A DNA stretch of 64,000 nt from Corynebacterium sp. zg-331 (GTDB lineage Bacteria; Actinomycetota; Actinomycetes; Mycobacteriales; Mycobacteriaceae), in NCBI RefSeq assembly GCF_014267345.1, contig NZ_JACMYD010000001.1:496001-560000 (forward strand). The letters are read 5' to 3'. The notes beneath the pieces were generated by a model. That model ran no database searches. It saw only the letters and a list, made by a program, of their open reading frames with translations, and had not been told where the DNA came from. Positions 1 through 64,000 of this stretch are shown piece after piece. The first letter of the stretch is position 1; the number at the start of each line of letters is the position of its first letter. The position numbers and the translations under genes were made by a program.

Positions 1-1
1 C

Positions 2-799
2 GTGGCCCAGGAATTGGGCACCTCCCTGCGCATGACCTCCGGCCCGGCTTTGGAGCGCGCGGGTGACCTGGCGGCCATGCTCTCGAACCTGATGGAGGGC
101 GACGTGCTCTTCATCGACGAGATCCACCGGATTGCCCGCCCGGCGGAGGAAATGCTCTACATGGCGATGGAGGATTTCCGCATCGACGTGATCGTGGGCA
201 AGGGCCCGGGTGCCACCTCCATTCCCTTGGATCTTCCCCCCTTCACCCTGGTGGGGGCCACCACCCGCTCCGGAATGCTGACCGGTCCGCTGCGGGATCG
301 CTTCGGTTTCACCGCCCAGATGGAGTTCTATGACGTGCCGGATCTCACCCGCGTGGTCACCCGCGCGGCCCAGATTCTCGATGTGAGTATTGCTCCCGAG
401 GCCGCCACGGAGATTGCCTCGCGCTCCCGGGGTACGCCGCGCATCGCCAATCGGCTGCTGCGTCGCGTCCGGGATTTCGCGGAGGTCAATGCCAACGGCT
501 CCGTGGACGTGGCGGCGGCCCGTGGCGCCCTGGAAATCTTTGACGTGGACGAGCTGGGCCTCGATCGCCTCGACCGCGCGGTACTCGAGGCCCTAGTGCG
601 CGGTCATGGCGGCGGCCCGGTGGGGGTGAACACGTTGGCGATCGCGGTGGGAGAGGAACCCACCACCGTCGAAGAGGTGTGTGAGCCGTATCTGGTACGC
701 GCGGGGCTGATCGCGCGCACGGGGCGAGGCAGGGTGGCCACGGCCAGCGCCTGGCGGCACCTGGGGTTGCAGCCCCCGGAGGGGGCCATCGGGCTGTAA
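2..799 (+). CDS. ruvB: Holliday junction branch migration ATPase RuvB (3' part, cut by window edge)
   Basis: C-terminal part of RuvB, the hexameric AAA+ motor that drives branch migration of Holliday junctions with RuvA. The Walker A region lies upstream of the window. Visible here are the Walker B motif LFIDEIHR (about residue 36 of the fragment), the sensor/arginine-finger stretch [18 protein letters not shown] (about 85-102), and the C-terminal winged-helix domain with [17 protein letters not shown]. The GTG at base 2 is only the first start-like codon inside the window; the frame is open to the edge, so the gene is partial at its 5' end. It is followed 40 bases later by yajC, the usual actinobacterial order ruvB-yajC-secD-secF. 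Confidence 0.97.
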
Positions 800-839
800 G
801 AGCGCGGCGGGAGCGCCACCCGTGGGATAGTAGGGGGCT

Positions 840-1160
840 ATGGAATGGATTTTTCTCATCGGCCTCCTCTTGGTGTTCCTTGTCCCGCAGATGCTGCTCG
901 TGAGCAAGCAGCGCAAGCGCCAGCAGGAGATCGTGAACACACAGCGCAGCCTGGGGCCCGGCGCCAGGGTGGTGACCGCCTCTGGTCTGCACGGCACGGT
1001 ACGCGCGGTGCGCGGGGATCGCGTGGAGCTGGAAATCGCCCCCGGGACGGTCACGACCTGGGAACTTCCGGTGGTGGTGCGCAACTTGGACGCGGGGCAT
1101 TCCGTCGAACCGGTGGCCGAGGCCGCGGCGGCGCAGCGGGAGCAGCCGGAAGACTCTTAA
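840..1160 (+). CDS. yajC: Preprotein translocase accessory subunit YajC
   Basis: Small single-span membrane protein of the Sec translocon accessory complex SecDF-YajC. The 106-residue product starts with a hydrophobic helix (about residues 3-20, FLIGLLLVFLVPQMLL) followed by the basic KQRKRQQE and the family-typical segment GARVVTASGLHGTVRAV (about residues 40-57). This single helix plus small cytosolic domain and the length match YajC. It precedes secD by about 110 bases, so cotranscription is likely. The C-terminus is Ala/Glu-rich and poorly conserved in the family. Confidence 0.93.
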   Translation: MEWIFLIGLLLVFLVPQMLLVSKQRKRQQEIVNTQRSLGPGARVVTASGLHGTVRAVRGDRVELEIAPGTVTTWELPVVVRNLDAGHSVEPVAEAAAAQREQPEDS

Positions 1161-1269
1161 TGCCTGCGCATTCCCATCGCCACGGCCATGCCGTACCATG
1201 TGGGCTTGGATTCCCACAAGAACCATCTGCTGCGCGCTCGTGGCGCGAGCCAATGAGGAGAAGGAAGTA

Positions 1270-3066
1270 GTGTCACAACCCAGAACACGGGCTGCCGCAA
1301 AGGCAAGCCGCACCTGGCCGCATAAGGCGATGGCGGGGTTCCTCCTGCTCGTCTTGGTGGTGTACGCCCTGGTCTTTCTGACGGGGGATCGTCACGCCTC
1401 GCCCAAGCTCGGCATCGATCTCCAGGGCGGAACGCGCGTGACCCTGGTGCCCCAGGGAGATCAGCCGACTCAGGAACAGCTCGCCCAGGCTCGCACGATC
1501 ATGGAAAATCGCGTCAACGGCATGGGTGTTAGCGGTGCCTCTGTGATGACCGATGGCAATACCCTAGTGATCACGGTCCCGGGCGAGGACACCTCGCAGG
1601 CCCGTGCCCTGGGGCAGACCTCCAAGCTGCTCTTCCGCCCGGTGGCCCAGGGGGGCAACCCGGATCTGGCGGCCTACCCCGAGGTGGTCCGCGACATGGC
1701 CCATCGGTGGGTGGAGTACGGCGTGCTCTCCCGGGAGGATGCCACGGCCGCGATCACTAAGACGGTGGAGAGTATCAACGCCGCCCGCCCGGAGGGGCAG
1801 GAGGAGATGAAGGCCCCGGAGGTGGTGGCCACCGCCAAGCCGGAGCCGGCTAACTCCATCGAGGCCACCGAGCGCCGCCAGGAACTCACGGAGATGCTGC
1901 GCAAGGATCGGCAGTCGGAGGATCCCACCACCCAGTTGGCGGCGAGCACGTTGCTGACCTGTGATGGTTCGATCGACCCGCTCCAGGGCACCGACGATCC
2001 CGCCAAGCCCCTGGTGACGTGCGACCCCAGCGCGGGCGAGGGAACGCGGGCGGTGATCCTGCTCGATCCCGCGCCGGTGCTGGTGGGGCCGGCAGGAGAG
2101 GATGGCACCCGGCTTTCCGGCGCGCAGATTGATACCGACAAGCAGATCTTTGGCGGATACGATGCCCAGCAGGGACAGATGGTGATCAACTTCGCCTTTG
2201 CCACCGGTGGCGGCTCGGAGACCTGGGCCAAGCTCACCACGGAGTACGAGAAGAAGCAGGTAGCCATCACCCTGGATTCCCAGGTGATCTCCGCCCCCGT
2301 TATCCAGTCCGCCACCCCGGTGGGCAGCGGAACCTCGATCACGGGCAACTTCACGCAGGAGGAGGCTCAGACCCTGGCCAATAACCTCCGTTACGGCGCG
2401 CTGCCGCTGTCCTTCGCGGGTGAAAACGGAGAGTCCGGCGGTACTACGGAGACGATTCCTGCCTCCCTGGGTGAGGCCTCGCTCAAGGCGGGCCTGATCG
2501 CGGGCATCGTGGGCATGGCGGCCATCGCCGTGTTTGTCTTTGCCTACTACCGCCTTTACGGGTTGATCTCCCTGTTTACCCTGGTTTGCTCCGGTGTCGT
2601 CATCTACGGCGCGCTGGTGCTGCTGGGGCGCTGGGTGGATTACTCCCTGGATCTCTCCGGCATCGCTGGTCTGATCATCGGCCTGGGCGCCACGGCCGAT
2701 TCCTTCGTGGTGATCTACGAGCGCATCAAGGACGAGGTGCGCGAGGGGCATACCTTCCGTTCCGCCACCCGACGCGGTTGGGATCGTGCCAAGCGTACGG
2801 TGATCACCGGTAATATGGTGACGCTGATCGGTTCCGTGGTCATCTACTTCCTGGCCGTGGGTGAGGTCAAGGGCTTTGCCTTTACCCTCGGCATGACCAC
2901 CGTCTTTGATCTGGTGGTGACCTTCCTGGTCACCGCACCGCTGATGCAGCTTGCCGCGGATAGGCCGTTCTGGTCCAAACCCGCCGTCAATGGCATGGGT
3001 AAGGTCTTTGTCCTGGCGCAGGCGCGCCAGGCAGCGGCGACCGAGGGCTCCAAGGAGGAACGATGA
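1270..3066 (+). CDS. secD: Protein translocase subunit SecD
   Basis: Proton-motive-force-driven accessory subunit that works with SecF to pull secreted proteins through SecYEG. I place the start at GTG 1270 because GAGGAGAAGGAAG lies just upstream; the in-frame ATG at 1198 would add 24 residues with no membrane or domain character. The product (598 aa) has an N-terminal transmembrane helix (about 20-42), the conserved D1 motif LGIDLQGGTRVTL, a long periplasmic region, and five C-terminal helices with GLIIGLGATADSFVVIYERI. The periplasmic part carries a polar insertion (about residues 150-300), common in actinobacterial SecD. The stop overlaps the secF start in ATGA. Confidence 0.95.
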   Translation: MSQPRTRAAAKASRTWPHKAMAGFLLLVLVVYALVFLTGDRHASPKLGIDLQGGTRVTLVPQGDQPTQEQLAQARTIMENRVNGMGVSGASVMTDGNTLVITVPGEDTSQARALGQTSKLLFRPVAQGGNPDLAAYPEVVRDMAHRWVEYGVLSREDATAAITKTVESINAARPEGQEEMKAPEVVATAKPEPANSIEATERRQELTEMLRKDRQSEDPTTQLAASTLLTCDGSIDPLQGTDDPAKPLVTCDPSAGEGTRAVILLDPAPVLVGPAGEDGTRLSGAQIDTDKQIFGGYDAQQGQMVINFAFATGGGSETWAKLTTEYEKKQVAITLDSQVISAPVIQSATPVGSGTSITGNFTQEEAQTLANNLRYGALPLSFAGENGESGGTTETIPASLGEASLKAGLIAGIVGMAAIAVFVFAYYRLYGLISLFTLVCSGVVIYGALVLLGRWVDYSLDLSGIAGLIIGLGATADSFVVIYERIKDEVREGHTFRSATRRGWDRAKRTVITGNMVTLIGSVVIYFLAVGEVKGFAFTLGMTTVFDLVVTFLVTAPLMQLAADRPFWSKPAVNGMGKVFVLAQARQAAATEGSKEER

Positions 3067-4205
3067 GCACAACCACCACGACGGCCCCCCGGATGGGCTT
3101 TTTCGACCGCCTGTATACCGGCGAGGGGGGCATCGACTTCATCAGCCGCTCCCGCCTGTGGTACTGGATTGCTGCGGCATTGGTGGCTCTGAGCGCGCTG
3201 GCCGTGGGCCTGCGCGGCTTCGACATGAGCATTGACTTCGAGGGCGGTACCAAGATGAGCCTGCCCGCCGCCCAACTCAGCACCGAGGAGGTGGCCCAGA
3301 CCTTCGCGGAGGCGACCGGGGTGGAACCCGAACTGACCCAGGTGGTGGGCTCCGGTTCCACCGCTACCTTGGAGATCAACTCCCAGCGCCTGAGCGAGGA
3401 ACAGATTCACAACGCCCGCCTGGCGCTCTTTGAGGCCTATCAGCCGCAGGACGCCGCGGGGAAGCCCACCCCGGATGCGGTGGGCGATTCCACCGTCTCG
3501 GAGTCCTGGGGCTCCACGATCACCAAGCGCATGGTGGTCTCCATGGTGGTGTTCTTGGTTCTCGCCTTCTTCTACATCGCCGTGCGGCTCAAGCGGGAGA
3601 TGGCCGCGGCTGCGATGATTGCCCTGATCATCGACGCGGTGGTGATCGCCGGGATTTACGCCCTCTGTGGTTTCGAGGTATCGCCGGCGGCTATCATCGG
3701 CCTGCTCACGGTGCTCTCCTTTTCCATCTACGACACGGTGATCGTGTTCGATAAGGTGCGGGAAAATACCGCCGGGATCCTGGGATCGCGCACCCAGACC
3801 TATGGCGAGGCCGCCAATGCCGCCATCAACCAGACGGTGATGCGCTCCATCTCTACCTCCGTGATCTCCGCCCTGCCCATCGTGGCGCTGATGGTCGTGG
3901 CGGTGTGGATGCTGGGTGTGGGCGATCTGAAGGATCTGGCGCTGATCCAGCTCATCGGCGTGATCGAAGGCGTGTTCTCCTCCATCTTCTTGGCTACCCC
4001 CATCCTGGTGAGCATCGCTAACCGCACCGCGCAGGTGCGCGAGCATAACGAGCTGGTGGCCCAGCATCGGGCCGGGAGCGTGGACGAAGACGCGCAGGCC
4101 TCGGCGCCGAGCGCCGAGTCCGTTGGCCCCCGAGTGGTGCGATCCCCGAACGCACTGGAGCCGGTCGAAACGGAGGGGCGTGGCGCGACCTGGCGACCGC
4201 GATGA
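3063..4205 (+). CDS. secF: Protein translocase subunit SecF
   Basis: Partner of SecD in the inner-membrane SecDF complex. The 380-residue product has an N-terminal helix (about 38-55), the conserved motif MSIDFEGGTKMSL, a short periplasmic domain, and five further helices with the SecF signature LLTVLSFSIYDTVIVFDKVRE (about 220-240). The C-terminal tail of about 60 residues is hydrophilic and acidic, an extension often seen in Corynebacterium. The start overlaps the secD stop by four bases, indicating translational coupling. Confidence 0.95.
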   Translation: MSTTTTTAPRMGFFDRLYTGEGGIDFISRSRLWYWIAAALVALSALAVGLRGFDMSIDFEGGTKMSLPAAQLSTEEVAQTFAEATGVEPELTQVVGSGSTATLEINSQRLSEEQIHNARLALFEAYQPQDAAGKPTPDAVGDSTVSESWGSTITKRMVVSMVVFLVLAFFYIAVRLKREMAAAAMIALIIDAVVIAGIYALCGFEVSPAAIIGLLTVLSFSIYDTVIVFDKVRENTAGILGSRTQTYGEAANAAINQTVMRSISTSVISALPIVALMVVAVWMLGVGDLKDLALIQLIGVIEGVFSSIFLATPILVSIANRTAQVREHNELVAQHRAGSVDEDAQASAPSAESVGPRVVRSPNALEPVETEGRGATWRPR

Positions 4206-4376
4206 GTCCCACGGGAGGAGCGGGCCTTGACGCCGAGCCGGATGGTGCTCGGCGCGGCCTCGGGGCCTACGCGATACACTTGCCACGATAAGTTTTCGGT
4301 TTTTACTTGCGCCAGGAGAGGAACCGAGGCAGGAACGCTCGCCGGTAGGCGGAGGAAGGTCGAAAGGACGGCAACC

Positions 4377-5978
4377 ATGCGCACAGCCCGGCGGACGGTA
4401 ATGAGGATCGCGGGGGGATTGGTGGCCACGATCGCGGCCTGTACCCTGGCGGCCTGCTCGAATCAGACCGAGCAGGCCGCGCCGCAGGCCTCCAGCCTGG
4501 AGCATCCGGCCTATCTGGTGTCCGTGCCCCTGCTTACCTCCAACGCCGGGAGCAACCTTGGGGCCTCGACGAACGCCCAGGTGCTTTCCGGGCGCGTGTA
4601 TCCGGGGGTGTACCTGTCGGGACCCTCGGGGCAGTTGATCCCCAACACGGATTTGGCCACGGCGCAGGTGCTGCCCGGGGAAAACCGCCAGGTGGTTTAC
4701 ACCATCGCGGAAAACGCGCGCTTTTCCGATGGAGTAGAGATCACCTGCACGGATTTCCTTCTGGCCTACAAGGCGGGGGAAATGTCCGGGCTCTTTGGCT
4801 CCCACCTTCCGCTCATGGAGCAGGTGCAAAGCCTGGATTGCACGCCGGGGGCCAAGACCTTCACGGTGGTCTTTGAGCAGAAGATGGGTGGGCGTTGGCG
4901 CAGCTTGTTTGGCCCGGGAGAGGTGTTGCCTGCGCATTCCATCGCCCGCAAGGCCGGGTTGTCCCAGCAACAGCTCATCAATGCTCTGGTCAATCACGAT
5001 CGTCCGGCCCTGGTGGACGTGGCCCGGGTGTGGCGCGAGGGCTACAATCTGGCCTCCTTTGACCCGGAGGTGCAGGTTTCTTCTGGCCCGTATCGGATAG
5101 AAAAGGTCGGGGATCGCGGCGAGGTGGTACTGGCCCGCAATGAAGACTACTACGGCGATCCCGCCGCCCTCGATCGCCTGACCCTGTGGCCGGGTACGAG
5201 CGATGTGCAGGAACTGAGCGAGCAAACCCGGGTTCGGGTGGCCGACGTGAGCAGTGACGCCGCCCGGCGGATCGAGGCGGCCGCCCAGGGCACCGAGTCC
5301 TATGAGGTGCATTCCGAGGCCGGAGCGCTCACCGATACCCTGGTGCTGGGCAGCGAGGGCGTCTTTGCCACCAAAGAGGCCCGGGGGCAGTTTGCCGCTT
5401 GCGTGGATCAGGCCGCGGTGGCTCATGCCTCCTCGTCGGTCAGCGGGGTGGAGGTGCCGCCTACCGCGGCGCACGTGGCCTCGGCCACCGACCCGGTGCG
5501 CCACCAGCTCGCGGATATCGCCGATCCGCACCTGGGCGTGGATGTGAACATTGCCGCGGCCTTGGACGGCAGCACCGTGCGCATCGGCTACGCGGGCCCG
5601 GACCCGCGCAAGGCGGCCATGGTGGAGACCATTCGCGCCTCCTGTGAGCCGGCGGGTATCGAGGTAGTGGACGTCTCCGCCGAGGGCGGGGATATGGGTA
5701 CCCTGGCCGGCACGGCCGCGCCTGGGACAGAAACGATGGACGCGGTGTTGCGGGCGGTGGACCCGGCCGCGGAATACGGGGAAATGGAGCTAGAAAACAC
5801 GGAGGCTCCCGCCCTGCGTGCCGCCGAACGCCAGTTGTGGGAGGAGGTGACCGCCATCCCGCTGGCGGCGCAGCCCCGCACCTTTGTGGTCGATCCCACG
5901 GTGAGTAACGTAAACGTGTACACCGGGCTCACCGGCATTGGCTGGAACCTGGATCGCTGGCAGACGAGTGAGGATTAA
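4377..5978 (+). CDS. ABC transporter substrate-binding lipoprotein (peptide-binding family 5, DciAE-like)
   Basis: Extracellular solute-binding lipoprotein of the oligopeptide/dipeptide type. The start at ATG 4377 follows GGAGGAAGG-rich sequence; an upstream in-frame ATG at 4227 would put 50 residues before the signal peptide. From ATG 4377 the product (533 aa) begins with a basic signal sequence, a hydrophobic core and the lipobox LAAC (about residues 21-24), so Cys is the likely lipidated N-terminus. Family features include the early segment QVLSGRVYPGVYL and FSDGVEITCTDFLLAYKAG. No permease or ATPase genes are adjacent. The position between secF and apt matches the gene called dciAE in Corynebacterium glutamicum, so the substrate is inferred, not shown. 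Confidence 0.85.
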   Translation: MRTARRTVMRIAGGLVATIAACTLAACSNQTEQAAPQASSLEHPAYLVSVPLLTSNAGSNLGASTNAQVLSGRVYPGVYLSGPSGQLIPNTDLATAQVLPGENRQVVYTIAENARFSDGVEITCTDFLLAYKAGEMSGLFGSHLPLMEQVQSLDCTPGAKTFTVVFEQKMGGRWRSLFGPGEVLPAHSIARKAGLSQQQLINALVNHDRPALVDVARVWREGYNLASFDPEVQVSSGPYRIEKVGDRGEVVLARNEDYYGDPAALDRLTLWPGTSDVQELSEQTRVRVADVSSDAARRIEAAAQGTESYEVHSEAGALTDTLVLGSEGVFATKEARGQFAACVDQAAVAHASSSVSGVEVPPTAAHVASATDPVRHQLADIADPHLGVDVNIAAALDGSTVRIGYAGPDPRKAAMVETIRASCEPAGIEVVDVSAEGGDMGTLAGTAAPGTETMDAVLRAVDPAAEYGEMELENTEAPALRAAERQLWEEVTAIPLAAQPRTFVVDPTVSNVNVYTGLTGIGWNLDRWQTSED

Positions 5979-5981
5979 GCC

Positions 5982-6542
5982 GTGGGCACACCCCAATTCC
6001 CGGAGGCCGTGGCGGCCTTGGAGCGCACCATTCGCTACGTCAAGGATTTTCCCGAGCCGGGCGTGATCTTTCAGGATCTCACCCCGGCCCTGGCGGACGC
6101 CGAAGCATACCACGAGGTCGTTGCGGCCCTGGCCGGGGCGGCCCGCGATGCGGGGGCGCAGCTCATCGGCGGCCTGGATGCCCGCGGCTTCCTGTTGGGC
6201 TCGGCCGTGGCCTACGAGCTGGGTCTGGGCGTGGTGGCCATTCGGAAAAAGGGCAAGCTGCCGCCGCCGGTGGTGCGGGAGGAATACACCCTGGAATACG
6301 GTGCGGCCTGCCTGGAGATTCCCGCCGAGGGGATGAACCTGGCCGGGCGTCGGGTGATGCTGATCGACGACGTCCTGGCTACCGGCGGCACGCTGGCGGC
6401 CGCCGGGACCCTAGTGCGCCGGGTGGGCGCCGTAGTGGCTGGGCACGCGGTGGTCCTTGAGGTGCCCGGCCTGGGTGGGCGGGAGCGCCTGGGGGGCGCC
6501 CCGCTGACCGTGATCTATCCCCGGGGCAGCGAGGAGCGTTGA
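5982..6542 (+). CDS. apt: Adenine phosphoribosyltransferase
   Basis: Salvage enzyme that makes AMP from adenine and PRPP. The 186-residue product contains [17 protein letters not shown] near the N-terminus (adenine-binding region), [13 protein letters not shown], and the PRPP-binding loop [18 protein letters not shown] (about residues 126-143), all typical of Apt. GTG start only four bases after the preceding stop, and three bases before rel, giving a tight apt-rel pair as in other corynebacteria, where purine salvage and (p)ppGpp metabolism genes lie together. Confidence 0.95.
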
Positions 6543-6545
6543 GTT

Positions 6546-8828
6546 ATGGCACAGGAACAGCCCATCAAGCCCCGCGCCACCGCAGGGGTGCGCGGCATGT
6601 CCGCGCGCCTGGCGCGCAGCCTCACCGGTAACCGTTCCAAGGTCAATCCGGTTCTCGATCCGCTGCTGAGCATTCATCGGCAGTTCCATCCCAAGGCGGA
6701 TGGGGAGTTGCTCGATCGCGCTTATGCTACCGCGGAGCGCCTGCACGAGGGGGTGTATCGCAAGTCCGGGGAGCCCTACATTACCCATCCGCTGGCGGTA
6801 GCCACTATCGCCGCGGAGATCGGCATGGACACCACGACCCTGGCGGCGTCGCTGCTGCACGACACCGTGGAGGATACCGATTACAGCCTTGCGGATCTCA
6901 CCGCGGACTTTGGGGAGGAGGTGGCCCGGCTGGTCGATGGGGTGACCAAGCTGGACAAGGTGGCACTGGGCGCGGCGGCGGAGGCGGAGACGATCCGCAA
7001 GATGATCGTGGCGATGTCTCAGGACCCCCGGGTGCTGGTGATTAAGGTGGCCGATCGCCTCCACAATATGCGCACCATGCGTTTCCTTCCGCCGGAAAAG
7101 CAAGCCAAGAAGGCCAAGCAAACCCTCGATGTGATCGCTCCCCTGGCGCACCGCCTGGGCATGGCCAGCGTGAAGTGGGAGCTAGAGGACCTCTCCTTTG
7201 CGATTCTCTACCCCAAGAAGTACGACGAGATCGTGCGGCTGGTGGCCGATCGCTCCCCGCAGCGCGATCGCGCCCTGGCGGAGATCAAGGAGCAACTGGA
7301 GGAGGCGCTGCGCGAGAACAACATCGAGGCCGAGGTGATGGGCCGTCCCAAGCACTACTGGTCCATTTATCAGAAGATGATCGTGCGGGGCCATAGCTTT
7401 GATGAGATCTTCGATCTGGTGGGCGTGCGGGTGCTCGTGGATAACGTGCACAACTGCTACGCCGCCATCGGCGTGGTGCACGCCCTGTTTTCCGCCATGC
7501 CGGGGCGGTTCAAGGACTACATCTCCGCGCCGCGCTTTGGGGTATATCAATCCCTGCACACCACCGTAATGACCAACTCCGGGCGGCCCCTGGAGGTACA
7601 GGTGCGCACCCACGAGATGCACTACAACGCGGAGTTTGGCATCGCCGCCCACTGGCGGTACAAGGAGACCAAGGGCTCTCATAAGGGCGATCAGGCCGAG
7701 GTGGATCAGATAGCGTGGATGCGCCAGCTTTTGGATTGGCAGAAGGAGGCCGCCGATCCTAATGAGTTTCTTGATTCCCTGCGCTACGACCTTACCGCCA
7801 AGCAGATCTTTGCCTTCACGCCCAAGGGCGACGTGGTGAACCTGCCGGTGGATTCCACTCCCATCGACTTCGCTTACGCTGTGCACACCGAGGTGGGGCA
7901 TCGCTGCATCGGGGCCAAGATCAATGGCAAGCTGGTGGCCCTGGAGACCACGTTAAAGTCCGGGGATCGGGTGGAGATTTTTACCTCCAAGGATGAAAAC
8001 GCCGGGCCCTCCCGGGATTGGCAGGACTTTGTGGTCTCCGGTCGGGCCAAGGCGAAGATCCGCCAGTGGTTTAGTAAGGAACGCCGCGAGGAACACCTCG
8101 AAGCGGGGCGCGACGCCCTGGCCGCCGAGGTGCAGCGCGGCGGCCTGCCCCTGCACCGGCTCTTTACCGCCCAATCCATGAAAACGGTGGCCACGGAGTT
8201 GCACTATCCCGACGTGGACGCCCTGTACACCGCCATCGGCTCGGGAAATATTTCCGCCCAGCAGGTGGCGCACCGTCTCATGGCGATCTTTGGGGATCGA
8301 GACGCCGCCGAGGATGAGCTGGTCAATCGCACGCCCTTCTCCGAGATCATCAGCGCCAAGCCCACCGCCACGGCGGATAACTCCGGCATCCTGGTGGAGG
8401 GCAGCCCGGACGTGATGGCCAAGCTCGCCAAGTGTTGTCAGCCGGTACCGGGCGATGACATCTTCGGCTTTGTCACCCGAGGCGGCGGGGTCTCGGTGCA
8501 CCGCACCGACTGCACCAATGCGGACAAGCTGCGTTCGGAGACTCAGCGGCTGATCTCCGTCGCCTGGGCGGGGCAGCAGAAGGGGTCGGTATTTAGCGCC
8601 ACCCTGCAGGTGGAGGCCCTAGATCGAGAAGGCCTGCTCATGGACCTCACCCGCGCCATCACGGAGCAGAAGTTGTCCGTGATGGCGATGAACTCGCAGG
8701 CCTCCGAGGATCACATCGCCACCATTCGGTTTACTTTTGCGGTCTCCGATACCAAGCAGCTGGGCGCCCTGGTGACCACCCTGCGCAATACCGAGGGCGT
8801 TTTTGACGTCTACCGGGTGACCAACTAG
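6546..8828 (+). CDS. rel: Bifunctional (p)ppGpp synthetase/hydrolase, RSH family
   Basis: Stringent-response enzyme that both makes and degrades (p)ppGpp. The 760 residues show the full long-RSH order: HD hydrolase domain with LLHDTVEDT (about 105-113), synthetase domain with [13 protein letters not shown] (about 265-277) and [23 protein letters not shown] domain starting [14 protein letters not shown] (about 420), a Cys/His-containing helical-zinc-finger region (CCQPVPGDD), and a C-terminal ACT domain with [16 protein letters not shown]. The hydrolase motif is intact, so a single bifunctional Rel, the usual corynebacterial state, is expected. Confidence 0.97.
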
Positions 8829-8838
8829 GCATAAGAAA

Positions 8839-8862
8839 ATCCCCACCGTGGCCGGTGGGGAT
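8839..8862. terminator. Bidirectional terminator between rel and the cyclophilin gene
   Basis: Perfect inverted repeat ATCCCCACC-GTGGCC-GGTGGGGAT lying between the convergent rel (plus) and cyclophilin (minus) stops. On the minus strand the stem is followed by TTTTCTTA, so it is a good intrinsic terminator for the cyclophilin gene; on the plus strand only a short T run (GTTTCTT) follows. Confidence 0.8.
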
Positions 8863-8880
8863 GGAAGTTTCTTGGATTCT

Positions 8881-9720
8881 TTAAGAAATCGTGGTGCTGG
8901 TGATCTTGACCTCCTCGGCGGGCTTGCCGTCGGAGGCACCGCCCTGGATGCCCTTCTGCGCGATGGCGTCCAGGGTGGCCAGGCCCGCGTCGGTGACCTT
9001 GCCAAAGTAGGTGTAGTTGGGTTCCAGCGGGGAGTCTTGGTAGTTCAGGAAGAACTGCGAGCCGTTGGTGTCCGGGCCGGAGTTAGCCATGGCCAGGGCG
9101 CCGCGCGGGTAGACGACCTGGGTTTTCTCGCCCTCGGGGGAATCGGTGGGGTATTCGTCGGCGAAGCTAAAGCCCGGGCCGCCGGAGCTGGAACCGGAGG
9201 GGTCACCGCACTGGAGCACGTAGATGCCCTGGTCGGTGATGCGGTGGCACACGGTGTTGTCGTAGTACTTCTCCTTGGCCAGGTGCGTGATGGCATTGAC
9301 GGTGCAGGGGGCCACGGAGCGATCCAGCTCCATGCCGATCTCCCCCTGGCTGGTCTTGAGCGTCACGGTGGCGGTGCCGGTGGTGGGCACGTCCTTGGCC
9401 GTGGGCTTGCTCGCCGGCTTGGCGGCCGCGCCTGCATCTGGGTACTCGCAGGTCACGGTCTTATCCAGCGGGGTTTCGCGGGACATCGCCAGCACCTCCG
9501 GGGTGGGCAGTTCGCTCGCGTTGTTCTCGGTGCTCCCCTCGGCGGAGGTGTCGCCGCCGTCGCGGGTGGCGGCGTAGACGATGCCGCCCACCAGAACCAG
9601 GATGGCCACGGCGGCCATGAGTACCACCATCAGCGGCTTGGTCCTTTCGGCGCGGTCGCGGCCGCGCAGGGCTCGATCGAGTTTTTGGAGGGCCTCTTGG
9701 CCTCGCTGTTCGTTATTCAT
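8881..9720 (-). CDS. Membrane-anchored cyclophilin-type peptidyl-prolyl cis-trans isomerase
   Basis: Prolyl isomerase expected to act on the outer face of the membrane. The 279-residue product has a charged cytosolic N-terminus, one transmembrane helix (about 30-50, MVVLMAAVAILVLVGGIVYA), a low-complexity Ser/Thr/Glu/Ala/Lys linker, and a cyclophilin domain from about 115 to the end. Cyclophilin landmarks are VCHRI, QCGDPSG, GPGFSFADEYP, MANSGPDTNGSQFF and YFGKVTDAG. The canonical catalytic Arg is retained in CHRI. It is transcribed convergently to rel. A secreted-protein folding role is inferred from topology. Confidence 0.92.
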   Translation of the reverse strand: MNNEQRGQEALQKLDRALRGRDRAERTKPLMVVLMAAVAILVLVGGIVYAATRDGGDTSAEGSTENNASELPTPEVLAMSRETPLDKTVTCEYPDAGAAAKPASKPTAKDVPTTGTATVTLKTSQGEIGMELDRSVAPCTVNAITHLAKEKYYDNTVCHRITDQGIYVLQCGDPSGSSSGGPGFSFADEYPTDSPEGEKTQVVYPRGALAMANSGPDTNGSQFFLNYQDSPLEPNYTYFGKVTDAGLATLDAIAQKGIQGGASDGKPAEEVKITSTTIS

Positions 9721-9787
9721 CCCGGTGTATGACCTCGGATTCCTCGGCTAGGGGTACTGGGTATCGGTCATATTGTAGCGTTGAGCC

Positions 9788-10423
9788 ATGGATATTCTCA
9801 CGCTCACCTGCGGGCCCCTGGATACCAACTGCTATCTCGCCGTGGGGGAGGCGGAGGCCACGATCATCGACCCCGGGATGGGCGCGGCCCCGCTGGTACG
9901 CCGGGAGGCGCGGCGTGTGGGGGTACCGGTGACCGGCATCGTGCTCACCCACGGACACATCGACCATCTGCGCGACGCCGGTGAACTCTCCCGAGAGTTC
10001 GGCGTGCCTGTGTGCGTGCATCCGGCCGACGAACCCATGCTCGACGGCGGCCCGCTGCTGCGGGAACTATTCGACGTTGCCTCGATGGTGCCGATCCGGG
10101 ACGTCGAGCACTTAGGCGACGCGGTACGTATCGCCGGGCAGGAGCACCGGGTGGTGCCCGCCCCCGGCCATTCCCCTGGCAGCGTGCTGGTGGTGGGAAC
10201 GGAGGTGTGCTGGAGCGGCGACGTGCTCTTTCGCGGTGGAATCGGGCGCACCGACCTGCCCGGCTCCGATCCTGAGGCTATGCTGGCCACGCTGCGCGGG
10301 CCGGTGGCGGGGCTCGTGGACGATCTCCGGGTGCTGCCGGGGCACGGGGCGGAGACCACCGTGCGTCACGAGCGGGCCACCAACCCTTATCTGCTGCGCC
10401 TGGGGCTAGAGTATGGGGGGTGA
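9788..10423 (+). CDS. Metallo-beta-lactamase-fold hydrolase (glyoxalase II-like)
   Basis: Probable metal-dependent hydrolase of the hydroxyacylglutathione-hydrolase-like group. The 211-residue product carries the metal motif THGHIDH (about residues 55-61), the second ligand region PGHSPGS (about 124-130), [18 protein letters not shown] (about 138-155) with the bridging Asp, and [10 protein letters not shown] near the C-terminus. These are all the expected metal ligands of the fold. The natural substrate is unknown; mycothiol thioesters or persulfides are possible in an actinobacterium, but the sequence does not decide. The stop overlaps the hisS GTG start by four bases. Confidence 0.88.
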
Positions 10424-11697
10424 GCGAGAAGAAGAAGTACCAGGCCCATAAGGCGCCCAAGGGCGTGCCCGATTACGTCCCTCCGGCCTCCGCGGGATTC
10501 GTGCGGGTGCGCGATACCTTCGTGCGGCAGGCCCGCACCGCGGGCTTCGAGCACATCGAGCTGCCGGTCTTTGAGGAGACGGAGCTCTTTGCCCGCGGCG
10601 TGGGCGAATCTACCGACGTGGTAACCAAGGAGATGTATACCTTCGAGGATCGCGGCGGGCGTTCGGTCAGCCTGCGCCCGGAGGGCACCGCCGGAGTGAT
10701 GCGCGCGGTGATCGAACACCACCTCGATCGCGGACAGCTACCGGCCAAGCTCTGCTACGCCGGACCCTTTTTCCGTTACGAGCGCCCGCAGGCGGGGCGC
10801 TACCGCCAGCTGCAGCAGGTGGGCGTGGAGGCGATCGGGGTGGACGATCCGGCGCTTGACGCCGAGATCATCGCCCTGGCGGATCGCAGTTACCGCGCCC
10901 TGGGGCTCAGCGGATTCCGCCTGGAGATCACTAGCCTGGGCGATCGCACCTGCCGCCCGCAGTACCGGGAAAGGCTGCAGGAGTTTCTCTTTGGCCTCCC
11001 GCTGGATGAGGAGACCCGCCGCCGCGCGGAGATCAACCCGCTGCGCGTGCTCGACGACAAGCGCCCCGAGGTGCGCGAGATGGTGGCGGAGGCGCCTTTG
11101 ATGCTCGATCACCTTTCTGCGGAAAGCCGCGAGCACTTTGAGCGGGTCGCCGGTCTGTTAGATGACATGGGGGTGCAGTACACCGTGAACCCGCACCTGG
11201 TGCGTGGCCTGGACTATTACACCAAGACTTGCTTTGAGTTCGTCCACGATGGCCTGGGGGCGCAGTCCGGTATTGGTGGTGGCGGGCGCTACGACGGCCT
11301 GCTGGCCCAACTGGGTGGCCAGGATCTCTCCGGCATCGGCTATGGGCTGGGGGTGGATCGCACCGTGTTGGCCCTGGAGGCCGAGGGGATCGACCTGTCC
11401 GCGCCGCGGGTGGAGGTCTACGGCGTGGCCCTGGGGGCCGAGGCTAAGCGGGTGATGGCTGCCTTGGTCAATGACCTGCGGGTGGCCGGGGTGCGTGCGG
11501 ACATGGCCTATGGCGATCGCGGGCTGAAGGGCGCGATGAAGGGGGCCGATCGCGCGGGGGCGCGGGTGGCATTGGTGCTGGGGGATCAGGAGCTTGAGGC
11601 GGGCACCGTGGCGGTGAAAGACCTTGCCGAGCACAGCCAGCGGGAGGTGGCGTTGGATTCTGTGGTGGGCCTCGTGGAGAATGAGGTGCGGGGATAG
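10420..11697 (+). CDS. hisS: Histidyl-tRNA synthetase
   Basis: Class II aminoacyl-tRNA synthetase charging tRNA-His. The 425-residue product has class II motif 2 [20 protein letters not shown] (about residues 113-132), the histidine-specific motifs [14 protein letters not shown] (about 262-275) and [15 protein letters not shown], motif 3 [12 protein letters not shown], and a C-terminal anticodon-binding domain. GTG start, translationally coupled to the upstream hydrolase through GTGA. A hairpin terminator follows the stop. Confidence 0.96.
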
Positions 11698-11716
11698 GGG
11701 CCTGGATGAGGGGATG

Positions 11717-11744
11717 GGGAGGGTGCGGTACGCCGCGCCCTCCC
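11717..11744 (+). terminator. Probable terminator after hisS
   Basis: Twelve-pair stem GGGAGGGTGCGG / CCGCGCCCTCCC with one G-U pair and a TACG tetraloop, 20 bases after the hisS stop. The downstream T run is weak (TTCGCCTTATT), so termination is likely but not certain. Confidence 0.65.
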
Positions 11745-12019
11745 TTCGCCTTATTAGACGGACATAGAAATATACGCCCGGGGCGATGGGGAGGGTAAGG
11801 AAATGGGGGTAGCGTATCCAATGTATTGTGCATATGTGTTGATCTTGAAAATAAATGGGTGGAAGGCTTGCCTCGATGTTGGGGCGTGATTAGTGCCTCC
11901 TAAAATATGATCCAAGGCACATATTTTGGAGATGGCGATCATGAAGAAGTGCTCTGTTCAGGTGTGTGCGTGGTGGAAAACTCGGATGGATCCGTGGGGG
12001 TGCTCGACACATAAGGTAA

Positions 12020-12271
12020 TGTGACGAAACGTGTGAAGGCCCGTGGGCATACTATGCGCTGGGACAGGAGGTACCCACCTACTTTGAGGTAGGCCCGGAG
12101 ACTTGGAAACTGGTGCAGGTGGTGGATCCGGAGCGTACTACGGTGTTGCCGATTATGGCTGATCCGGACAAGTACAGCGCTACCAAGCCTGCTAGTGATA
12201 ATCCGGCTAAGGGTCCGGAGAATATGACCAAGAATCCGGTGGCCGGGGCAGCGTGCCTGGATGTCCGATGA
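12020..12271 (+). pseudogene. Coding fragment of unknown family, no start codon
   Basis: Open stretch of 83 codons between stops at 12,017 and 12,269. The translation has soluble-protein character in this frame (for example TYFEVGPETWKLVQVVDPE and VLPIMADPDKYSA) and a Pro/Lys/Asn-rich end. There is no plausible start. An upstream stretch in another frame (about 11,955-12,011, reading ENSDGSVGVLDT) and a downstream one (from about 12,260, reading SDDGRIATEHPAGMDLG) may be parts of the same ancestral gene separated by frameshifts. I do not recognise the family. Confidence 0.4.
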
Positions 12272-12343
12272 CGGCAGGATCGCCACCGAGCACCCCGCCG
12301 GAATGGATCTGGGCGCACGGACTGGACGGTAACGAATGAGTGA

Positions 12344-12655
12344 GGAACGAAGCGGGAATCCCTCTCTCGGGTTCAATGGGATGAAGGCGGTAGTCCCACG
12401 AACCTGAAGACGATCAATAATTCCGTGGTGGATCTGCCGCAGCGGGATCGTCAGGATTGGGTGAACCGGGCCGGAACGAACAAGGGCTCCAACACTGACA
12501 CTCATCCGTTTAGCAACGGAGACGGGGCTTTTTCCGATCCCACGATGGGGATCGGCCCTCTGGCTGGACGCGCAATAATACTGAGAGGCGGCAGGAGGCT
12601 GTTGTGGAAAGACGGGGGTGGCGTTTATTCTGATCATCTAGGTATTGTGGCATGA
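12344..12655 (+). pseudogene. Coding fragment of unknown family
   Basis: Open stretch of 103 codons after a TGA at 12,341, ending at TGA 12,653-12,655. The frame reads QWDEGGSPTNLKTINN then VVDLPQRDRQDWVNRAG and THPFSNGDGAFSDPT, hydrophilic and protein-like in its first two thirds. GTG 12,425 is the only usable start and has no clear ribosome binding site. The frame continues upstream of the TGA as TDWTVTNE, so the stop may be a nonsense mutation in an older gene. No function can be assigned. Confidence 0.4.
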
Positions 12656-12917
12656 TATAGGAATTTATTGCCCAAATCACTTATCCTTAAATTTTACTAA
12701 GTATAGTTCATCTGATTGTGGTGATATGATTAACTTAACAAGTTTCGTAATTCTAGTTCCGGTGGGTGAATATCGTTCATTTAGATATGTCAAATGAGGT
12801 ACCTTATGGTTGAGGGAAATATGCCAGTCAGAGGAATGGATGTAAACGGTCCAATGGATTGGACTCCTTTTACCGCATTTTGTTATAACATTTTCACCCC
12901 GTGCGTTTCGTGTATGA

Positions 12918-13338
12918 AAAATCTCCTTAATCTATGTAGGGTTATTCCGGTGCATTATCTTTATATTGGGTATGTTAGCGGTGTTTGTCTTCGTGCTATG
13001 GATGCTTTTCCTAACGCTGGATGGCGATATTGATACCTTGGATCTTGGTGAATACTTGAATGTGCTTGACTGCTCCCTGCAGAGTTGAAAATGTTGAGGT
13101 TGAGTTGGGGGATCGGTGGTTGATCTTCCGTATAGTGGACGCACAGAGACCTATAATTTTACTTTTCACAGCTGCTCCGCGCGGGGAGGAAGAGTGGTGT
13201 AAAGGGAATGCACGGTTTGAGCGGAAGAATGAACGCACCGGTCGAACCAAGAATGTTTATGCCTCGGCCTGGGCGACGTGCCCCAGTGACGGCGACCGCG
13301 ACCGGTGGATTTTAAGGCATACCCCTAGCACTCCGTAA
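12918..13338 (+). pseudogene. Possible small membrane protein gene split by a frameshift
   Basis: Two overlapping frames. The first (open 12,918-13,088, possible start ATG 12,972) encodes a strong transmembrane helix, LAVFVFVLWMLFLTL, followed by acidic DGDIDTLDLGEYLNVL. It stops at 13,086-13,088. The second, in the +1 frame, is open 13,060-13,338 and reads VENVEVELGDRWLIFRIVDA and then a basic and Trp-containing tail. A single frameshift around 13,060-13,085 would join them into one protein of roughly 130 residues with one N-terminal helix. The second frame runs 14 bases into the convergent sdaA. Family unknown. Confidence 0.4.
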
Positions 13339-14725
13339 AACTCACCGGCAGCCCCAGGGTCACGGCCAGGCCACCGGCGGCGGTCTCCTTGTACTTGGTG
13401 AGCATATCGCGTCCGGTCTCGGCCATGGTGCGCACCACCTCGTCGAGGCTCACCCGGTGGGTGCCGTTGCCGAGCCTGGCCAGGCGGGCGGCGTTGATAG
13501 ACTTCACGGCGCCGATGGCGTTGCGCTCGATGCAGGGGATCTGCACTAGGCCGCCCACGGGGTCGCAGGTAAGGCCCAGGTTGTGCTCCAGGCCGATCTC
13601 GGCGGCGCAGGTTACCTGCTCGGGTGTGCCGCCAAGCACGGCGCATAGTCCGGCGGCGGCCATTGCGGAGGCGGAGCCTACTTCGCCCTGGCAGCCTACC
13701 TCGGCGCCGGAAATAGAGGCGTTTTCTTTGATGATGGCCCCGATGGCTCCGGCGGTGAGTAGGAAGTCGCGGGCCTTGGAGGCGGTGAAGTCGTCGAGGA
13801 AGTCCCGCGCGTAGTGCATGACGGCGGGGATGATGCCCGCGGCCCCGTTGGTGGGGGCGGTGACCACGCGCCCCCCGGCGGCGTTTTCTTCGTTCACGGC
13901 CAGGGCGTAGAGGTTGGACCACTCCATCGCGCCAAAGCCGGCGGCGTTCTTTTCCCGCTCCTGAAGCAGGTGCTCGTAGACCTCAGGTGCGCGGCGTACC
14001 ACGGAGAGCCCGCCGGGGAGCACGCCGCGAGTGGAGATGCCCGCGGTGACGCATTGGCGCATGGTGCGCCACACCCGATCGAGGTGGTCCATGACCACCT
14101 CGATGTCCCCGTGTAACGCCTCCTCGTTGGCGGCCATGATCTGGGCCACGCTCTTTTCCCGTTCCTGGCACCGGGTGAGCAGCTCCTCGGCGGTGTGAAA
14201 GGGGTAGGGCACGGGGGCTTCGGTGGCCTGGGTTGCGGCCCCGGAGCCCAGGCCACCCTCGCTGTCGATCTGGGCGCGTAGCTGCGTACCGGTGAGGATG
14301 AAGCCGCCACCCACGGAATAGTAGTCCTGGGCAAGGAACGGTTGGCCCGAGACGTCCAGGGCGGTGAAGATCATGCCGTTGGGGTGGAGTTCCAGGGCGG
14401 TGGGGTTAAAGTCGATCTCGTAAGGGTAGGTACCGACGGGGCCGGTGGCGGTGCCTACCACGGCTACGGGTTCTCCGGGGGCAGGGGAGGCGTCGGCGGG
14501 CACGGTCACGGGGTCGTGTCCGGCCAGGCCCAGGATCACCGCGCGGTCGGTGCCGTGCCCGCGCCCGGTGGCCGCCAGCGATCCGCGTAGCTCCACGCGG
14601 ATGGTGGCGGGCTGGACGCAGCTGAGCTGCTCGATGAAGGCGCGGGCGGCGCGCATGGGGCCCACGGTGTGCGAGGAGGAGGGACCAATGCCGATGCTGA
14701 AGAGATCGATAACGCTAATGGTCAT
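13325..14725 (-). CDS. sdaA: L-serine ammonia-lyase (iron-sulfur L-serine dehydratase), single-chain
   Basis: Converts L-serine to pyruvate and ammonia using an oxygen-sensitive [4Fe-4S] cluster. The 466-residue product has the beta-domain signature [20 protein letters not shown] (about 11-30) and the alpha-domain sequences with cluster-type cysteines: [32 protein letters not shown] (about 385-404). Both domains are fused in one chain, as in E. coli SdaA. Its stop lies at the edge of the decayed island. It is on the minus strand, 48 bases downstream of the FMN reductase gene, so it may be expressed with that gene. Confidence 0.95.
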
Positions 14726-14773
14726 GGGGAACCCTTCCGATCAGGTCGCGGTCACGTGGAATCCCTCACGACG

Positions 14774-15406
14774 TTACATGGTCGTTTCCGCATCTGTGCT
14801 CTGGGCTCCGTCGTGCTGACGTAGCAGCCCCAGGAAGGACTCCTCCCGTGCGGGAGCGGTGGGCGTGGTCCCGGCGATAGCCCTCGCTAGTTCGTCGGCG
14901 GCCTTGTTGATGCGCGCACCGAGCTGCGTGCCCTGGTCGCTGCCGAAGTCCTCGGTGGCGGCGAAGATCGCGGTGGGCATGACGGTGGCGCGCAGGTAAC
15001 TCATCAGAGGGCGCAGCGCGTGGTCGAGGACGAGGGAGTGGCGGGCGGAACCCGCCGTGGCCGCGATCACGGTGGGGATGCCCACGATGGCCTGGGCGTC
15101 GATGGCATCGAAGAACATCTTGAAAAGCCCGGAATAGCTGGCTTTAAACACGGGGGTGACCAGGATGAGGCCGTCGGCGCCGGTGACCTGCTCGATGGCC
15201 CGGTTCAGGGCGGGGGTGAGCAACCCGCTGCTGGTCATGGCCCCGGCGAGGTCGGTGGCCAGCTCGCGTAGCTCGATGACGGTGATGTTGGCCTCATACC
15301 CGGATTGATTCAGGCGGGTGGCGGCGGCCTGGGCAATGAGCTCGGCTACCTGGCGGGTGGTCGAGGGGGTGGAGAGTCCGGCGGTGACGGCGACGAGGGT
15401 GTGCAT
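14774..15406 (-). CDS. NAD(P)H-dependent FMN reductase (CE1759-type, partner of luciferase-like monooxygenase)
   Basis: Flavodoxin-fold FMN reductase that would supply reduced FMN to the adjacent monooxygenase. The 210-residue product begins TLVAVTAGLSTPSTTRQVAE, the phosphate-binding loop of the fold, and contains LILVTPVFKASYSGLFKMFFD (about 80-100) and PTVIAATAGSARHSLVLDHAL (about 112-132), typical of the SsuE/MsuE-like family. It lies 35 bases downstream of the monooxygenase. From memory, the pair corresponds to the CE1759/CE1758 families defined from Corynebacterium efficiens. The physiological substrate is not known. Confidence 0.88.
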   Translation of the reverse strand: MHTLVAVTAGLSTPSTTRQVAELIAQAAATRLNQSGYEANITVIELRELATDLAGAMTSSGLLTPALNRAIEQVTGADGLILVTPVFKASYSGLFKMFFDAIDAQAIVGIPTVIAATAGSARHSLVLDHALRPLMSYLRATVMPTAIFAATEDFGSDQGTQLGARINKAADELARAIAGTTPTAPAREESFLGLLRQHDGAQSTDAETTM

Positions 15407-15441
15407 GGCGATGGTCCTCCTGTGTTTGTGGGGGATAGGCG

Positions 15442-16584
15442 TTAGTGTAGGGCAGCCTCGTGCTGCTGTTGCGCCATGCCTGGGCTGACGTGGAAGTGCG
15501 GGTGGGCGCGCTTGGTGTCCGCGAGCAGGCTTGCGTGAGTGGGCGGGTCGGAGGGAACGCGCTCGGGGCGGCGGGCCTCCATGCGGCGGCGCACCTCCGG
15601 AACCACGTCGCGGCCCAGGCGTTCGATCTGGTCGAGCACCACCTCCAGGGGTAGCCCGGCGTGGTCGATGAGGAAGAGCTGGCGCTGGTAGTCGCCCACC
15701 CAGTCGGCAAACTGCATGGTGCGCTCGATGACCTGCTCCGCGGTGCCCACCGTCAGCGGGGTCAGCTCGCTAAATTCCTCCAGGGAGGGGCCGTGCCCGT
15801 AGACAGGAGCGTTGTCAAAGTAGGGGCGGAATTGCTTCTTGGCCTCGGATTCCGTATCGGCAAGGAATACGTGCCCGCCCAGCCCCACGATGGCCTGGTC
15901 GGCGCGCCCGTGACCGAAGTCCTCGAAGCGGCGTCGGTAGGAGTGGACCATCGCAGCGGTGTGTTCCTTGTTCCAGAAGATGTTGTTGTGGAAGAAGCCG
16001 TCACCGTAGAAGGCCGCCTGCTCCGCGATCTGCGGGGAGCGGATGGAGCCGTGCCACACGAAGGGAGGGACGTCATCCAGCGGCCACGGGGTGGAGGTGT
16101 AGCCCTGGAGCGGGGTACGGAACTTTCCCTCCCAGTTCACCACGCGCTCGCGCCAGAGCTTGCGCAGCAGGTGGTAGTTCTCCACCGCCAGGGGGATGCC
16201 CTGGCGGATGTCCTTGCCAAACCACGGGTAGACGGGCCCGCTGTTGCCGCGCCCGAGCATGAGGTCGTTGCGCCCGCCGGAGAGGTGCTGGAGGAAGGAG
16301 TAGTCCTCGGCGATCTTCACGGGGTCGTTGGTGGTGATCAGGGTGGTGGAGGTGGAGAGTCGCAACCGGGTGGTCTTGGCGGCGATGTAGGCCAGGTGCG
16401 TGGTCGGTGAGGAAGGGACGAAGGGCGGGTTGTGGTGTTCGCCGGTGGCAAAGACGTCCAGGCCCACCTCCTCCGCCTTGAGCGCGATGGCGGTGATGGC
16501 CTCGATGCGCTCGGCCTCGGTGGGGATGGTGCCGGTGGTGGGGTCCTGGGTGACGTCTCCGACGCTCATAATTCCGAATTGCAT
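15442..16584 (-). CDS. FMN-dependent luciferase-like monooxygenase (CE1758-type)
   Basis: Two-component flavin monooxygenase of the bacterial luciferase (LLM) fold. The 380-residue product starts MQFGIMSVGDVTQDPTTG and shows LLM features: VGLDVFATGEHHNPPF (about 38-53), LRLSTSTTLITTNDPVKIAE (about 73-92), and GRNDLMLGRGNSGPVYPWFG. Reduced FMN would come from the reductase encoded next. Substrate unknown; relatives act on alkanes, sulfonates or aromatics. The TetR gene lies upstream in the same orientation, so it may control this operon, though a TetR divergent target is also available. Confidence 0.88.
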   Translation of the reverse strand: MQFGIMSVGDVTQDPTTGTIPTEAERIEAITAIALKAEEVGLDVFATGEHHNPPFVPSSPTTHLAYIAAKTTRLRLSTSTTLITTNDPVKIAEDYSFLQHLSGGRNDLMLGRGNSGPVYPWFGKDIRQGIPLAVENYHLLRKLWRERVVNWEGKFRTPLQGYTSTPWPLDDVPPFVWHGSIRSPQIAEQAAFYGDGFFHNNIFWNKEHTAAMVHSYRRRFEDFGHGRADQAIVGLGGHVFLADTESEAKKQFRPYFDNAPVYGHGPSLEEFSELTPLTVGTAEQVIERTMQFADWVGDYQRQLFLIDHAGLPLEVVLDQIERLGRDVVPEVRRRMEARRPERVPSDPPTHASLLADTKRAHPHFHVSPGMAQQQHEAALH

Positions 16585-16686
16585 GATGTCTCCTCAAGGG
16601 ATTCTGTGCCCCTCGGAGGGGCTGTGATCGTCTTTCTATGACATATCAACAATATCGGTGGCGAGTTATTCCACACCAATGCCTCG

Positions 16687-17298
16687 CTAGTGAGTCGCGA
16701 CTTCCCACGCGGCTTCGGCGGTCCGCTGGCCCAGCGTGCGCTGGTGGGCGAGGTAGGCTTCCACGAGTTGTTCGGTCACCCCGGGGTTGAGGCTGTGTAC
16801 GCCGGGCACGGGCGGGCGGGTCAGCACCGTGAGCTGGGTGACGAATTCGTGGACGGGCAGCGCGGGAGAAACCAGGCCGTGGCGGGCTGCGGCATTCAGG
16901 ATCGCCTGGGTGTGCTGGCGCACCAGGAGGCGGTGTCGTGCCCCCTCCGGGCTGAGATCCTCCAGGGAATCGGGGGTGAGCGCCGGGATCAGGGTGCCGG
17001 CACCGAGTTCCACGAGGGAGAACACGAAGCGCCGCCACGTGCACTCCGCGCGGGCGGGGTCGGCGGCGAAGCGGGCGAGGGCGTCGAGTTCCATCGACTC
17101 CACCACTTCCAGGAGGTACAGGGCGCAGGTCAGCATGAGTGCCTCGCGGTCGGGGAAGTTGCGGTAAACCGTGGCGATACCCACCCGGGCCCGTTCGGCC
17201 ACCCGTTCCATCGTGACCTCGGCGGGGTGGCTGGTGCGAAAGAGATGGCAGGCGGCGTCGATGATGCGTTGCCTGCGTTCGCGGGCGTCGGTACGCAC
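16687..17298 (-). CDS. TetR-family transcriptional regulator
   Basis: DNA-binding repressor with an N-terminal helix-turn-helix and a variable ligand domain. I start it at GTG 17,298 (203 aa) because AGGGAGG precedes at a usable distance and the HTH begins 7 residues in; the open frame upstream reads antisense to the ABC gene and is not coding. The HTH reads VTMERVAERARVGIATVYRN (about 28-47) followed by FPDREALM. It is divergent from the degenerate ABC ATPase/YhgE pair and upstream of the monooxygenase operon. Which is its target is an open question; the palindrome in the divergent region favours autoregulation and control of the pair. Confidence 0.88.
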   Translation of the reverse strand: MRTDARERRQRIIDAACHLFRTSHPAEVTMERVAERARVGIATVYRNFPDREALMLTCALYLLEVVESMELDALARFAADPARAECTWRRFVFSLVELGAGTLIPALTPDSLEDLSPEGARHRLLVRQHTQAILNAAARHGLVSPALPVHEFVTQLTVLTRPPVPGVHSLNPGVTEQLVEAYLAHQRTLGQRTAEAAWEVATH

Positions 17299-17369
17299 GG
17301 CGCGGGGAACCTCCCTATGGTTGGTCTCGGTGGGCGAGTGCGGCTTGACACCGCGGCCTTCATAAATGG

Positions 17370-17400
17370 AGTATAGGGCCCTGAAAAGTGATAGTCTATC
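17370..17400. promoter_or_regulatory. Candidate TetR operator and minus-strand -10 in the divergent region
   Basis: Between the TetR gene and the ABC-like gene lie a perfect short palindrome GATAG-T-CTATC (17,390-17,400), a second palindrome AGGGCCCT (17,375-17,382), and on the minus strand TATACT (17,375-17,370), a good -10 for the TetR gene. The first palindrome would overlap the -35 zone of that promoter, the arrangement expected for autoregulation. Longer arms GTGATAG (17,388) and TATCAC (17,424) also face each other. Inferred from pattern only. Confidence 0.4.
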
Positions 17401-17430
17401 CTCCACTTGACGTGAATTAGAGGTATCACC

Positions 17431-18225
17431 ATGAACGACGGGAAGGCAGCCCGGCACCGCTCCTCCTTTACGCTCGCCGCCAACGACGTGCGCGTGCAGG
17501 CGGATCAACCGGAGCCCGGGTGGAGCTTCGCCGTGGGGCCGGGGCTGACCCTGCTGCGCAACAGACGCGAGAACTACCACACGGCGCTGAGTCTGACGCT
17601 GGCGGGGCGGCGACGCCCCAGCGCCGGCTCCGTGACCCTCGACCACCGGGGAAAGACCGTGCAGCGCCACGCCGACTTGTTTCGCCTGGTGGCGCTGGCC
17701 GGGGCCGTGGAGGTCGATGCCCTCGATCGCATCGTGCCCGTGCGTGCGGTGCTGCGCGAGCAGATCGCCTGGGCCAGCCCGTGGTGGAGGCACGTGGGTA
17801 AAAACCTCCTCGATCACGACCTGGTGCGCCCCTGGCTTGAGCCCCTGGGCTTGGACATCGACCTCGACGCGAAGGTGGGAGAGATCAGCCCGCACGACCG
17901 CTTCCGCCTGCGCGTGCTGCTCGCGCTCGTGGCGCGCACGGATGCCGCGGTGCTCATCGTGGATGATATCGACCAGGTGCGTGATATGCGATTGCGCGAT
18001 GAGATCCTCACCGAGCTGCGCGAACTTTCCCTGAGCCTGCCGGTGATCGCCTCCACGGTTAACCCAGATAACACCGGCATCGCCACCCGGGTGATCGACC
18101 TGCGCACCCCCCATCGGGAGGGGGACGCGGACGAGTACGAGTCCGCAGGGGCCGCGGCACACCGGTGCCTCGAGCACACTCCGGCCCACCAGGACGAGAT
18201 TCCCACCCTCTCGGAGGAAAACTGA
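17431..18225 (+). CDS. Degenerate ABC transporter ATP-binding-like protein
   Basis: 264-residue protein with the layout of an ABC nucleotide-binding domain but broken motifs. Where Walker A (GxxGxGKST) should stand the protein reads GPGLTLLRNRRENYHTALSL, with no GK[ST]; the following RRRPSAGSVTLDHRGK matches the usual post-P-loop strand. The signature region reads ISPHDRFRLRVLLALVART rather than LSGGQ, while Walker B is recognisable as AVLIVDDIDQV with Asp-Asp in place of Asp-Glu. It probably binds ATP poorly or not at all. A SD AGAGG lies just upstream, and the stop overlaps the next gene as TGATG, so the two are coupled. Function unknown. Confidence 0.75.
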   Translation: MNDGKAARHRSSFTLAANDVRVQADQPEPGWSFAVGPGLTLLRNRRENYHTALSLTLAGRRRPSAGSVTLDHRGKTVQRHADLFRLVALAGAVEVDALDRIVPVRAVLREQIAWASPWWRHVGKNLLDHDLVRPWLEPLGLDIDLDAKVGEISPHDRFRLRVLLALVARTDAAVLIVDDIDQVRDMRLRDEILTELRELSLSLPVIASTVNPDNTGIATRVIDLRTPHREGDADEYESAGAAAHRCLEHTPAHQDEIPTLSEEN

Positions 18226-20321
18226 TGTCCCTTTTCCATATCGGTTCTGAACTTCGCCGCTTCGGCCACGGCGTGCTCCCGCGCCTGGCGATCCTCGTGG
18301 TGACCTGCCTGCCGCTGGTCTTTGGCGGGCTCTTCGTATGGGCCTACTACGATCCGATCGGAAACATGGACAAGCTCCCCGTGGCCCTGGTGAACTCCGA
18401 TGTGGGTGCCCAGCGCGAGGGCACCACCATCAACGCAGGCCAGCAGGTGGCGGAGAAGATGGTGGACTCCAATCAGCTGGATTTCCACCTCGTTTCTGTG
18501 GAGGAGGCCCGAAAGGGCGTCACCCGGGGCGACTATTACTTTGCGGTGGAGCTGCCCACGGACTTTTCCCAGGCCGCCGTGAGTGTGAACTCAGAGAAGC
18601 CTCACAGCGCCAAGCTCAACGTGGCCCTGTACAACAACAACGGCTTCATCCCCACCATGGTGGGTAACCAAGCCACCATCATCATGCTCCAGGCTATCGA
18701 CGCGGAACTGGGCAAGCAGATCAGTAATCAGCTCCTGGTGGGCTTCAACACCATCGGGGAAAAGATGGGCCAGGCCGTGGACGGCTCCCAGCAGCTCGCC
18801 GAGGGCTCTACCTCGGCCCTCGACGGCTCCCAGCGCCTTGCCGAAGGCGCAGGCCAGCTCACCGACGGCTCCCAGCGCCTCACCGATGGCTCGGGCACCC
18901 TGACCGAGAAACTGGGCGAGGCCGACGCCGGGGCGCACAAGCTCGCGGAGGGCGCGGGGCGGCTCGACGACGGTCTGACCCGGGCCAAGGACGGCTCCCA
19001 GCAGCTCGCCGAGGGACTCGGCCAGCTCAACGCCGGCACCGAGCGCCTGGCCGACGGCGCGGGTCAGGTCTCCGGAGGCGTGGATCAGGTGGTGGATACC
19101 CTGGGCACCGTGGCCGGGGCGCAGCAGCGCCTGGTGGGACGCCTGGATAACGCTGCCGCCATGCTGCGCGAGGCCAACCTCGCCCCCACCAACGGCCTAG
19201 CCGCCGAGGTCGAGGGCCTGGCCGCCAGCATTCGGGAGGCGGGATTGGGCCCGGAGAAGTTCAACCAGTTGCTCCAGCTCAAGGACGGCGCCCGGCAGAT
19301 CGCCGACCAACTGAGCAACCCCGTGTCCGAATACCGATCCGGGATGAACCGCGCCGCCAGCGCCTCCCAGGAACTAGCCGCCGGTATCGCGCAGCTCAAG
19401 GACGGTTCCGCGCAGCTCCTCGTGGGTGCCAATACGCTGGCCGACGGCACCAGCCAGCTCGTGGAGGGCAGCAGGCAACTTACCGTCGGAGCCACCGCCC
19501 TGCGCGACGGGTTGGTCACCCTCGATTCCGGCGCGGGCGACCTCGCCAATGGCCTGGGTCGCCTCGATGACGGCGCGGGGCAGCTGAGCCTGCGCCTGGG
19601 GCAGGGCGCGGCCCAGCTGCCCACCTGGCAGGGCCAGCGCCTCGACGAGGCCGCCACCGCCGCCGGGCAGCCCGTGGAACGGGAATTGGTGGATCAGGAC
19701 GTGACCAAGTTTGGTGTGGGCCTGGCTCCGTTCTTCATGAGCCTGGCGCTTTTTATGGGTTCCTTCGCCATGTGGATGGTGCTGCGCCCCCTCCAGCTGC
19801 GGGCCGTGGATTCCGGCACCGGCCCGCTGCGTGCGGTTCTGGCCAGCTATCTTCCGGGCCTGATCGTGGGCCTGGCCCAGGCCACGATCGTGTGGGCGGT
19901 GCTGGAGTTCCTGATCGGCCTGAAGTCCGAGCACACTCTCTTCATGTTGGCCTGCATGTGGGGGGTCTCGGCGGTCTTCGTAGCCATGAGCCAGATGATT
20001 AACGCCGTGGTGGGGGCCACCGCCGGGCGCGTGATCTGCATGCTCCTCATGGCGGTGCAACTGACGTCCTCGGGCGGGCTCTATCCTGTGGAAACGCAGC
20101 CCGCGTTCTTCGGTTGGGTGCACCCGGTGGATCCGATGACCTACAGCGTGAATCTCTTCCGCTACGCCATCCTGGACGCGGAGGGCGGCGACCACCGGGC
20201 CGTCATCGCCGTGGCGGTGCTGACGCTGGTGGGAATGCTCTCGCTGTTCATCTCCTCGATGGCCGCGCGGCGCCATCGGGTGATCAAGCACAAGGATCTG
20301 CACCCGGATCTGCAGGTCTAG
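18225..20321 (+). CDS. YhgE/Pip-family membrane protein (ABC-2-type permease domain)
   Basis: 698-residue membrane protein with the topology of the phage-infection-protein (Pip/YhgE) family. The start ATG 18,225 follows GGAGGAAAA; upstream in-frame codons overlap the previous gene. It has one N-terminal helix (about 20-43), a large extracytoplasmic region, and five or six C-terminal helices (from about 500) of ABC-2 permease character. The N-terminal domain includes VALVNSDVGAQ, characteristic of the family. The middle (about 185-480) is a repetitive helical rod built from units such as DGSQQLAEG, DGSQRLTDG, DGAGQVSGG. It is coupled to a degenerate ABC ATPase. Export of an unknown substrate or a cell-surface role is possible. 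Confidence 0.88.
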   Translation: MSLFHIGSELRRFGHGVLPRLAILVVTCLPLVFGGLFVWAYYDPIGNMDKLPVALVNSDVGAQREGTTINAGQQVAEKMVDSNQLDFHLVSVEEARKGVTRGDYYFAVELPTDFSQAAVSVNSEKPHSAKLNVALYNNNGFIPTMVGNQATIIMLQAIDAELGKQISNQLLVGFNTIGEKMGQAVDGSQQLAEGSTSALDGSQRLAEGAGQLTDGSQRLTDGSGTLTEKLGEADAGAHKLAEGAGRLDDGLTRAKDGSQQLAEGLGQLNAGTERLADGAGQVSGGVDQVVDTLGTVAGAQQRLVGRLDNAAAMLREANLAPTNGLAAEVEGLAASIREAGLGPEKFNQLLQLKDGARQIADQLSNPVSEYRSGMNRAASASQELAAGIAQLKDGSAQLLVGANTLADGTSQLVEGSRQLTVGATALRDGLVTLDSGAGDLANGLGRLDDGAGQLSLRLGQGAAQLPTWQGQRLDEAATAAGQPVERELVDQDVTKFGVGLAPFFMSLALFMGSFAMWMVLRPLQLRAVDSGTGPLRAVLASYLPGLIVGLAQATIVWAVLEFLIGLKSEHTLFMLACMWGVSAVFVAMSQMINAVVGATAGRVICMLLMAVQLTSSGGLYPVETQPAFFGWVHPVDPMTYSVNLFRYAILDAEGGDHRAVIAVAVLTLVGMLSLFISSMAARRHRVIKHKDLHPDLQV

Positions 20322-20328
20322 ACCCGAT

Positions 20329-21213
20329 TTAGCTTCGGTACGCGCCGCGCCCCAGGGTGTCGCAGGAGGCCATCCGCCCGGACTCGTAGCCGCGCAGGAA
20401 GGCCTCTTCGCGTTCCCGGGAACTGCCGTGGGTAAAGCCTTCGGGATTGACCTCGGAGCCAGAGCGGCGCTGAATATTATCGTCGCCCACGGCCCCGGCG
20501 GTCTCGATGGCCTGATTGAGCTGCTCCTGGCTAAAGGCCTCGAGGCCGTGGTAAGCGTTGGCGTGGTGAGCCCAGATCCCGCCGTAGCAATCGGCCTGCA
20601 ACTCGATCTTCACGGCGTTGGAGTCCGCCCCGGGGTCGCGGTAGTCGCTTAACCCTAGGGTGCCCTCCAGGTTCTGGATGTGGTGGCCAAACTCGTGGGC
20701 CTCGATGTACATCTGTGCTAGCGGTCCCGCCGAACCACCCAGGTCTGCCAGCTGTTTGAAGAAGGAAACGTCGAGGTAGACGGTCTCATCGGTGGGGCAG
20801 TAGAATGGTCCGGTGGCCGAGCTTGCGCCGCCGCAGCCGGTGCGCACGGTGTCCCGGAAAAGATGCAGGGCGGGCTGGGTGTAATCAAGGCCCGCCTGTT
20901 CGGGGAGCAGACCCGCCCATACCTCGTCAAGGGTCTGGGCGGTGGCGATCATGCGGCAGTCGTCGTGCGCATTGGCATCCTCGGCGGTGCCGCGGCAGTG
21001 ATCCAGGCTATACGATCCGGTGTTGCGCCCGGTGGATACCCCGGCGCCGGAATCCAGGAGATCGGCGGGGTTGCCGCCGAGAAAGAGATACAGGCCCACG
21101 AGAACGAGGGTGCCCACGCCGCCGCCGGCGATAAGTCCGCCCCGCCCGCCGCCGGAGGAGGAGGCGCGGGCGGCGTCATAGGAGGCATCGTTGCGGAAAG
21201 TCATGCCTGCCAT
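20329..21213 (-). CDS. Neutral zinc metallopeptidase (YpfJ-like), membrane-anchored
   Basis: Predicted zinc protease with its active site outside the cell. The 294-residue product has a Gly/Ser-rich N-terminus, one transmembrane helix (about 30-47, VGTLVLVGLYLFLGG) and a catalytic domain with YIEAHEFGHHIQNLEG (about 169-184), containing the HEFGH zinc motif, and the downstream ELQADCYGGIWAHHA with the Glu and Asp expected of the family. The first start is ATG 21,213; ATG 21,204 is an equally good alternative three residues in. It is convergent with the YhgE-like gene (7-base gap) and divergent from aspS. Confidence 0.9.
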   Translation of the reverse strand: MAGMTFRNDASYDAARASSSGGGRGGLIAGGGVGTLVLVGLYLFLGGNPADLLDSGAGVSTGRNTGSYSLDHCRGTAEDANAHDDCRMIATAQTLDEVWAGLLPEQAGLDYTQPALHLFRDTVRTGCGGASSATGPFYCPTDETVYLDVSFFKQLADLGGSAGPLAQMYIEAHEFGHHIQNLEGTLGLSDYRDPGADSNAVKIELQADCYGGIWAHHANAYHGLEAFSQEQLNQAIETAGAVGDDNIQRRSGSEVNPEGFTHGSSREREEAFLRGYESGRMASCDTLGRGAYRS

Positions 21214-21331
21214 GCTGCCACAGGCGGCGCGCGAGCAGGGGTAGCGCAGCCGAGAGACCCCGGGAGAGGTAAACTACGCGGTTGTACTATTTATTCTGCA
21301 AGAAGTATCTAGGGGAAGGATCAGAGGCTCC

Positions 21332-23140
21332 GTGCTGCGTACTCACCTTGCGGGGGAACTCCGCAAAGAACATGCCGGTCAAACCATCACCCTCACGGGC
21401 TGGGTAGCCCGGCGGCGCGATCACGGCGGCGTGATCTTCATCGACCTGCGCGATCGCTCCGGGGTGGCCCAGGTGGTATTCCGCGATTCCGAGGTGGCCG
21501 CGCGCGCCCACGATCTGCGTAGCGAATATGTGGTGAAAGTCACCGGTGTGGTCGAGGCCCGCCCCGAGGGTTCAGAAAACCCCCACCTGCCCTCCGGCGA
21601 GATCGAGGTCAATGCCGCCGAGCTGGAGGTGCTCAACGAGTCCGCCGCCCTGCCCTTCCAAATCGACGATCCCTCCGCCAGCGGCGAGGTGGGGGAGGAA
21701 GCTCGCCTGCGCTACCGCTACCTGGACCTGCGCCGTAAGGAACAGGGCGAGGCGCTGCGGCTGCGTTCCCGGGCTAACCGCGCCGCGCGCGCGGTGCTCG
21801 ACGCCCACGATTTCACGGAGATCGAGACGCCTACGCTGACGCGCTCCACCCCGGAGGGCGCGCGCGATTTCCTCGTTCCGGCTCGTCTGAAACCGGGCAC
21901 GTTCTACGCCCTGCCGCAGTCTCCGCAGCTGTTTAAGCAACTGCTCATGGTGGCGGGCATGGAGCGCTACTATCAGATCGCGCGCTGCTACCGCGACGAG
22001 GACTTCCGTGCGGATCGCCAACCGGAGTTTACTCAGCTCGACGTGGAGATGAGCTTCGTCGATCAGGAGGACGTCATCGCGCTGGCCGAGGAGATCCTGG
22101 TGGAGCTGTGGCGGCTCATCGGCTACGAGATCCCCACCCCGATCCCGCGCATCACCTACGCGGAAGCGATGGAAAAATATGGCTCGGACAAGCCCGACCT
22201 GCGCTTTAACATCCAGATCACCGAGTGCACGGACTTCTTCCGGGACACGACCTTCCGGGTGTTCCAGAACGAGTACGTGGGCGCGGTGGTCATGGCCGGT
22301 GGGGCCTCCCAGCCGCGCCGTCAGCTCGACGCCTGGCAGGACTGGGCCAAGCAGCGTGGGGCCAAGGGCCTGGCCTACATCCTGGTGGGCGAGGACGGCG
22401 AGCTCTCCGGCCCGGTGGCTAAGAACATCACCGAGCAGGAACGTGCCGGCATCGCGCAGCACGTGGGCGCCCAGCCGGGCGACTGCATCTTCTTTGCCGC
22501 GGGCGATACCAAATCCTCCCGTGCGCTGCTGGGCGCCGCGCGCGGGGAGATCGCTGCGAAACTGGGCCTGATCAAGGAGGGCGACTGGGCCTTTACCTGG
22601 GTGGTGGACGCCCCGCTCTTCGAGCCGACGGTGGAGGCCACCGCCTCCGGGGACGTGGCCCTGGGGCATTCCTCGTGGACGGCCGTGCATCACGCCTTTA
22701 CCTCCCCCAAGCCGGAATGGCTGGATACTTTCGATGACAACCCCGGGCAGGCTACCGCCTACGCCTACGACATCGTGTGCAACGGCAACGAGATCGGCGG
22801 CGGTTCCATTCGCATCCACCGCCGCGACGTGCAGGAGCGGGTGTTCAAGGTGATGGGAATTTCCGAGGAGGAGGCCCGCGAGAAGTTCGGCTTCCTGCTG
22901 GACGCCTTCGCCTTCGGCGCTCCGCCGCACGGCGGCATCGCCTTCGGCTGGGATCGCATCGTCTCCCTGCTCGGTGGCTTCGATTCCATCCGCGATGTCA
23001 TCGCCTTCCCCAAGTCCGGCGGCGGCGTGGATCCGCTCACCGATGCCCCGGCGGCCATCACCACTCAGCAGCGCAAGGAATCCGGCATCGATGCGAAACC
23101 GGAAAAGAAGGCGGCCAAGAAGGACACCGCGCAGAACTAG
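21332..23140 (+). CDS. aspS: Aspartyl-tRNA synthetase
   Basis: Class IIb synthetase for tRNA-Asp, and in organisms that use GatCAB possibly also for tRNA-Asn. The 602-residue product has an N-terminal OB-fold anticodon-binding domain ([20 protein letters not shown]), motif 2 [20 protein letters not shown] (about 216-235), the bacterial GAD insertion, and motif 3 [16 protein letters not shown] near 530. The C-terminus is a Lys-rich tail (PEKKAAKKD). GTG start with GGGGAAGG upstream. The next gene follows 30 bases later. Confidence 0.96.
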
Positions 23141-23170
23141 ATCCGACGAGAACACGAGGGATGTGGCGAT

Positions 23171-24412
23171 GTGATGCTCAGTAACCGGGAGATTCTGGAT
23201 CGCGCGGAGGCCCTGCTCTCCAAGCGCTTCGGCGGCACCCAGCGCTGCACGGGCGCGGAGCTGCTCACCGGCGGCGGCAATGCCGTGGTCCACCGGGTCA
23301 AGCTGAGCCCCAACCCGTTTCTCCAGGAACGCTCGGCGGTGGTGAAGTACATTCCCGTCACCGACGATGCCCTCGACGATGCCGCCCTGGTGCGTGAGGT
23401 GGTGGCCTACCAATTCACCACCTCGCTGAGCGAGGAGGCGCGTCCCGGTCCCGTGCTGTTGGCCTACGACATCGCCGAGCGCATCATCGTGATCACGGAT
23501 TCCGGCAACGGAGACACCTTTGCCGATCTCTTGACCAGCGGGGATGAGGAACGCCGGATCAACATCCTGCGCAACCTCGGCCAGGCCTTGGGCCTCATGC
23601 ACGCCGCCACCGCCCAGCGGGAGCAGGATTTTCTTTCCCTGCGCTCGCGCATGGCGCGCGCTCACCCGCAGGCGGCCCGGATCAACCGTTACCGGGTGGC
23701 TTCCCAGGAATACGCCATTCGCCGGGGCCTTGACCTGGTGCGTCAGGCCGGGATCGCCGTTCCGGATTCCGTGGAGCGGGTGGCCCGCGAGGCGATTCGC
23801 CGCCTGCGCGGTGGGCAGCGCGCCTTTACCCCCTTCGATCTGTCCCCCGATAACATCATCGTGGCCGAGCGCACGCACTTCCTGGACTACGAGTGGGCGG
23901 ATTTTCGCGATACCGCCTTCGATCTGGCCAGCGTGGTGGCGGGTTTCCCGCAATACCTGTTTGCCCGCACCATCGGCGACGACGAGGCCGATGCCTTCAT
24001 CGATGCCTGGGCGCGGGAGGTATCGGGCCTGTGGCCGGAGGTACGCGACGAGAACGCGCTGCGTTCCCGGCTGGTCACGGCGCTGGTGGGCCTGGCCTTG
24101 GGCGAGGTCACGGCCATGCACCTGGGCACCTCGCACAACCTCGTGCACGCCGTGGCTGAGGCCGAGGGGGATCCTTCCATCGGATTGCAAGAAGAACAGG
24201 TGATGCCGGTAGAGCGGCTGCTGCTTCCCGCGGACAGCGTCGAGACGACCGAGGACGAGGCGATGATGCGCCGGGATCTCTACGAAACCTTCGATGCTCT
24301 GCATCGCTACGCCGCTCGCGAGGCTGGCCCGGTGGCCGATTTCGCCCGCGACGTGGTGGCCCGGCTGGTGGAGGGCAATGGGCGGGAAACCGCCATGGCC
24401 TCGGGGGCGTAG
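23171..24412 (+). CDS. Phosphotransferase-fold protein (aminoglycoside/choline kinase-like)
   Basis: Predicted small-molecule kinase-like protein of the APH/choline kinase superfamily, conserved between aspS and rarA in corynebacteria. The 413-residue product has an N-lobe with [15 protein letters not shown] (about 37-51) and VVKYIP with the likely ATP-binding Lys, then a catalytic loop [11 protein letters not shown] (about 221-231) and the metal site [10 protein letters not shown] (about 236-245). The catalytic Asp and Asn are present, but the His/Gly before Asp in typical HGDxxxxN loops is replaced by Pro-Phe. The start may be GTG 23,171 or ATG 23,174. Substrate unknown; no resistance role is implied. 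Confidence 0.7.
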
Positions 24413-24417
24413 CACCG

Positions 24418-25773
24418 GTGGTGCAGGAATCTCTCTTCGGCCCGGAGGAACCGGAGGCCGCGCGCGGTGCCGCGGACTACTTCGAGGTATCGCCCTCGGC
24501 GCCCCTGGCCGCGCGCATGCGCCCGCGCAGCCTGGAGGAGATGGTGGGCCAACGACACGTGCTGGGGCCGGGCACCCCGTTGCACCGGCTGATTCAGGGT
24601 TCCGGGGAGGCCTCGGTGATCCTGTACGGCCCGCCGGGCACGGGCAAGACCACGGTGGCTTCCCTCATCAGCGCGGCCACCGGCCAGCACTTCGTGGGCT
24701 TGTCCGCCCTGAGCGCGGGAGTCAAGCAGGTGCGCGAGGTGATCGTTCAGGCCCGCCGAGATCTCGCGCGCGGACGCCGTACCGTCTTGTTCATCGATGA
24801 GGTGCATCGGTTTTCTAAGACGCAGCAGGATGCCTTGTTGGCGGCGGTGGAAAACCGCACGGTGTTGTTGGTGGCTGCGACCACGGAGAATCCCTCCTTT
24901 TCCGTGGTCGCGCCGCTGCTCTCGCGTTCCCTGTTGTTGCAGCTACAGCCGCTGACCGAGGAGGATCTGCGGGTGCTCGTTCGCCGGGCAGTGACCGATG
25001 CCCGGGGGCTAGACGGGCGTATCACGGTGACGGAGCAGGCCGTGGATCACCTGGTGCGCCTGGCAGGGGGAGACGCTCGCCGGGCGCTGACCTACGTGGA
25101 GGCCGCCGCCGAGGCAGTGCCGGACGGCGGGGAGCTCACCGCGGAGACGGTGCAGGCGAACGTGAACAGGGCGGTGGTGCGCTATGACCGTGATGGCGAT
25201 CAGCATTACGACGTGGTCAGCGCCTTCATCAAGTCTATTCGTGGTTCCGACGTCGATGCCGCCCTGCATTACCTGGCTCGCATGATCGAGGCGGGGGAGG
25301 ATCCGCGCTTCATCGCCCGCAGGCTGATGATCCATGCCAGCGAGGACATCGGGCTGGCCGATCCCACCGCGCTGCCCACCGCGGTGGCGGCGGCCGAGGC
25401 GGTGGCGAAGATCGGATTGCCGGAGGGGCGCATCGTGCTGGCCCAGGCCACCATTCACCTGGCCACCGCCCCCAAGTCCAACGCCGTGGTGCGGGCCATC
25501 GACGCCGCCCAGGCCGATGTTCGCGCCGGCAGGATCGGGCACGTTCCCCCGCACCTGCGCGACGGCCACTACGCCGGGGCCACCAGGCTCGGTCATGCGG
25601 TGGGCTACCGGTACCCGCACGACGATCCGCGCGGGGTGGTCGAGCAGCGTTACCTCCCGGAGGAACTGGAGGACGCGGTGTATTATCGTCCCACCGAGCA
25701 CGGCGCGGAAAAGCGCATCAGCGATTACCTGGGGCGGTTGCGGCGGATGGTGCGCGGAACCAAACGGCGGTAG
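24418..25773 (+). CDS. rarA: Replication-associated recombination protein A (AAA+ ATPase, RarA/MgsA)
   Basis: AAA+ ATPase related to clamp loaders that acts at stalled replication forks. The 451 residues include the fork-recruitment start [19 protein letters not shown] (about 32-50), Walker [15 protein letters not shown] (about 68-81), Walker [19 protein letters not shown] (about 121-138), sensor [17 protein letters not shown], and the C-terminal tetramerisation domain with [15 protein letters not shown] and [15 protein letters not shown] start five bases after the preceding stop, suggesting coexpression with the phosphotransferase-like gene. Confidence 0.95.
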
Positions 25774-25852
25774 GGGGCGTGGCCGCGTCTGCTCTGGGGT
25801 AAAGTAACCACCCGTAGCAATGGCCGACATAAGTTATAAGGAAGAGACGCTC

Positions 25853-28534
25853 GTGCAGACTCATGAGATCCGGGAGAGGTTTACCCAGCACTTCGTGGCC
25901 GCAGGTCACACCGAGGTGCCCAGTGCCTCGTTGATCCTGGATGATCCGAACCTGTTGTTCGTCAACGCCGGCATGGTGCCGTTCAAGCCCTACTTCCTGG
26001 GCCAGCAGACCCCGCCCTTTGACCAGGGTAAGGCCACCTCCATCCAAAAGTGCGTGCGCACCCTCGACATCGACGAGGTGGGCATCACCACCCGTCACAA
26101 CACGTTTTTCCAGATGGCGGGCAATTTCTCCTTCGGCCAGTACTTCAAGGAAGGCGCGATCACCCATGCCTGGACCCTGCTGACGGGTTCCGTGGCCGAC
26201 GGCGGCTACGGCTTGGACCCGGAGCGCCTGTGGGTGACCGTGTACCTGGATGACGACGAGGCCGCCGATATCTGGCACGAGAAGATGGGCGTGCCGAGGG
26301 AACGGATCCAGCGCCTGGGCATGGAGGACAACTACTGGTCCATGGGCGTGCCCGGTCCCTGCGGCCCGTCCTCGGAGATTTACTATGATCGTGGCCCCGA
26401 ACATGGCAAAGAGGGCGGGCCCATCGCGGACGATAACCGCTACATGGAGATCTGGAACCTCGTGTTCATGGAAAACGAACGCGGGGAGGGAACCGGCAAG
26501 GGCGACTTCGAGATCCTGGGCCCCCTGCCCAAGAAGAACATCGATACCGGCCTGGGTGTGGAGCGAGTGGCCTGCATCCTGCAGGGCGTGGATAACGTGT
26601 ATGAGACGGACCTGCTGCGCCCGGTGATCGAGGCGGCGGAGAAGATCACCGGCACCTCCTACGAAGATCCCGATAGCGACCGCGCCCAGGACGTGCGTTT
26701 CCGGGTGATCGCAGATCACTCGCGCACCGCCATGATGATCATCCTGGATGGGGTGACCCCCGCCAACGAGGGACGCGGCTATATCCTGCGCCGCCTGCTG
26801 CGTCGCATCGTGCGCTCGGCTCGGCTATTGGGGGCCACGGGCACCACGATGGCCACCTTCATGAACACGATCATGGATACCATGACCCCTTCCTACCCGG
26901 AGATCGCGGAGAACCGAGAGCGGATCCTGAAGGTGGCCGTGGCGGAGGAGGCGGCCTTCCTCAAGACCTTGGAATCTGGTACCCATCTCTTCGAGCAGAC
27001 GGTGGCGCAGCTCAAGGGCGCCGAGAAAAGCACCATGACCGGCGAGCAGGCCTTCGTGCTGCACGATACCTATGGCTTCCCCATCGACCTCACCCTGGAG
27101 ATAGCCACCGAGGCCGGCCTGGACGTAGACATGGCGGGCTTTGAGGCCGCGATGGCGCAACAGAAGTCCCGGGCCAAGGCCGATAGCCGGGCGAAAAAGC
27201 ACGGTCACGCGGATCTGTCCATGTACCGGGAGTTCGTGGATCATCACCCCACGGAGTTCGTGGGGTATACCGCCCTGGAGGCCCCCGGCACGGTACTGGG
27301 CCTGCTGCACGATGGCGCCCTGGTGGGCGAGGCCCATCAGGGGCAGGACGTGGAGGTGATCCTGGACTCCACGCCCATGTATGCCGAGGCCGGCGGCCAG
27401 CTGGGTGATCGCGGCCGGATCGTTGCCGGCGATGCCCTCTTAGAGGTGCACGACGTGCAGAAGATCGGCAAGAAGCTCTGGGTGCACAGGGCCACCGTGA
27501 CCTCGGGCGGGCTCGACGTGGGCAGCGCCGTGACCACGGAGGTGGATGAGGCCTGGCGCCACGGCGCGCGTCAAGCGCACTCGGCCACCCACCTTATTCA
27601 CGGAGCGCTGCGTCAGGTGCTCGGCCCCACGGCGGTGCAGGCCGGCTCGTTGAACCGGCCCGGATACCTGCGCTTTGACTTTAACTACACCGATCAGCTG
27701 AGCCCGGAACAGCTGCGCGAGATTGAGCGCGTGGCCAACCAGGCCGTGGACGCAGACTGGCAGGTCAACACCACCGAGACCTCCCTGGCGCAGGCGAAGA
27801 AGATGGGTGCGATGGCGCTCTTTGGGGAAAATTACGGGGAGGTGGTGCGCGTGGTGGAGATCGGCGGCCCGTTCTCCATGGAGCTGTGCGGCGGCACCCA
27901 CGTGGCGCATTCCTCCCAGATCGGTCCCATCTCCGTGCTGGGGGAGTCCTCTGTGGGTTCCGGCGCGCGGCGCATCGAGGCCTACTCCGGCCTGGATGCC
28001 TTTGCCTACATGTCCAAGGAGACGGCGCTGGCCACCGGGCTTGCCACTATGCTGAAGGCTCCCAGCGAGGATCTTCCCGAGCGCATCGCGCAGCTGACGG
28101 CCAAGCTGAAGGAGGCGGAAAAGACCGTCGAGCGGTTGCGCCGAGCGCAGCTGGCGGCGCAGTCCGCGGAGTTTGCGGCCGCGGCCGTGACCATCAACGG
28201 ATTCCGTGTGGTGACCGCGCGCCTGCCGAAGAACACTTCCGCCGCTGACCTGCGGGTGGTGGCCACGGAGGCCCGTCAGCGCCTCGGTGGCGAGGAGGCG
28301 GTGGTGGTCTTCGCCTCCGATCACGAGGAGAAGGGCGCCGTGCCGTTTATCGTGGCGGCCACGAAATCCGCGGTGGCGCGCGGCGTGCACTCCGGCGACC
28401 TGGTCAAGTTGTTGGGCCAGTACGTGTCCGGTCGCGGCGGCGGCAAGGCGGACATGGCTCAGGGATCCGGGACCACGGAGGAGGGCCTGGTGGCGGCCTT
28501 CGAGGCGGTGCATCGGGAGCTTGAGAAGCTGTAA
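25853..28534 (+). CDS. alaS: Alanyl-tRNA synthetase
   Basis: Charges tRNA-Ala and edits mischarged Ser/Gly. I prefer GTG 25,853, preceded by AAGGAAGAG, which gives the common N-terminus [13 protein letters not shown]; an in-frame ATG at 25,820 adds 11 residues. The roughly 893 residues show the catalytic domain ([36 protein letters not shown]), the editing domain with [16 protein letters not shown] and [13 protein letters not shown] (zinc and editing residues His/Cys), and a C-terminal DHHA1 domain with the Gly-rich [13 protein letters not shown]. All family landmarks are intact. Confidence 0.96.
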
Positions 28535-28591
28535 GATGTCTCTCATTGCTCGCATTGCGGAGGAAATTATCGTATAAGTATATTGCGAAAA

Positions 28592-28619
28592 GGTCACGGG
28601 CATTAGGCGTTCCGTGACC
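28592..28619 (+). terminator. Hairpin after alaS
   Basis: Perfect eight-pair stem GGTCACGG / CCGTGACC with a 12-base loop, about 60 bases after alaS, followed by ATTTCGTT. A plausible intrinsic terminator, or an attenuator ahead of ruvX. A 13-codon frame (ATG 28,536) lies between alaS and the hairpin but has no clear support as a gene. Confidence 0.5.
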
Positions 28620-28729
28620 ATTTCGTTACACTATGTGTGATCTTGGTGCGCCGGATCATCAGCACGGCTCGCGCGGTGCGTATTGTGCGGCCATTTTTCG
28701 ACATCATTTCAGGAGGTACGTGGTCTTTC

Positions 28730-29248
28730 ATGGCGGTCAGAGTGGACACTCCCGGCCCCGATGATCCCGGCGTCGGCAGGCGCGTGGGCATCGACGTGGG
28801 GACGGTCCGTATCGGCGTCGCCGTGAGCGATCGTGCCGCTATGCTTGCCACCCCGGTGGAAACCGTGCCCCGCGAGACGGGCCTGGGTGACCGCGACCGC
28901 GGCGATATTGATCGCCTCGTGGAGATCATCGAATCCTACGACGCCGTGGAGGTCATCGTGGGATTGCCCAGGGACCTTAAGGGGAATGGGTCGAAGAGCG
29001 TGAGGCACGCCAAGGATATTGCCTTCCGCATTCAACGACGGTTGCGCAGGGGCGGCCGCCGGGTGCCCGTGCGCCTGGCCGACGAGCGCCTGACTACCGT
29101 CGCCGCTACCCAGGCCCTCCAGGCCTCGGGGGTGAGCGCAAAGAAAGGCCGAGCATTCATCGACCAGGCCGCAGCGGTGGAGATTCTGCAAACCTGGCTC
29201 GACGGTCGCGCTCATGCCATTGCCAACGACGAGGAGAAGTCTTCATGA
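28730..29248 (+). CDS. ruvX: Putative pre-16S rRNA nuclease / Holliday junction resolvase-like YqgF
   Basis: RNase H-fold protein of the YqgF/RuvX family, implicated in 16S rRNA 5' maturation. The start ATG 28,730 has AGGAGG at about 12 bases; the frame upstream to 28,637 lacks family similarity. The 172 residues contain the first catalytic Asp in [19 protein letters not shown] (about 17-35), [16 protein letters not shown] (about 75-90, Glu/Asp region), and [16 protein letters not shown] (about 118-133) with the downstream acidic residues. The stop overlaps the mltG start in ATGA. Confidence 0.92.
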
Positions 29249-30435
29249 CCAAGAAACCGCGCCGTTCGCCCAAGGGGCGTCGGATGGACCCCAAATACGT
29301 CAAACGCCGCCAGCGCGGCGCGGCGGTGCTCGTGGCCGCCATCATCCTCATCGTCGGCGCGCTGGTGTGGATTGCGTTGAACGTGGTGGGGGCCATCGGC
29401 GGTAAAGATTATGAGGGCGAGGGCAACGGCGTGGTGCAGCTGGTGCAGGTGCCCGAGGGCTCCTCGGTCTCCGAGTTGGGCGAGGAGTTGGAGGAGCGCG
29501 GCATCGTCAAGACAGATGCGGCGTATCAGAGCGCGGCCTTTAGCAACCCCAACGCCGGTAACATTCAGCCGGGCTTCTATCGCCTCCAGGAGGAGATGAG
29601 CGCTTCGGCGGCCGTCGCGGCCCTGCTCAACCCGGCGAACAAGGTAGAGCTGCTGGACGTGCAGGGAGGGGCGACCCTCATGGACGTCACCGTGGTGGCC
29701 GGGGATACCCGCAAGGGCATTTACACCATGATCTCCGAGGTCTCCTGCGCGGAGGCCGGGCACGGCAATTGCGTGACTGCCGAGCAGCTCCATCAGGTCG
29801 CGGCCCGTACCGCCCCGCAGGAACTGGGCGTGCCGGACTGGGCGGTGGCTCCGGTGCTGGCCCGCGGCGACGACCCCCGCCGCATTGAGGCCCTGATCCG
29901 CCCTGGCCAGTATGTGATCGACCCGGGCATGGACGCCAAGGCCATCCTCAAGGACCTCATCACGCGCTCCGCGGACTACTACAACTCCACCGGCATTGAG
30001 CAACGCGCTCAGGCCGCGGGTCTGACCCCCTACGAGCTGCTCACCGCCGCCTCCCTCGTGGAGCGCGAGGCCCCGGCCGGGGACTTCGACAAGGTGGCTC
30101 GCGTGATCCTCAACCGCCTGCACGAGCCCATGCGCCTGGAGTTCGACTCCACAGTCAACTACGGACTCTCGGAGCAGGAGGTGGCCACCACGGACGCCGA
30201 TCGCGCCCGCGTTACCCCGTGGAACACCTACGCCAAGGAGGGACTGCCGGATACCCCCATCGCCGCGCCCTCCGACGACGCCATCGAGGCGATGGAGAAT
30301 CCCGCCGAAGGCAACTGGCTCTTCTTCGTCACCGTGGATCGGCAGGGAACTACCGTGTTCAACGACGACTTCGATTCTCACCAGCGCTCCGTGGAGGACG
30401 CGATGGGCAGCGGAATCCTCGATAGCAACCGATGA
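29245..30435 (+). CDS. mltG: Endolytic murein transglycosylase MltG
   Basis: Membrane-bound lytic transglycosylase that cleaves nascent glycan strands and sets their length. The 396-residue product has a very basic cytosolic start, a single transmembrane helix (about 30-52, [20 protein letters not shown]), a LysM-like region ([20 protein letters not shown]) and the YceG domain with [13 protein letters not shown] (about 266-278), where the Glu is the expected catalytic residue, then [10 protein letters not shown] and [17 protein letters not shown]. Overlaps ruvX and aroE by four bases at either end, forming a coupled ruvX-mltG-aroE unit. Confidence 0.95.
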
Positions 30436-31244
30436 GCACTCCCCGGCGCGCGGCGGTGCTCGGCAGCCCCATCGACCATTCCCTGTCCCCGGTGCTGCAC
30501 CAGGCTGGCTATGCCGCCGCCGGATTAGTCGGCTGGGAGTACCTCCGCAGGGAGTGCCGGGCGGAGGATGTACCCGCGCTGGTCGGCCGGGCAGGACCGG
30601 AATACGTTGGTTTTTCCGTGACCATGCCGGGCAAGTTTGCGGCCCTGGAGTACGCGACCGAATCCACCGAGCGTGCGCGTACCCTTGGGGCGGCCAATAC
30701 CCTGGTGCGCGTTCCCGGGGGATGGCGGGCGGATAACACGGACGTGGAGGGCATCCTCGGGGCCTTGGGCGAGTTGGGAGTGAGCGCGCCGCGGCGCGCG
30801 CTCCTGGTGGGCTCGGGGGGGACGGCCCGCCCCGCCCTGTATGCCTTGGCCCGCATGGGGGCGGTTCGGGTGGACGTGCTCAACCGCAGTGATCGCCTGG
30901 CCCAGCTGCGTCCGCTGGTGGCCGGGACCGCCTGCGAGCTGATCGGCCACGATTACGATGGTGACGTGGCGGGATTGGCGCGCGCGGCGGACGTGATCGT
31001 CTCCACCGTGCCCAGTGAGGCGATAGAACCCCACGTGAGGGATCTTGCGCACGGGCGCGTCCTGGACGTCATCTACGATCCCTGGCCCACGCCCCTGTGC
31101 ACCCAGGCGGCGGCCAATGGCTTCCGCGCCGTGGGGGGGCACGTCATGCTGGCGCACCAGGCGTATAGCCAGTTCGAGCAGTTCACCGGCGTGGCGGCAC
31201 CCCGCACTGCTATGCGCCAAGCCCTGGAGGATCATATCGGTTAG
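30432..31244 (+). CDS. aroE: Shikimate dehydrogenase
   Basis: NADP-dependent reduction of 3-dehydroshikimate to shikimate. The 270 residues have the substrate-binding SPIDHSLSPVLHQAGY (about 11-26), VTMPGKFAAL with the catalytic Lys, NTDVEGILGAL (about 98-108), the dinucleotide-binding LLVGSGGTARPALYALARMG (about 125-144), and the C-terminal GGHVMLAHQAYSQFEQFTG. The genes aroC, aroK, aroB and aroQ follow after the prepilin peptidase, so most of the middle shikimate pathway is encoded here. Confidence 0.93.
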   Translation: MSTPRRAAVLGSPIDHSLSPVLHQAGYAAAGLVGWEYLRRECRAEDVPALVGRAGPEYVGFSVTMPGKFAALEYATESTERARTLGAANTLVRVPGGWRADNTDVEGILGALGELGVSAPRRALLVGSGGTARPALYALARMGAVRVDVLNRSDRLAQLRPLVAGTACELIGHDYDGDVAGLARAADVIVSTVPSEAIEPHVRDLAHGRVLDVIYDPWPTPLCTQAAANGFRAVGGHVMLAHQAYSQFEQFTGVAAPRTAMRQALEDHIG

Positions 31245-31255
31245 GCTTGAGGGCC

Positions 31256-31654
31256 ATGTGGGGGATATACATCGGGGTGGGGGCGTGGTTGTGCGCGTTG
31301 GTATGGTGCGATCTGCGGCGCGGAATCTTACCGCATTGCCTGACTCTGCCGGGGATAGCGCTGTGGTGGGTGTGGGCGCTGAGCACGCAGCCGTGGTGGA
31401 TGATGGGCGGTGTGGCGTGGGCGGCATTGTATCTCGTGGTCGGTTGGCTGGTGGCCGGGGTGGGCGGCGGGGATGTGAAGCTGGCCGCCAGCCTGGGGGT
31501 GCTTGCCTGCGCGGGGGGAGGGGTGCGGGGCTGGTGTGCGGCGGTGGTGGGGGCGTCGGTTCTGTCCCTGGCGTCGATGGCGCTGCTGCGCCGTACCAGG
31601 GTGCCCCACGGCCCGTCGATGGTTCTATCTACGCTGTGCGCCGCGGCGATGTGA
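31256..31654 (+). CDS. Prepilin peptidase, A24 family, short form
   Basis: Aspartic membrane protease of the type IV prepilin peptidase/TadV group, which removes the leader from pilin-like proteins and lacks the methylase domain of longer forms. The 132-residue product is almost entirely hydrophobic with about four helices. The two catalytic aspartates are seen in [11 protein letters not shown] (about 18-28) and [14 protein letters not shown] (about 70-83, the GxGD motif). ATG 31,256 is the better start; a TTG lies three codons upstream. No pilin or Tad gene is in this window, so its substrates must be elsewhere. Confidence 0.88.
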
Positions 31655-31667
31655 AAGAATGGTGTTC

Positions 31668-32885
31668 ATGCTTCGTTGGACTACCTCAGGGGAATCTCAC
31701 GGCCAGGCGTTGATCGCCGTGGTGGAACATATGCCGGCCGGGGTCCCGCTGAGTCGTGAGGATATCGCTCGCCAGTTAGCGCGCCGGCGTCTTGGCTACG
31801 GCCGGGGGGCGCGGATGAAGTTCGAGGCGGATGAGGTCACCATTCTCGGTGGCGTGCGCCACGGATTGACGCTGGGTAGCCCCGTGTCCGTGATGATTGG
31901 CAATACGGAGTGGCCCAAGTGGACCACCATCATGTCCGCGGATCCGGTGGACCTCGACGATCCCGAGGTGAGCGCAGCGATGAGCTCCGGGAGGGGGGCC
32001 GCCCTAACCCGGCCGCGCCCCGGCCACGCGGATTTCGCCGGCATGATCAAGTATGGCTTTGATGAGGCCCGCCCGGTGCTGGAGCGCTCCTCGGCCCGGG
32101 AGACCGCCGCCAGGGTGGCGGCGGCCACTCTGGCCCGGAACTTCCTGCGGGAAGTGCTGGGGGTCGAGGTAGTTTCGCACGTCGTGTCCATCGGTGCCGC
32201 CCGCCCCTCGCAGGGGCAACCGGGGCCGGGAGACATCGAGGCCATCGATTCTTCCCCGGTGCGTGCCTTCGATTCAGCCGCGGAGGAGGCCATGATCGCA
32301 GAGATCGAGGCTGCGAAGAAGTCTGGCGATACCTTGGGCGGCGTTGTCGAGGTGGTGGTGCACGGACTGCCCATCGGGCTGGGCTCTCACGTTTCCGGCG
32401 AGGATCGCCTGGATGCGCAGCTCGCCGCGGCGCTCATGGGAATACAGTCGGTCAAGGGCGTCGAGGTGGGCGATGGATTCGAGGAGGCGCGCCGCCGGGG
32501 CAGCGAGGCCCATGACGAGATGGTGCGCACGGACGATGGTGTCGCGCGGATCTCCAACCGCGCCGGTGGCCTGGAGGGAGGCATGACCAACGGCCAGGTG
32601 TTGCGCCTGCGCGCCGCGATGAAGCCGATCTCCACGGTGCCACGCGCCCTGCGCACGGTGGACATGGCCACGGGGCGGGCGGCTTCGGCCATCCACCAGC
32701 GGTCCGACGTGTGCGCGGTCCCCGCGGGTGCGGTGGTGGCCGAAGCGATGGTGGCGCTGGTGCTGGCCCGGGCCGTGGTGCAGAAATTCGGCGGGGATTG
32801 CCTGGCGGAGACCCGGCGCAACGCCCGGGCCTATATGGCGGATGCGGAGCGTCGGCTGTCTTTCGGCGAGGAGGCGGCCCGGTGA
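31668..32885 (+). CDS. aroC: Chorismate synthase
   Basis: FMN-dependent last step of the shikimate pathway, EPSP to chorismate. I start at ATG 31,668, which gives the universal N-terminus [15 protein letters not shown]; the open frame reaching upstream to 31,503 overlaps the prepilin peptidase gene and is not coding. The 405 residues contain the family signatures [15 protein letters not shown] (about 42-56), [35 protein letters not shown] and [13 protein letters not shown]. The stop overlaps the aroK start in GTGA. Confidence 0.96.
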
Positions 32886-33391
32886 ATCCTGCGGTGATCC
32901 TGGTCGGCCCGCCCGGGGCCGGGAAATCCACGGTGGCGCGCCGCCTCGGCAACGCCCTCAACCTGCCGGTGGTAGATACTGACGATCTCATTGCGCGGGA
33001 ATGCGGAAAGCCCTGCGGGCAGGTTTTTGCGGACCTCGGCGAATCCGCCTTCCGCGAGGTCGAGGCCCGGCACGTGGCCATGGCCCTGCACCACGGTGGG
33101 GTGGTGAGCCTGGGTGGCGGGGCGGTGACTCGCCCGGAGACCCGCGAGGCACTGCGGGAACACGTGGTGGTGTGGGTAGACGTTAGCGTTCACGAGGGGG
33201 TGCGACGTACGCAGGCGGAGGGAACCCGCCCGGTGCTGCAGGCCGAGGACCCCGTGACGCGGTATCGCGACCTGCTTGCGCAACGCGAGCCGTGGTACAA
33301 AGAGGTGGCCACCCACCGGGTGCGCACCGACGGCCGCACCCCCGCCCAGGTGGTATCCCTTATTCTGGCGATTCTTGACGCGGAGCAGTAA
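32882..33391 (+). CDS. aroK: Shikimate kinase
   Basis: ATP-dependent phosphorylation of shikimate. The 169-residue product has Walker [17 protein letters not shown] (about 8-23), the shikimate-binding [12 protein letters not shown] (about 32-43), FREVEARH, the GG motif VVSLGGGAV (about 74-82), and the lid with RPVLQ. GTG start overlapping the aroC stop. The usual length is about 170 residues, so this start is well supported; the longer open frame beginning at 32,711 lies inside aroC. Confidence 0.95.
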
Positions 33392-33435
33392 ACGTGCGCG
33401 GTGGAATACACGCGCGACGGTGATCGGAGAAAACC

Positions 33436-34500
33436 ATGCCTAGCATTGACGTACGAGGGCCTCAGCCCTATACCGTGACCATCGGCTCCGAGCTGGGCCG
33501 GCACGTGCGCGCCGAGGTACGAGGCCGCGCGGCGATTGTGCACCAGCCGGTGCTGCGGCAGGCCGCCGAGCGGCTCGCCGCGGCTTGCGGATCGGGTAGC
33601 CTCACCATCGAGGTGCCCGATGCCGAGGAAGGCAAGACCCTGGCCCCCCTGAGCGCTATCTGGGATCGCCTGGGGGAAGCGGGGTGGACGCGCCGCGATA
33701 CCGTGGTGGGGTTGGGCGGTGGAGCCGTCACGGACGTGGCCGGGTTCGCGGCGGCCACGTGGATGCGCGGGATTCGTGTGGTGCAGGTTCCCACCACCCT
33801 GCTGGCCATGGTGGATGCCGCCGTGGGCGGCAAGACGGGGATCAATACCACCCTGGGCAAGAACCTCGTGGGGGCCTTCCACGAACCGGCCGCTGTGCTC
33901 ATCGACCTGGACTATCTCAACACCCTGCCCGCCGCGGAGATCGTGGCGGGTTCCGCGGAGATCATCAAGACGGGATTCATCGCGGATCCGGTGATCCTCG
34001 AGCGCTACGAGGCGGACCCGGCCGCAGCACTGGATCCCGAGGGGTTGCTGCCGGAGCTCATCGAGCGCTCCGTGCGGGTCAAGGCGCGGGTGGTCGGGGA
34101 GGACCTGAAAGAAGCGGGCCTGCGGGAAATCCTCAATTACGGGCACACCTTCGGGCACGCGGTGGAGCTGCGGGAGGACTACCGCTGGCGACACGGGGCC
34201 GCGGTGGCGGTGGGCATGATGTACGTGGCGCACCTGTCCCACGCCCGGGGCCTGATCGACGCCGCCCTGGTGCGTCGCCACCGCGACATCCTGGCCTCCG
34301 TGGGCCTGCCCACGACCTATGAGCCGGGGCACTTTGCGGCCTTGCGCGCGGCGATGGCCAAGGACAAAAAAAATCGTGAGGATACCGTCCGCTTTGTGGT
34401 CCTCGACGGCGAGCCGGGCCGCGTGATGCGGCTGGAGGGACCGAGCGAGGAGGAGCTGCGGGTGGCTTATCGCTCGCTGAGCGAGGGGGACCGATCGTGA
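33436..34500 (+). CDS. aroB: 3-dehydroquinate synthase
   Basis: NAD- and metal-dependent cyclisation of DAHP to 3-dehydroquinate. The 354 residues include the NAD-binding [20 protein letters not shown] (about 94-113), [20 protein letters not shown] (about 118-137), [11 protein letters not shown], and the metal ligand region [13 protein letters not shown] (about 233-245). Spacing from aroK is 44 bases; the stop overlaps aroQ by four bases. Confidence 0.96.
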
Positions 34501-34952
34501 CCAAGGTGGTAGTAATCAACGGCCCTAATCTCGATCGCCTGGGCAAACGCCAGCCGGAGATATACGGTTCCACCACGCTGGCGCAGGTGGAGGCGATGCT
34601 CGAGGAGGAGGCGCGGGCCCGGGGCCTGGCCGTGGAATGCCGCCAGTCCAACGCGGAGCACGTGCTCATCGAGTGGGTGCACGAGGCTGCCGATGCGGGC
34701 TGGGCGGTGATCATCAACCCGGGGGGATTCACGCACACCTCGGTGGCCCTGCGTGACGCCCTGGCGGAGGTTGCCGATGGCCCCGGGTTCGTCGAGGTGC
34801 ACATATCCAACGTGCATGCGCGCGAGGCATTTCGCCAGCACAGCTACCTTTCCCCGATCGCGCTGGCCGTGATCGCGGGGCTGGGGGTGGAGGGGTACCG
34901 GGCGGCCCTGTGCTTTTTTGCCCGCCGCGAGGCAGACGCCCCGCTAGACTGA
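34497..34952 (+). CDS. aroQ: 3-dehydroquinate dehydratase, type II
   Basis: Converts 3-dehydroquinate to 3-dehydroshikimate. The 151-residue type II enzyme is dodecameric and unrelated to AroD. Motifs are [17 protein letters not shown] (about 8-24, including the catalytic Tyr of the lid region), [16 protein letters not shown] (about 76-91) and [20 protein letters not shown] (about 100-119) with the catalytic His. GTG start coupled to aroB. Confidence 0.95.
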
Positions 34953-34986
34953 GGCGGGAGAGAACCCCGCTTTCGAGGAGGACACG

Positions 34987-36078
34987 ATGGCCCTAGCCGA
35001 TACCCGTTATTCCCAGCGTCGCCGCACCCTTTCGTCCCGCTTGGCGGGGCAGCGCATCGACATGATGCTGATCACCAACCTCGTGCACGTGCGGTATCTC
35101 TCCGGCTTTAGCGGCTCGAACGCGGCCCTCCTGCTTTCCAAAGACCTCAATCCTCAGATCTGCACGGATGGTCGTTATACCACGCAGGTGACCGAGGAGG
35201 TGCCCGACGTTGAGGCGCTCATCGCCCGGCCCTGCGCCGAGGCCCTCCTCTCGCGACTGGAGGGGCCGCGCCGCGTGGGAATCGAGGCAGATGAGGTAAG
35301 CGTGGCTCAGTGGGAGGCCCTGCGCGCGGCCGCGGGGGAGGACGTGACCCTGGTTCCGGTGCGTGGCGTGGTGGAGCAGCTGCGCCTGGTCAAGGATCCC
35401 CGCGAGCTCGATGGCCTGCGCGAGGTCGCGGAGTTGGCCTCCCAGGCGTTTGTGGATCTTATGACCGCTGGTGAGCTTGCAGTGGGACGCTCGGAGCGCG
35501 ATATTGCCGCAGACCTGGAATATCGTATGCGCACAGCGGGGGCGGAGCGCACCAGCTTCGATACGATCGTTGCCTCGGGGCCGAACTCCGCGAAGCCGCA
35601 TCACGGCGCGGGGGATCGGGTGCTGCGCCACGGCGATCTGGTGACGCTGGACTTCGGGGCGCTACGCGGGGGTTTTCACTCCGACATGACGCGCACGGTA
35701 GTCATGGGCGAGGCCGATGAGTTTGCCGCGGAGATCTACGAGGTGGTGCGCCGTGCCCAGGAGGCCGGGGTGGAAGCGGCCACGGCGGGTACCGCATTGT
35801 CCGATATCGATCGCGCCGCCAGACAGGTGATCGAGGAGGCCGGGTACGGGAAGTATTATGTGCACTCCACGGGGCACGGCGTGGGTCTGGAGGTGCACGA
35901 GGGACCCTATGCTTCGGCGACGGGGGAGGGAGAGCTGCGCGAGGGCATGACGCTGACCATCGAGCCGGGAATCTACGTTCCGGGCCGGGGCGGGGTGCGC
36001 ATCGAAGACACGCTCATCATCACCCCTGGCTTCCCGGAAGTGATCACCAGGGTGAGCAAGGACCTCACGGTGTTGTAG
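34987..36078 (+). CDS. pepQ: Xaa-Pro aminopeptidase, M24 family
   Basis: Creatinase/prolidase-fold metallopeptidase removing N-terminal residues before proline or cleaving X-Pro dipeptides. The 363-residue product has an N-terminal creatinase domain and a C-terminal pita-bread domain. Metal ligands are visible in LVTLDFGALRGGFHSDMTRT (two Asp, about 218-237), YVHSTGHGVGLEVHEGPYA (His, about 294-312), LTIEPGIYVPG and GGVRIEDTL (Glu residues). It sits between aroQ and efp, the usual corynebacterial order. Starts at ATG 34,987 after GAGGAGGA. The exact peptide preference cannot be told. Confidence 0.92.
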   Translation: MALADTRYSQRRRTLSSRLAGQRIDMMLITNLVHVRYLSGFSGSNAALLLSKDLNPQICTDGRYTTQVTEEVPDVEALIARPCAEALLSRLEGPRRVGIEADEVSVAQWEALRAAAGEDVTLVPVRGVVEQLRLVKDPRELDGLREVAELASQAFVDLMTAGELAVGRSERDIAADLEYRMRTAGAERTSFDTIVASGPNSAKPHHGAGDRVLRHGDLVTLDFGALRGGFHSDMTRTVVMGEADEFAAEIYEVVRRAQEAGVEAATAGTALSDIDRAARQVIEEAGYGKYYVHSTGHGVGLEVHEGPYASATGEGELREGMTLTIEPGIYVPGRGGVRIEDTLIITPGFPEVITRVSKDLTVL

Positions 36079-36123
36079 ACTGGCATAGTTAGGATACCGG
36101 ATCACACGAGGGAGAACCGCTAA

Positions 36124-36687
36124 GTGGCAACCACCGCTGATTTCAAAAACGGTCTTGTGCTCAAAATCGACGGCAAGCTGCAGCAGATCATTGAGTTCCA
36201 GCACGTTAAGCCGGGGAAGGGGCCGGCGTTCGTGCGCACCAAGCTCAAGGACGTTGTCTCCGGCAAGACGGTGGATAAGACCTGGAACGCCGGCGTCAAG
36301 GTAGAGACCGCCAACGTGGATCGCCGGGATATGACCTACCTGTACCACGACGGCAGCAACTACGTGGTCATGGACGACAAGACCTTCGAGCAGGTGGAGC
36401 TGGACGCGGATAAGTTTGGTGACGCCGCCCGTTTCCTGCTGGAGAATATGCGCGTGCAGGTGTCCTTCCACGACGAAGAGCCGCTCTTTGCCGAGCTGCC
36501 GGTGTCCGTGGATCTCAAGGTGCAGCACACCGATCCCGGCCTGCAGGGCGATCGTTCTACCGGCGGCACCAAGCCCGCCACCTTGGAGACCGGTGCGGAG
36601 ATTCAGGTGCCGCTCTTCATCGAGACGGGCAACGTGCTCAAGGTGGATACCCGCTCGGGCGAGTATCTTTCCCGCGTGAACAACTAG
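36124..36687 (+). CDS. efp: Translation elongation factor P
   Basis: Relieves ribosome stalling at polyproline. The 187 residues show the KOW-like domain I with the modification-loop Lys in [20 protein letters not shown] (about 23-42), followed by two OB domains and the C-terminal signature [16 protein letters not shown] start. The stop overlaps the first base of nusB. Confidence 0.96.
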
Positions 36688-37220
36688 TGGCCGCCGTGAC
36701 CAAACGCCAGGAGAAGTGGCGCCGACACGGTGCCCGCTATAAGGCCCGTCGCCGCGCGGTGGACGTGCTCTTTGAGGCCGAGGCCCGCGACGTCGATCCC
36801 ATGAGTATCGTGGCGGATCGCACGGAGCTGGCACGGGTGCCGGAAAATCAGGTGGCTCCCATCGCAGATTACACCCGGCAGATCGTCCTGGGTGCCGCCG
36901 AGGAACTGGATGCGGTGGACGCCGCCATCACCAGGTTCCTCAGCGATCAATGGGAGCTAGGGCGTATTCCCGCAGTCGATCGCGCGATTTTGCGCATGTC
37001 CGTGTGGGAGCTGATCTTTAACCCGGAGGTGCCCACCGCCACTGCGGTCGTGGAGGGCGTGGAGATTGCCAGCGAGTACTCCGGGGAACAGGGCGCACCG
37101 TATATTCACGCGGTGCTCGACGACGTGGCCAAGCACCTCGACGAGCTGCGTGCGGCCGCCGCGCCTGCCCCCGCCGAGGAGGCGGACTCGGCCGAGGCTA
37201 GCGATTCTCTCGACGATTAA
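36687..37220 (+). CDS. nusB: Transcription antitermination factor NusB
   Basis: All-helical RNA-binding partner of NusE in rRNA antitermination. The 177-residue product contains [26 protein letters not shown] (basic N-terminus and first helix; core [17 protein letters not shown]), [20 protein letters not shown] (about 91-110) and [19 protein letters not shown] (about 119-137), all family signatures. The C-terminus is Ala/Glu-rich. It overlaps efp by one base and is convergent with the YbjN-like gene, whose 3' end overlaps it by about 23 bases. Confidence 0.95.
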
Positions 37221-37641
37221 GCAGCTCCTCGGCGGCACGGGCCACGCGATCCTGGCTCGCCAGGACCTCGTCCACCGCCCCGCGCAGGGCCGCACTCAGT
37301 TGCTCCTCGGTGATCCCGGCGGCGATGGGGAGGTCGCATTCGGTGCGCACCACGAGGTTTTCCTCCCGATCCGCCACCACGGCTTTGGCACCGAAGCCGG
37401 AGCAATTCACCTGGTTGGCCGCCAGGTGCAGGGTGGGCACGCCAGAATCGGAGGCCAGCTCGGTGGGGTTGTCCGCGCGCACGATGAGCACCGAGTTCAG
37501 CAGCGCAAAGGTCACGCGGAAGCCGTTGAGGTTGGCGGTGGCCACCTGGGGGTCCTCGGTAGGCCACAGGGTGATCCCAAAAGCCTTCATAGCTGCCGTG
37601 ACGCGGTCGAAGGTCAGCTCGGAAACGCGCTGCTCGCTCAT
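37198..37641 (-). CDS. YbjN-like domain protein
   Basis: 147-residue soluble protein starting at ATG 37,641. The sequence has the alternating strand/helix pattern of YbjN/type III secretion chaperone-like domains: [20 protein letters not shown] (early helix and loop), then [19 protein letters not shown], and a C-terminal helix rich in Ala/Glu. It lacks signal peptide and catalytic motifs. Its start overlaps the stop of the next upstream minus-strand gene by four bases, so the two related proteins form a coupled pair. The function is unknown. Confidence 0.7.
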
Positions 37642-38117
37642 GCCTCTTCCTCCTCGTGGTTGTGGGTATCTTCCCAGGTGACGGCCTCCGGGAACTGCGC
37701 CTCGAGCCACTGGAAGCACGCCGCGATGGCATCGAGGGTGGACATGACAAAGGCCCCCATCTGATTGCGGCTGAGACCCTGGGCGATGTGGAGGCGTCGG
37801 CAGGCGGAAAAGGCCAGGACGCCAGGGGTGGATTCGAAAAAACGCAGGGTGGGGGCGAGCTGGGTGAGGTTCCACTCGTTGCTCGCGGCCAGGGCGGTGG
37901 CGGCCCGGTTGCTGTCCACCTCGCCGCGCCAGATGGAATCGCACAGCAGGTAGTCGCCCTCGATGGCAAAGGACACGGCGGCGTTGTGGAATCCGGTGCG
38001 CACCACGGGGGTGGGGTCCTGGTGGAGCCGGTAGGCGAGGTCTTCGGCCTCCAGGATATCCACCACGGATTGCTCGGAGACCGGGGCGAGGGGGGTATCT
38101 GGTTCGGGGTGAGTCAC
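37638..38117 (-). CDS. YbjN-like domain protein
   Basis: 159-residue soluble protein, first gene of a two-gene minus-strand operon divergent from carA. It has VDILEAEDLAYRLHQDP, then strands VSFAIEGDYLLCDSIWRGEV and FSACRRLHIAQGLSRNQMGA, a pattern compatible with YbjN-like proteins, and an acidic end (HNHEEEEA). The two proteins look like distant paralogues. In relatives such pairs lie between nusB and the pyr operon. The function is unknown. Confidence 0.68.
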   Translation of the reverse strand: MTHPEPDTPLAPVSEQSVVDILEAEDLAYRLHQDPTPVVRTGFHNAAVSFAIEGDYLLCDSIWRGEVDSNRAATALAASNEWNLTQLAPTLRFFESTPGVLAFSACRRLHIAQGLSRNQMGAFVMSTLDAIAACFQWLEAQFPEAVTWEDTHNHEEEEA

Positions 38118-38248
38118 GCATCTCCTTCATCGAGGGCTTGTCTGTGTTCGACAATGATCTGTCCACCACAGTAGCCAAGTTGCGGTGATATGCTTGCGGG
38201 GATCCTTGTGATGAGGGTCGTGGTTAATCACTGGACATCCTTTAAAGG

Positions 38249-38278
38249 CCGCACAGAGAGGCGGGAAAGGAGGTCACG
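38249..38278 (+). promoter_or_regulatory. PyrR-type mRNA-binding hairpin overlapping a ribosome binding site
   Basis: Short stem CCGC (38,249-38,252) / GCGG (38,261-38,264) closes the loop ACAGAGAG, and AGAGAGGC matches the core of the PyrR RNA-binding consensus (AGAGAGGC/U in a hairpin loop). Immediately after comes AAAGGAGGTCACG, a near-perfect Shine-Dalgarno, ending at ATG 38,279. PyrR binding here would block translation initiation, the mode proposed for actinobacterial pyr leaders. No pyrR gene is present in the window. Confidence 0.65.
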
Positions 38279-38395
38279 ATGAGTCAGGCGAACGCCCGAG
38301 GCGTCGTCGTGCCCATCGCGCACCGGCACACCAGCTGCGTGGAGGCAGCGGTATATCACGGGGGAGGGTTAGCATATGGGGGATCACGTCGATGA
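38279..38395 (+). CDS. 38-codon leader ORF coupled to carA (possible pyrR remnant)
   Basis: Small frame with AAAGGAGGTCACG directly before its ATG, the strongest ribosome binding site in the window. It begins MSQANARGVVVPIAHRH and ends with a Gly/Arg-rich tail; the TGA overlaps the carA ATG as ATGA, an arrangement for translational coupling. It occupies the place where pyrR, pyrB and pyrC stand in other corynebacteria. The IAH triplet and VVV before it faintly recall the N-terminal region of PyrR, so this may be the stub left by a deletion. Whether the peptide is functional is unknown; its translation could control carA. Confidence 0.5.
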   Translation: MSQANARGVVVPIAHRHTSCVEAAVYHGGGLAYGGSRR

Positions 38396-39594
38396 GTAAT
38401 ACCTCATTCAAGCAGCCCATCACGCACAACCGAAAGGTCGATACTGTGACGTCTACACCGCTCATCCCCGCCGTGTTGGTTCTTGCCGACGGCCGTTCCT
38501 TCCCCGGATACAGCCTGGGCAGGGTGGGTTCCACCCTGGGCGAGGCCGTGTTTAGCACCGCGATGACCGGCTACCAGGAAACCATGACCGACCCCTCGTA
38601 TCACCGGCAGATCGTGGTGGCCACGGCGCCGCAGATAGGCAATACCGGTTGGAACGATGAAGACGACGAATCGCGGGATCGCGGCATTTGGGTGGCGGGC
38701 CTAGTCATCCGCGATCTCTCGGCGCGAGTGTCGAGCTGGCGGGCCTCCCGCAGCCTGGACGAGGAGATGGAAAAGCAGGGCATCGTGGGGATCCGCGGCG
38801 TGGACACCCGCACGGTGGTGCGCCACCTGCGCGACAAGGGTTCGGTGGCCGCGGGCATCTTCTCCGGGCCGGAGGCCGAACGCCCGCTGGCGGAGCTGGT
38901 AGACATCGTCGCGCAGCAGGAGGCGATGGAGGGGGCCGATCTTGCGGCTCAGGTCAGTACCGCGGAGCCGTACGTGGTGGAACCGGAGGGCGAGCACCGG
39001 CACACGGTGGTGGCCTTTGACATGGGAATTAAGACCAACACCCCGCGTCACTTCGCCGCCCGCGGCGTGCGCACCGTGGTGGTGCCTGCCACCGCCACCT
39101 GGGAGGACGTGGAGCAATACCGCCCGGACGGGGTGTTCGTGTCCAACGGCCCGGGCGATCCGGCCACCGCCGACGCCGTGGTGGCGGTGGTGCGCGAGGT
39201 ACTGGGGCGCAAGATTCCTTTCTTCGGCATCTGCTTTGGCAACCAGATCCTCGGCCGGGCGCTGGGGATGGAGACGTACAAGATGAAATTCGGCCATCGG
39301 GGGATCAACGTGCCGGTGCTCAACGTGGTGACCGGAAAGATTGACATTACCGCGCAGAACCACGGCTTTGCACTCAAGGGCAAGGCGGGGGAGACCTTCG
39401 ACACGGACTTCGGTCCGGCCAAGGTCACCCACGTATGCCTCAACGACGATGTGGTTGAGGGCGTGGCGTTGGAGAACGGGCTCGCCTATTCCGTGCAGTA
39501 CCACCCGGAGGCCGCCGCTGGCCCGCACGACGCCAGCCCGCTCTTTGACCAGTTCATCGACCTCATGGCCGAGTGCTCCCCCGCTCAGCAGTAA
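38392..39594 (+). CDS. carA: Carbamoyl-phosphate synthase small subunit
   Basis: Glutamine amidotransferase subunit delivering ammonia to CarB for carbamoyl phosphate, precursor of pyrimidines and arginine. The 400 residues have the N-terminal GEAVFSTAMTGYQETMTDPS (about 47-66) and a class I glutaminase domain with FFGICFGNQILGRALG (about 279-294, catalytic Cys) and the His/Glu pair in VQYHPEAAAGPHDA. I take ATG 38,392, which overlaps the leader ORF; GTG 38,446 (18 codons in, with GAAAGG upstream) is a serious alternative. Confidence 0.94.
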   Translation: MSNTSFKQPITHNRKVDTVTSTPLIPAVLVLADGRSFPGYSLGRVGSTLGEAVFSTAMTGYQETMTDPSYHRQIVVATAPQIGNTGWNDEDDESRDRGIWVAGLVIRDLSARVSSWRASRSLDEEMEKQGIVGIRGVDTRTVVRHLRDKGSVAAGIFSGPEAERPLAELVDIVAQQEAMEGADLAAQVSTAEPYVVEPEGEHRHTVVAFDMGIKTNTPRHFAARGVRTVVVPATATWEDVEQYRPDGVFVSNGPGDPATADAVVAVVREVLGRKIPFFGICFGNQILGRALGMETYKMKFGHRGINVPVLNVVTGKIDITAQNHGFALKGKAGETFDTDFGPAKVTHVCLNDDVVEGVALENGLAYSVQYHPEAAAGPHDASPLFDQFIDLMAECSPAQQ

Positions 39595-39624
39595 CCAGAC
39601 CAGGAAGGTAACCTAAGGAATCCC

Positions 39625-42600
39625 ATGCCCAAGCGCAACGATATTAATCACGTCCTGGTCATCGGCTCCGGTCCCATCGTGATCGGCCAGGCCTGTGAGT
39701 TCGATTACTCCGGCACCCAGGCCTGCCGTGTGCTCAAGGAGGAGGGGCTGCGCGTCACCCTGATAAATTCCAACCCGGCCACGATCATGACGGATCCGGA
39801 GTTTGCCGATCACACCTACGTCGAGCCGATCACCCCGGAATACATCGACAAGGTCTTTGCCAAGGAGGCTGCCCAGGGCCACCCCATCGACGCGGTGCTG
39901 GCCACCCTCGGCGGTCAGACCGCCCTGAACGCCGCGATTCAGCTCGATCGCCAGGGCATCCTGGATAAGTACGGGGTGGAACTCATTGGTGCGGACATCG
40001 AGGCCATCGAGCGCGGCGAGGATCGCCAGAAGTTCAAGGACATCGTGGCCTCCATCGGCGGGGAATCCGCTCGTTCGCGGGTCTGTCACAGCATGGAAGA
40101 GGTGCACAAGACGGTGGCTGAGCTGGGCCTGCCGGTGGTGGTGCGCCCCAGCTTCACCATGGGCGGTCTGGGTTCCGGATTGGCCTTTGACGAGGAGGAT
40201 CTGGAGCGTATCGCCGGCGGTGGCCTGGCGGCTTCCCCGGAGGCCAATGTGCTCATCGAGGAATCCATCCTCGGCTGGAAGGAATACGAACTGGAGTTGA
40301 TGCGCGATGGCGACGATAACGTGGTGGTCATCGCCTCCATCGAAAACGTCGATGCCCTAGGCGTGCACACCGGCGACTCCGTGACGGTAGCACCGGCGAT
40401 GACGCTGACGGATCGCGAGTACCAGAAGATGCGCGATCAGGGCATCGCCATCATCCGGGCCGTGGGCGTGGACACCGGTGGCTGTAACATTCAGTTCGCC
40501 CTCGACCCCCGCGATGGCCGCCTCATCACCATCGAGATGAATCCGCGCGTCTCGCGTTCCTCCGCCCTGGCCTCCAAGGCCACGGGTTTTCCCATCGCCA
40601 AGATCGCCGCCAAGCTGGCGATCGGCTATACGCTGGACGAGATCACCAACGACATCACGGGGGTTACCCCGGCGGCCTTCGAGCCCACCCTGGACTACGT
40701 GATCGTCAAGGCGCCCCGTTTCGCCTTTGAAAAGTTTGTGGGCTCGGACGATACGCTGACCACCACCATGAAGTCCGTGGGCGAGGCGATGGGCATCGGC
40801 CGTAACTACATCGCGGGCCTCAATAAGGTGATGCGTTCGCTGGAGCAGAAACAGGCGGGCTTCTGGACGGCCCCGGACCCGGAGTTTGGCTCAGTCGAGG
40901 AGGTGTTGGAGGACCTCCGGCGCCCCACGGAGGGCCGCATGTACGACGTGGAGCTGGCGCTGCGCTGGGGAGCGAGTATCGAGCAGGTGCACGAGGCCTC
41001 CGGCATCGATCCCTGGTTCCTGGCGGAGCTGGCCGAGTTGGTGGCGTTCCGCGAGGAGCTGATCGCGGCCCAGGTGCTCACCGAGGACCTGCTGCGCCGC
41101 GCCAAGGTCTTCGGCCTGTCCGATGCCCAGATCGCCCGGTTGCGCCCCGAGTTCGCCGGGGAGGAGGGCGTGCGTCGACTGCGCTGGTCGATGGGCATCC
41201 GCCCAGTGTATAAGACGGTGGATACCTGCGCGGCGGAGTTTGAGGCGCGCACCCCGTACCACTATTCCGCCTACGAGCTCGACCCCGAGGCGGAATCCGA
41301 GGTCACCGAGCAGAAGGAGCGGGAGAAGGTCATCATCCTGGGATCCGGGCCCAACCGGATCGGCCAGGGGATCGAGTTCGATTATTCCTGCGTGCACGCG
41401 GCGCTGGAGTTGTCCCGGGTGGGTTATGAGACGGTGATGGTCAATTGCAACCCGGAGACCGTTTCCACGGACTACGATACCGCCGACCGCCTCTACTTCG
41501 AGCCGCTGACCTTCGAGGACGTGATGGAGGTTTATCACGCGGAGTGCCAGTCCGGCACGGTGGCAGGCGTGATCGTGCAGCTCGGCGGCCAAACCCCCCT
41601 AGGTCTGGCGGAGCGCCTGGCGGCTGCGGGCGTGCCGGTGGTGGGCACCACTCCGGAATCCATCAACCTGGCCGAGGATCGCGGCGAGTTTGGCGAGGTG
41701 CTGCGCCGTGCGGAGCTGCCGGCCCCGGCCTTCGGCACCGCGACGTCGTTCGATGAGGCCCGCGAGGTGGCCGCCGCCATCGGCTATCCGGTGCTGGTGC
41801 GTCCTTCCTATGTATTGGGCGGGCGCGGCATGGAGATCGTCTACGACGAGTCCTCGCTGAGCAGCTACATCGAGCGGGCCACGGAGCTGACCTCCGATCA
41901 CCCGGTGTTGGTGGATCGCTTCCTCGATAACGCCATCGAGATCGACGTAGACGCACTGTGCGACGGCACGGAGGTCTATCTGGCCGGAGTGATGGAGCAC
42001 ATCGAGGAGGCTGGCATCCATTCCGGCGATTCCGCTTGCGCCCTGCCCCCCATGACCTTGGGCCCGGAGGACATCGAGGCGGTGCGCCGCTCTACGGTGG
42101 CCCTCGCGCAGGGTATCGGTGTCAAGGGGCTGATGAACGTGCAGTATGCCCTCAAGGACGACGTGCTCTATGTCATCGAGGCCAATCCGCGCGCCTCGCG
42201 CACGGTTCCCTTCGTCTCTAAGGCGACCGGCGTGCCTCTGGCCAAGGCGGCCTCCCGCATCATGATGGGCGCCACCCTCGCCGAGCTGCGCGCCGAGGGG
42301 ATGATCCCCGCCACTCACGACGGCGGTTCCCTGCCCATCGACGCGCCCATCGCCGTCAAGGAGGCGGTGCTGCCGTTTAATCGCTTCCGTCGCCCGGACG
42401 GTACCATGCTCGATACCCTGCTGAGCCCGGAGATGAAGTCCACCGGCGAGGTCATGGGCGTGGCTACCAACTTCGGTGCGGCCTATGCCAAGGCGGAGGC
42501 CTCGGCCTTCGGCGCCCTGCCCACCGAGGGGACAGTGTTCGTCTCCGTGGCCAATCGGGATAAACGTACCCTGATCTTCCCCATCCAGCGTCTAGCCTCG

Positions 42601-42966
42601 TTGGGCTTCACGATCCTGGCCACCGCGGGCACCGCGAGCATACTGCGGCGCAACGGTATCGATTGCGAGGAGGTGCTCAAGGGCTCGGACATCCGCGCCG
42701 GCGCGCAGGGCCCCTCCATCCTGGATCGGATCCGGGCCGGCGAGGTGGACCTCATCTTGAATACCCCGGCGGGTTCCTCCGGGGCGCGTCACGATGGTTA
42801 CGACATCCGTGCGGCGGCGGTAAGCGTGGGAGTGCCCGCGGTCACCACCGTGCAGGGGGTCACCGCGGCCGTGCAGGGCATCGAGGCCCTGCGCGGCGAG
42901 GGCTTTGCGGTGCGCGCCCTGCAAGAGCTCGATCACGCCTCGGCGGGAAAGGCGATGGGGAAGTGA
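39625..42966 (+). CDS. carB: Carbamoyl-phosphate synthase large subunit
   Basis: Synthetase subunit with two ATP-grasp halves. The 1113-residue product shows the duplicated pattern: [21 protein letters not shown] (N half, about 9-29; core [16 protein letters not shown]) and [20 protein letters not shown] (C half, about 569-588), ATP-grasp segments [15 protein letters not shown] and [17 protein letters not shown], and a C-terminal MGS-like allosteric domain (from about 950) beginning [19 protein letters not shown]. The start follows AAGGTAACCTAAGGA. The stop overlaps the pyrF GTG. Confidence 0.97.
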
Positions 42967-43784
42967 CGCCGACCTTTGGCGATCGTCTGGCTCGGGTGGC
43001 GCGGCGGCGCGGGCGCCTGTGCGTGGGTATTGATCCCCACCCGGGGCTCCTGGAGTCCTGGGGTCTGGGTGATACGGCGGCGGGCTTGGCGGAGTTTTCC
43101 CGCCGGTGCGTGGAGGCCTTTGGCCCCACGGTCTGCCTGGTCAAACCGCAGGTGGCCTTCTACGAGCGTTTCGGCTCCGCGGGTTTTGCCGTGTTGGAGG
43201 AGACGATCGCGGGCTTGCGCGCCCAGGGCGCGCTCGTGGTGGCCGACGCCAAGCGCGGCGATATTGGCTCGACGATGGCGGGCTACGCCTCCGCGTGGTT
43301 GGACGATTCCTCGCCCCTGTGCAGCGATGCGGTGACCGTCTCGCCCTACCTAGGGATAGGGGCCCTGGATCCTGCCTTCGAGCGCGCGGAGGCTACCGGC
43401 CGAGGCGTCTTCGTGCTCGCGGCCACCTCGAATCCGGAAGCCCGCGTACTCCAGGCCCACGAGGGCGCCGATGGGCGCAGCATCGCTCAGCAGGTGGTGG
43501 ACGAGGTCACGCGGCGTAACGCCGCCCACGAGGGTCTGGGAAATCTCGGCGTGGTGGTGGGGGCGACGGTGGAGCGGGCCCCGGATTGTCGGTGCCTCAA
43601 CGGTCCGGTGCTCATGCCGGGCGTGGGGGTGCAGGGTGGCAGCGCCCAGGACGTGGCGCACATCATGGGTTCGCGGGCGGATTTGGCCTATCCCAATGTG
43701 TCTCGAGGCGTGCTCGGCTGCGGTCCTGAGGTCTGTGACCTGCGCAAAGCCGTGGAATCTTTTGGGCAAGCTCTGAGATTATGA
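42963..43784 (+). CDS. pyrF: Orotidine 5'-phosphate decarboxylase, actinobacterial type 2
   Basis: Final step of de novo UMP synthesis. GTG 42,963 overlaps the carB stop by four bases; the frame open upstream to 42,663 lies inside carB. The 273 residues contain [19 protein letters not shown] (about 16-34), [14 protein letters not shown] (about 58-71), the catalytic [20 protein letters not shown] (about 91-110, Asp-Lys-Asp set) and [15 protein letters not shown] (phosphate-binding). With carAB it is the only pyrimidine-pathway gene here; pyrB and pyrC are not in the window. Confidence 0.95.
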
Positions 43785-43885
43785 CCGTCCGCCGGCCCGA
43801 GGCGGTTGCCCTGCTATTTTAGGGGGAGCCACGCTGAACCATCTCGGTTGATAGGCCTTGTGCCCTGCGCCGATTGCGGTGGCCC

Positions 43886-43912
43886 ACCCCCGGCGGTGTT
43901 ACACTGAGCGGA
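43886..43912 (+). promoter_or_regulatory. Candidate promoter for mihF
   Basis: TTACACT, a good extended actinobacterial -10, stands about 90 bases before the mihF start in GGCGGTGTTACACTGAGCGG, with TTGCGG some 20 bases upstream as a weak -35. This gives mihF-gmk a promoter independent of the car-pyrF transcript. Pattern-based only. Confidence 0.35.
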
Positions 43913-43988
43913 CATCGGCATGAGGTAGCGATGGTATTCCAGGCGCACCGCCGAACAGGAAGAATAAAGAAACGAACTGGAGGAACTC

Positions 43989-44312
43989 GTGGCCCTTCCG
44001 AAGTTGACCGATGAGCAGCGCAAGGAGGCCCTTGCTAAGGCTGCCGAGGCCCGCAAGGCTCGCGCCGAGCTCAAGGAGAAGCTCAAGCGCGGCGACATGA
44101 CCCTGAAGGAAGTCCTGGACAAGGCCCAGGACGATGAGATCGTGGGTAAGACGAAGGTCTCTGCGCTTCTCGAGGCGCTGCCGAAGGTGGGCAAGGTCAA
44201 GGCCAAGGAAATCATGGAGGAGTTGGAGATCGCTCCCACCCGCCGCCTGCGCGGCCTGGGCGAGCGCCAGCGGCGTGCCCTGTTGGATCGCTTCGGCTAC
44301 GCCGAGGAATAA
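43989..44312 (+). CDS. mihF: Integration host factor, actinobacterial type (MihF)
   Basis: Nucleoid-associated DNA-binding protein of the mycobacterial/streptomycete IHF type, unrelated to E. coli IHF. The 107-residue product has a highly charged N-terminal helix (KLTDEQRKEALAKAAEARKA), then helices containing VGKTKVSALLEALPKVGKVK (about 50-69), the helix-two-turn-helix DNA-binding segment, and RRLRGLGERQRRALLDRFG at the end. GTG start with GGAGGAA upstream. It lies just before gmk, its conserved position. Confidence 0.95.
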   Translation: MALPKLTDEQRKEALAKAAEARKARAELKEKLKRGDMTLKEVLDKAQDDEIVGKTKVSALLEALPKVGKVKAKEIMEELEIAPTRRLRGLGERQRRALLDRFGYAEE

Positions 44313-44315
44313 CCC

Positions 44316-44888
44316 ATGACCGGCGAGAGCCCTCGTGGTCAGCTGGTGGTTCTGGCTGGCCCGTCTGCCGTAGGCAAGTCCACGGTGGTTCATCGCCTCC
44401 GCGGGAGCGTCTCCGGGCTATATTTTAGTGTCTCCATGACCACCCGCAGCCCGCGTCCGGGCGAGGTGGACGGGGTGGATTATTTCTACGTCACCCCGGA
44501 GGAGTTCCAGGAGCGTATCGATAGGGGTGAGATGCTGGAGTGGGCCGATATTCACGGTGGCCTCCAGCGCTCCGGCACCCCGGCGGCACCGGTGGAACAA
44601 GCCTTGGCGGAGGGAAGGCCCGTTCTCGTCGAGGTGGATCTCGTGGGCGCGCGTAACGTGAAGGCGATGATGCCCGAGGCCACCACGGTCTTTCTGGCGC
44701 CGCCGTCCTGGGAGGTGCTCGTGGAGCGCCTCACCGGGCGAGGCACGGAGTCCGAGGACGTCATCGCGCGCCGCCTGGAAACCGCGCGCGGGGAGTTGAC
44801 CGCCATGGATGAATTCGATCGCGTGGTGGTCAACGATGACGTCGATACCGCCGTGGCCGCCATCGGTGGTATCCTGCGGGGCGAGTAG
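44316..44888 (+). CDS. gmk: Guanylate kinase
   Basis: Phosphorylates GMP to GDP. The 190 residues have the P-loop [16 protein letters not shown] (about 13-28), the GMP-binding [19 protein letters not shown] (about 41-59), and [10 protein letters not shown]. Three bases after mihF, so cotranscribed. The length matches the family. A GC-rich imperfect hairpin follows before rpoZ. Confidence 0.95.
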
Positions 44889-44949
44889 GACGGGGCGGCG
44901 CGTGGGCGCGCCCCGGGTAATCCTTTTGAGCAAAAGAATTAAGGTGTAA

Positions 44950-45240
44950 GTGACGAACGTGAGTAACGGGACCGAGAAGAAGCAGCCGGTTTTCGATCCG
45001 CCGGTGGGTATTACCGACCCGCCGATCGATCGCCTCCTGGAAAAGGTTTCCTCCAAGTACGCCCTGGTGATCTACGCGGCCAAGCGCGCGCGTCAGATCA
45101 ATAGCTACTATCAGCAGGCCGACGAGGGTGTTTTTGAATTCATCGGTCCGCTCGTGACCCCGGAAGCCGGGGAGAAGCCGCTGTCCATCGCTCTGCGCGA
45201 GATCGACGGCGATCTTCTCGAGCACGAGGAAGGCCGCTAG
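44950..45240 (+). CDS. rpoZ: DNA-directed RNA polymerase omega subunit
   Basis: Small RNA polymerase subunit that helps fold and assemble beta'. The 96-residue product contains [20 protein letters not shown] (about 20-39), the family-defining [14 protein letters not shown] (about 43-56) and the C-terminal [15 protein letters not shown] (about 77-91). GTG 44,950 gives the longest form; a second GTG three codons later is possible. Position between gmk and coaBC is the standard one. Confidence 0.94.
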
Positions 45241-45272
45241 GCCTGCGGTTTCTCGGAGCCACTGCGATCCTA

Positions 45273-45301
45273 GGCCGCTGCCCGGGGGCTGGGCGGTGGC
45301 C
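45273..45301 (+). terminator. Hairpin after rpoZ
   Basis: Eleven-pair stem GGCCGCTGCCC / GGGCGGTGGCC with two G-U pairs and a seven-base loop, 33 bases after the rpoZ stop, followed by TTT. Probably a terminator or attenuator separating rpoZ from coaBC. Confidence 0.5.
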
Positions 45302-45366
45302 TTTGCCGTGGCACCGACGGAAGACAGCAACGAGCGCACGGACCCAGCGGGAAGGACGCAAGAGGG

Positions 45367-46611
45367 TTGAAAATCATCGTGGGAGTGGCCGGGGGAATCG
45401 CGGCCTATAAGGCCTGTCACCTGATACGAAGCTTCAAGGAATCCGGCGACGAGGTGCACGTAATCCCCACTCCCGCCGCGCTAAATTTCGTGGGTGCCGC
45501 CACGTTTGAGGCGCTCTCGGGCAACTCGGTGAGCACCTCCGTGTTTGAGGGGGTCGATGAGGTGCGGCACGTGCGCCTGGGGCAGGAGGCCCACGGCGTG
45601 ATCATCGCCCCGGCCACCGCGGATCTGCTCGCCCGTTTGGCTGCGGGACGAGCGGATGATCTGCTCAGCGCCACGATCCTGGTGGCCGCCTGCCCGGTGA
45701 TCGTGGCCCCGGCCATGCACACGGAGATGTGGCTCCATCCCGCTACCCAGGCCAACGTCGAGGTGCTGCGTGCCCGGGGAGTAACGGTGCTCGAACCCGC
45801 CTCGGGTCGGCTTACCGGGACCGATAGCGGCACGGGCCGGCTGCTGGAGCCGGAGCAGATCGCGGATCTGGCGCGCATGGTGATCGCAGGGACGAGCCTG
45901 CCGCGCGATCTGGAAGGAAAGCGGGTGCTCATCACCGCGGGCGGAACCCAGGAGAACCTGGATCCGGTGCGCTACCTGGGTAATCGCTCCTCCGGACGGC
46001 AGGGCTTTGCCCTGGCCGAGGTGGCGGCCCAGCGCGGAGCCCGGGTGCATCTCATCGCCGGGGCCACGGAGGATATGCCGGTTCCGGCGGGGGCTCGAGT
46101 GGAGCGTGTGGTCTCCGCCACAGAGATGGCGGCGGCGGTGACCGAACAGGCCCTTGAGGCTGACGCGATCGTTATGGCGGCGGCGGTGGCGGATTTCCGG
46201 CCAGCCACGCAGGCTGGAACCAAGATGAAAAAGGGGTCCGACGATGGCGCGCTGGCCACGCTGAACCTGGTGGAAAACCCCGACATCCTGCACGGCGTGG
46301 TGCAGGCGCGACGGCGCGGGGAGATCCCGACGCACACGGTCATCGCGGGCTTTGCGGCGGAGACCGGTGATGGCGCTTATTCCGCTTTGGAGTACGGGCT
46401 GCGAAAACTGGAGCGCAAGGGCTGCGATCTGCTCATGTGCAACGAGGTGGGCGTGGGCAAGGTCTTTGGGGAGCGCCGCAACCGGGGATGGCTGCTGCGT
46501 GCCCGCGGGGAGCAGCCGCCCGAGGTGATCGAACTCGACGACTCCACCAAGCATCAGATCGCCGGGGCCTACCTTGACGCTGTGGTCCGGTTCCCATCCT
46601 TGCAAGAGTAG
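45367..46611 (+). CDS. coaBC: Bifunctional phosphopantothenoylcysteine decarboxylase/phosphopantothenate-cysteine ligase
   Basis: Two consecutive coenzyme A biosynthesis steps. The 414-residue product begins [19 protein letters not shown], the flavin-binding start of the CoaC domain, with [19 protein letters not shown] (about 115-133; the usual PxMNxxMW motif has His in place of Asn). The CoaB domain starts about residue 182 with [20 protein letters not shown] and [20 protein letters not shown], and ends with the Lys/Asp-rich nucleotide site. TTG start at 45,367 fits the domain boundary. Confidence 0.94.
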
Positions 46612-46667
46612 ACCGCTTGGTCTATCCTTGCTCAGTAGTTCATCCCTGGGTAGTAAAGGAAAAGTTC

Positions 46668-47891
46668 GTGGCATCTTCCCCGCGCTCCGTGCGGCTTTTT
46701 ACTAGCGAGTCCGTGACGGAGGGACACCCCGATAAGATTTGCGACGCCGTCTCGGACACCATCCTCGACGCAATCCTGCGGGAGGATCCGCACGCCCACG
46801 TGGCCGTGGAGACACTGGTGACTACCGGCCAGGTGCACGTGGTCGGGGAAGTGCGCACCACCGGATACGTGGACATCCCGAGCCTGGTGCGCAGCACTCT
46901 GGTGCGCATCGGCTTTACCTCCTCGGACGTGGGATTCGATGGCACCACCTGCGGCGTGAACATCGCCATCGGGGAGCAGTCCGCAGAGATCGGCCACGGG
47001 GTAGATACCTCCCAGGAGATGCGCTCCGGGGGCCATTACGAGGATGACGATCAGGCCGGCGCCGGCGACCAGGGCCTGATGTTTGGCTATGCCACCAACG
47101 AGACCGCCGAGTACATGCCGCTGCCCATCGCCCTGGCTCATCGACTTTCCCGCCGCCTTTCCCAGGTGCGCAAGGAGGGCATCGTCGCACACCTGCGCCC
47201 GGATGGCAAGACCCAGGTGACCTTCGCCTATGACGAGGCCGGTCGGCCGCTCTACCTGGATACCGTGGTGATTTCCACCCAGCACGATCCCGAGGTGGAT
47301 TCCGCCTGGCTGGAGGCGCAGCTGCGCCCGCACGTCCTGGACTGGGTGATCAACGACGCCGGCCTGGCATCGTTGGTCACGGAGGATCTCAACCTGCTCA
47401 TCAATCCGTCGGGTTCCTTTACCCTCGGCGGCCCGATGGGAGACGCCGGCCTGACCGGCCGCAAAATTATCGTGGACACCTACGGTGGTATGGCTCGCCA
47501 CGGCGGCGGCGCCTTTTCCGGCAAGGATCCGAGCAAGGTGGATCGCTCTGGCGCCTACGCCATGCGCTGGGTGGCCAAAAACATCGTGGCCGCGGGGCTG
47601 GCGGATCGCGCCGAGGTGCAGGTGGCCTACGCGATCGGCCGCGCCACCCCGGTGGGACTCTATGTGGAGACCTTTGGCACCGCCAAGGAGGGCCTCAACG
47701 ACGTGGACATTCAGTGCGCGGTCAGCGAGGTTTTCGATCTGCGCCCCACCGCAATTATCCGGGAGCTGGATCTGCTGCGTCCCATCTACGCCCCCACGGC
47801 CGCCTATGGTCACTTCGGCCGCACGGACGTGGATTTCCCCTGGGAAAGCACGCACCGAGCCGCCGTCCTGCGCGAGGCCGCAGGCCTGTAA
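46668..47891 (+). CDS. metK: S-adenosylmethionine synthase
   Basis: Makes SAM from methionine and ATP. I choose GTG 46,668 with AAAGGAAAAG upstream; the ATG-like codon at 46,617 is too far from the conserved N-terminus. The 407 residues contain [20 protein letters not shown] (about 8-27), [13 protein letters not shown] (about 127-139), [20 protein letters not shown] (about 260-279), and [19 protein letters not shown] (about 283-301), all invariant MetK blocks. No SAM riboswitch was seen in front of it. Confidence 0.96.
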
Positions 47892-47902
47892 AATCGGCCA
47901 TC

Positions 47903-49933
47903 ATGGCCACCTCCTCCCGCGTTCCCGCAGCACAGAAGCCGGTGGCGCGGGTGTTGCCGCTGTTGGGGTTAGTGCACCTGGATCGGCTCTTTGACTACCG
48001 GGTAACCCAGGAGGACGCGGAGCAGGCCCAGCCTGGGGTGCGGGTGCGCATTCGCTTCGCCGGGCGTCTGGTGGATGCCCTGCTCATCGAGCGGGCAGAG
48101 GGGAGCACACACCCCGGTCAGCTGCGCTATATCGAGCGAGTGATCTCCCCGGAGGTGGTGTATCCGGAGCAGATTCGTCGCCTGGTGGAATCGCTGTGCG
48201 CCCGCTACGCGGGTACCCGATCGGATTTGATTCGGGCGGCGATCCCGGCACGCCATGCGGCGGCGGAGTCCGCCGATACCCATACTCCGTGGGAGGAACT
48301 CGGCCAGGTCCAGGAGCCCGATCTCTCCGCTTGGTCGGCCTATGAGCACGGGGAGTCCTTCGTGGACGCGGTGTTGGCCCGCCGACGCGCCCGGGTGGCC
48401 TGGCAAATCGCCCCCGGTGATGACTGGGCGGCCGCCCTGGCCGCCCTGGCTACCAAAGTGGCCCTGAGCGGCGGGGGTGTGCTCATCGTGGCCCCCGATC
48501 AGGCCGACGTGGACGCCCTGGAGGAGGCGCTGCGGGAGCACGTAAGCGCCAAGCAGATCACCGCGCTGGGAGCGGCCCTGGGTCCGCAGGCGCGCTATCG
48601 TCGCTTCCTGTCGATCCTGCACGGCCAGGGCAGGCTGGTGATTGGCCCCCGCTCCGCGGCCTTTGCCCCGGTGGCCGACCTCCAATTGGCCGTGGTGCTC
48701 TTCGATGGCAACTCCAATCACGTGGACCCACGCGCCCCCTACGTCCATTCAAGGGAGGTGCTCACTACCCGGGTGGCGGCCACGGAGGCCTCCTTGGTGA
48801 TTGCCGGACACACGCGCACCGCGGAGGCGCAACTGCTGGTGGAGTCGGGGTGGGCGCACGGCCTGGTGGCGGGGAGGGAGACCCTGCGCACCCGGATGCC
48901 CAGGGTGCAGGCGGTGGCGGATTCCGATTTTGAGCTCGCCAAGGATCCCTTAGCCCGCTCGGCGCGCATTCCCGCCGTGGCCTTTCGGGCCCTGCGGGAG
49001 GGACTGGCAGCGGGCCGACCGGTGTTGGTCCATACTCCCCGCAAGGGCTATATCCCTACCCTGGCCTGCGGGCAATGCCGAACCCCGGCCCGGTGTCGCC
49101 AGTGCAATGGACCCGTGGGGCTGCCCTCCGGCAACTCGGGGGAGGCGGCGGTGCCCACCTGCCGATGGTGCGGGCGGATCGATCCCCGCTATCGCTGTGT
49201 GCACTGCGGCTCGGCTTCACTGCGGGCGGTGGTTCTGGGCAATCAGCGCACCGCGGAGGAGCTGGGACGGGCTTTTCCCTCGGTGCGGGTGATTGCCTCC
49301 GGCGGGAATCAGCGGCATCGAGAGGTGCCGGATTGTCCGGCCCTGGTGGTTGCCACGCCGGGATCGGAGCCCAGGGTAGCCGGGGGCGGGCGCTACGGTG
49401 CAGCGGTGCTGCTGGACACCTGGGCGCTGCTTGGTCGCCAGGATCTGCGCGCGGAAGAGGAGGCTCTGGCGACCTGGGCGGCGGTGGCCACGCTGGTGGA
49501 GCCGCATCGCCGGGGCGGCCAGGTGGTGGTGGCGGCGGACCCGGGCCTGGCCGTGGTGCAGCACCTCATCCGCTGGGACATGCCGGGGGCCGCGGCTCGG
49601 GAACTGGCCCAGCGCCGCGAGGTGGGCTTTCCGCCTGCGGTGCACATGGCGGCTATTGACGGCGCGGCGACGGCCGTCGATAGCCTGCTGAAGGAGGCCA
49701 GCTTGCCGGATCGCGCCGAGGTGCTCGGCCCGGTGGACCTGCCTCCTGGCGAGCATGTACCGGGCGAATACGACGAGCGGCGCTTCGGGCCTGTGCAGCG
49801 GGTCCTGGTGCGGACCCCGTTGGGCCCGCGGGGACAGCTGGGGTCCGCGCTCAAGAGCGCGATGGTGGCGCGGGTGGCGCGGCGCGAGGATTTGCCGCTG
49901 CGGGTGCGGGTGGACCCGATGCACATTGGCTAA
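47903..49933 (+). CDS. priA: Primosomal protein N' (PriA), actinobacterial form without ATPase motifs
   Basis: Replication-restart protein homologue. Start ATG 47,903 gives VARVLPLLGLVHLDRLFDYR, the DNA-binding domain start; the frame open upstream overlaps metK. The 676 residues retain the zinc-binding region with paired cysteines (CGQCRTPARCRQC and CRWCGRIDPRYRCVHCG, about 384-440), but no Walker A (GxTGSGKT) or DEAH box is found where the helicase domain should be; the segment reads ALSGGGVLIVAPDQADVDAL. Loss of helicase motifs is known for actinobacterial PriA-like proteins. A DNA-binding, non-helicase role is inferred. Confidence 0.88.
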   Translation: MATSSRVPAAQKPVARVLPLLGLVHLDRLFDYRVTQEDAEQAQPGVRVRIRFAGRLVDALLIERAEGSTHPGQLRYIERVISPEVVYPEQIRRLVESLCARYAGTRSDLIRAAIPARHAAAESADTHTPWEELGQVQEPDLSAWSAYEHGESFVDAVLARRRARVAWQIAPGDDWAAALAALATKVALSGGGVLIVAPDQADVDALEEALREHVSAKQITALGAALGPQARYRRFLSILHGQGRLVIGPRSAAFAPVADLQLAVVLFDGNSNHVDPRAPYVHSREVLTTRVAATEASLVIAGHTRTAEAQLLVESGWAHGLVAGRETLRTRMPRVQAVADSDFELAKDPLARSARIPAVAFRALREGLAAGRPVLVHTPRKGYIPTLACGQCRTPARCRQCNGPVGLPSGNSGEAAVPTCRWCGRIDPRYRCVHCGSASLRAVVLGNQRTAEELGRAFPSVRVIASGGNQRHREVPDCPALVVATPGSEPRVAGGGRYGAAVLLDTWALLGRQDLRAEEEALATWAAVATLVEPHRRGGQVVVAADPGLAVVQHLIRWDMPGAAARELAQRREVGFPPAVHMAAIDGAATAVDSLLKEASLPDRAEVLGPVDLPPGEHVPGEYDERRFGPVQRVLVRTPLGPRGQLGSALKSAMVARVARREDLPLRVRVDPMHIG

Positions 49934-49952
49934 GCGGATACAATGAGGCACC

Positions 49953-50477
49953 ATGACTGTTTTGCCCATCCGCCTTTTTGGTGATCCGGTGCTGACTACC
50001 CGAGCCACCGAGGTCACGGACTACAATGCCGCGCTGCGTACCCTCGTGGACGATATGATGGAGACGATGGCTCACGCCGGGGGTGTGGGCCTGGCGGCGA
50101 ATCAGGTGGGCGTGCTGCGTCGGGTATTCGTCTTTGACTGCTCGCACGTGGCGGGCGGCCTGCGCGGCCACGTGATTAACCCGGTGTGGGAGCCGGTCGG
50201 GGAGGAAAAGGAGCAGGGAACGGAGGGGTGCCTGTCGATTCCGGATATATCGCTGTCGATTCCGCGGTATCGTCACGTGCGCCTCACCGGTACGGATGTG
50301 GAGGGCAAGCCCCTGAGCATTGCGGCCTCGGGTCTGCTGGCGCGGTGCATTCAGCACGAGACCGATCACCTCGACGGGGTGCTCTTCCTCAAGCGCGCCG
50401 CGGTCCAGGACCGCAAGGAGGCGATGGGGCAGATTCGTGCCGCCGCGTGGTGCGAGAACGGGGGTGCGCGGCGATGA
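49953..50477 (+). CDS. def: Peptide deformylase
   Basis: Removes the N-formyl group from nascent proteins. The 174 residues show all three motifs: [10 protein letters not shown] (about 46-55), EGCLSIPD (about 91-98) with the metal Cys, and [12 protein letters not shown] (about 131-142) with the HExxH pair. The stop overlaps the fmt start, so the deformylase and the formyltransferase are coupled, as in many bacteria. Confidence 0.96.
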
Positions 50478-51418
50478 GGCTTGTCTTTGCCGGCACGCCG
50501 GAACCCGCCGTGGTGGCGCTCCGGGCGCTGCTGGATTCCCCGCACGAGGTGGTCGCGGTGCTGACCCGTCCCGATGCCCCGCGCGGTCGCGGGCGCACCC
50601 TGCATCCCTCCCCGGTCAAAGCGCTGGCGGTGGAGCAGGGGATTGAGGTGCTTACGCCCGCCACCCTTAAGCCGAGCACCGAGGAGGGGCAGGCGCTGCG
50701 GGATCGCTTGCGGGAGCTTGCTCCCGAGGCGATCCCGGTGGTGGCCTACGGCAACCTGGTCACCACCGATCTGCTTCAGGTGGTTCCGCACGGTTGGATT
50801 AATCTGCATTTTTCCCTGCTGCCCCGCTGGCGCGGGGCGGCCCCGGTGCAGGCGGCGATTCGGGCGGGAGATCGGGCCACGGGTGTCACCACTTTCCGCA
50901 TCGACGAGGGTTTAGACACCGGGCCGGTCTTGGCGAGCCGGAACGAGGAGATTCGCGCTCACGATACCGCAGACGATCTGCTCACCCGGCTGGCCCACCG
51001 GGGCGCGGATCTCTTGGCCGATACTATGACCGGTCTGGAGGCGGGAACCCTGCGCCCGCATCCGCAGGAAGGACCGGCCAGCTACGCACCAAAGATCACC
51101 ACCGAGGATGCCCGCGTGAACTGGTTGGCCCCCGCCGAGGAGATCGCGCGAGCCATCCGCGCCCACACCCCGGCCCCCGGCGCGTGGACGACGTGGGGCG
51201 AGCGGCGCTTCAAGGTGGCCCCGGTGGAAATACCCCTGGATACCGGGGTGCGAGATCTGGAACCGGGGCGGATCGTCGCCACCAAGAAGGAGGTGCTGGT
51301 GGGTACGGGAACCGATCCGGTGCGTCTAACCCGCCTGCAACCTCCGGGCAAGAAGATGATGGCGGCGGCCGATTGGGCGCGCGGAGCGCAACCGAAGGAA
51401 GGGACGAAGTTTCAGTGA
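50474..51418 (+). CDS. fmt: Methionyl-tRNA formyltransferase
   Basis: Formylates initiator Met-tRNA using 10-formyl-tetrahydrofolate. ATG 50,474 gives [20 protein letters not shown], the expected N-terminus. The 314 residues contain [20 protein letters not shown] (about 111-130) with the catalytic Asn/His, and [11 protein letters not shown], followed by the C-terminal OB-like domain. It overlaps def by four bases and rsmB by four. Confidence 0.95.
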
Positions 51419-52911
51419 GCAGCCAACCCGGGGGTTTTCGCTCCCGCTCCAAGTCCGCGCAGCGGACCGCTTCCGAGGCGCACAGGACCGGTGGGCGCGA
51501 TCGTCGTCGCGGAGAAAAACCACGGCCCCAGCGCTCCGTACCGGTGCCATCGCGGGTAGACGCCCCCCGGCGGGTAGCCTACGCGGTGGTGGGCGCGGTG
51601 CGCGCCCAGGACGCCTACGCCAACCTTGTGCTGCCCGCGGCGCTCAAGGAGCACCGGGTGCGCGGGCGGGATGCCGCCTTTGCCACGGAAATCACCTACG
51701 GCACCCTGCGCACCCAGGGGGTTCTCGACGCGGTGATCGCTGCGTGCTCCTCTCGGCAGCTCGAGGCGATCGCCCCCGAGGTTCTCGATGCCCTGCGCCT
51801 GGGTGCCTATCAGGTGCTATACACCAGAGTGGAGCCTCACGCCGCAGTGGATACGAGCGTGCAGCTGGTGGTCGAGGCGGGCCAGGAGCGAGCCAAGGGG
51901 TTTGCTAATGCCGTGCTGCGCACTATGACGCGTACCCCGGCCTCCGAGTGGATCACTCGCCTGTCCCCGCGCGGTGAACTCGAGGGGGCGGCCTTCCGAC
52001 ATGCCCATCCCGCATGGATCGCCCGATCCTTCGCCGCGGCTCTGGGCGCGCACGCCGAGGAATTGGAGGCCGCGTTGGCAGCGGACTCGCAGCGCCCCAA
52101 GGTGCACCTGGTGGCGCGTCCCGGCGAGATGAGCGCCGAGGAACTTGCCCTGGTGATCGGCGGTGAGCAGGGGCGTTACTCCCCGTACGCCGTGTATCTG
52201 GACTCCGGCGCACCGGCGCAGCTCGAGCCGGTGCGCAGCGGGCTGGCTGCGGTACAGGACGAGGGCAGTCAGCTCATCGCTCGGGCCGCCGCCCAGGCCC
52301 CGGTGACGGGCCGCGACGAGGGACGCTGGCTGGATCTGTGCGCAGGTCCCGGCGGGAAGGCGGCCCTGCTGGGTGCCCTGGCCCGGATCGAGGCGGCCCA
52401 CGTGGACGCGGTGGAGCCGGCCAAGCATCGTGCGGATCTGGTGCGATCCGCGGTACACGGCCTGCCGGTGACGGTGCACACCGCCGACGGTCGCGCCCCC
52501 GGCCTGGCACCGGGCTACGACCGGGTGCTCGTGGATGCCCCCTGCTCCGGCCTGGGTGCCCTGCGCCGACGCCCCGAGGCCCGCTGGCGTAAGCGAGAAT
52601 CCGACATCGCAGGCCTTGCGGCGCTGCAATACGAGCTGCTGCGTTCGGCCCTGGCTCTCGCCCGTCCCGGCGGGGTGGTGGTGTATTCCACCTGCTCGCC
52701 CGATCTTCGGGAGACCCGCGCGATCGTGGACAAAGCGATAGCGGATCTCGACGCGGTGGAACTTGATGCCCACGGCCTCGTTCCGGGCATGGCGGACGTG
52801 GGGAACCACCCCTCGGTGCAGATGTGGCCGCATCGCCACGGCACGGACGCGATGTTCTTCGCCGTACTACGCAAGGCGGAGGGGATTCGCCGCGGATTAC
52901 CCACGGACTAG
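51415..52911 (+). CDS. rsmB: 16S rRNA (cytosine-967-C5)-methyltransferase
   Basis: SAM-dependent RNA m5C methyltransferase of the Sun/RsmB family. GTG 51,415 overlaps fmt. The 498 residues begin with a basic, Arg/Ser-rich extension of about 45 residues, then a NusB-like helical domain ([20 protein letters not shown]) and the methyltransferase domain with [18 protein letters not shown] (about 302-319), [20 protein letters not shown] (about 372-391) and [15 protein letters not shown] (about 423-437) carrying the two catalytic cysteines. The exact rRNA site is assumed from the family. Confidence 0.93.
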
Positions 52912-52921
52912 ACTGGGCCTC

Positions 52922-53596
52922 ATGCAACACGTCCCGATCATCGCCCCCTCGATCCTTGCCGCGGACTTTTCCCGCCTCGGCGAGGACATCGCCCGGATTC
53001 CCACCGCCGATGTGCTGCACGTGGACATCATGGACGGACACTTTGTGCCCAATCTTTCCTTTGGTCCGGACATCACAGCTACCGTTCGTCACCTCACGGA
53101 TAAGCCCCTGGACGTGCACCTGATGATCGAGGAACCCGAGCGTTGGGTGGAGCGCTATGCCGAGGCGGGCGCGCACACCCTCATCTTTCACGTGGAGGCG
53201 ACCTCGGATCACGTGGCGCTGGCGGCCTCGATCCGGGCGCTGGGGGTGCGCGCGGCCTTTTCCCTCAAACCCGGCACACCGATCGAACCATATCTGGGCG
53301 ACCTCGATCACTTCGACGAGGTGCTGGTGATGTCCGTGGAGCCCGGGTTCGGCGGGCAATCCTTCATGCCGGATCAGCTAGAAAAGGTGCGCGTGTTGCG
53401 CCGGGAGATCGATCGCCGAGGCTTGGATACCCTCATCGAGATCGACGGCGGTATCTCCGAGGCCACCATCGGGCAGGCCGCCGCCGCCGGATGCGATGCC
53501 TTCGTGGCGGGCTCGGCGGTGTACAGGGCGGACGATCCCGCCGCGATGGTGGAGTCCCTACGCGCCCACGCCCAGCGTTCATGCTCGGCCCGGTAG
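52922..53596 (+). CDS. rpe: Ribulose-phosphate 3-epimerase
   Basis: Pentose phosphate pathway enzyme interconverting ribulose 5-phosphate and xylulose 5-phosphate. The 224-residue TIM-barrel product shows IIAPSILAADFSRLGED (about 6-22), VLHVDIMDGHFVPNLSFGPD (about 32-51) with metal ligands, VEPGFGGQSFMPDQLEKV (about 139-156) and EIDGGISEATIGQAAAAGCD. It sets the supply of ribulose 5-phosphate, a riboflavin precursor, and overlaps ribD by 16 bases. Confidence 0.95.
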   Translation: MQHVPIIAPSILAADFSRLGEDIARIPTADVLHVDIMDGHFVPNLSFGPDITATVRHLTDKPLDVHLMIEEPERWVERYAEAGAHTLIFHVEATSDHVALAASIRALGVRAAFSLKPGTPIEPYLGDLDHFDEVLVMSVEPGFGGQSFMPDQLEKVRVLRREIDRRGLDTLIEIDGGISEATIGQAAAAGCDAFVAGSAVYRADDPAAMVESLRAHAQRSCSAR

Positions 53597-54570
53597 CGCT
53601 TTCCCACGCCCTCGACCTGGCGATTGAGGAGTCGTGGAAAGTCAAGGGCACCACCAGCCCTAATCCTCCGGTGGGTGCGGTGATCCTGGGTTCTTCCGGG
53701 GAGGTGCTGGCGGTGGGAGCCACTCAGCCTGCCGGGAAAGCGCACGCGGAGGTCGTGGCCCTGCGTCGGGCCGGTGCGGCGGCCCGAGGGGGTGCGGCCG
53801 TGGTCACGCTGGAGCCCTGCAACCACACCGGCCGCACCGGACCCTGCACGGAGGCACTGCTGCGTGCAGGCATTGCCGAGGTGTATTACGCCCATCCCGA
53901 TCCCGGGGAGCGCGAGGGCGGAGGGGCCGATTACCTGCGTTCCCGGGGCGTGACGGTGCGCCGCCTGCCCGTTGAGGTGGCCCCGCTGCGGCCCTGGCTC
54001 GTGGCGATGCGGCGGGGACGACCGCACGTGACGCTCAAGTTCGCCCAGACCCTCGATGGTTTCACGGCCGCCCTCGATGGCTCGAGCCAGTGGATCACCG
54101 GGGAGGAGGCCCGCGCGCACGTGCACCTGGATCGCTCCCGACGCGACGCGATCGTCGTGGGGACGGGGACGGCCTGGGCGGATCGCCCAGCCCTCACCGC
54201 GCGCGCGTCCGGCGGCCTGTACCCGCACCAGCCGCGCCGCGTGGTCATCGGGACCCGGGAGCTGCCCGAGGAGATGCGCGAGCAAGGCTTCGAGCAATAC
54301 CCCGGAATCCCGCAGGCCCTAGCGACGTTATGGGACAAGGGGGACCGAGACATCCTCATCGAGGGTGGGGCGCACCTGGCCCATTCCGCGTTGATGGCAG
54401 ACGAGGTCGATGCCATCCAGGCGTACCTCGCCCCTGTCATCGTGGGTGGTGGGCGAGGGGTCGTCGCTCGGCCCCTGGTGGAAACGCTGGGCGCGGCGCG
54501 GCGCTGGCGTACCCGCGAGGTGCGCCAGCTGGGCTTGGATACCCTCATAGAAATGGAAAGAGGCGAGTGA
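53581..54570 (+). CDS. ribD: Bifunctional riboflavin biosynthesis deaminase/reductase RibD
   Basis: Second and third steps of riboflavin synthesis. The start ATG 53,581 lies inside the rpe 3' end. The 329 residues have an N-terminal deaminase domain with the zinc motifs GKAHAEVVAL (about 50-59) and TLEPCNHTGRTGPCTEALL (about 77-95), and a C-terminal NADPH reductase domain starting PHVTLKFAQTLDGFTAALDG (about 146-165) with SQWITGEEARAHVHLDRSRR. The zinc motif reads GRTGPC rather than GRTPPC. The stop overlaps the ribE start as TGATG. Confidence 0.94.
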   Translation: MLGPVALSHALDLAIEESWKVKGTTSPNPPVGAVILGSSGEVLAVGATQPAGKAHAEVVALRRAGAAARGGAAVVTLEPCNHTGRTGPCTEALLRAGIAEVYYAHPDPGEREGGGADYLRSRGVTVRRLPVEVAPLRPWLVAMRRGRPHVTLKFAQTLDGFTAALDGSSQWITGEEARAHVHLDRSRRDAIVVGTGTAWADRPALTARASGGLYPHQPRRVVIGTRELPEEMREQGFEQYPGIPQALATLWDKGDRDILIEGGAHLAHSALMADEVDAIQAYLAPVIVGGGRGVVARPLVETLGAARRWRTREVRQLGLDTLIEMERGE

Positions 54571-55184
54571 TGTTTACCGGGATTATCGAGGAAGTCGGCA
54601 TGGTGGCTGCGGTGGAGGATCAAGGCGATGCGCTGCGCCTGACCGTGAAGGCCGCGACGGTCCTGGAGGGAACGCGGCGGGGGGATTCCATCAGCGTCGA
54701 CGGCGTGTGCCTCACGGCGGCGGATCTGAGGGAGCACGCCTTTTGCGCGGACGTCATGCGCGAGTCGCTTACCCGCAGCAACCTGGGGAACCTGGAGGTT
54801 GGCTCGCGGGTGAACCTGGAGCGGGCGATGGCCGTGGGGGAGCACCTGGGCGGGCACATCGTGCAGGGGCACGTGGACGCCACCGCCGCCCTGCTGGGGC
54901 GCGAGCATTCCGAGCATTGGGACGTGCTGCGGTATGCGCTGCCCTCCTCCGTGGCGCGCTACGTGGTGGAGAAGGGTTCCATCGCACTCAACGGCACCTC
55001 GCTGACCGTCTCCGGGCTGGGGAAGGGCTGGTTCGAAGTGTCGCTGATCCCCACCACTTTGCGCGATACCACCCATGGGGATCTCGTCCCCGGCGACCTC
55101 GTGAATGTGGAGGTAGACGTCTTGGCCAAGTACGTGGAGAGGCTGCTGGCCCCCGGCGCGGGGGCCGCGGCCCGGGAGGGCTAA
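54570..55184 (+). CDS. ribE: Riboflavin synthase alpha chain
   Basis: Dismutates two 6,7-dimethyl-8-ribityllumazines to riboflavin. The 204 residues contain two lumazine-binding barrels with the repeated starts [12 protein letters not shown] and [16 protein letters not shown] (about 93-108), and the substrate-binding [15 protein letters not shown] (about 36-50) and [15 protein letters not shown] (about 136-150). The trimer-forming C-terminal helix is present. Called ribC in some Corynebacterium annotations. Confidence 0.95.
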
Positions 55185-55185
55185 A

Positions 55186-56953
<1,768 letters not shown>

Positions 56954-56993
56954 AATCACGGACTTGAGTAATCGGCAGGGAGACGAGGCAGAG

Positions 56994-57527
56994 GTGGACA
57001 CGAGCAGGCAACACAGTAGCGCTCTCAGCGATGCCGATTTGCAGCGATATAACGCTGCGGATCCCACCGCGGTGGTTTCCACCAAGCCGTGGGAGCTGGT
57101 GGTGACCTCCCCGCGGATGCGGACGCTAGCCTGGGTGGCGGTGGTGGTCATCATGGCCGTTCACATCTTCATGTCCGCCGTGGTGGGGGTGGGAGATACC
57201 GGCGCGGCACTGACCACCGTGGATCACTTCGCATTCTTTGGGGTCGGGGTGGTGATCTCCCTCGTGGCATGGATCGGGCTGACCCGCCCCCGGGTGCGCG
57301 TGAATGCCGATGGCGTGGAGGTTCGCAATTTCATCGGCACCCGTTTTTATCACTGGTCGGTGATCTATGGCCTGTCCTTTCCGCGCGGCTCTCGTATGGC
57401 TCGCTTGGAGCTGCCGGACTTCGAGTATGTCCCCATGTGGGCCATGCAGTCGGCTGACCGGACGAGCATCGTCTCCGAGGTGGAGGCTTTCCGCGCCCTG
57501 GAAGCCCAGTACATGCCGCAGGACTAG
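56994..57527 (+). CDS. PH-domain membrane protein downstream of ribH
   Basis: 177-residue protein with two transmembrane helices (about 45-63, [20 protein letters not shown], and about 78-97, [16 protein letters not shown]) followed by a small bacterial PH-like domain: [20 protein letters not shown] and [20 protein letters not shown]. Such proteins follow the rib operon in corynebacteria. GTG 56,994 is my preferred start (GAGGCAGAG upstream); a TTG at 56,964 would add 10 residues. Function unknown; a role linked to the membrane is all that can be said. Confidence 0.75.
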
Positions 57528-57541
57528 CTACCCAGCACCGC

Positions 57542-59593
57542 ATGGCCGATCCCACCACGTACCGTCCCGCCCCCGGCGCCATTCCTACCGATCCGGGGGT
57601 GTATAAGTTTCGCAGGGAGGACGGCCGGGTGCTCTATGTGGGGAAGGCAAAAAACCTGCGGGCCCGCCTGTCCAACTATTTCCAGGACATCGCGCAGCTG
57701 CACCCGCGCACCCGCCAGATGGTGCTCGCGGCCAGCGAGGTGGAGTGGACCGTGGTGGCCAGCGAGGTGGAGGCTCTACAGCTGGAATACACCTGGATCA
57801 AGCGCTTCGACCCGCGCTTCAACGTGAAGTACCGGGACGATAAGACCTATCCCATGCTGGCGGTGTCCATGGGGGAGCGTTTTCCCCGCGCTTTTTTCTT
57901 CCGCGGCCCGCGCCGCAAGGGGGTGCGTTATTTCGGCCCTTATTCCCACGCCTGGGCGGTGCGCGAGACCCTAGATCTGCTGACCCGCGTTTTTCCCATG
58001 CGCACCTGCACCAAAGGCGTGTTCCACCGCCACGAGCAGCTGGGGCGCCCCTGTCTGTTGGGCTACATTGACAAGTGCGCAGCCCCGTGCGTGGCACGGG
58101 TCACCGAGGATGAACACCGGGAGATCGCGGAGGGTTTCTGCTCTTTCATGCAGGGCCGTACCGACGCCGTGCGCCGGCGGCTCACCGAGCAGATGACCCA
58201 GGCCGCCGAGGTTCTCGAGTTCGAGCGTGCCGCTCGGTTGCGCGACGACCTGGACGCCATCGACAAGCTCACGGAGCAGCAGTCCGTGGTGCTGGGCGAT
58301 GGCACGGACGCCGACGTCATCGCGTTGTCTACCGATGAGCTTGAGGCCGCTGTGCAGATCTTCCACGTGCGTGGCGGGCGCGTGCGTGGCCAGCGCGGGT
58401 GGGTGGTAGAAAAGGCCGGAGACCAGGCCGGAAGCGAGTCCTGGGCGGAGGGACAGCCCGATCCCGCGCTGGGAGCACTCCTGCAGAACTTCCTGGTGCA
58501 GTTCTATGGCGACGCCGCCGAGCGGGCCGATCAAGAGGACAGGGAGGTCGTCCGTCGCCGCGGCGTGGATCGGCTCTCCCACCAGCCGCGAAGCCGTAGT
58601 CAGGTCATTCCCCGCCAGATTGTGCTGCAGGTTCTACCGGAGGCCCCGGAGGAGACCGCCCGGGCGCTGCGCGAGATGCGCGGCGGACCGGTCGAGATTC
58701 GGGTGCCGCAACGCGGCGATAAACGCGCCCTGATCGAGACGGTGGAGCGAAACGCCAAGGAGGCGCTGCGTCAACACAAGCTCAAGCGAGTGGGAGACCT
58801 CACGGCGAGATCGGCCGCCATCCAGGACATTCAGGACGCCCTGGGCATGGAGGTTGCCCCGCTACGCATCGAGTGCACGGATATCTCCCACCTCCAGGGC
58901 ACCGACGTGGTGGCCTCGCTCGTAGTGTTCGAAGACGGGCTGGCCAAAAAATCCGACTACCGCCGTTACCGGATCAAGGAGGCCGCGGGCGGGGGGCGCA
59001 GCGACGACGTCGGTTCCATCGCGGAGGTCACGCGGCGGCGTTTCCTGCGTCATCATAGCCAGCGCTCGGCGGTGCCCGAGGCCGAGGAATTCGATGGGTC
59101 CACCTTCAGTGACGAGGCCGTGGCAGAGATGAGCACCGAGGTCCGGCGCTTTGCCTATCCGCCGCAGCTTTTCATCGTGGATGGTGGCGCGCCGCAGGTG
59201 ACCGCCGCCCAGAAGGTCTTTGACGAGCTGGGGATCGTCGACGTCACTCTGGTGGGCCTGGCTAAGCGTCTGGAAGAACTGTGGGTGCCGGGGGAGGAGG
59301 ATCCGGTGATTCTGCCCCGTAATTCCCGGGGGTTGTATTTGCTCCAGCAGATCCGCGACGAGGCGCACCGCTTTGCCATCACCTATCACCGGCAGCAACG
59401 CTCGCGGCGGATGCGGCACTCCGAGCTCGATAGCATTCACGGCCTGGGCCAGACGCGACGCACGGAACTCGTGCGCCACTTTGGCTCTCTGAAAAAACTC
59501 AGGGAGGCCAGCGTGGCGGATATTGAGGAGGTCAAGGGATTCGGTCCCGCCCTGGCTCGAGCGGTGTACGAGGGCCTCCATGCGGCCTCCTAG
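57542..59593 (+). CDS. uvrC: Excinuclease ABC subunit C
   Basis: Nuclease of nucleotide excision repair, making both incisions after UvrAB damage recognition. The 683 residues show the GIY-YIG domain ([20 protein letters not shown], about 18-37), [10 protein letters not shown]-type segment, the UVR helix pair ([20 protein letters not shown], about 214-233), the RNase H-like C-terminal nuclease with [20 protein letters not shown] and [16 protein letters not shown], and tandem helix-hairpin-helix motifs ([31 protein letters not shown]) at the end. Confidence 0.96.
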
Positions 59594-59602
59594 GCACGTA
59601 CA

Positions 59603-60490
59603 ATGGCCGCCATGACGCTGCACCATCTTTCTCAACCGCCCATGCTGATTACGGGCATGTCCGGGGCCGGATTATCCACGGCGGCCAAGGTCTTTGAGGA
59701 CCGAGACTGGTACGTGGCGCATAATCTCCCACCGGAGCTGATCCTGCAGTTAGCCTCCCTGTGCGATGCGGAGGACTCCCCGGTGCGCAAGGTCGCTATG
59801 GTCACCGACGTGCGCGCTCGGATGTTCCGGGGTAACATGCTCCAAACTCTCGAGGAGTTGCGCGCCCGCGACCTGGCGCCCACGATCCTTTTCCTCGATG
59901 CGCGCGATGACGTGTTGATCAAGCGCTTCGACAGCGTACGCCGCACCCACCCCCTTCAGGGAGCAGATACCCTGTCCGAGGGGATCGCGAGGGAACGAAG
60001 CCTGCTCAGTGAGATCAAGGAGGACGCGGACGTCACACTAGATACCTCGGATCTTTCCGTGCACGACCTGCGGCGCAGGATCGAGGAAACCTTCGGCCGC
60101 AGCGTCGATAAGCGCCGCCACGTGACCGTGCAATCCTTCGGCTTTAAGCACGGGGTGCCTCGCGATTCCGATATCACGGTGGACGTGCGCTTCCTCCCCA
60201 ATCCCTATTGGCAACCGGAACTCCGTGCGCATCGCGGCACGGACGCCGCCGTGGCGCGATACGTCTTGGAGCAACACGATGCCGAGCCCTTCGTGCGTAA
60301 CTTCCTACGCATGTTCGATTCTATGCAGCAGGGGTACCGACACGAGGGCAAGAACTTCATCACCGTCTCCATCGGATGTACCGGGGGGCACCATCGCTCC
60401 GTGGCCATCGCAGAGGAGATCGGGCGGTGCTTGCGGGAACGCGAGGACCTCAGCGTGAATATCGTGCACCGAGACATCGCGCGGGATTAG
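59603..60490 (+). CDS. rapZ: RapZ-like nucleotide-binding protein (YvcJ family)
   Basis: Homologue of RapZ/YvcJ, an RNase adapter or nucleotide-binding protein. The 295-residue product begins [20 protein letters not shown]; the P-loop is GMSGAGLST, with Leu where the Walker A Lys stands in E. coli RapZ. Actinobacterial relatives also vary here. Also seen are [33 protein letters not shown] (Walker B region) and the C-terminal phosphosugar-binding domain with [23 protein letters not shown] 59,603 or 59,612 may start. It heads the conserved rapZ-yvcK-whiA set. Confidence 0.92.
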
Positions 60491-60498
60491 GGGGTACT

Positions 60499-61458
60499 GT
60501 GCGGCATATTGTGAGCCTGGGCGGTGGACACGGCCTGTTCCAGACCCTGCGTGCTGATCGGCTCTGCACACCCGAGACGATCACCGCGATCGTCACCGTG
60601 GCTGATGACGGCGGTTCCTCCGGCCGGATCCGGCGCGAGCTCCGGACCATTCCTCCGGGAGATCTTCGTATGGCGCTGGCCGCGCTGGCCGGGGATGACC
60701 CCTCGGATCAGATGTGGGCCAGCGCCCTGCAGCATCGTTTTGGCGGCCACGGAGCGCTGGCCGGGCATGCCGTGGGAAACCTCCTCATCTCCGGCCTGGA
60801 GGAGGTGCTGGGCAGCACCCAACAGGCCCTGGACACGGTGGCGCGGCTGACGGGCTCTCGCGGACGCGTGGTGCCCATGTGCCTTCAGCCCCTCGACATC
60901 GAGGCCGACGTCTCCGGTCTCGACGACGATCCCCGCATCATGCGCCCCGTGCGCGGGCAGGTGGCCGTGGCCTCCACCCCCGGTTCGGTGCGTCGGGTGC
61001 GCCTCCTTCCGGAAAACCCCGAGGCTAATCCCACGGCGCAGGAGGCGATCATCCGGGCGGACGTGGTCACGCTGGGGCCGGGCTCGTGGTTTTCCAGCGT
61101 CATTCCGCACCTGTTGGTCCCCGGCATTGTGGAAGCCCTCAACGCCACCTCCGCGCAGAAGATCGTGGTGCTTAACCTCTCCGCGGAACCGGGGGAGACC
61201 CAGGGCTTTTCCTCGGAGCGCCACCTCCACATGCTCTCCCAACACGCCCCGGCGCTGCGGGTGGATCGGATCCTCATCGAGGCTTCTTCCATTCCCACCA
61301 CCGGCGAGCGCGCTCACGTGGAGCGCGCCGCGGCCAGGCTGGGGGCGATCGTGGAGTTCGCGGATGTGGAGGCCGTCACGGTGGGGGGCGAGCGCACGAA
61401 TCGGCACGATCCGGCCAAACTTGCCGCCGCGTTACGCGGCCTCGCCGCCGCCGATTAG
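60499..61458 (+). CDS. YvcK/CofD-like protein (gluconeogenesis factor family)
   Basis: Rossmann-like protein of the YvcK family, linked in Gram-positive bacteria to carbon metabolism and cell shape and able to bind UDP-sugars. GTG 60,499 gives RHIVSLGGGHGLFQTLRADR at the N-terminus with the Gly-rich loop, followed by AIVTVADDGGSSGRIRREL (about 31-49). The 319 residues include ALAGHAVGNLLISGLEEVLG and VVTLGPGSWFSSVIPHLLV. Eight bases after rapZ and 14 before whiA, so the three are one unit. Confidence 0.92.
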   Translation: MRHIVSLGGGHGLFQTLRADRLCTPETITAIVTVADDGGSSGRIRRELRTIPPGDLRMALAALAGDDPSDQMWASALQHRFGGHGALAGHAVGNLLISGLEEVLGSTQQALDTVARLTGSRGRVVPMCLQPLDIEADVSGLDDDPRIMRPVRGQVAVASTPGSVRRVRLLPENPEANPTAQEAIIRADVVTLGPGSWFSSVIPHLLVPGIVEALNATSAQKIVVLNLSAEPGETQGFSSERHLHMLSQHAPALRVDRILIEASSIPTTGERAHVERAAARLGAIVEFADVEAVTVGGERTNRHDPAKLAAALRGLAAAD

Positions 61459-61472
61459 ACTGGCTCGGCATT

Positions 61473-62486
61473 ATGGCAAGGAATAAGGAACCCGGTGGAA
61501 CGGAGTTCACCGCCCAGGCGAAGGCGGAGTTAGCGACGGTGAATACCCGTACGACCTCCGCGAGAATCGCGGAGGTCGCGGCCATGCTGCGCTGCGGCTC
61601 CACTATGATCAACGACAACGGCAGCCTCGTGGTCGAGGCCGAATTCGATTCCCTCACCGTCGCCCAGCGCCTGCGCGTGGCCATCGAGGAGCTCTTTCAC
61701 ACCTCCCCCCGGGTGCGTTCCCTGCCCGGTCGCGGCCGAAAAAAACCACGCCACCTGGTGACGATCGGCACCGGGGCGATGGAGGTGGTGCGCCGCACAG
61801 GGCTGGTGGGTCCAACCGGGGTTGTCATCGTGGGGCTGCCGCCCCAGGTGGTCTCGGGCACCATCGGAGATATCGAGGCCGCCTGGCGAGGAGCCTTCTT
61901 GGCCAAAGGACGGCTGGCTGCACCGGGACGGGCGGTGTCCCTGGACGTGGTGTGCCCGCGGGAGGAGATCGGCCTGGCGCTGGTGGGCTGCGCGCGGCGC
62001 CTGGGCATGACCGCTAAGATTCGGGCGAGTCGCGGTATGCACAGGGTCGTCGTGCGCGAGGCCGAGGCCATTGGGGCCCTGTTAACCCGCATGGGTGCCC
62101 AGCGCACCCGGCTGGAGTGGGACGTGCTACGCCGGGAGCGCGAGGAGCTCCTGGGTACCGATAGGCTGGTGAACTTCGACGATGCGAACCTGCGTCGTTC
62201 GGCGCGCGCCGCCCTCGCGGCCGCGGTTCGAGTGGAGCGCGCGATGGAGCTCTTGGGGGACGACGTCCCCGAGCACCTCGCGGAGGCTGGTTACCTACGG
62301 GTGGAGCATCAACAGGCTTCCTTGGAGGAGCTGGGCCGCCTGGCGGAGCCGCCCATGACCAAGGATGCCATCGCGGGGCGCATTCGCCGCCTGCTGTCCA
62401 TGGCAGATAAAAAAGCGCAGGAAGAGGGTCTTGAGGATACTCGGTCCGTTCTCACGGAGGAGATGCTTGAGGGCGAGGAGCAATAA
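61473..62486 (+). CDS. whiA: Sporulation/cell-division transcription factor WhiA
   Basis: DNA-binding regulator that in Streptomyces acts with WhiB to control division and sporulation genes; it is conserved in non-sporulating actinobacteria. The 337-residue product has an N-terminal degenerate LAGLIDADG homing-endonuclease fold (MLRCGSTMINDNGSLVVEAE, about 37-56; VVCPREEIGLALVGCARRLG, about 160-179) and a C-terminal helix-turn-helix around LEELGRLAEPPMTKDAIAGR (about 290-309). Its stop codon lies in the left arm of a perfect inverted repeat. Confidence 0.95.
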   Translation: MARNKEPGGTEFTAQAKAELATVNTRTTSARIAEVAAMLRCGSTMINDNGSLVVEAEFDSLTVAQRLRVAIEELFHTSPRVRSLPGRGRKKPRHLVTIGTGAMEVVRRTGLVGPTGVVIVGLPPQVVSGTIGDIEAAWRGAFLAKGRLAAPGRAVSLDVVCPREEIGLALVGCARRLGMTAKIRASRGMHRVVVREAEAIGALLTRMGAQRTRLEWDVLRREREELLGTDRLVNFDDANLRRSARAALAAAVRVERAMELLGDDVPEHLAEAGYLRVEHQQASLEELGRLAEPPMTKDAIAGRIRRLLSMADKKAQEEGLEDTRSVLTEEMLEGEEQ

Positions 62487-62506
62487 GTGATGAGTATCAC
62501 TTATTG
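62481..62506. repeat. Perfect inverted repeat across the whiA stop codon
   Basis: CAATAAGTGA (62,481-62,490), loop TGAGTA, then TCACTTATTG (62,497-62,506): a perfect 10-pair, AT-rich inverted repeat with the whiA TAA inside the left arm. It may be a protein-binding site or part of the downstream structured leader. No T run follows. Confidence 0.75.
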
Positions 62507-62513
62507 TGACGGC

Positions 62514-62561
62514 GGGGCGATAGCGTGGAGCGTGACGCCCCTAACCTCCCCCGTACGGGGG
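62514..62561 (+). repeat. Two further GC-rich inverted repeats between whiA and gapA
   Basis: GGGGCG (62,514-62,519) pairs with CGCCCC (62,536-62,541), then a 14-base perfect palindrome CCCCCGTACGGGGG (62,548-62,561). No strong T run follows, so simple termination is not obvious. The 274-base intergenic region therefore holds three consecutive inverted repeats before the gapA promoter. Confidence 0.6.
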
Positions 62562-62689
62562 TGATTCACCGCCGATCGCAGGGCAATAGTTATCGTCCGG
62601 ACGAGATAACCCTCGACTTTCCCGCGCCGACTTTTTGCTTTTGTTGGATAGTGTCTGGTTGAAGGTCTGCGGGCGAGGGGTGGGGGCGG

Positions 62690-62695
62690 TACACT
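62690..62695 (+). promoter_or_regulatory. Candidate gapA -10 element
   Basis: TACACT stands about 66 bases before the gapA GTG, preceded by G-rich sequence AGGGGTGGGGGCGG. In Corynebacterium glutamicum, RamA sites consist of C/G-run elements near gapA, so the G-run upstream might be such a site; this is inference from base pattern. No well-placed -35 is visible. Confidence 0.35.
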
Positions 62696-62706
62696 CGTTC
62701 CTGTGA

Positions 62707-63765
<1,059 letters not shown>

Positions 63766-63785
63766 CCACTTGGTGCGTTGTACCC

Positions 63786-63827
63786 TGCGGCCCGGGGTGT
63801 GCCTCGGCACACCGGGGCCGCATTTTT
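63786..63827 (+). terminator. Strong terminator/attenuator between gapA and pgk
   Basis: Long stem of TGCGGCCCGGGGTGTGC pairing with GCACACCGGGGCCGCA (one bulged base) and a three-base loop, immediately followed by TTTTTCTT. This is a textbook intrinsic terminator; since pgk follows closely, partial read-through or a separate pgk promoter is expected. Confidence 0.88.
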
Positions 63828-63849
63828 CTTAGCCTGAAAGGATAATACT

Positions 63850-64000
63850 GTGACCATCAAGACCGTCGATGACCTGCTAGGCGAGGGCGTGGAGGGCCGC
63901 CACATCCTGGTGCGTTCGGATTTTAACGTTCCGCTTAACGAAGCCGGGGAAATCACCGATCCTGGGCGTATCCACGCCTCTTTGCCCACGCTCAAGGCGC
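63850..64000 (+). CDS. pgk: Phosphoglycerate kinase (5' part, cut by window edge)
   Basis: First 50 codons of phosphoglycerate kinase. GTG start after GAAAGGATAA. The fragment contains [20 protein letters not shown] (about 20-39), the conserved substrate-binding N-terminal motif RxDFNVPL, and [11 protein letters not shown] (about 41-51). It follows gapA as in the corynebacterial gapA-pgk-tpi-ppc cluster. The rest lies outside the window. Confidence 0.95.

Follow-up and report, generated by a model that had tools for sequence, protein, structure and literature searches.

A predicted PyrR leader before carA in Corynebacterium sp. zg-331, where pyrR, pyrB and pyrC stand beside an arginine-deiminase-type gene

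In the genome of Corynebacterium sp. zg-331, a predicted PyrR leader stands before carA-carB-pyrF, and pyrR, pyrB and pyrC lie elsewhere, on contig C24, behind a second leader and beside an arginine-deiminase-type ornithine carbamoyltransferase (OTC) gene. Probably, an operator was left heading carA-carB-pyrF after local loss of pyrR-pyrB-pyrC, a cluster at the arginine-deiminase (arc) locus took over, and PyrR acts in trans on both leaders. The features of the window (the whole stretch of 64,000 nucleotides that was analysed), together with the second pyr region, are as follows.

38166-38205, forward strand: conserved block 5' of the leader, probably a promoter (by eye, TG-A-TATGCT at 38186-38194)
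38229-38277, forward strand: PyrR leader RNA element (pattern, alignment, fold and covariance model)
38234-38243 with 38266-38275: predicted outer helix of the leader, arms GAC.UCCUUU and AAAGGA.GUC
38249-38251 with 38262-38264: inner CCG/CGG stem of the leader, with AGAGAG in the loop
38268-38273, forward strand: Shine-Dalgarno AGGAGG, in the outer 3' arm and sequestered by the predicted hairpin (fold)
38279-38395, forward strand: leader ORF (mini-ORF) of 38 codons, possibly derived from the 5' end of pyrR, its stop overlapping the carA ATG (ATGA)
38392-39594, forward strand: carA from the putatively coupled ATG (TIGR01368, 456 bits, match beginning at residue 27)
38446-38448, forward strand: alternative carA start GTG with GAAAGG at 38432-38437, conserved in all five species
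39625-42966, forward strand: carB (NF003671, 1592 bits)
42900-43784, forward strand: pyrF, an ORF named by position and homology (42900 is the query edge, not a called start)
8329-12334 of locus L092 (G000:C24): OTC-leader-pyrR region

By its sequence, the element at 38229-38277 belongs to the translational type of PyrR leader and is the same element as that standing before pyrR across the Mycobacteriales, and the initial annotation of an actinobacterial PyrR-type leader is thus upheld by the aligned leaders, the covariance model and the match throughout the order. We fetched 80 carA loci from public genomes of Corynebacterium, Mycobacterium and its kin, Gordonia and Nocardia; a pattern search found the element in 77 of them, the remaining three being cut by contig ends. 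The pattern, which fixed most stem letters and required GAGGC, collected 66 distinct leaders of 49-50 bases. Fifty were aligned, including that of the window, with which the native leaders of Mycobacterium, Gordonia and Nocardia aligned column by column. Standard pairs were present in 97.5% of 600 cells across the 50 leaders, compared with 42-65% when the partners were slid. When letters were shuffled within columns, 96.8% were still paired (1 of 500 shuffles as high as observed), further pair types were below the shuffles (500/500 as high) and changes on both sides occurred in 2 of the 12 pairs (50/500); because column shuffles pair almost as well and the pattern fixed the stems, the leader varies too little for covariation to establish the fold. 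A covariance model of the 50 leaders gave two matches in the 2.16-Mb genome at E<=0.01, namely the carA leader (3.7e-19) and the pyrR leader on C24 (2.9e-19). Both belong to the training sequences and match by construction, so the point is that no further PyrR leader was found at that threshold. The genome encodes a PyrR protein (NF003547, 294.8 bits, cut-off 230), the only one among eight phosphoribosyltransferase matches (the other seven were named by eye, pyrE by its NCBIfam score), and the pyrimidine genes carA-carB-pyrF stand behind the window leader. In a search of 216 bases, the binding-hairpin half of the Rfam family RF00515 (PyrR) aligned with the window leader at 22.6 bits (E 0.33), under the gathering score of 54, and an Rfam search of 20 kb returned no PyrR match up to E 5. 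One mycobacterial native leader aligned better but likewise stayed under that gathering score (32.0 bits, E 0.0043). The window leader is therefore not an RF00515 member by the threshold of that family.

The annotation had also described a hairpin loop with AGAGAGGC next to a Shine-Dalgarno, and the predicted fold agrees: AGAGAGGC occupies 38255-38262 in the loop, and the 3' arm (38266-38275) contains AGGAGG, 5 nt before the mini-ORF ATG at 38279. The 58-nt fold of the carA leader reached -17.3 kcal/mol, whereas shuffled sequences gave -10.2 (z -2.8), 4 of 200 being at least as stable. No terminator-like site was found on the forward strand from 38137 to 38460, and an intrinsic terminator behind the binding loop is absent; attenuation by such a terminator within the carA leader is rejected. 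Upstream, two small genes on the opposite strand (37198-38117) lie between nusB and the leader, and are common to C. mastitidis, C. lowii, C. oculi and genome G205.

In 72 of the 80 fetched loci, the leader and pyrR-pyrB-pyrC are found upstream of carA, with the leader before pyrR, in keeping with the order leader-pyrR-pyrB-pyrC-carA-carB-pyrF that had been given as normal for the genus. The other eight comprised three sister species (C. mastitidis, C. lowii and C. oculi), two partial loci (C. tapiri and C. glucuronolyticum) and the three cut by contig ends. In the window, pyrR, pyrB and pyrC are indeed absent between nusB and carA, and carA follows after about 110 bases as annotated, its ATG at 38392 being 113 nt past that of the mini-ORF. 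Relatives of pyrF stand behind carB in the fetched loci. In all four sister genomes (C. mastitidis, C. lowii, C. oculi and G205), carA is likewise headed by this leader, and pyrR-pyrB-pyrC occupy another site behind a leader of their own, a placement that the initial annotation had raised as telling against its own reading.

Two explanations had been offered for the missing genes: that they had moved, or that aspartate transcarbamoylase and dihydroorotase were lost, leaving an organism that needs uracil and keeps pyrF as a leftover. The genome, a draft of 24 contigs comprising 2.16 Mb at 99.99% completeness, speaks against the latter. The proposed genome search recovered pyrR, pyrB, pyrC, pyrD and pyrE, all as open frames. 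Intact pyrR-pyrB-pyrC lie on C24 with their own leader, and NCBIfam scores were over the cut-off for PyrR, PyrB (302.7 bits, cut-off 237), PyrC (452.6 bits, cut-off 279) and PyrE; pyrD was found on contig C12, and pyrF and carAB are also present. With a full set of UMP genes in open frames, the organism is not expected to need uracil, and pyrF need not be a leftover. Auxotrophy through loss of pyrB and pyrC, which the gap at the usual place had suggested, is rejected at the gene level as highly improbable. An assembly error or misjoin might be suspected in a draft of 24 contigs, and had been named as a possible cause of the absence. The same junction, with a matching leader and ORF, recurs in the four closest genomes, and we regard such an artefact as having practically no probability. 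It might further be supposed that the carA leader is a functionless relic awaiting decay, as it sits at the site of a deletion and as the leader of G229, which precedes carA by about 340 nt and lacks a coupled ORF, seems uncoupled. Against this, only 1 of its 49 columns varies among the five species, compared with 40 of 99 in the mini-ORF (Fisher 1e-7) and 26 of 31 in the spacer upstream of the leader (11 with gaps). This difference argues that the leader has been held by selection after the gene loss, and a relic appears very unlikely; as part of the favoured explanation, the carA leader is probably a genuine PyrR operator still under selection. In the block at 38166-38205, 8 of 40 columns vary, which is few beside the 26 of 31 in the spacer; a sigma-70 consensus scan 5' of the leader found nothing, and a promoter there is suggested by the conservation of the block.

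The mini-ORF has 38 codons in the window, C. mastitidis and C. lowii, 37 in C. oculi and 32 in G205. In 5/5 genomes its stop overlaps an in-frame carA ATG, as ATGA in four and TAATG in G205, where an indel shifted both the stop and the ATG and the overlap was kept. Since the five species share common ancestry, the argument for coupling amounts to about three events. Selection on the amino acids of the mini-ORF was not found (pN/pS 1.31 over 27 codons in five sequences; 1767 of 2000 column shuffles as low), which argues against a functional leader peptide. Its own-frame dN/dS was 1.37, the other two frames gave lower values (0.47 and 0.60), and the carA control gave 0.08. Possibly, the mini-ORF is a remnant of pyrR, as hinted by its likeness to PyrR N-termini. 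For the mean likeness, the shuffles (of 300) scoring as high numbered 0 for C. lowii and 3 for C. mastitidis, a clear excess, 21 for the window and 27 for C. oculi, a weak one, and 85 for G205, where none is seen; for the best single PyrR score, with 2, 53, 56, 179 and 93 for C. lowii, C. mastitidis, the window, C. oculi and G205, only C. lowii stands out. In each of the five species, the carA frame stays open for a long way upstream (53-87 codons), and an N-terminal extension therefore proves nothing alone. Most of 33 native pyrC ends viewed by eye were without overlap onto the carA start.

To place the second cluster, we retrieved 14 sites at which a pyrR is displaced or present as a second gene, of which those of G025 and G112 were taken without their carA loci and may not be second copies. 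Thirteen of these sites have pyrR-pyrB, in most cases together with pyrC, next to an arginine-deiminase-type OTC, and often arcA, arcC, arcD or an argR-like gene is there as well; only the truncated pyrR of C. senegalense (L199) departs from this. OTC-like matches exceeded 250 bits at these 13 places, whereas none was above 82 bits in the 80 carA loci, 67 of which were longer than 20 kb. The order in C. lowii, C. oculi and G205 (L102, L103 and L188) is mfd-arcD-arcA-arcB-arcC-argR-leader-pyrR-pyrB-pyrC. In the genome of the window and in C. mastitidis (L092 and L101), arcB alone is found between mfd and pyrR, where arcA, arcC and a second arcD are missing, and an arcD-like gene remains beyond pyrC; the C24 leader of the former starts 35 bases past the OTC stop. 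In quick trees without bootstrap, the 13 arc-linked clusters were split from 40 native ones with support of 89 (PyrB) and 92 (the three proteins together), both below 95 and with several long branches. This grouping suggests replacement by an arc-linked cluster, and the C24 genes look like replacements rather than the old genes moved. Of the earlier proposal that the three genes had moved, the part that places them elsewhere with their own leader stands, and "moved" should probably read "replaced", given a grouping supported below 95. A second OTC over the cut-off was found neither in the genome of the window nor in six other genomes searched. As for arginine synthesis, argG is present in the genome of the window, as are argC, argJ, argB, argD and argH by eye. 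These genes form a run at 2100-9516 of L201 (G000:C3), argC-J-B-D-(argR-like)-G-H, named by eye except argG and without argF. The sole OTC over the cut-off in that genome is the one adjoining pyrR.

Scanning 242 Corynebacterium genomes with the leader model gave matches in 241, of which 20 had two or more. In 12 of these 20, viewed singly, the second leader comes with pyr genes; five of the 12 are the genome of the window and its four sisters, and G129 and G229 are also among them. At the carA locus of C. tapiri (L011, 9209-9996), the leader is followed by a pyrR broken after about 88 codons, a pyrC lacking its front and an internal stretch, and carA, and the genome has an intact arc-linked cluster elsewhere. 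This locus seems to show the same loss at a halfway stage. In G068 and C. glucuronolyticum, pyrR-pyrC-carA without pyrB is accompanied by a second pyrR-pyrB elsewhere, and G040 carries another complete cluster on a contig of 10 kb. C. senegalense (G153; L199, about 8500-8830) has a second leader before a pyrR that breaks off at about codon 89 and continues into unrelated sequence, with no OTC in the 15 kb fetched. Weak second matches in G006, G027, G055, G115, G149, G150, G232 and G241 (19.5-21.5 bits) and a further pair in G040 (22.6 and 23.3 bits) showed no pyr gene at the loci viewed (L160-L167, L180 and L181, which left out one match each in G149, G027 and G040) and were dropped; matches of 14.6-15.9 bits, appearing only at a laxer cut-off, were disregarded. 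In the best tree of carB, built from 48 rows, no fewer than 4 changes are needed to account for the ten displaced carA loci, and well-supported branches force only one. An intact-pyrR leader of G229 (L172, about 1510-1560; also L194) carries GAGAAGC in its loop, in contrast to the GAGAGGC or GTGAGGC of the aligned leaders. The arc-linked pyrR leaders of G040, G025 and G112 (L159, L174 and L175) are far drifted in the loop and Shine-Dalgarno (17.7-33.2 bits) before an open pyrR; the best leader matches of G112 (17.7 bits) and G025 (31.3 bits) stand before pyrR. Possibly, these three represent a changed PyrR-RNA pair.

Two further explanations share much of this evidence. The leader may bind PyrR while carA is translated from the GTG at 38446 with its own Shine-Dalgarno; PyrR would then act through polarity or mRNA decay, and the ATGA would be incidental. 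If carA started there, coupling would not be needed, and the TIGR01368 match, which begins at residue 27, is blind to the choice between ATG and GTG. By eye, several native carA genes begin at GTG after GAAAGG, and the window retains this same pair, which is conserved in all five species. The lack of conservation of the mini-ORF amino acids also fits, as does the frequency of ATG-or-GTG overlaps of any kind in letter shuffles (17-29% across the five species). ATG overlaps, however, arose in only 2.8-3.6% of shuffles and were kept in 5/5 genomes despite the indel, and a parallel case occurs in G129 (L191, 10197-10412), where the leader precedes a 45-codon ORF with a GTGA overlap, pyrC and carA, although an ATG-or-GTG overlap of this type arises in 9% of shuffles. 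We consider a GTG start quite conceivable, at somewhat under even chances. For the history of the locus, it could instead be proposed that the native pyrR-pyrB-pyrC and a copy of the leader were translocated to the arc locus, with no foreign or paralogous copy involved. The leaders of the two sites are near-identical in loop and stem, and the support for the arc-linked grouping is below 95. On the other hand, the 13 arc-linked copies do group apart from the 40 native ones, C. tapiri holds an eroded native pyrR-pyrC as well as an intact cluster linked to arc, two pyrR genes occur in G068 and C. glucuronolyticum, and G040 has two full clusters. These two-copy genomes indicate that second copies preceded loss elsewhere in the genus, and translocation seems rather unlikely.

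Under the favoured explanation, the native pyrR-pyrB-pyrC would have been lost from before carA, with a second cluster at the arc locus taking over, and the single PyrR encoded on C24 would act in trans on the two leaders. By analogy with known PyrR systems, PyrR-UMP is expected to bind the carA leader and repress: when UMP is plentiful, it would keep the hairpin closed and the Shine-Dalgarno of the mini-ORF hidden, and a closed C24 leader would silence pyrR and the genes downstream. With the mini-ORF untranslated, re-initiation at the overlapping carA ATG would fail, and the untranslated mRNA would be exposed to Rho or RNases, so that polarity or decay would lower carA. When UMP is scarce, ribosomes would translate the mini-ORF and continue onto carA. 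A broader proposal, which we put forward tentatively and with some doubt, is that UMP synthesis has been reorganised around arginine breakdown time and again in corynebacteria. The arc-side pyrR-pyrB-pyrC would use carbamoyl phosphate derived from citrulline, the native cluster would be deleted, carAB would become a separately promoted back-up under the same PyrR in trans, and a scrap of pyrR would serve as a translation relay.

A conserved operon is split here in two, and both parts should come under a single PyrR. Living species show apparent stages, from the intact operon through two copies, loss of pyrB, and broken pyrR and pyrC, to the leader and mini-ORF only. This makes testable both the retention of an RNA operator after deletion of its gene and the feeding of UMP synthesis by arginine-derived carbamoyl phosphate in bacteria that still have carAB. 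In titles and the beginnings of abstracts of the open-licence literature, we found no description of a PyrR leader before carA or of arc-linked pyrRBC in Corynebacterium. A related link is known from Thermococcus kodakarensis, in which carbamoyl phosphate obtained from arginine via ArcB is reported to feed pyrimidines, this OTC being able to supply UMP synthesis (PMC13260591). T. kodakarensis is an archaeon without carbamoyl phosphate synthetase (PMC13260591), whereas the genome of the window keeps carAB. The arc-pyrimidine link in Corynebacterium, by comparison, is one of gene neighbourhood.

The native corynebacterial operon shares with the window the leader, carAB, pyrF and the flanking nusB and efp in the same order, and differs in having pyrR, pyrB and pyrC where the window has a 38-codon leader ORF. 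The RF00515 PyrR binding site is the Bacillus-type attenuator. Its PyrR-binding hairpin aligns over the whole length with the window leader, with one deletion and one insertion, but the window leader is without antiterminator or terminator, and it scores 22.6 bits against a gathering score of 54. Closest in kind is the pyr operon of Mycobacterium smegmatis, whose leader is reportedly subject to PyrR-dependent translational repression and has the same hairpin and loop over the Shine-Dalgarno. In contrast to M. smegmatis, the window leader would drive the mini-ORF and carA instead of pyrR, and PyrR would have to act in trans. The leader itself is thus a known regulatory element, and its arrangement before carA, with PyrR predicted to act in trans, appears to be new.
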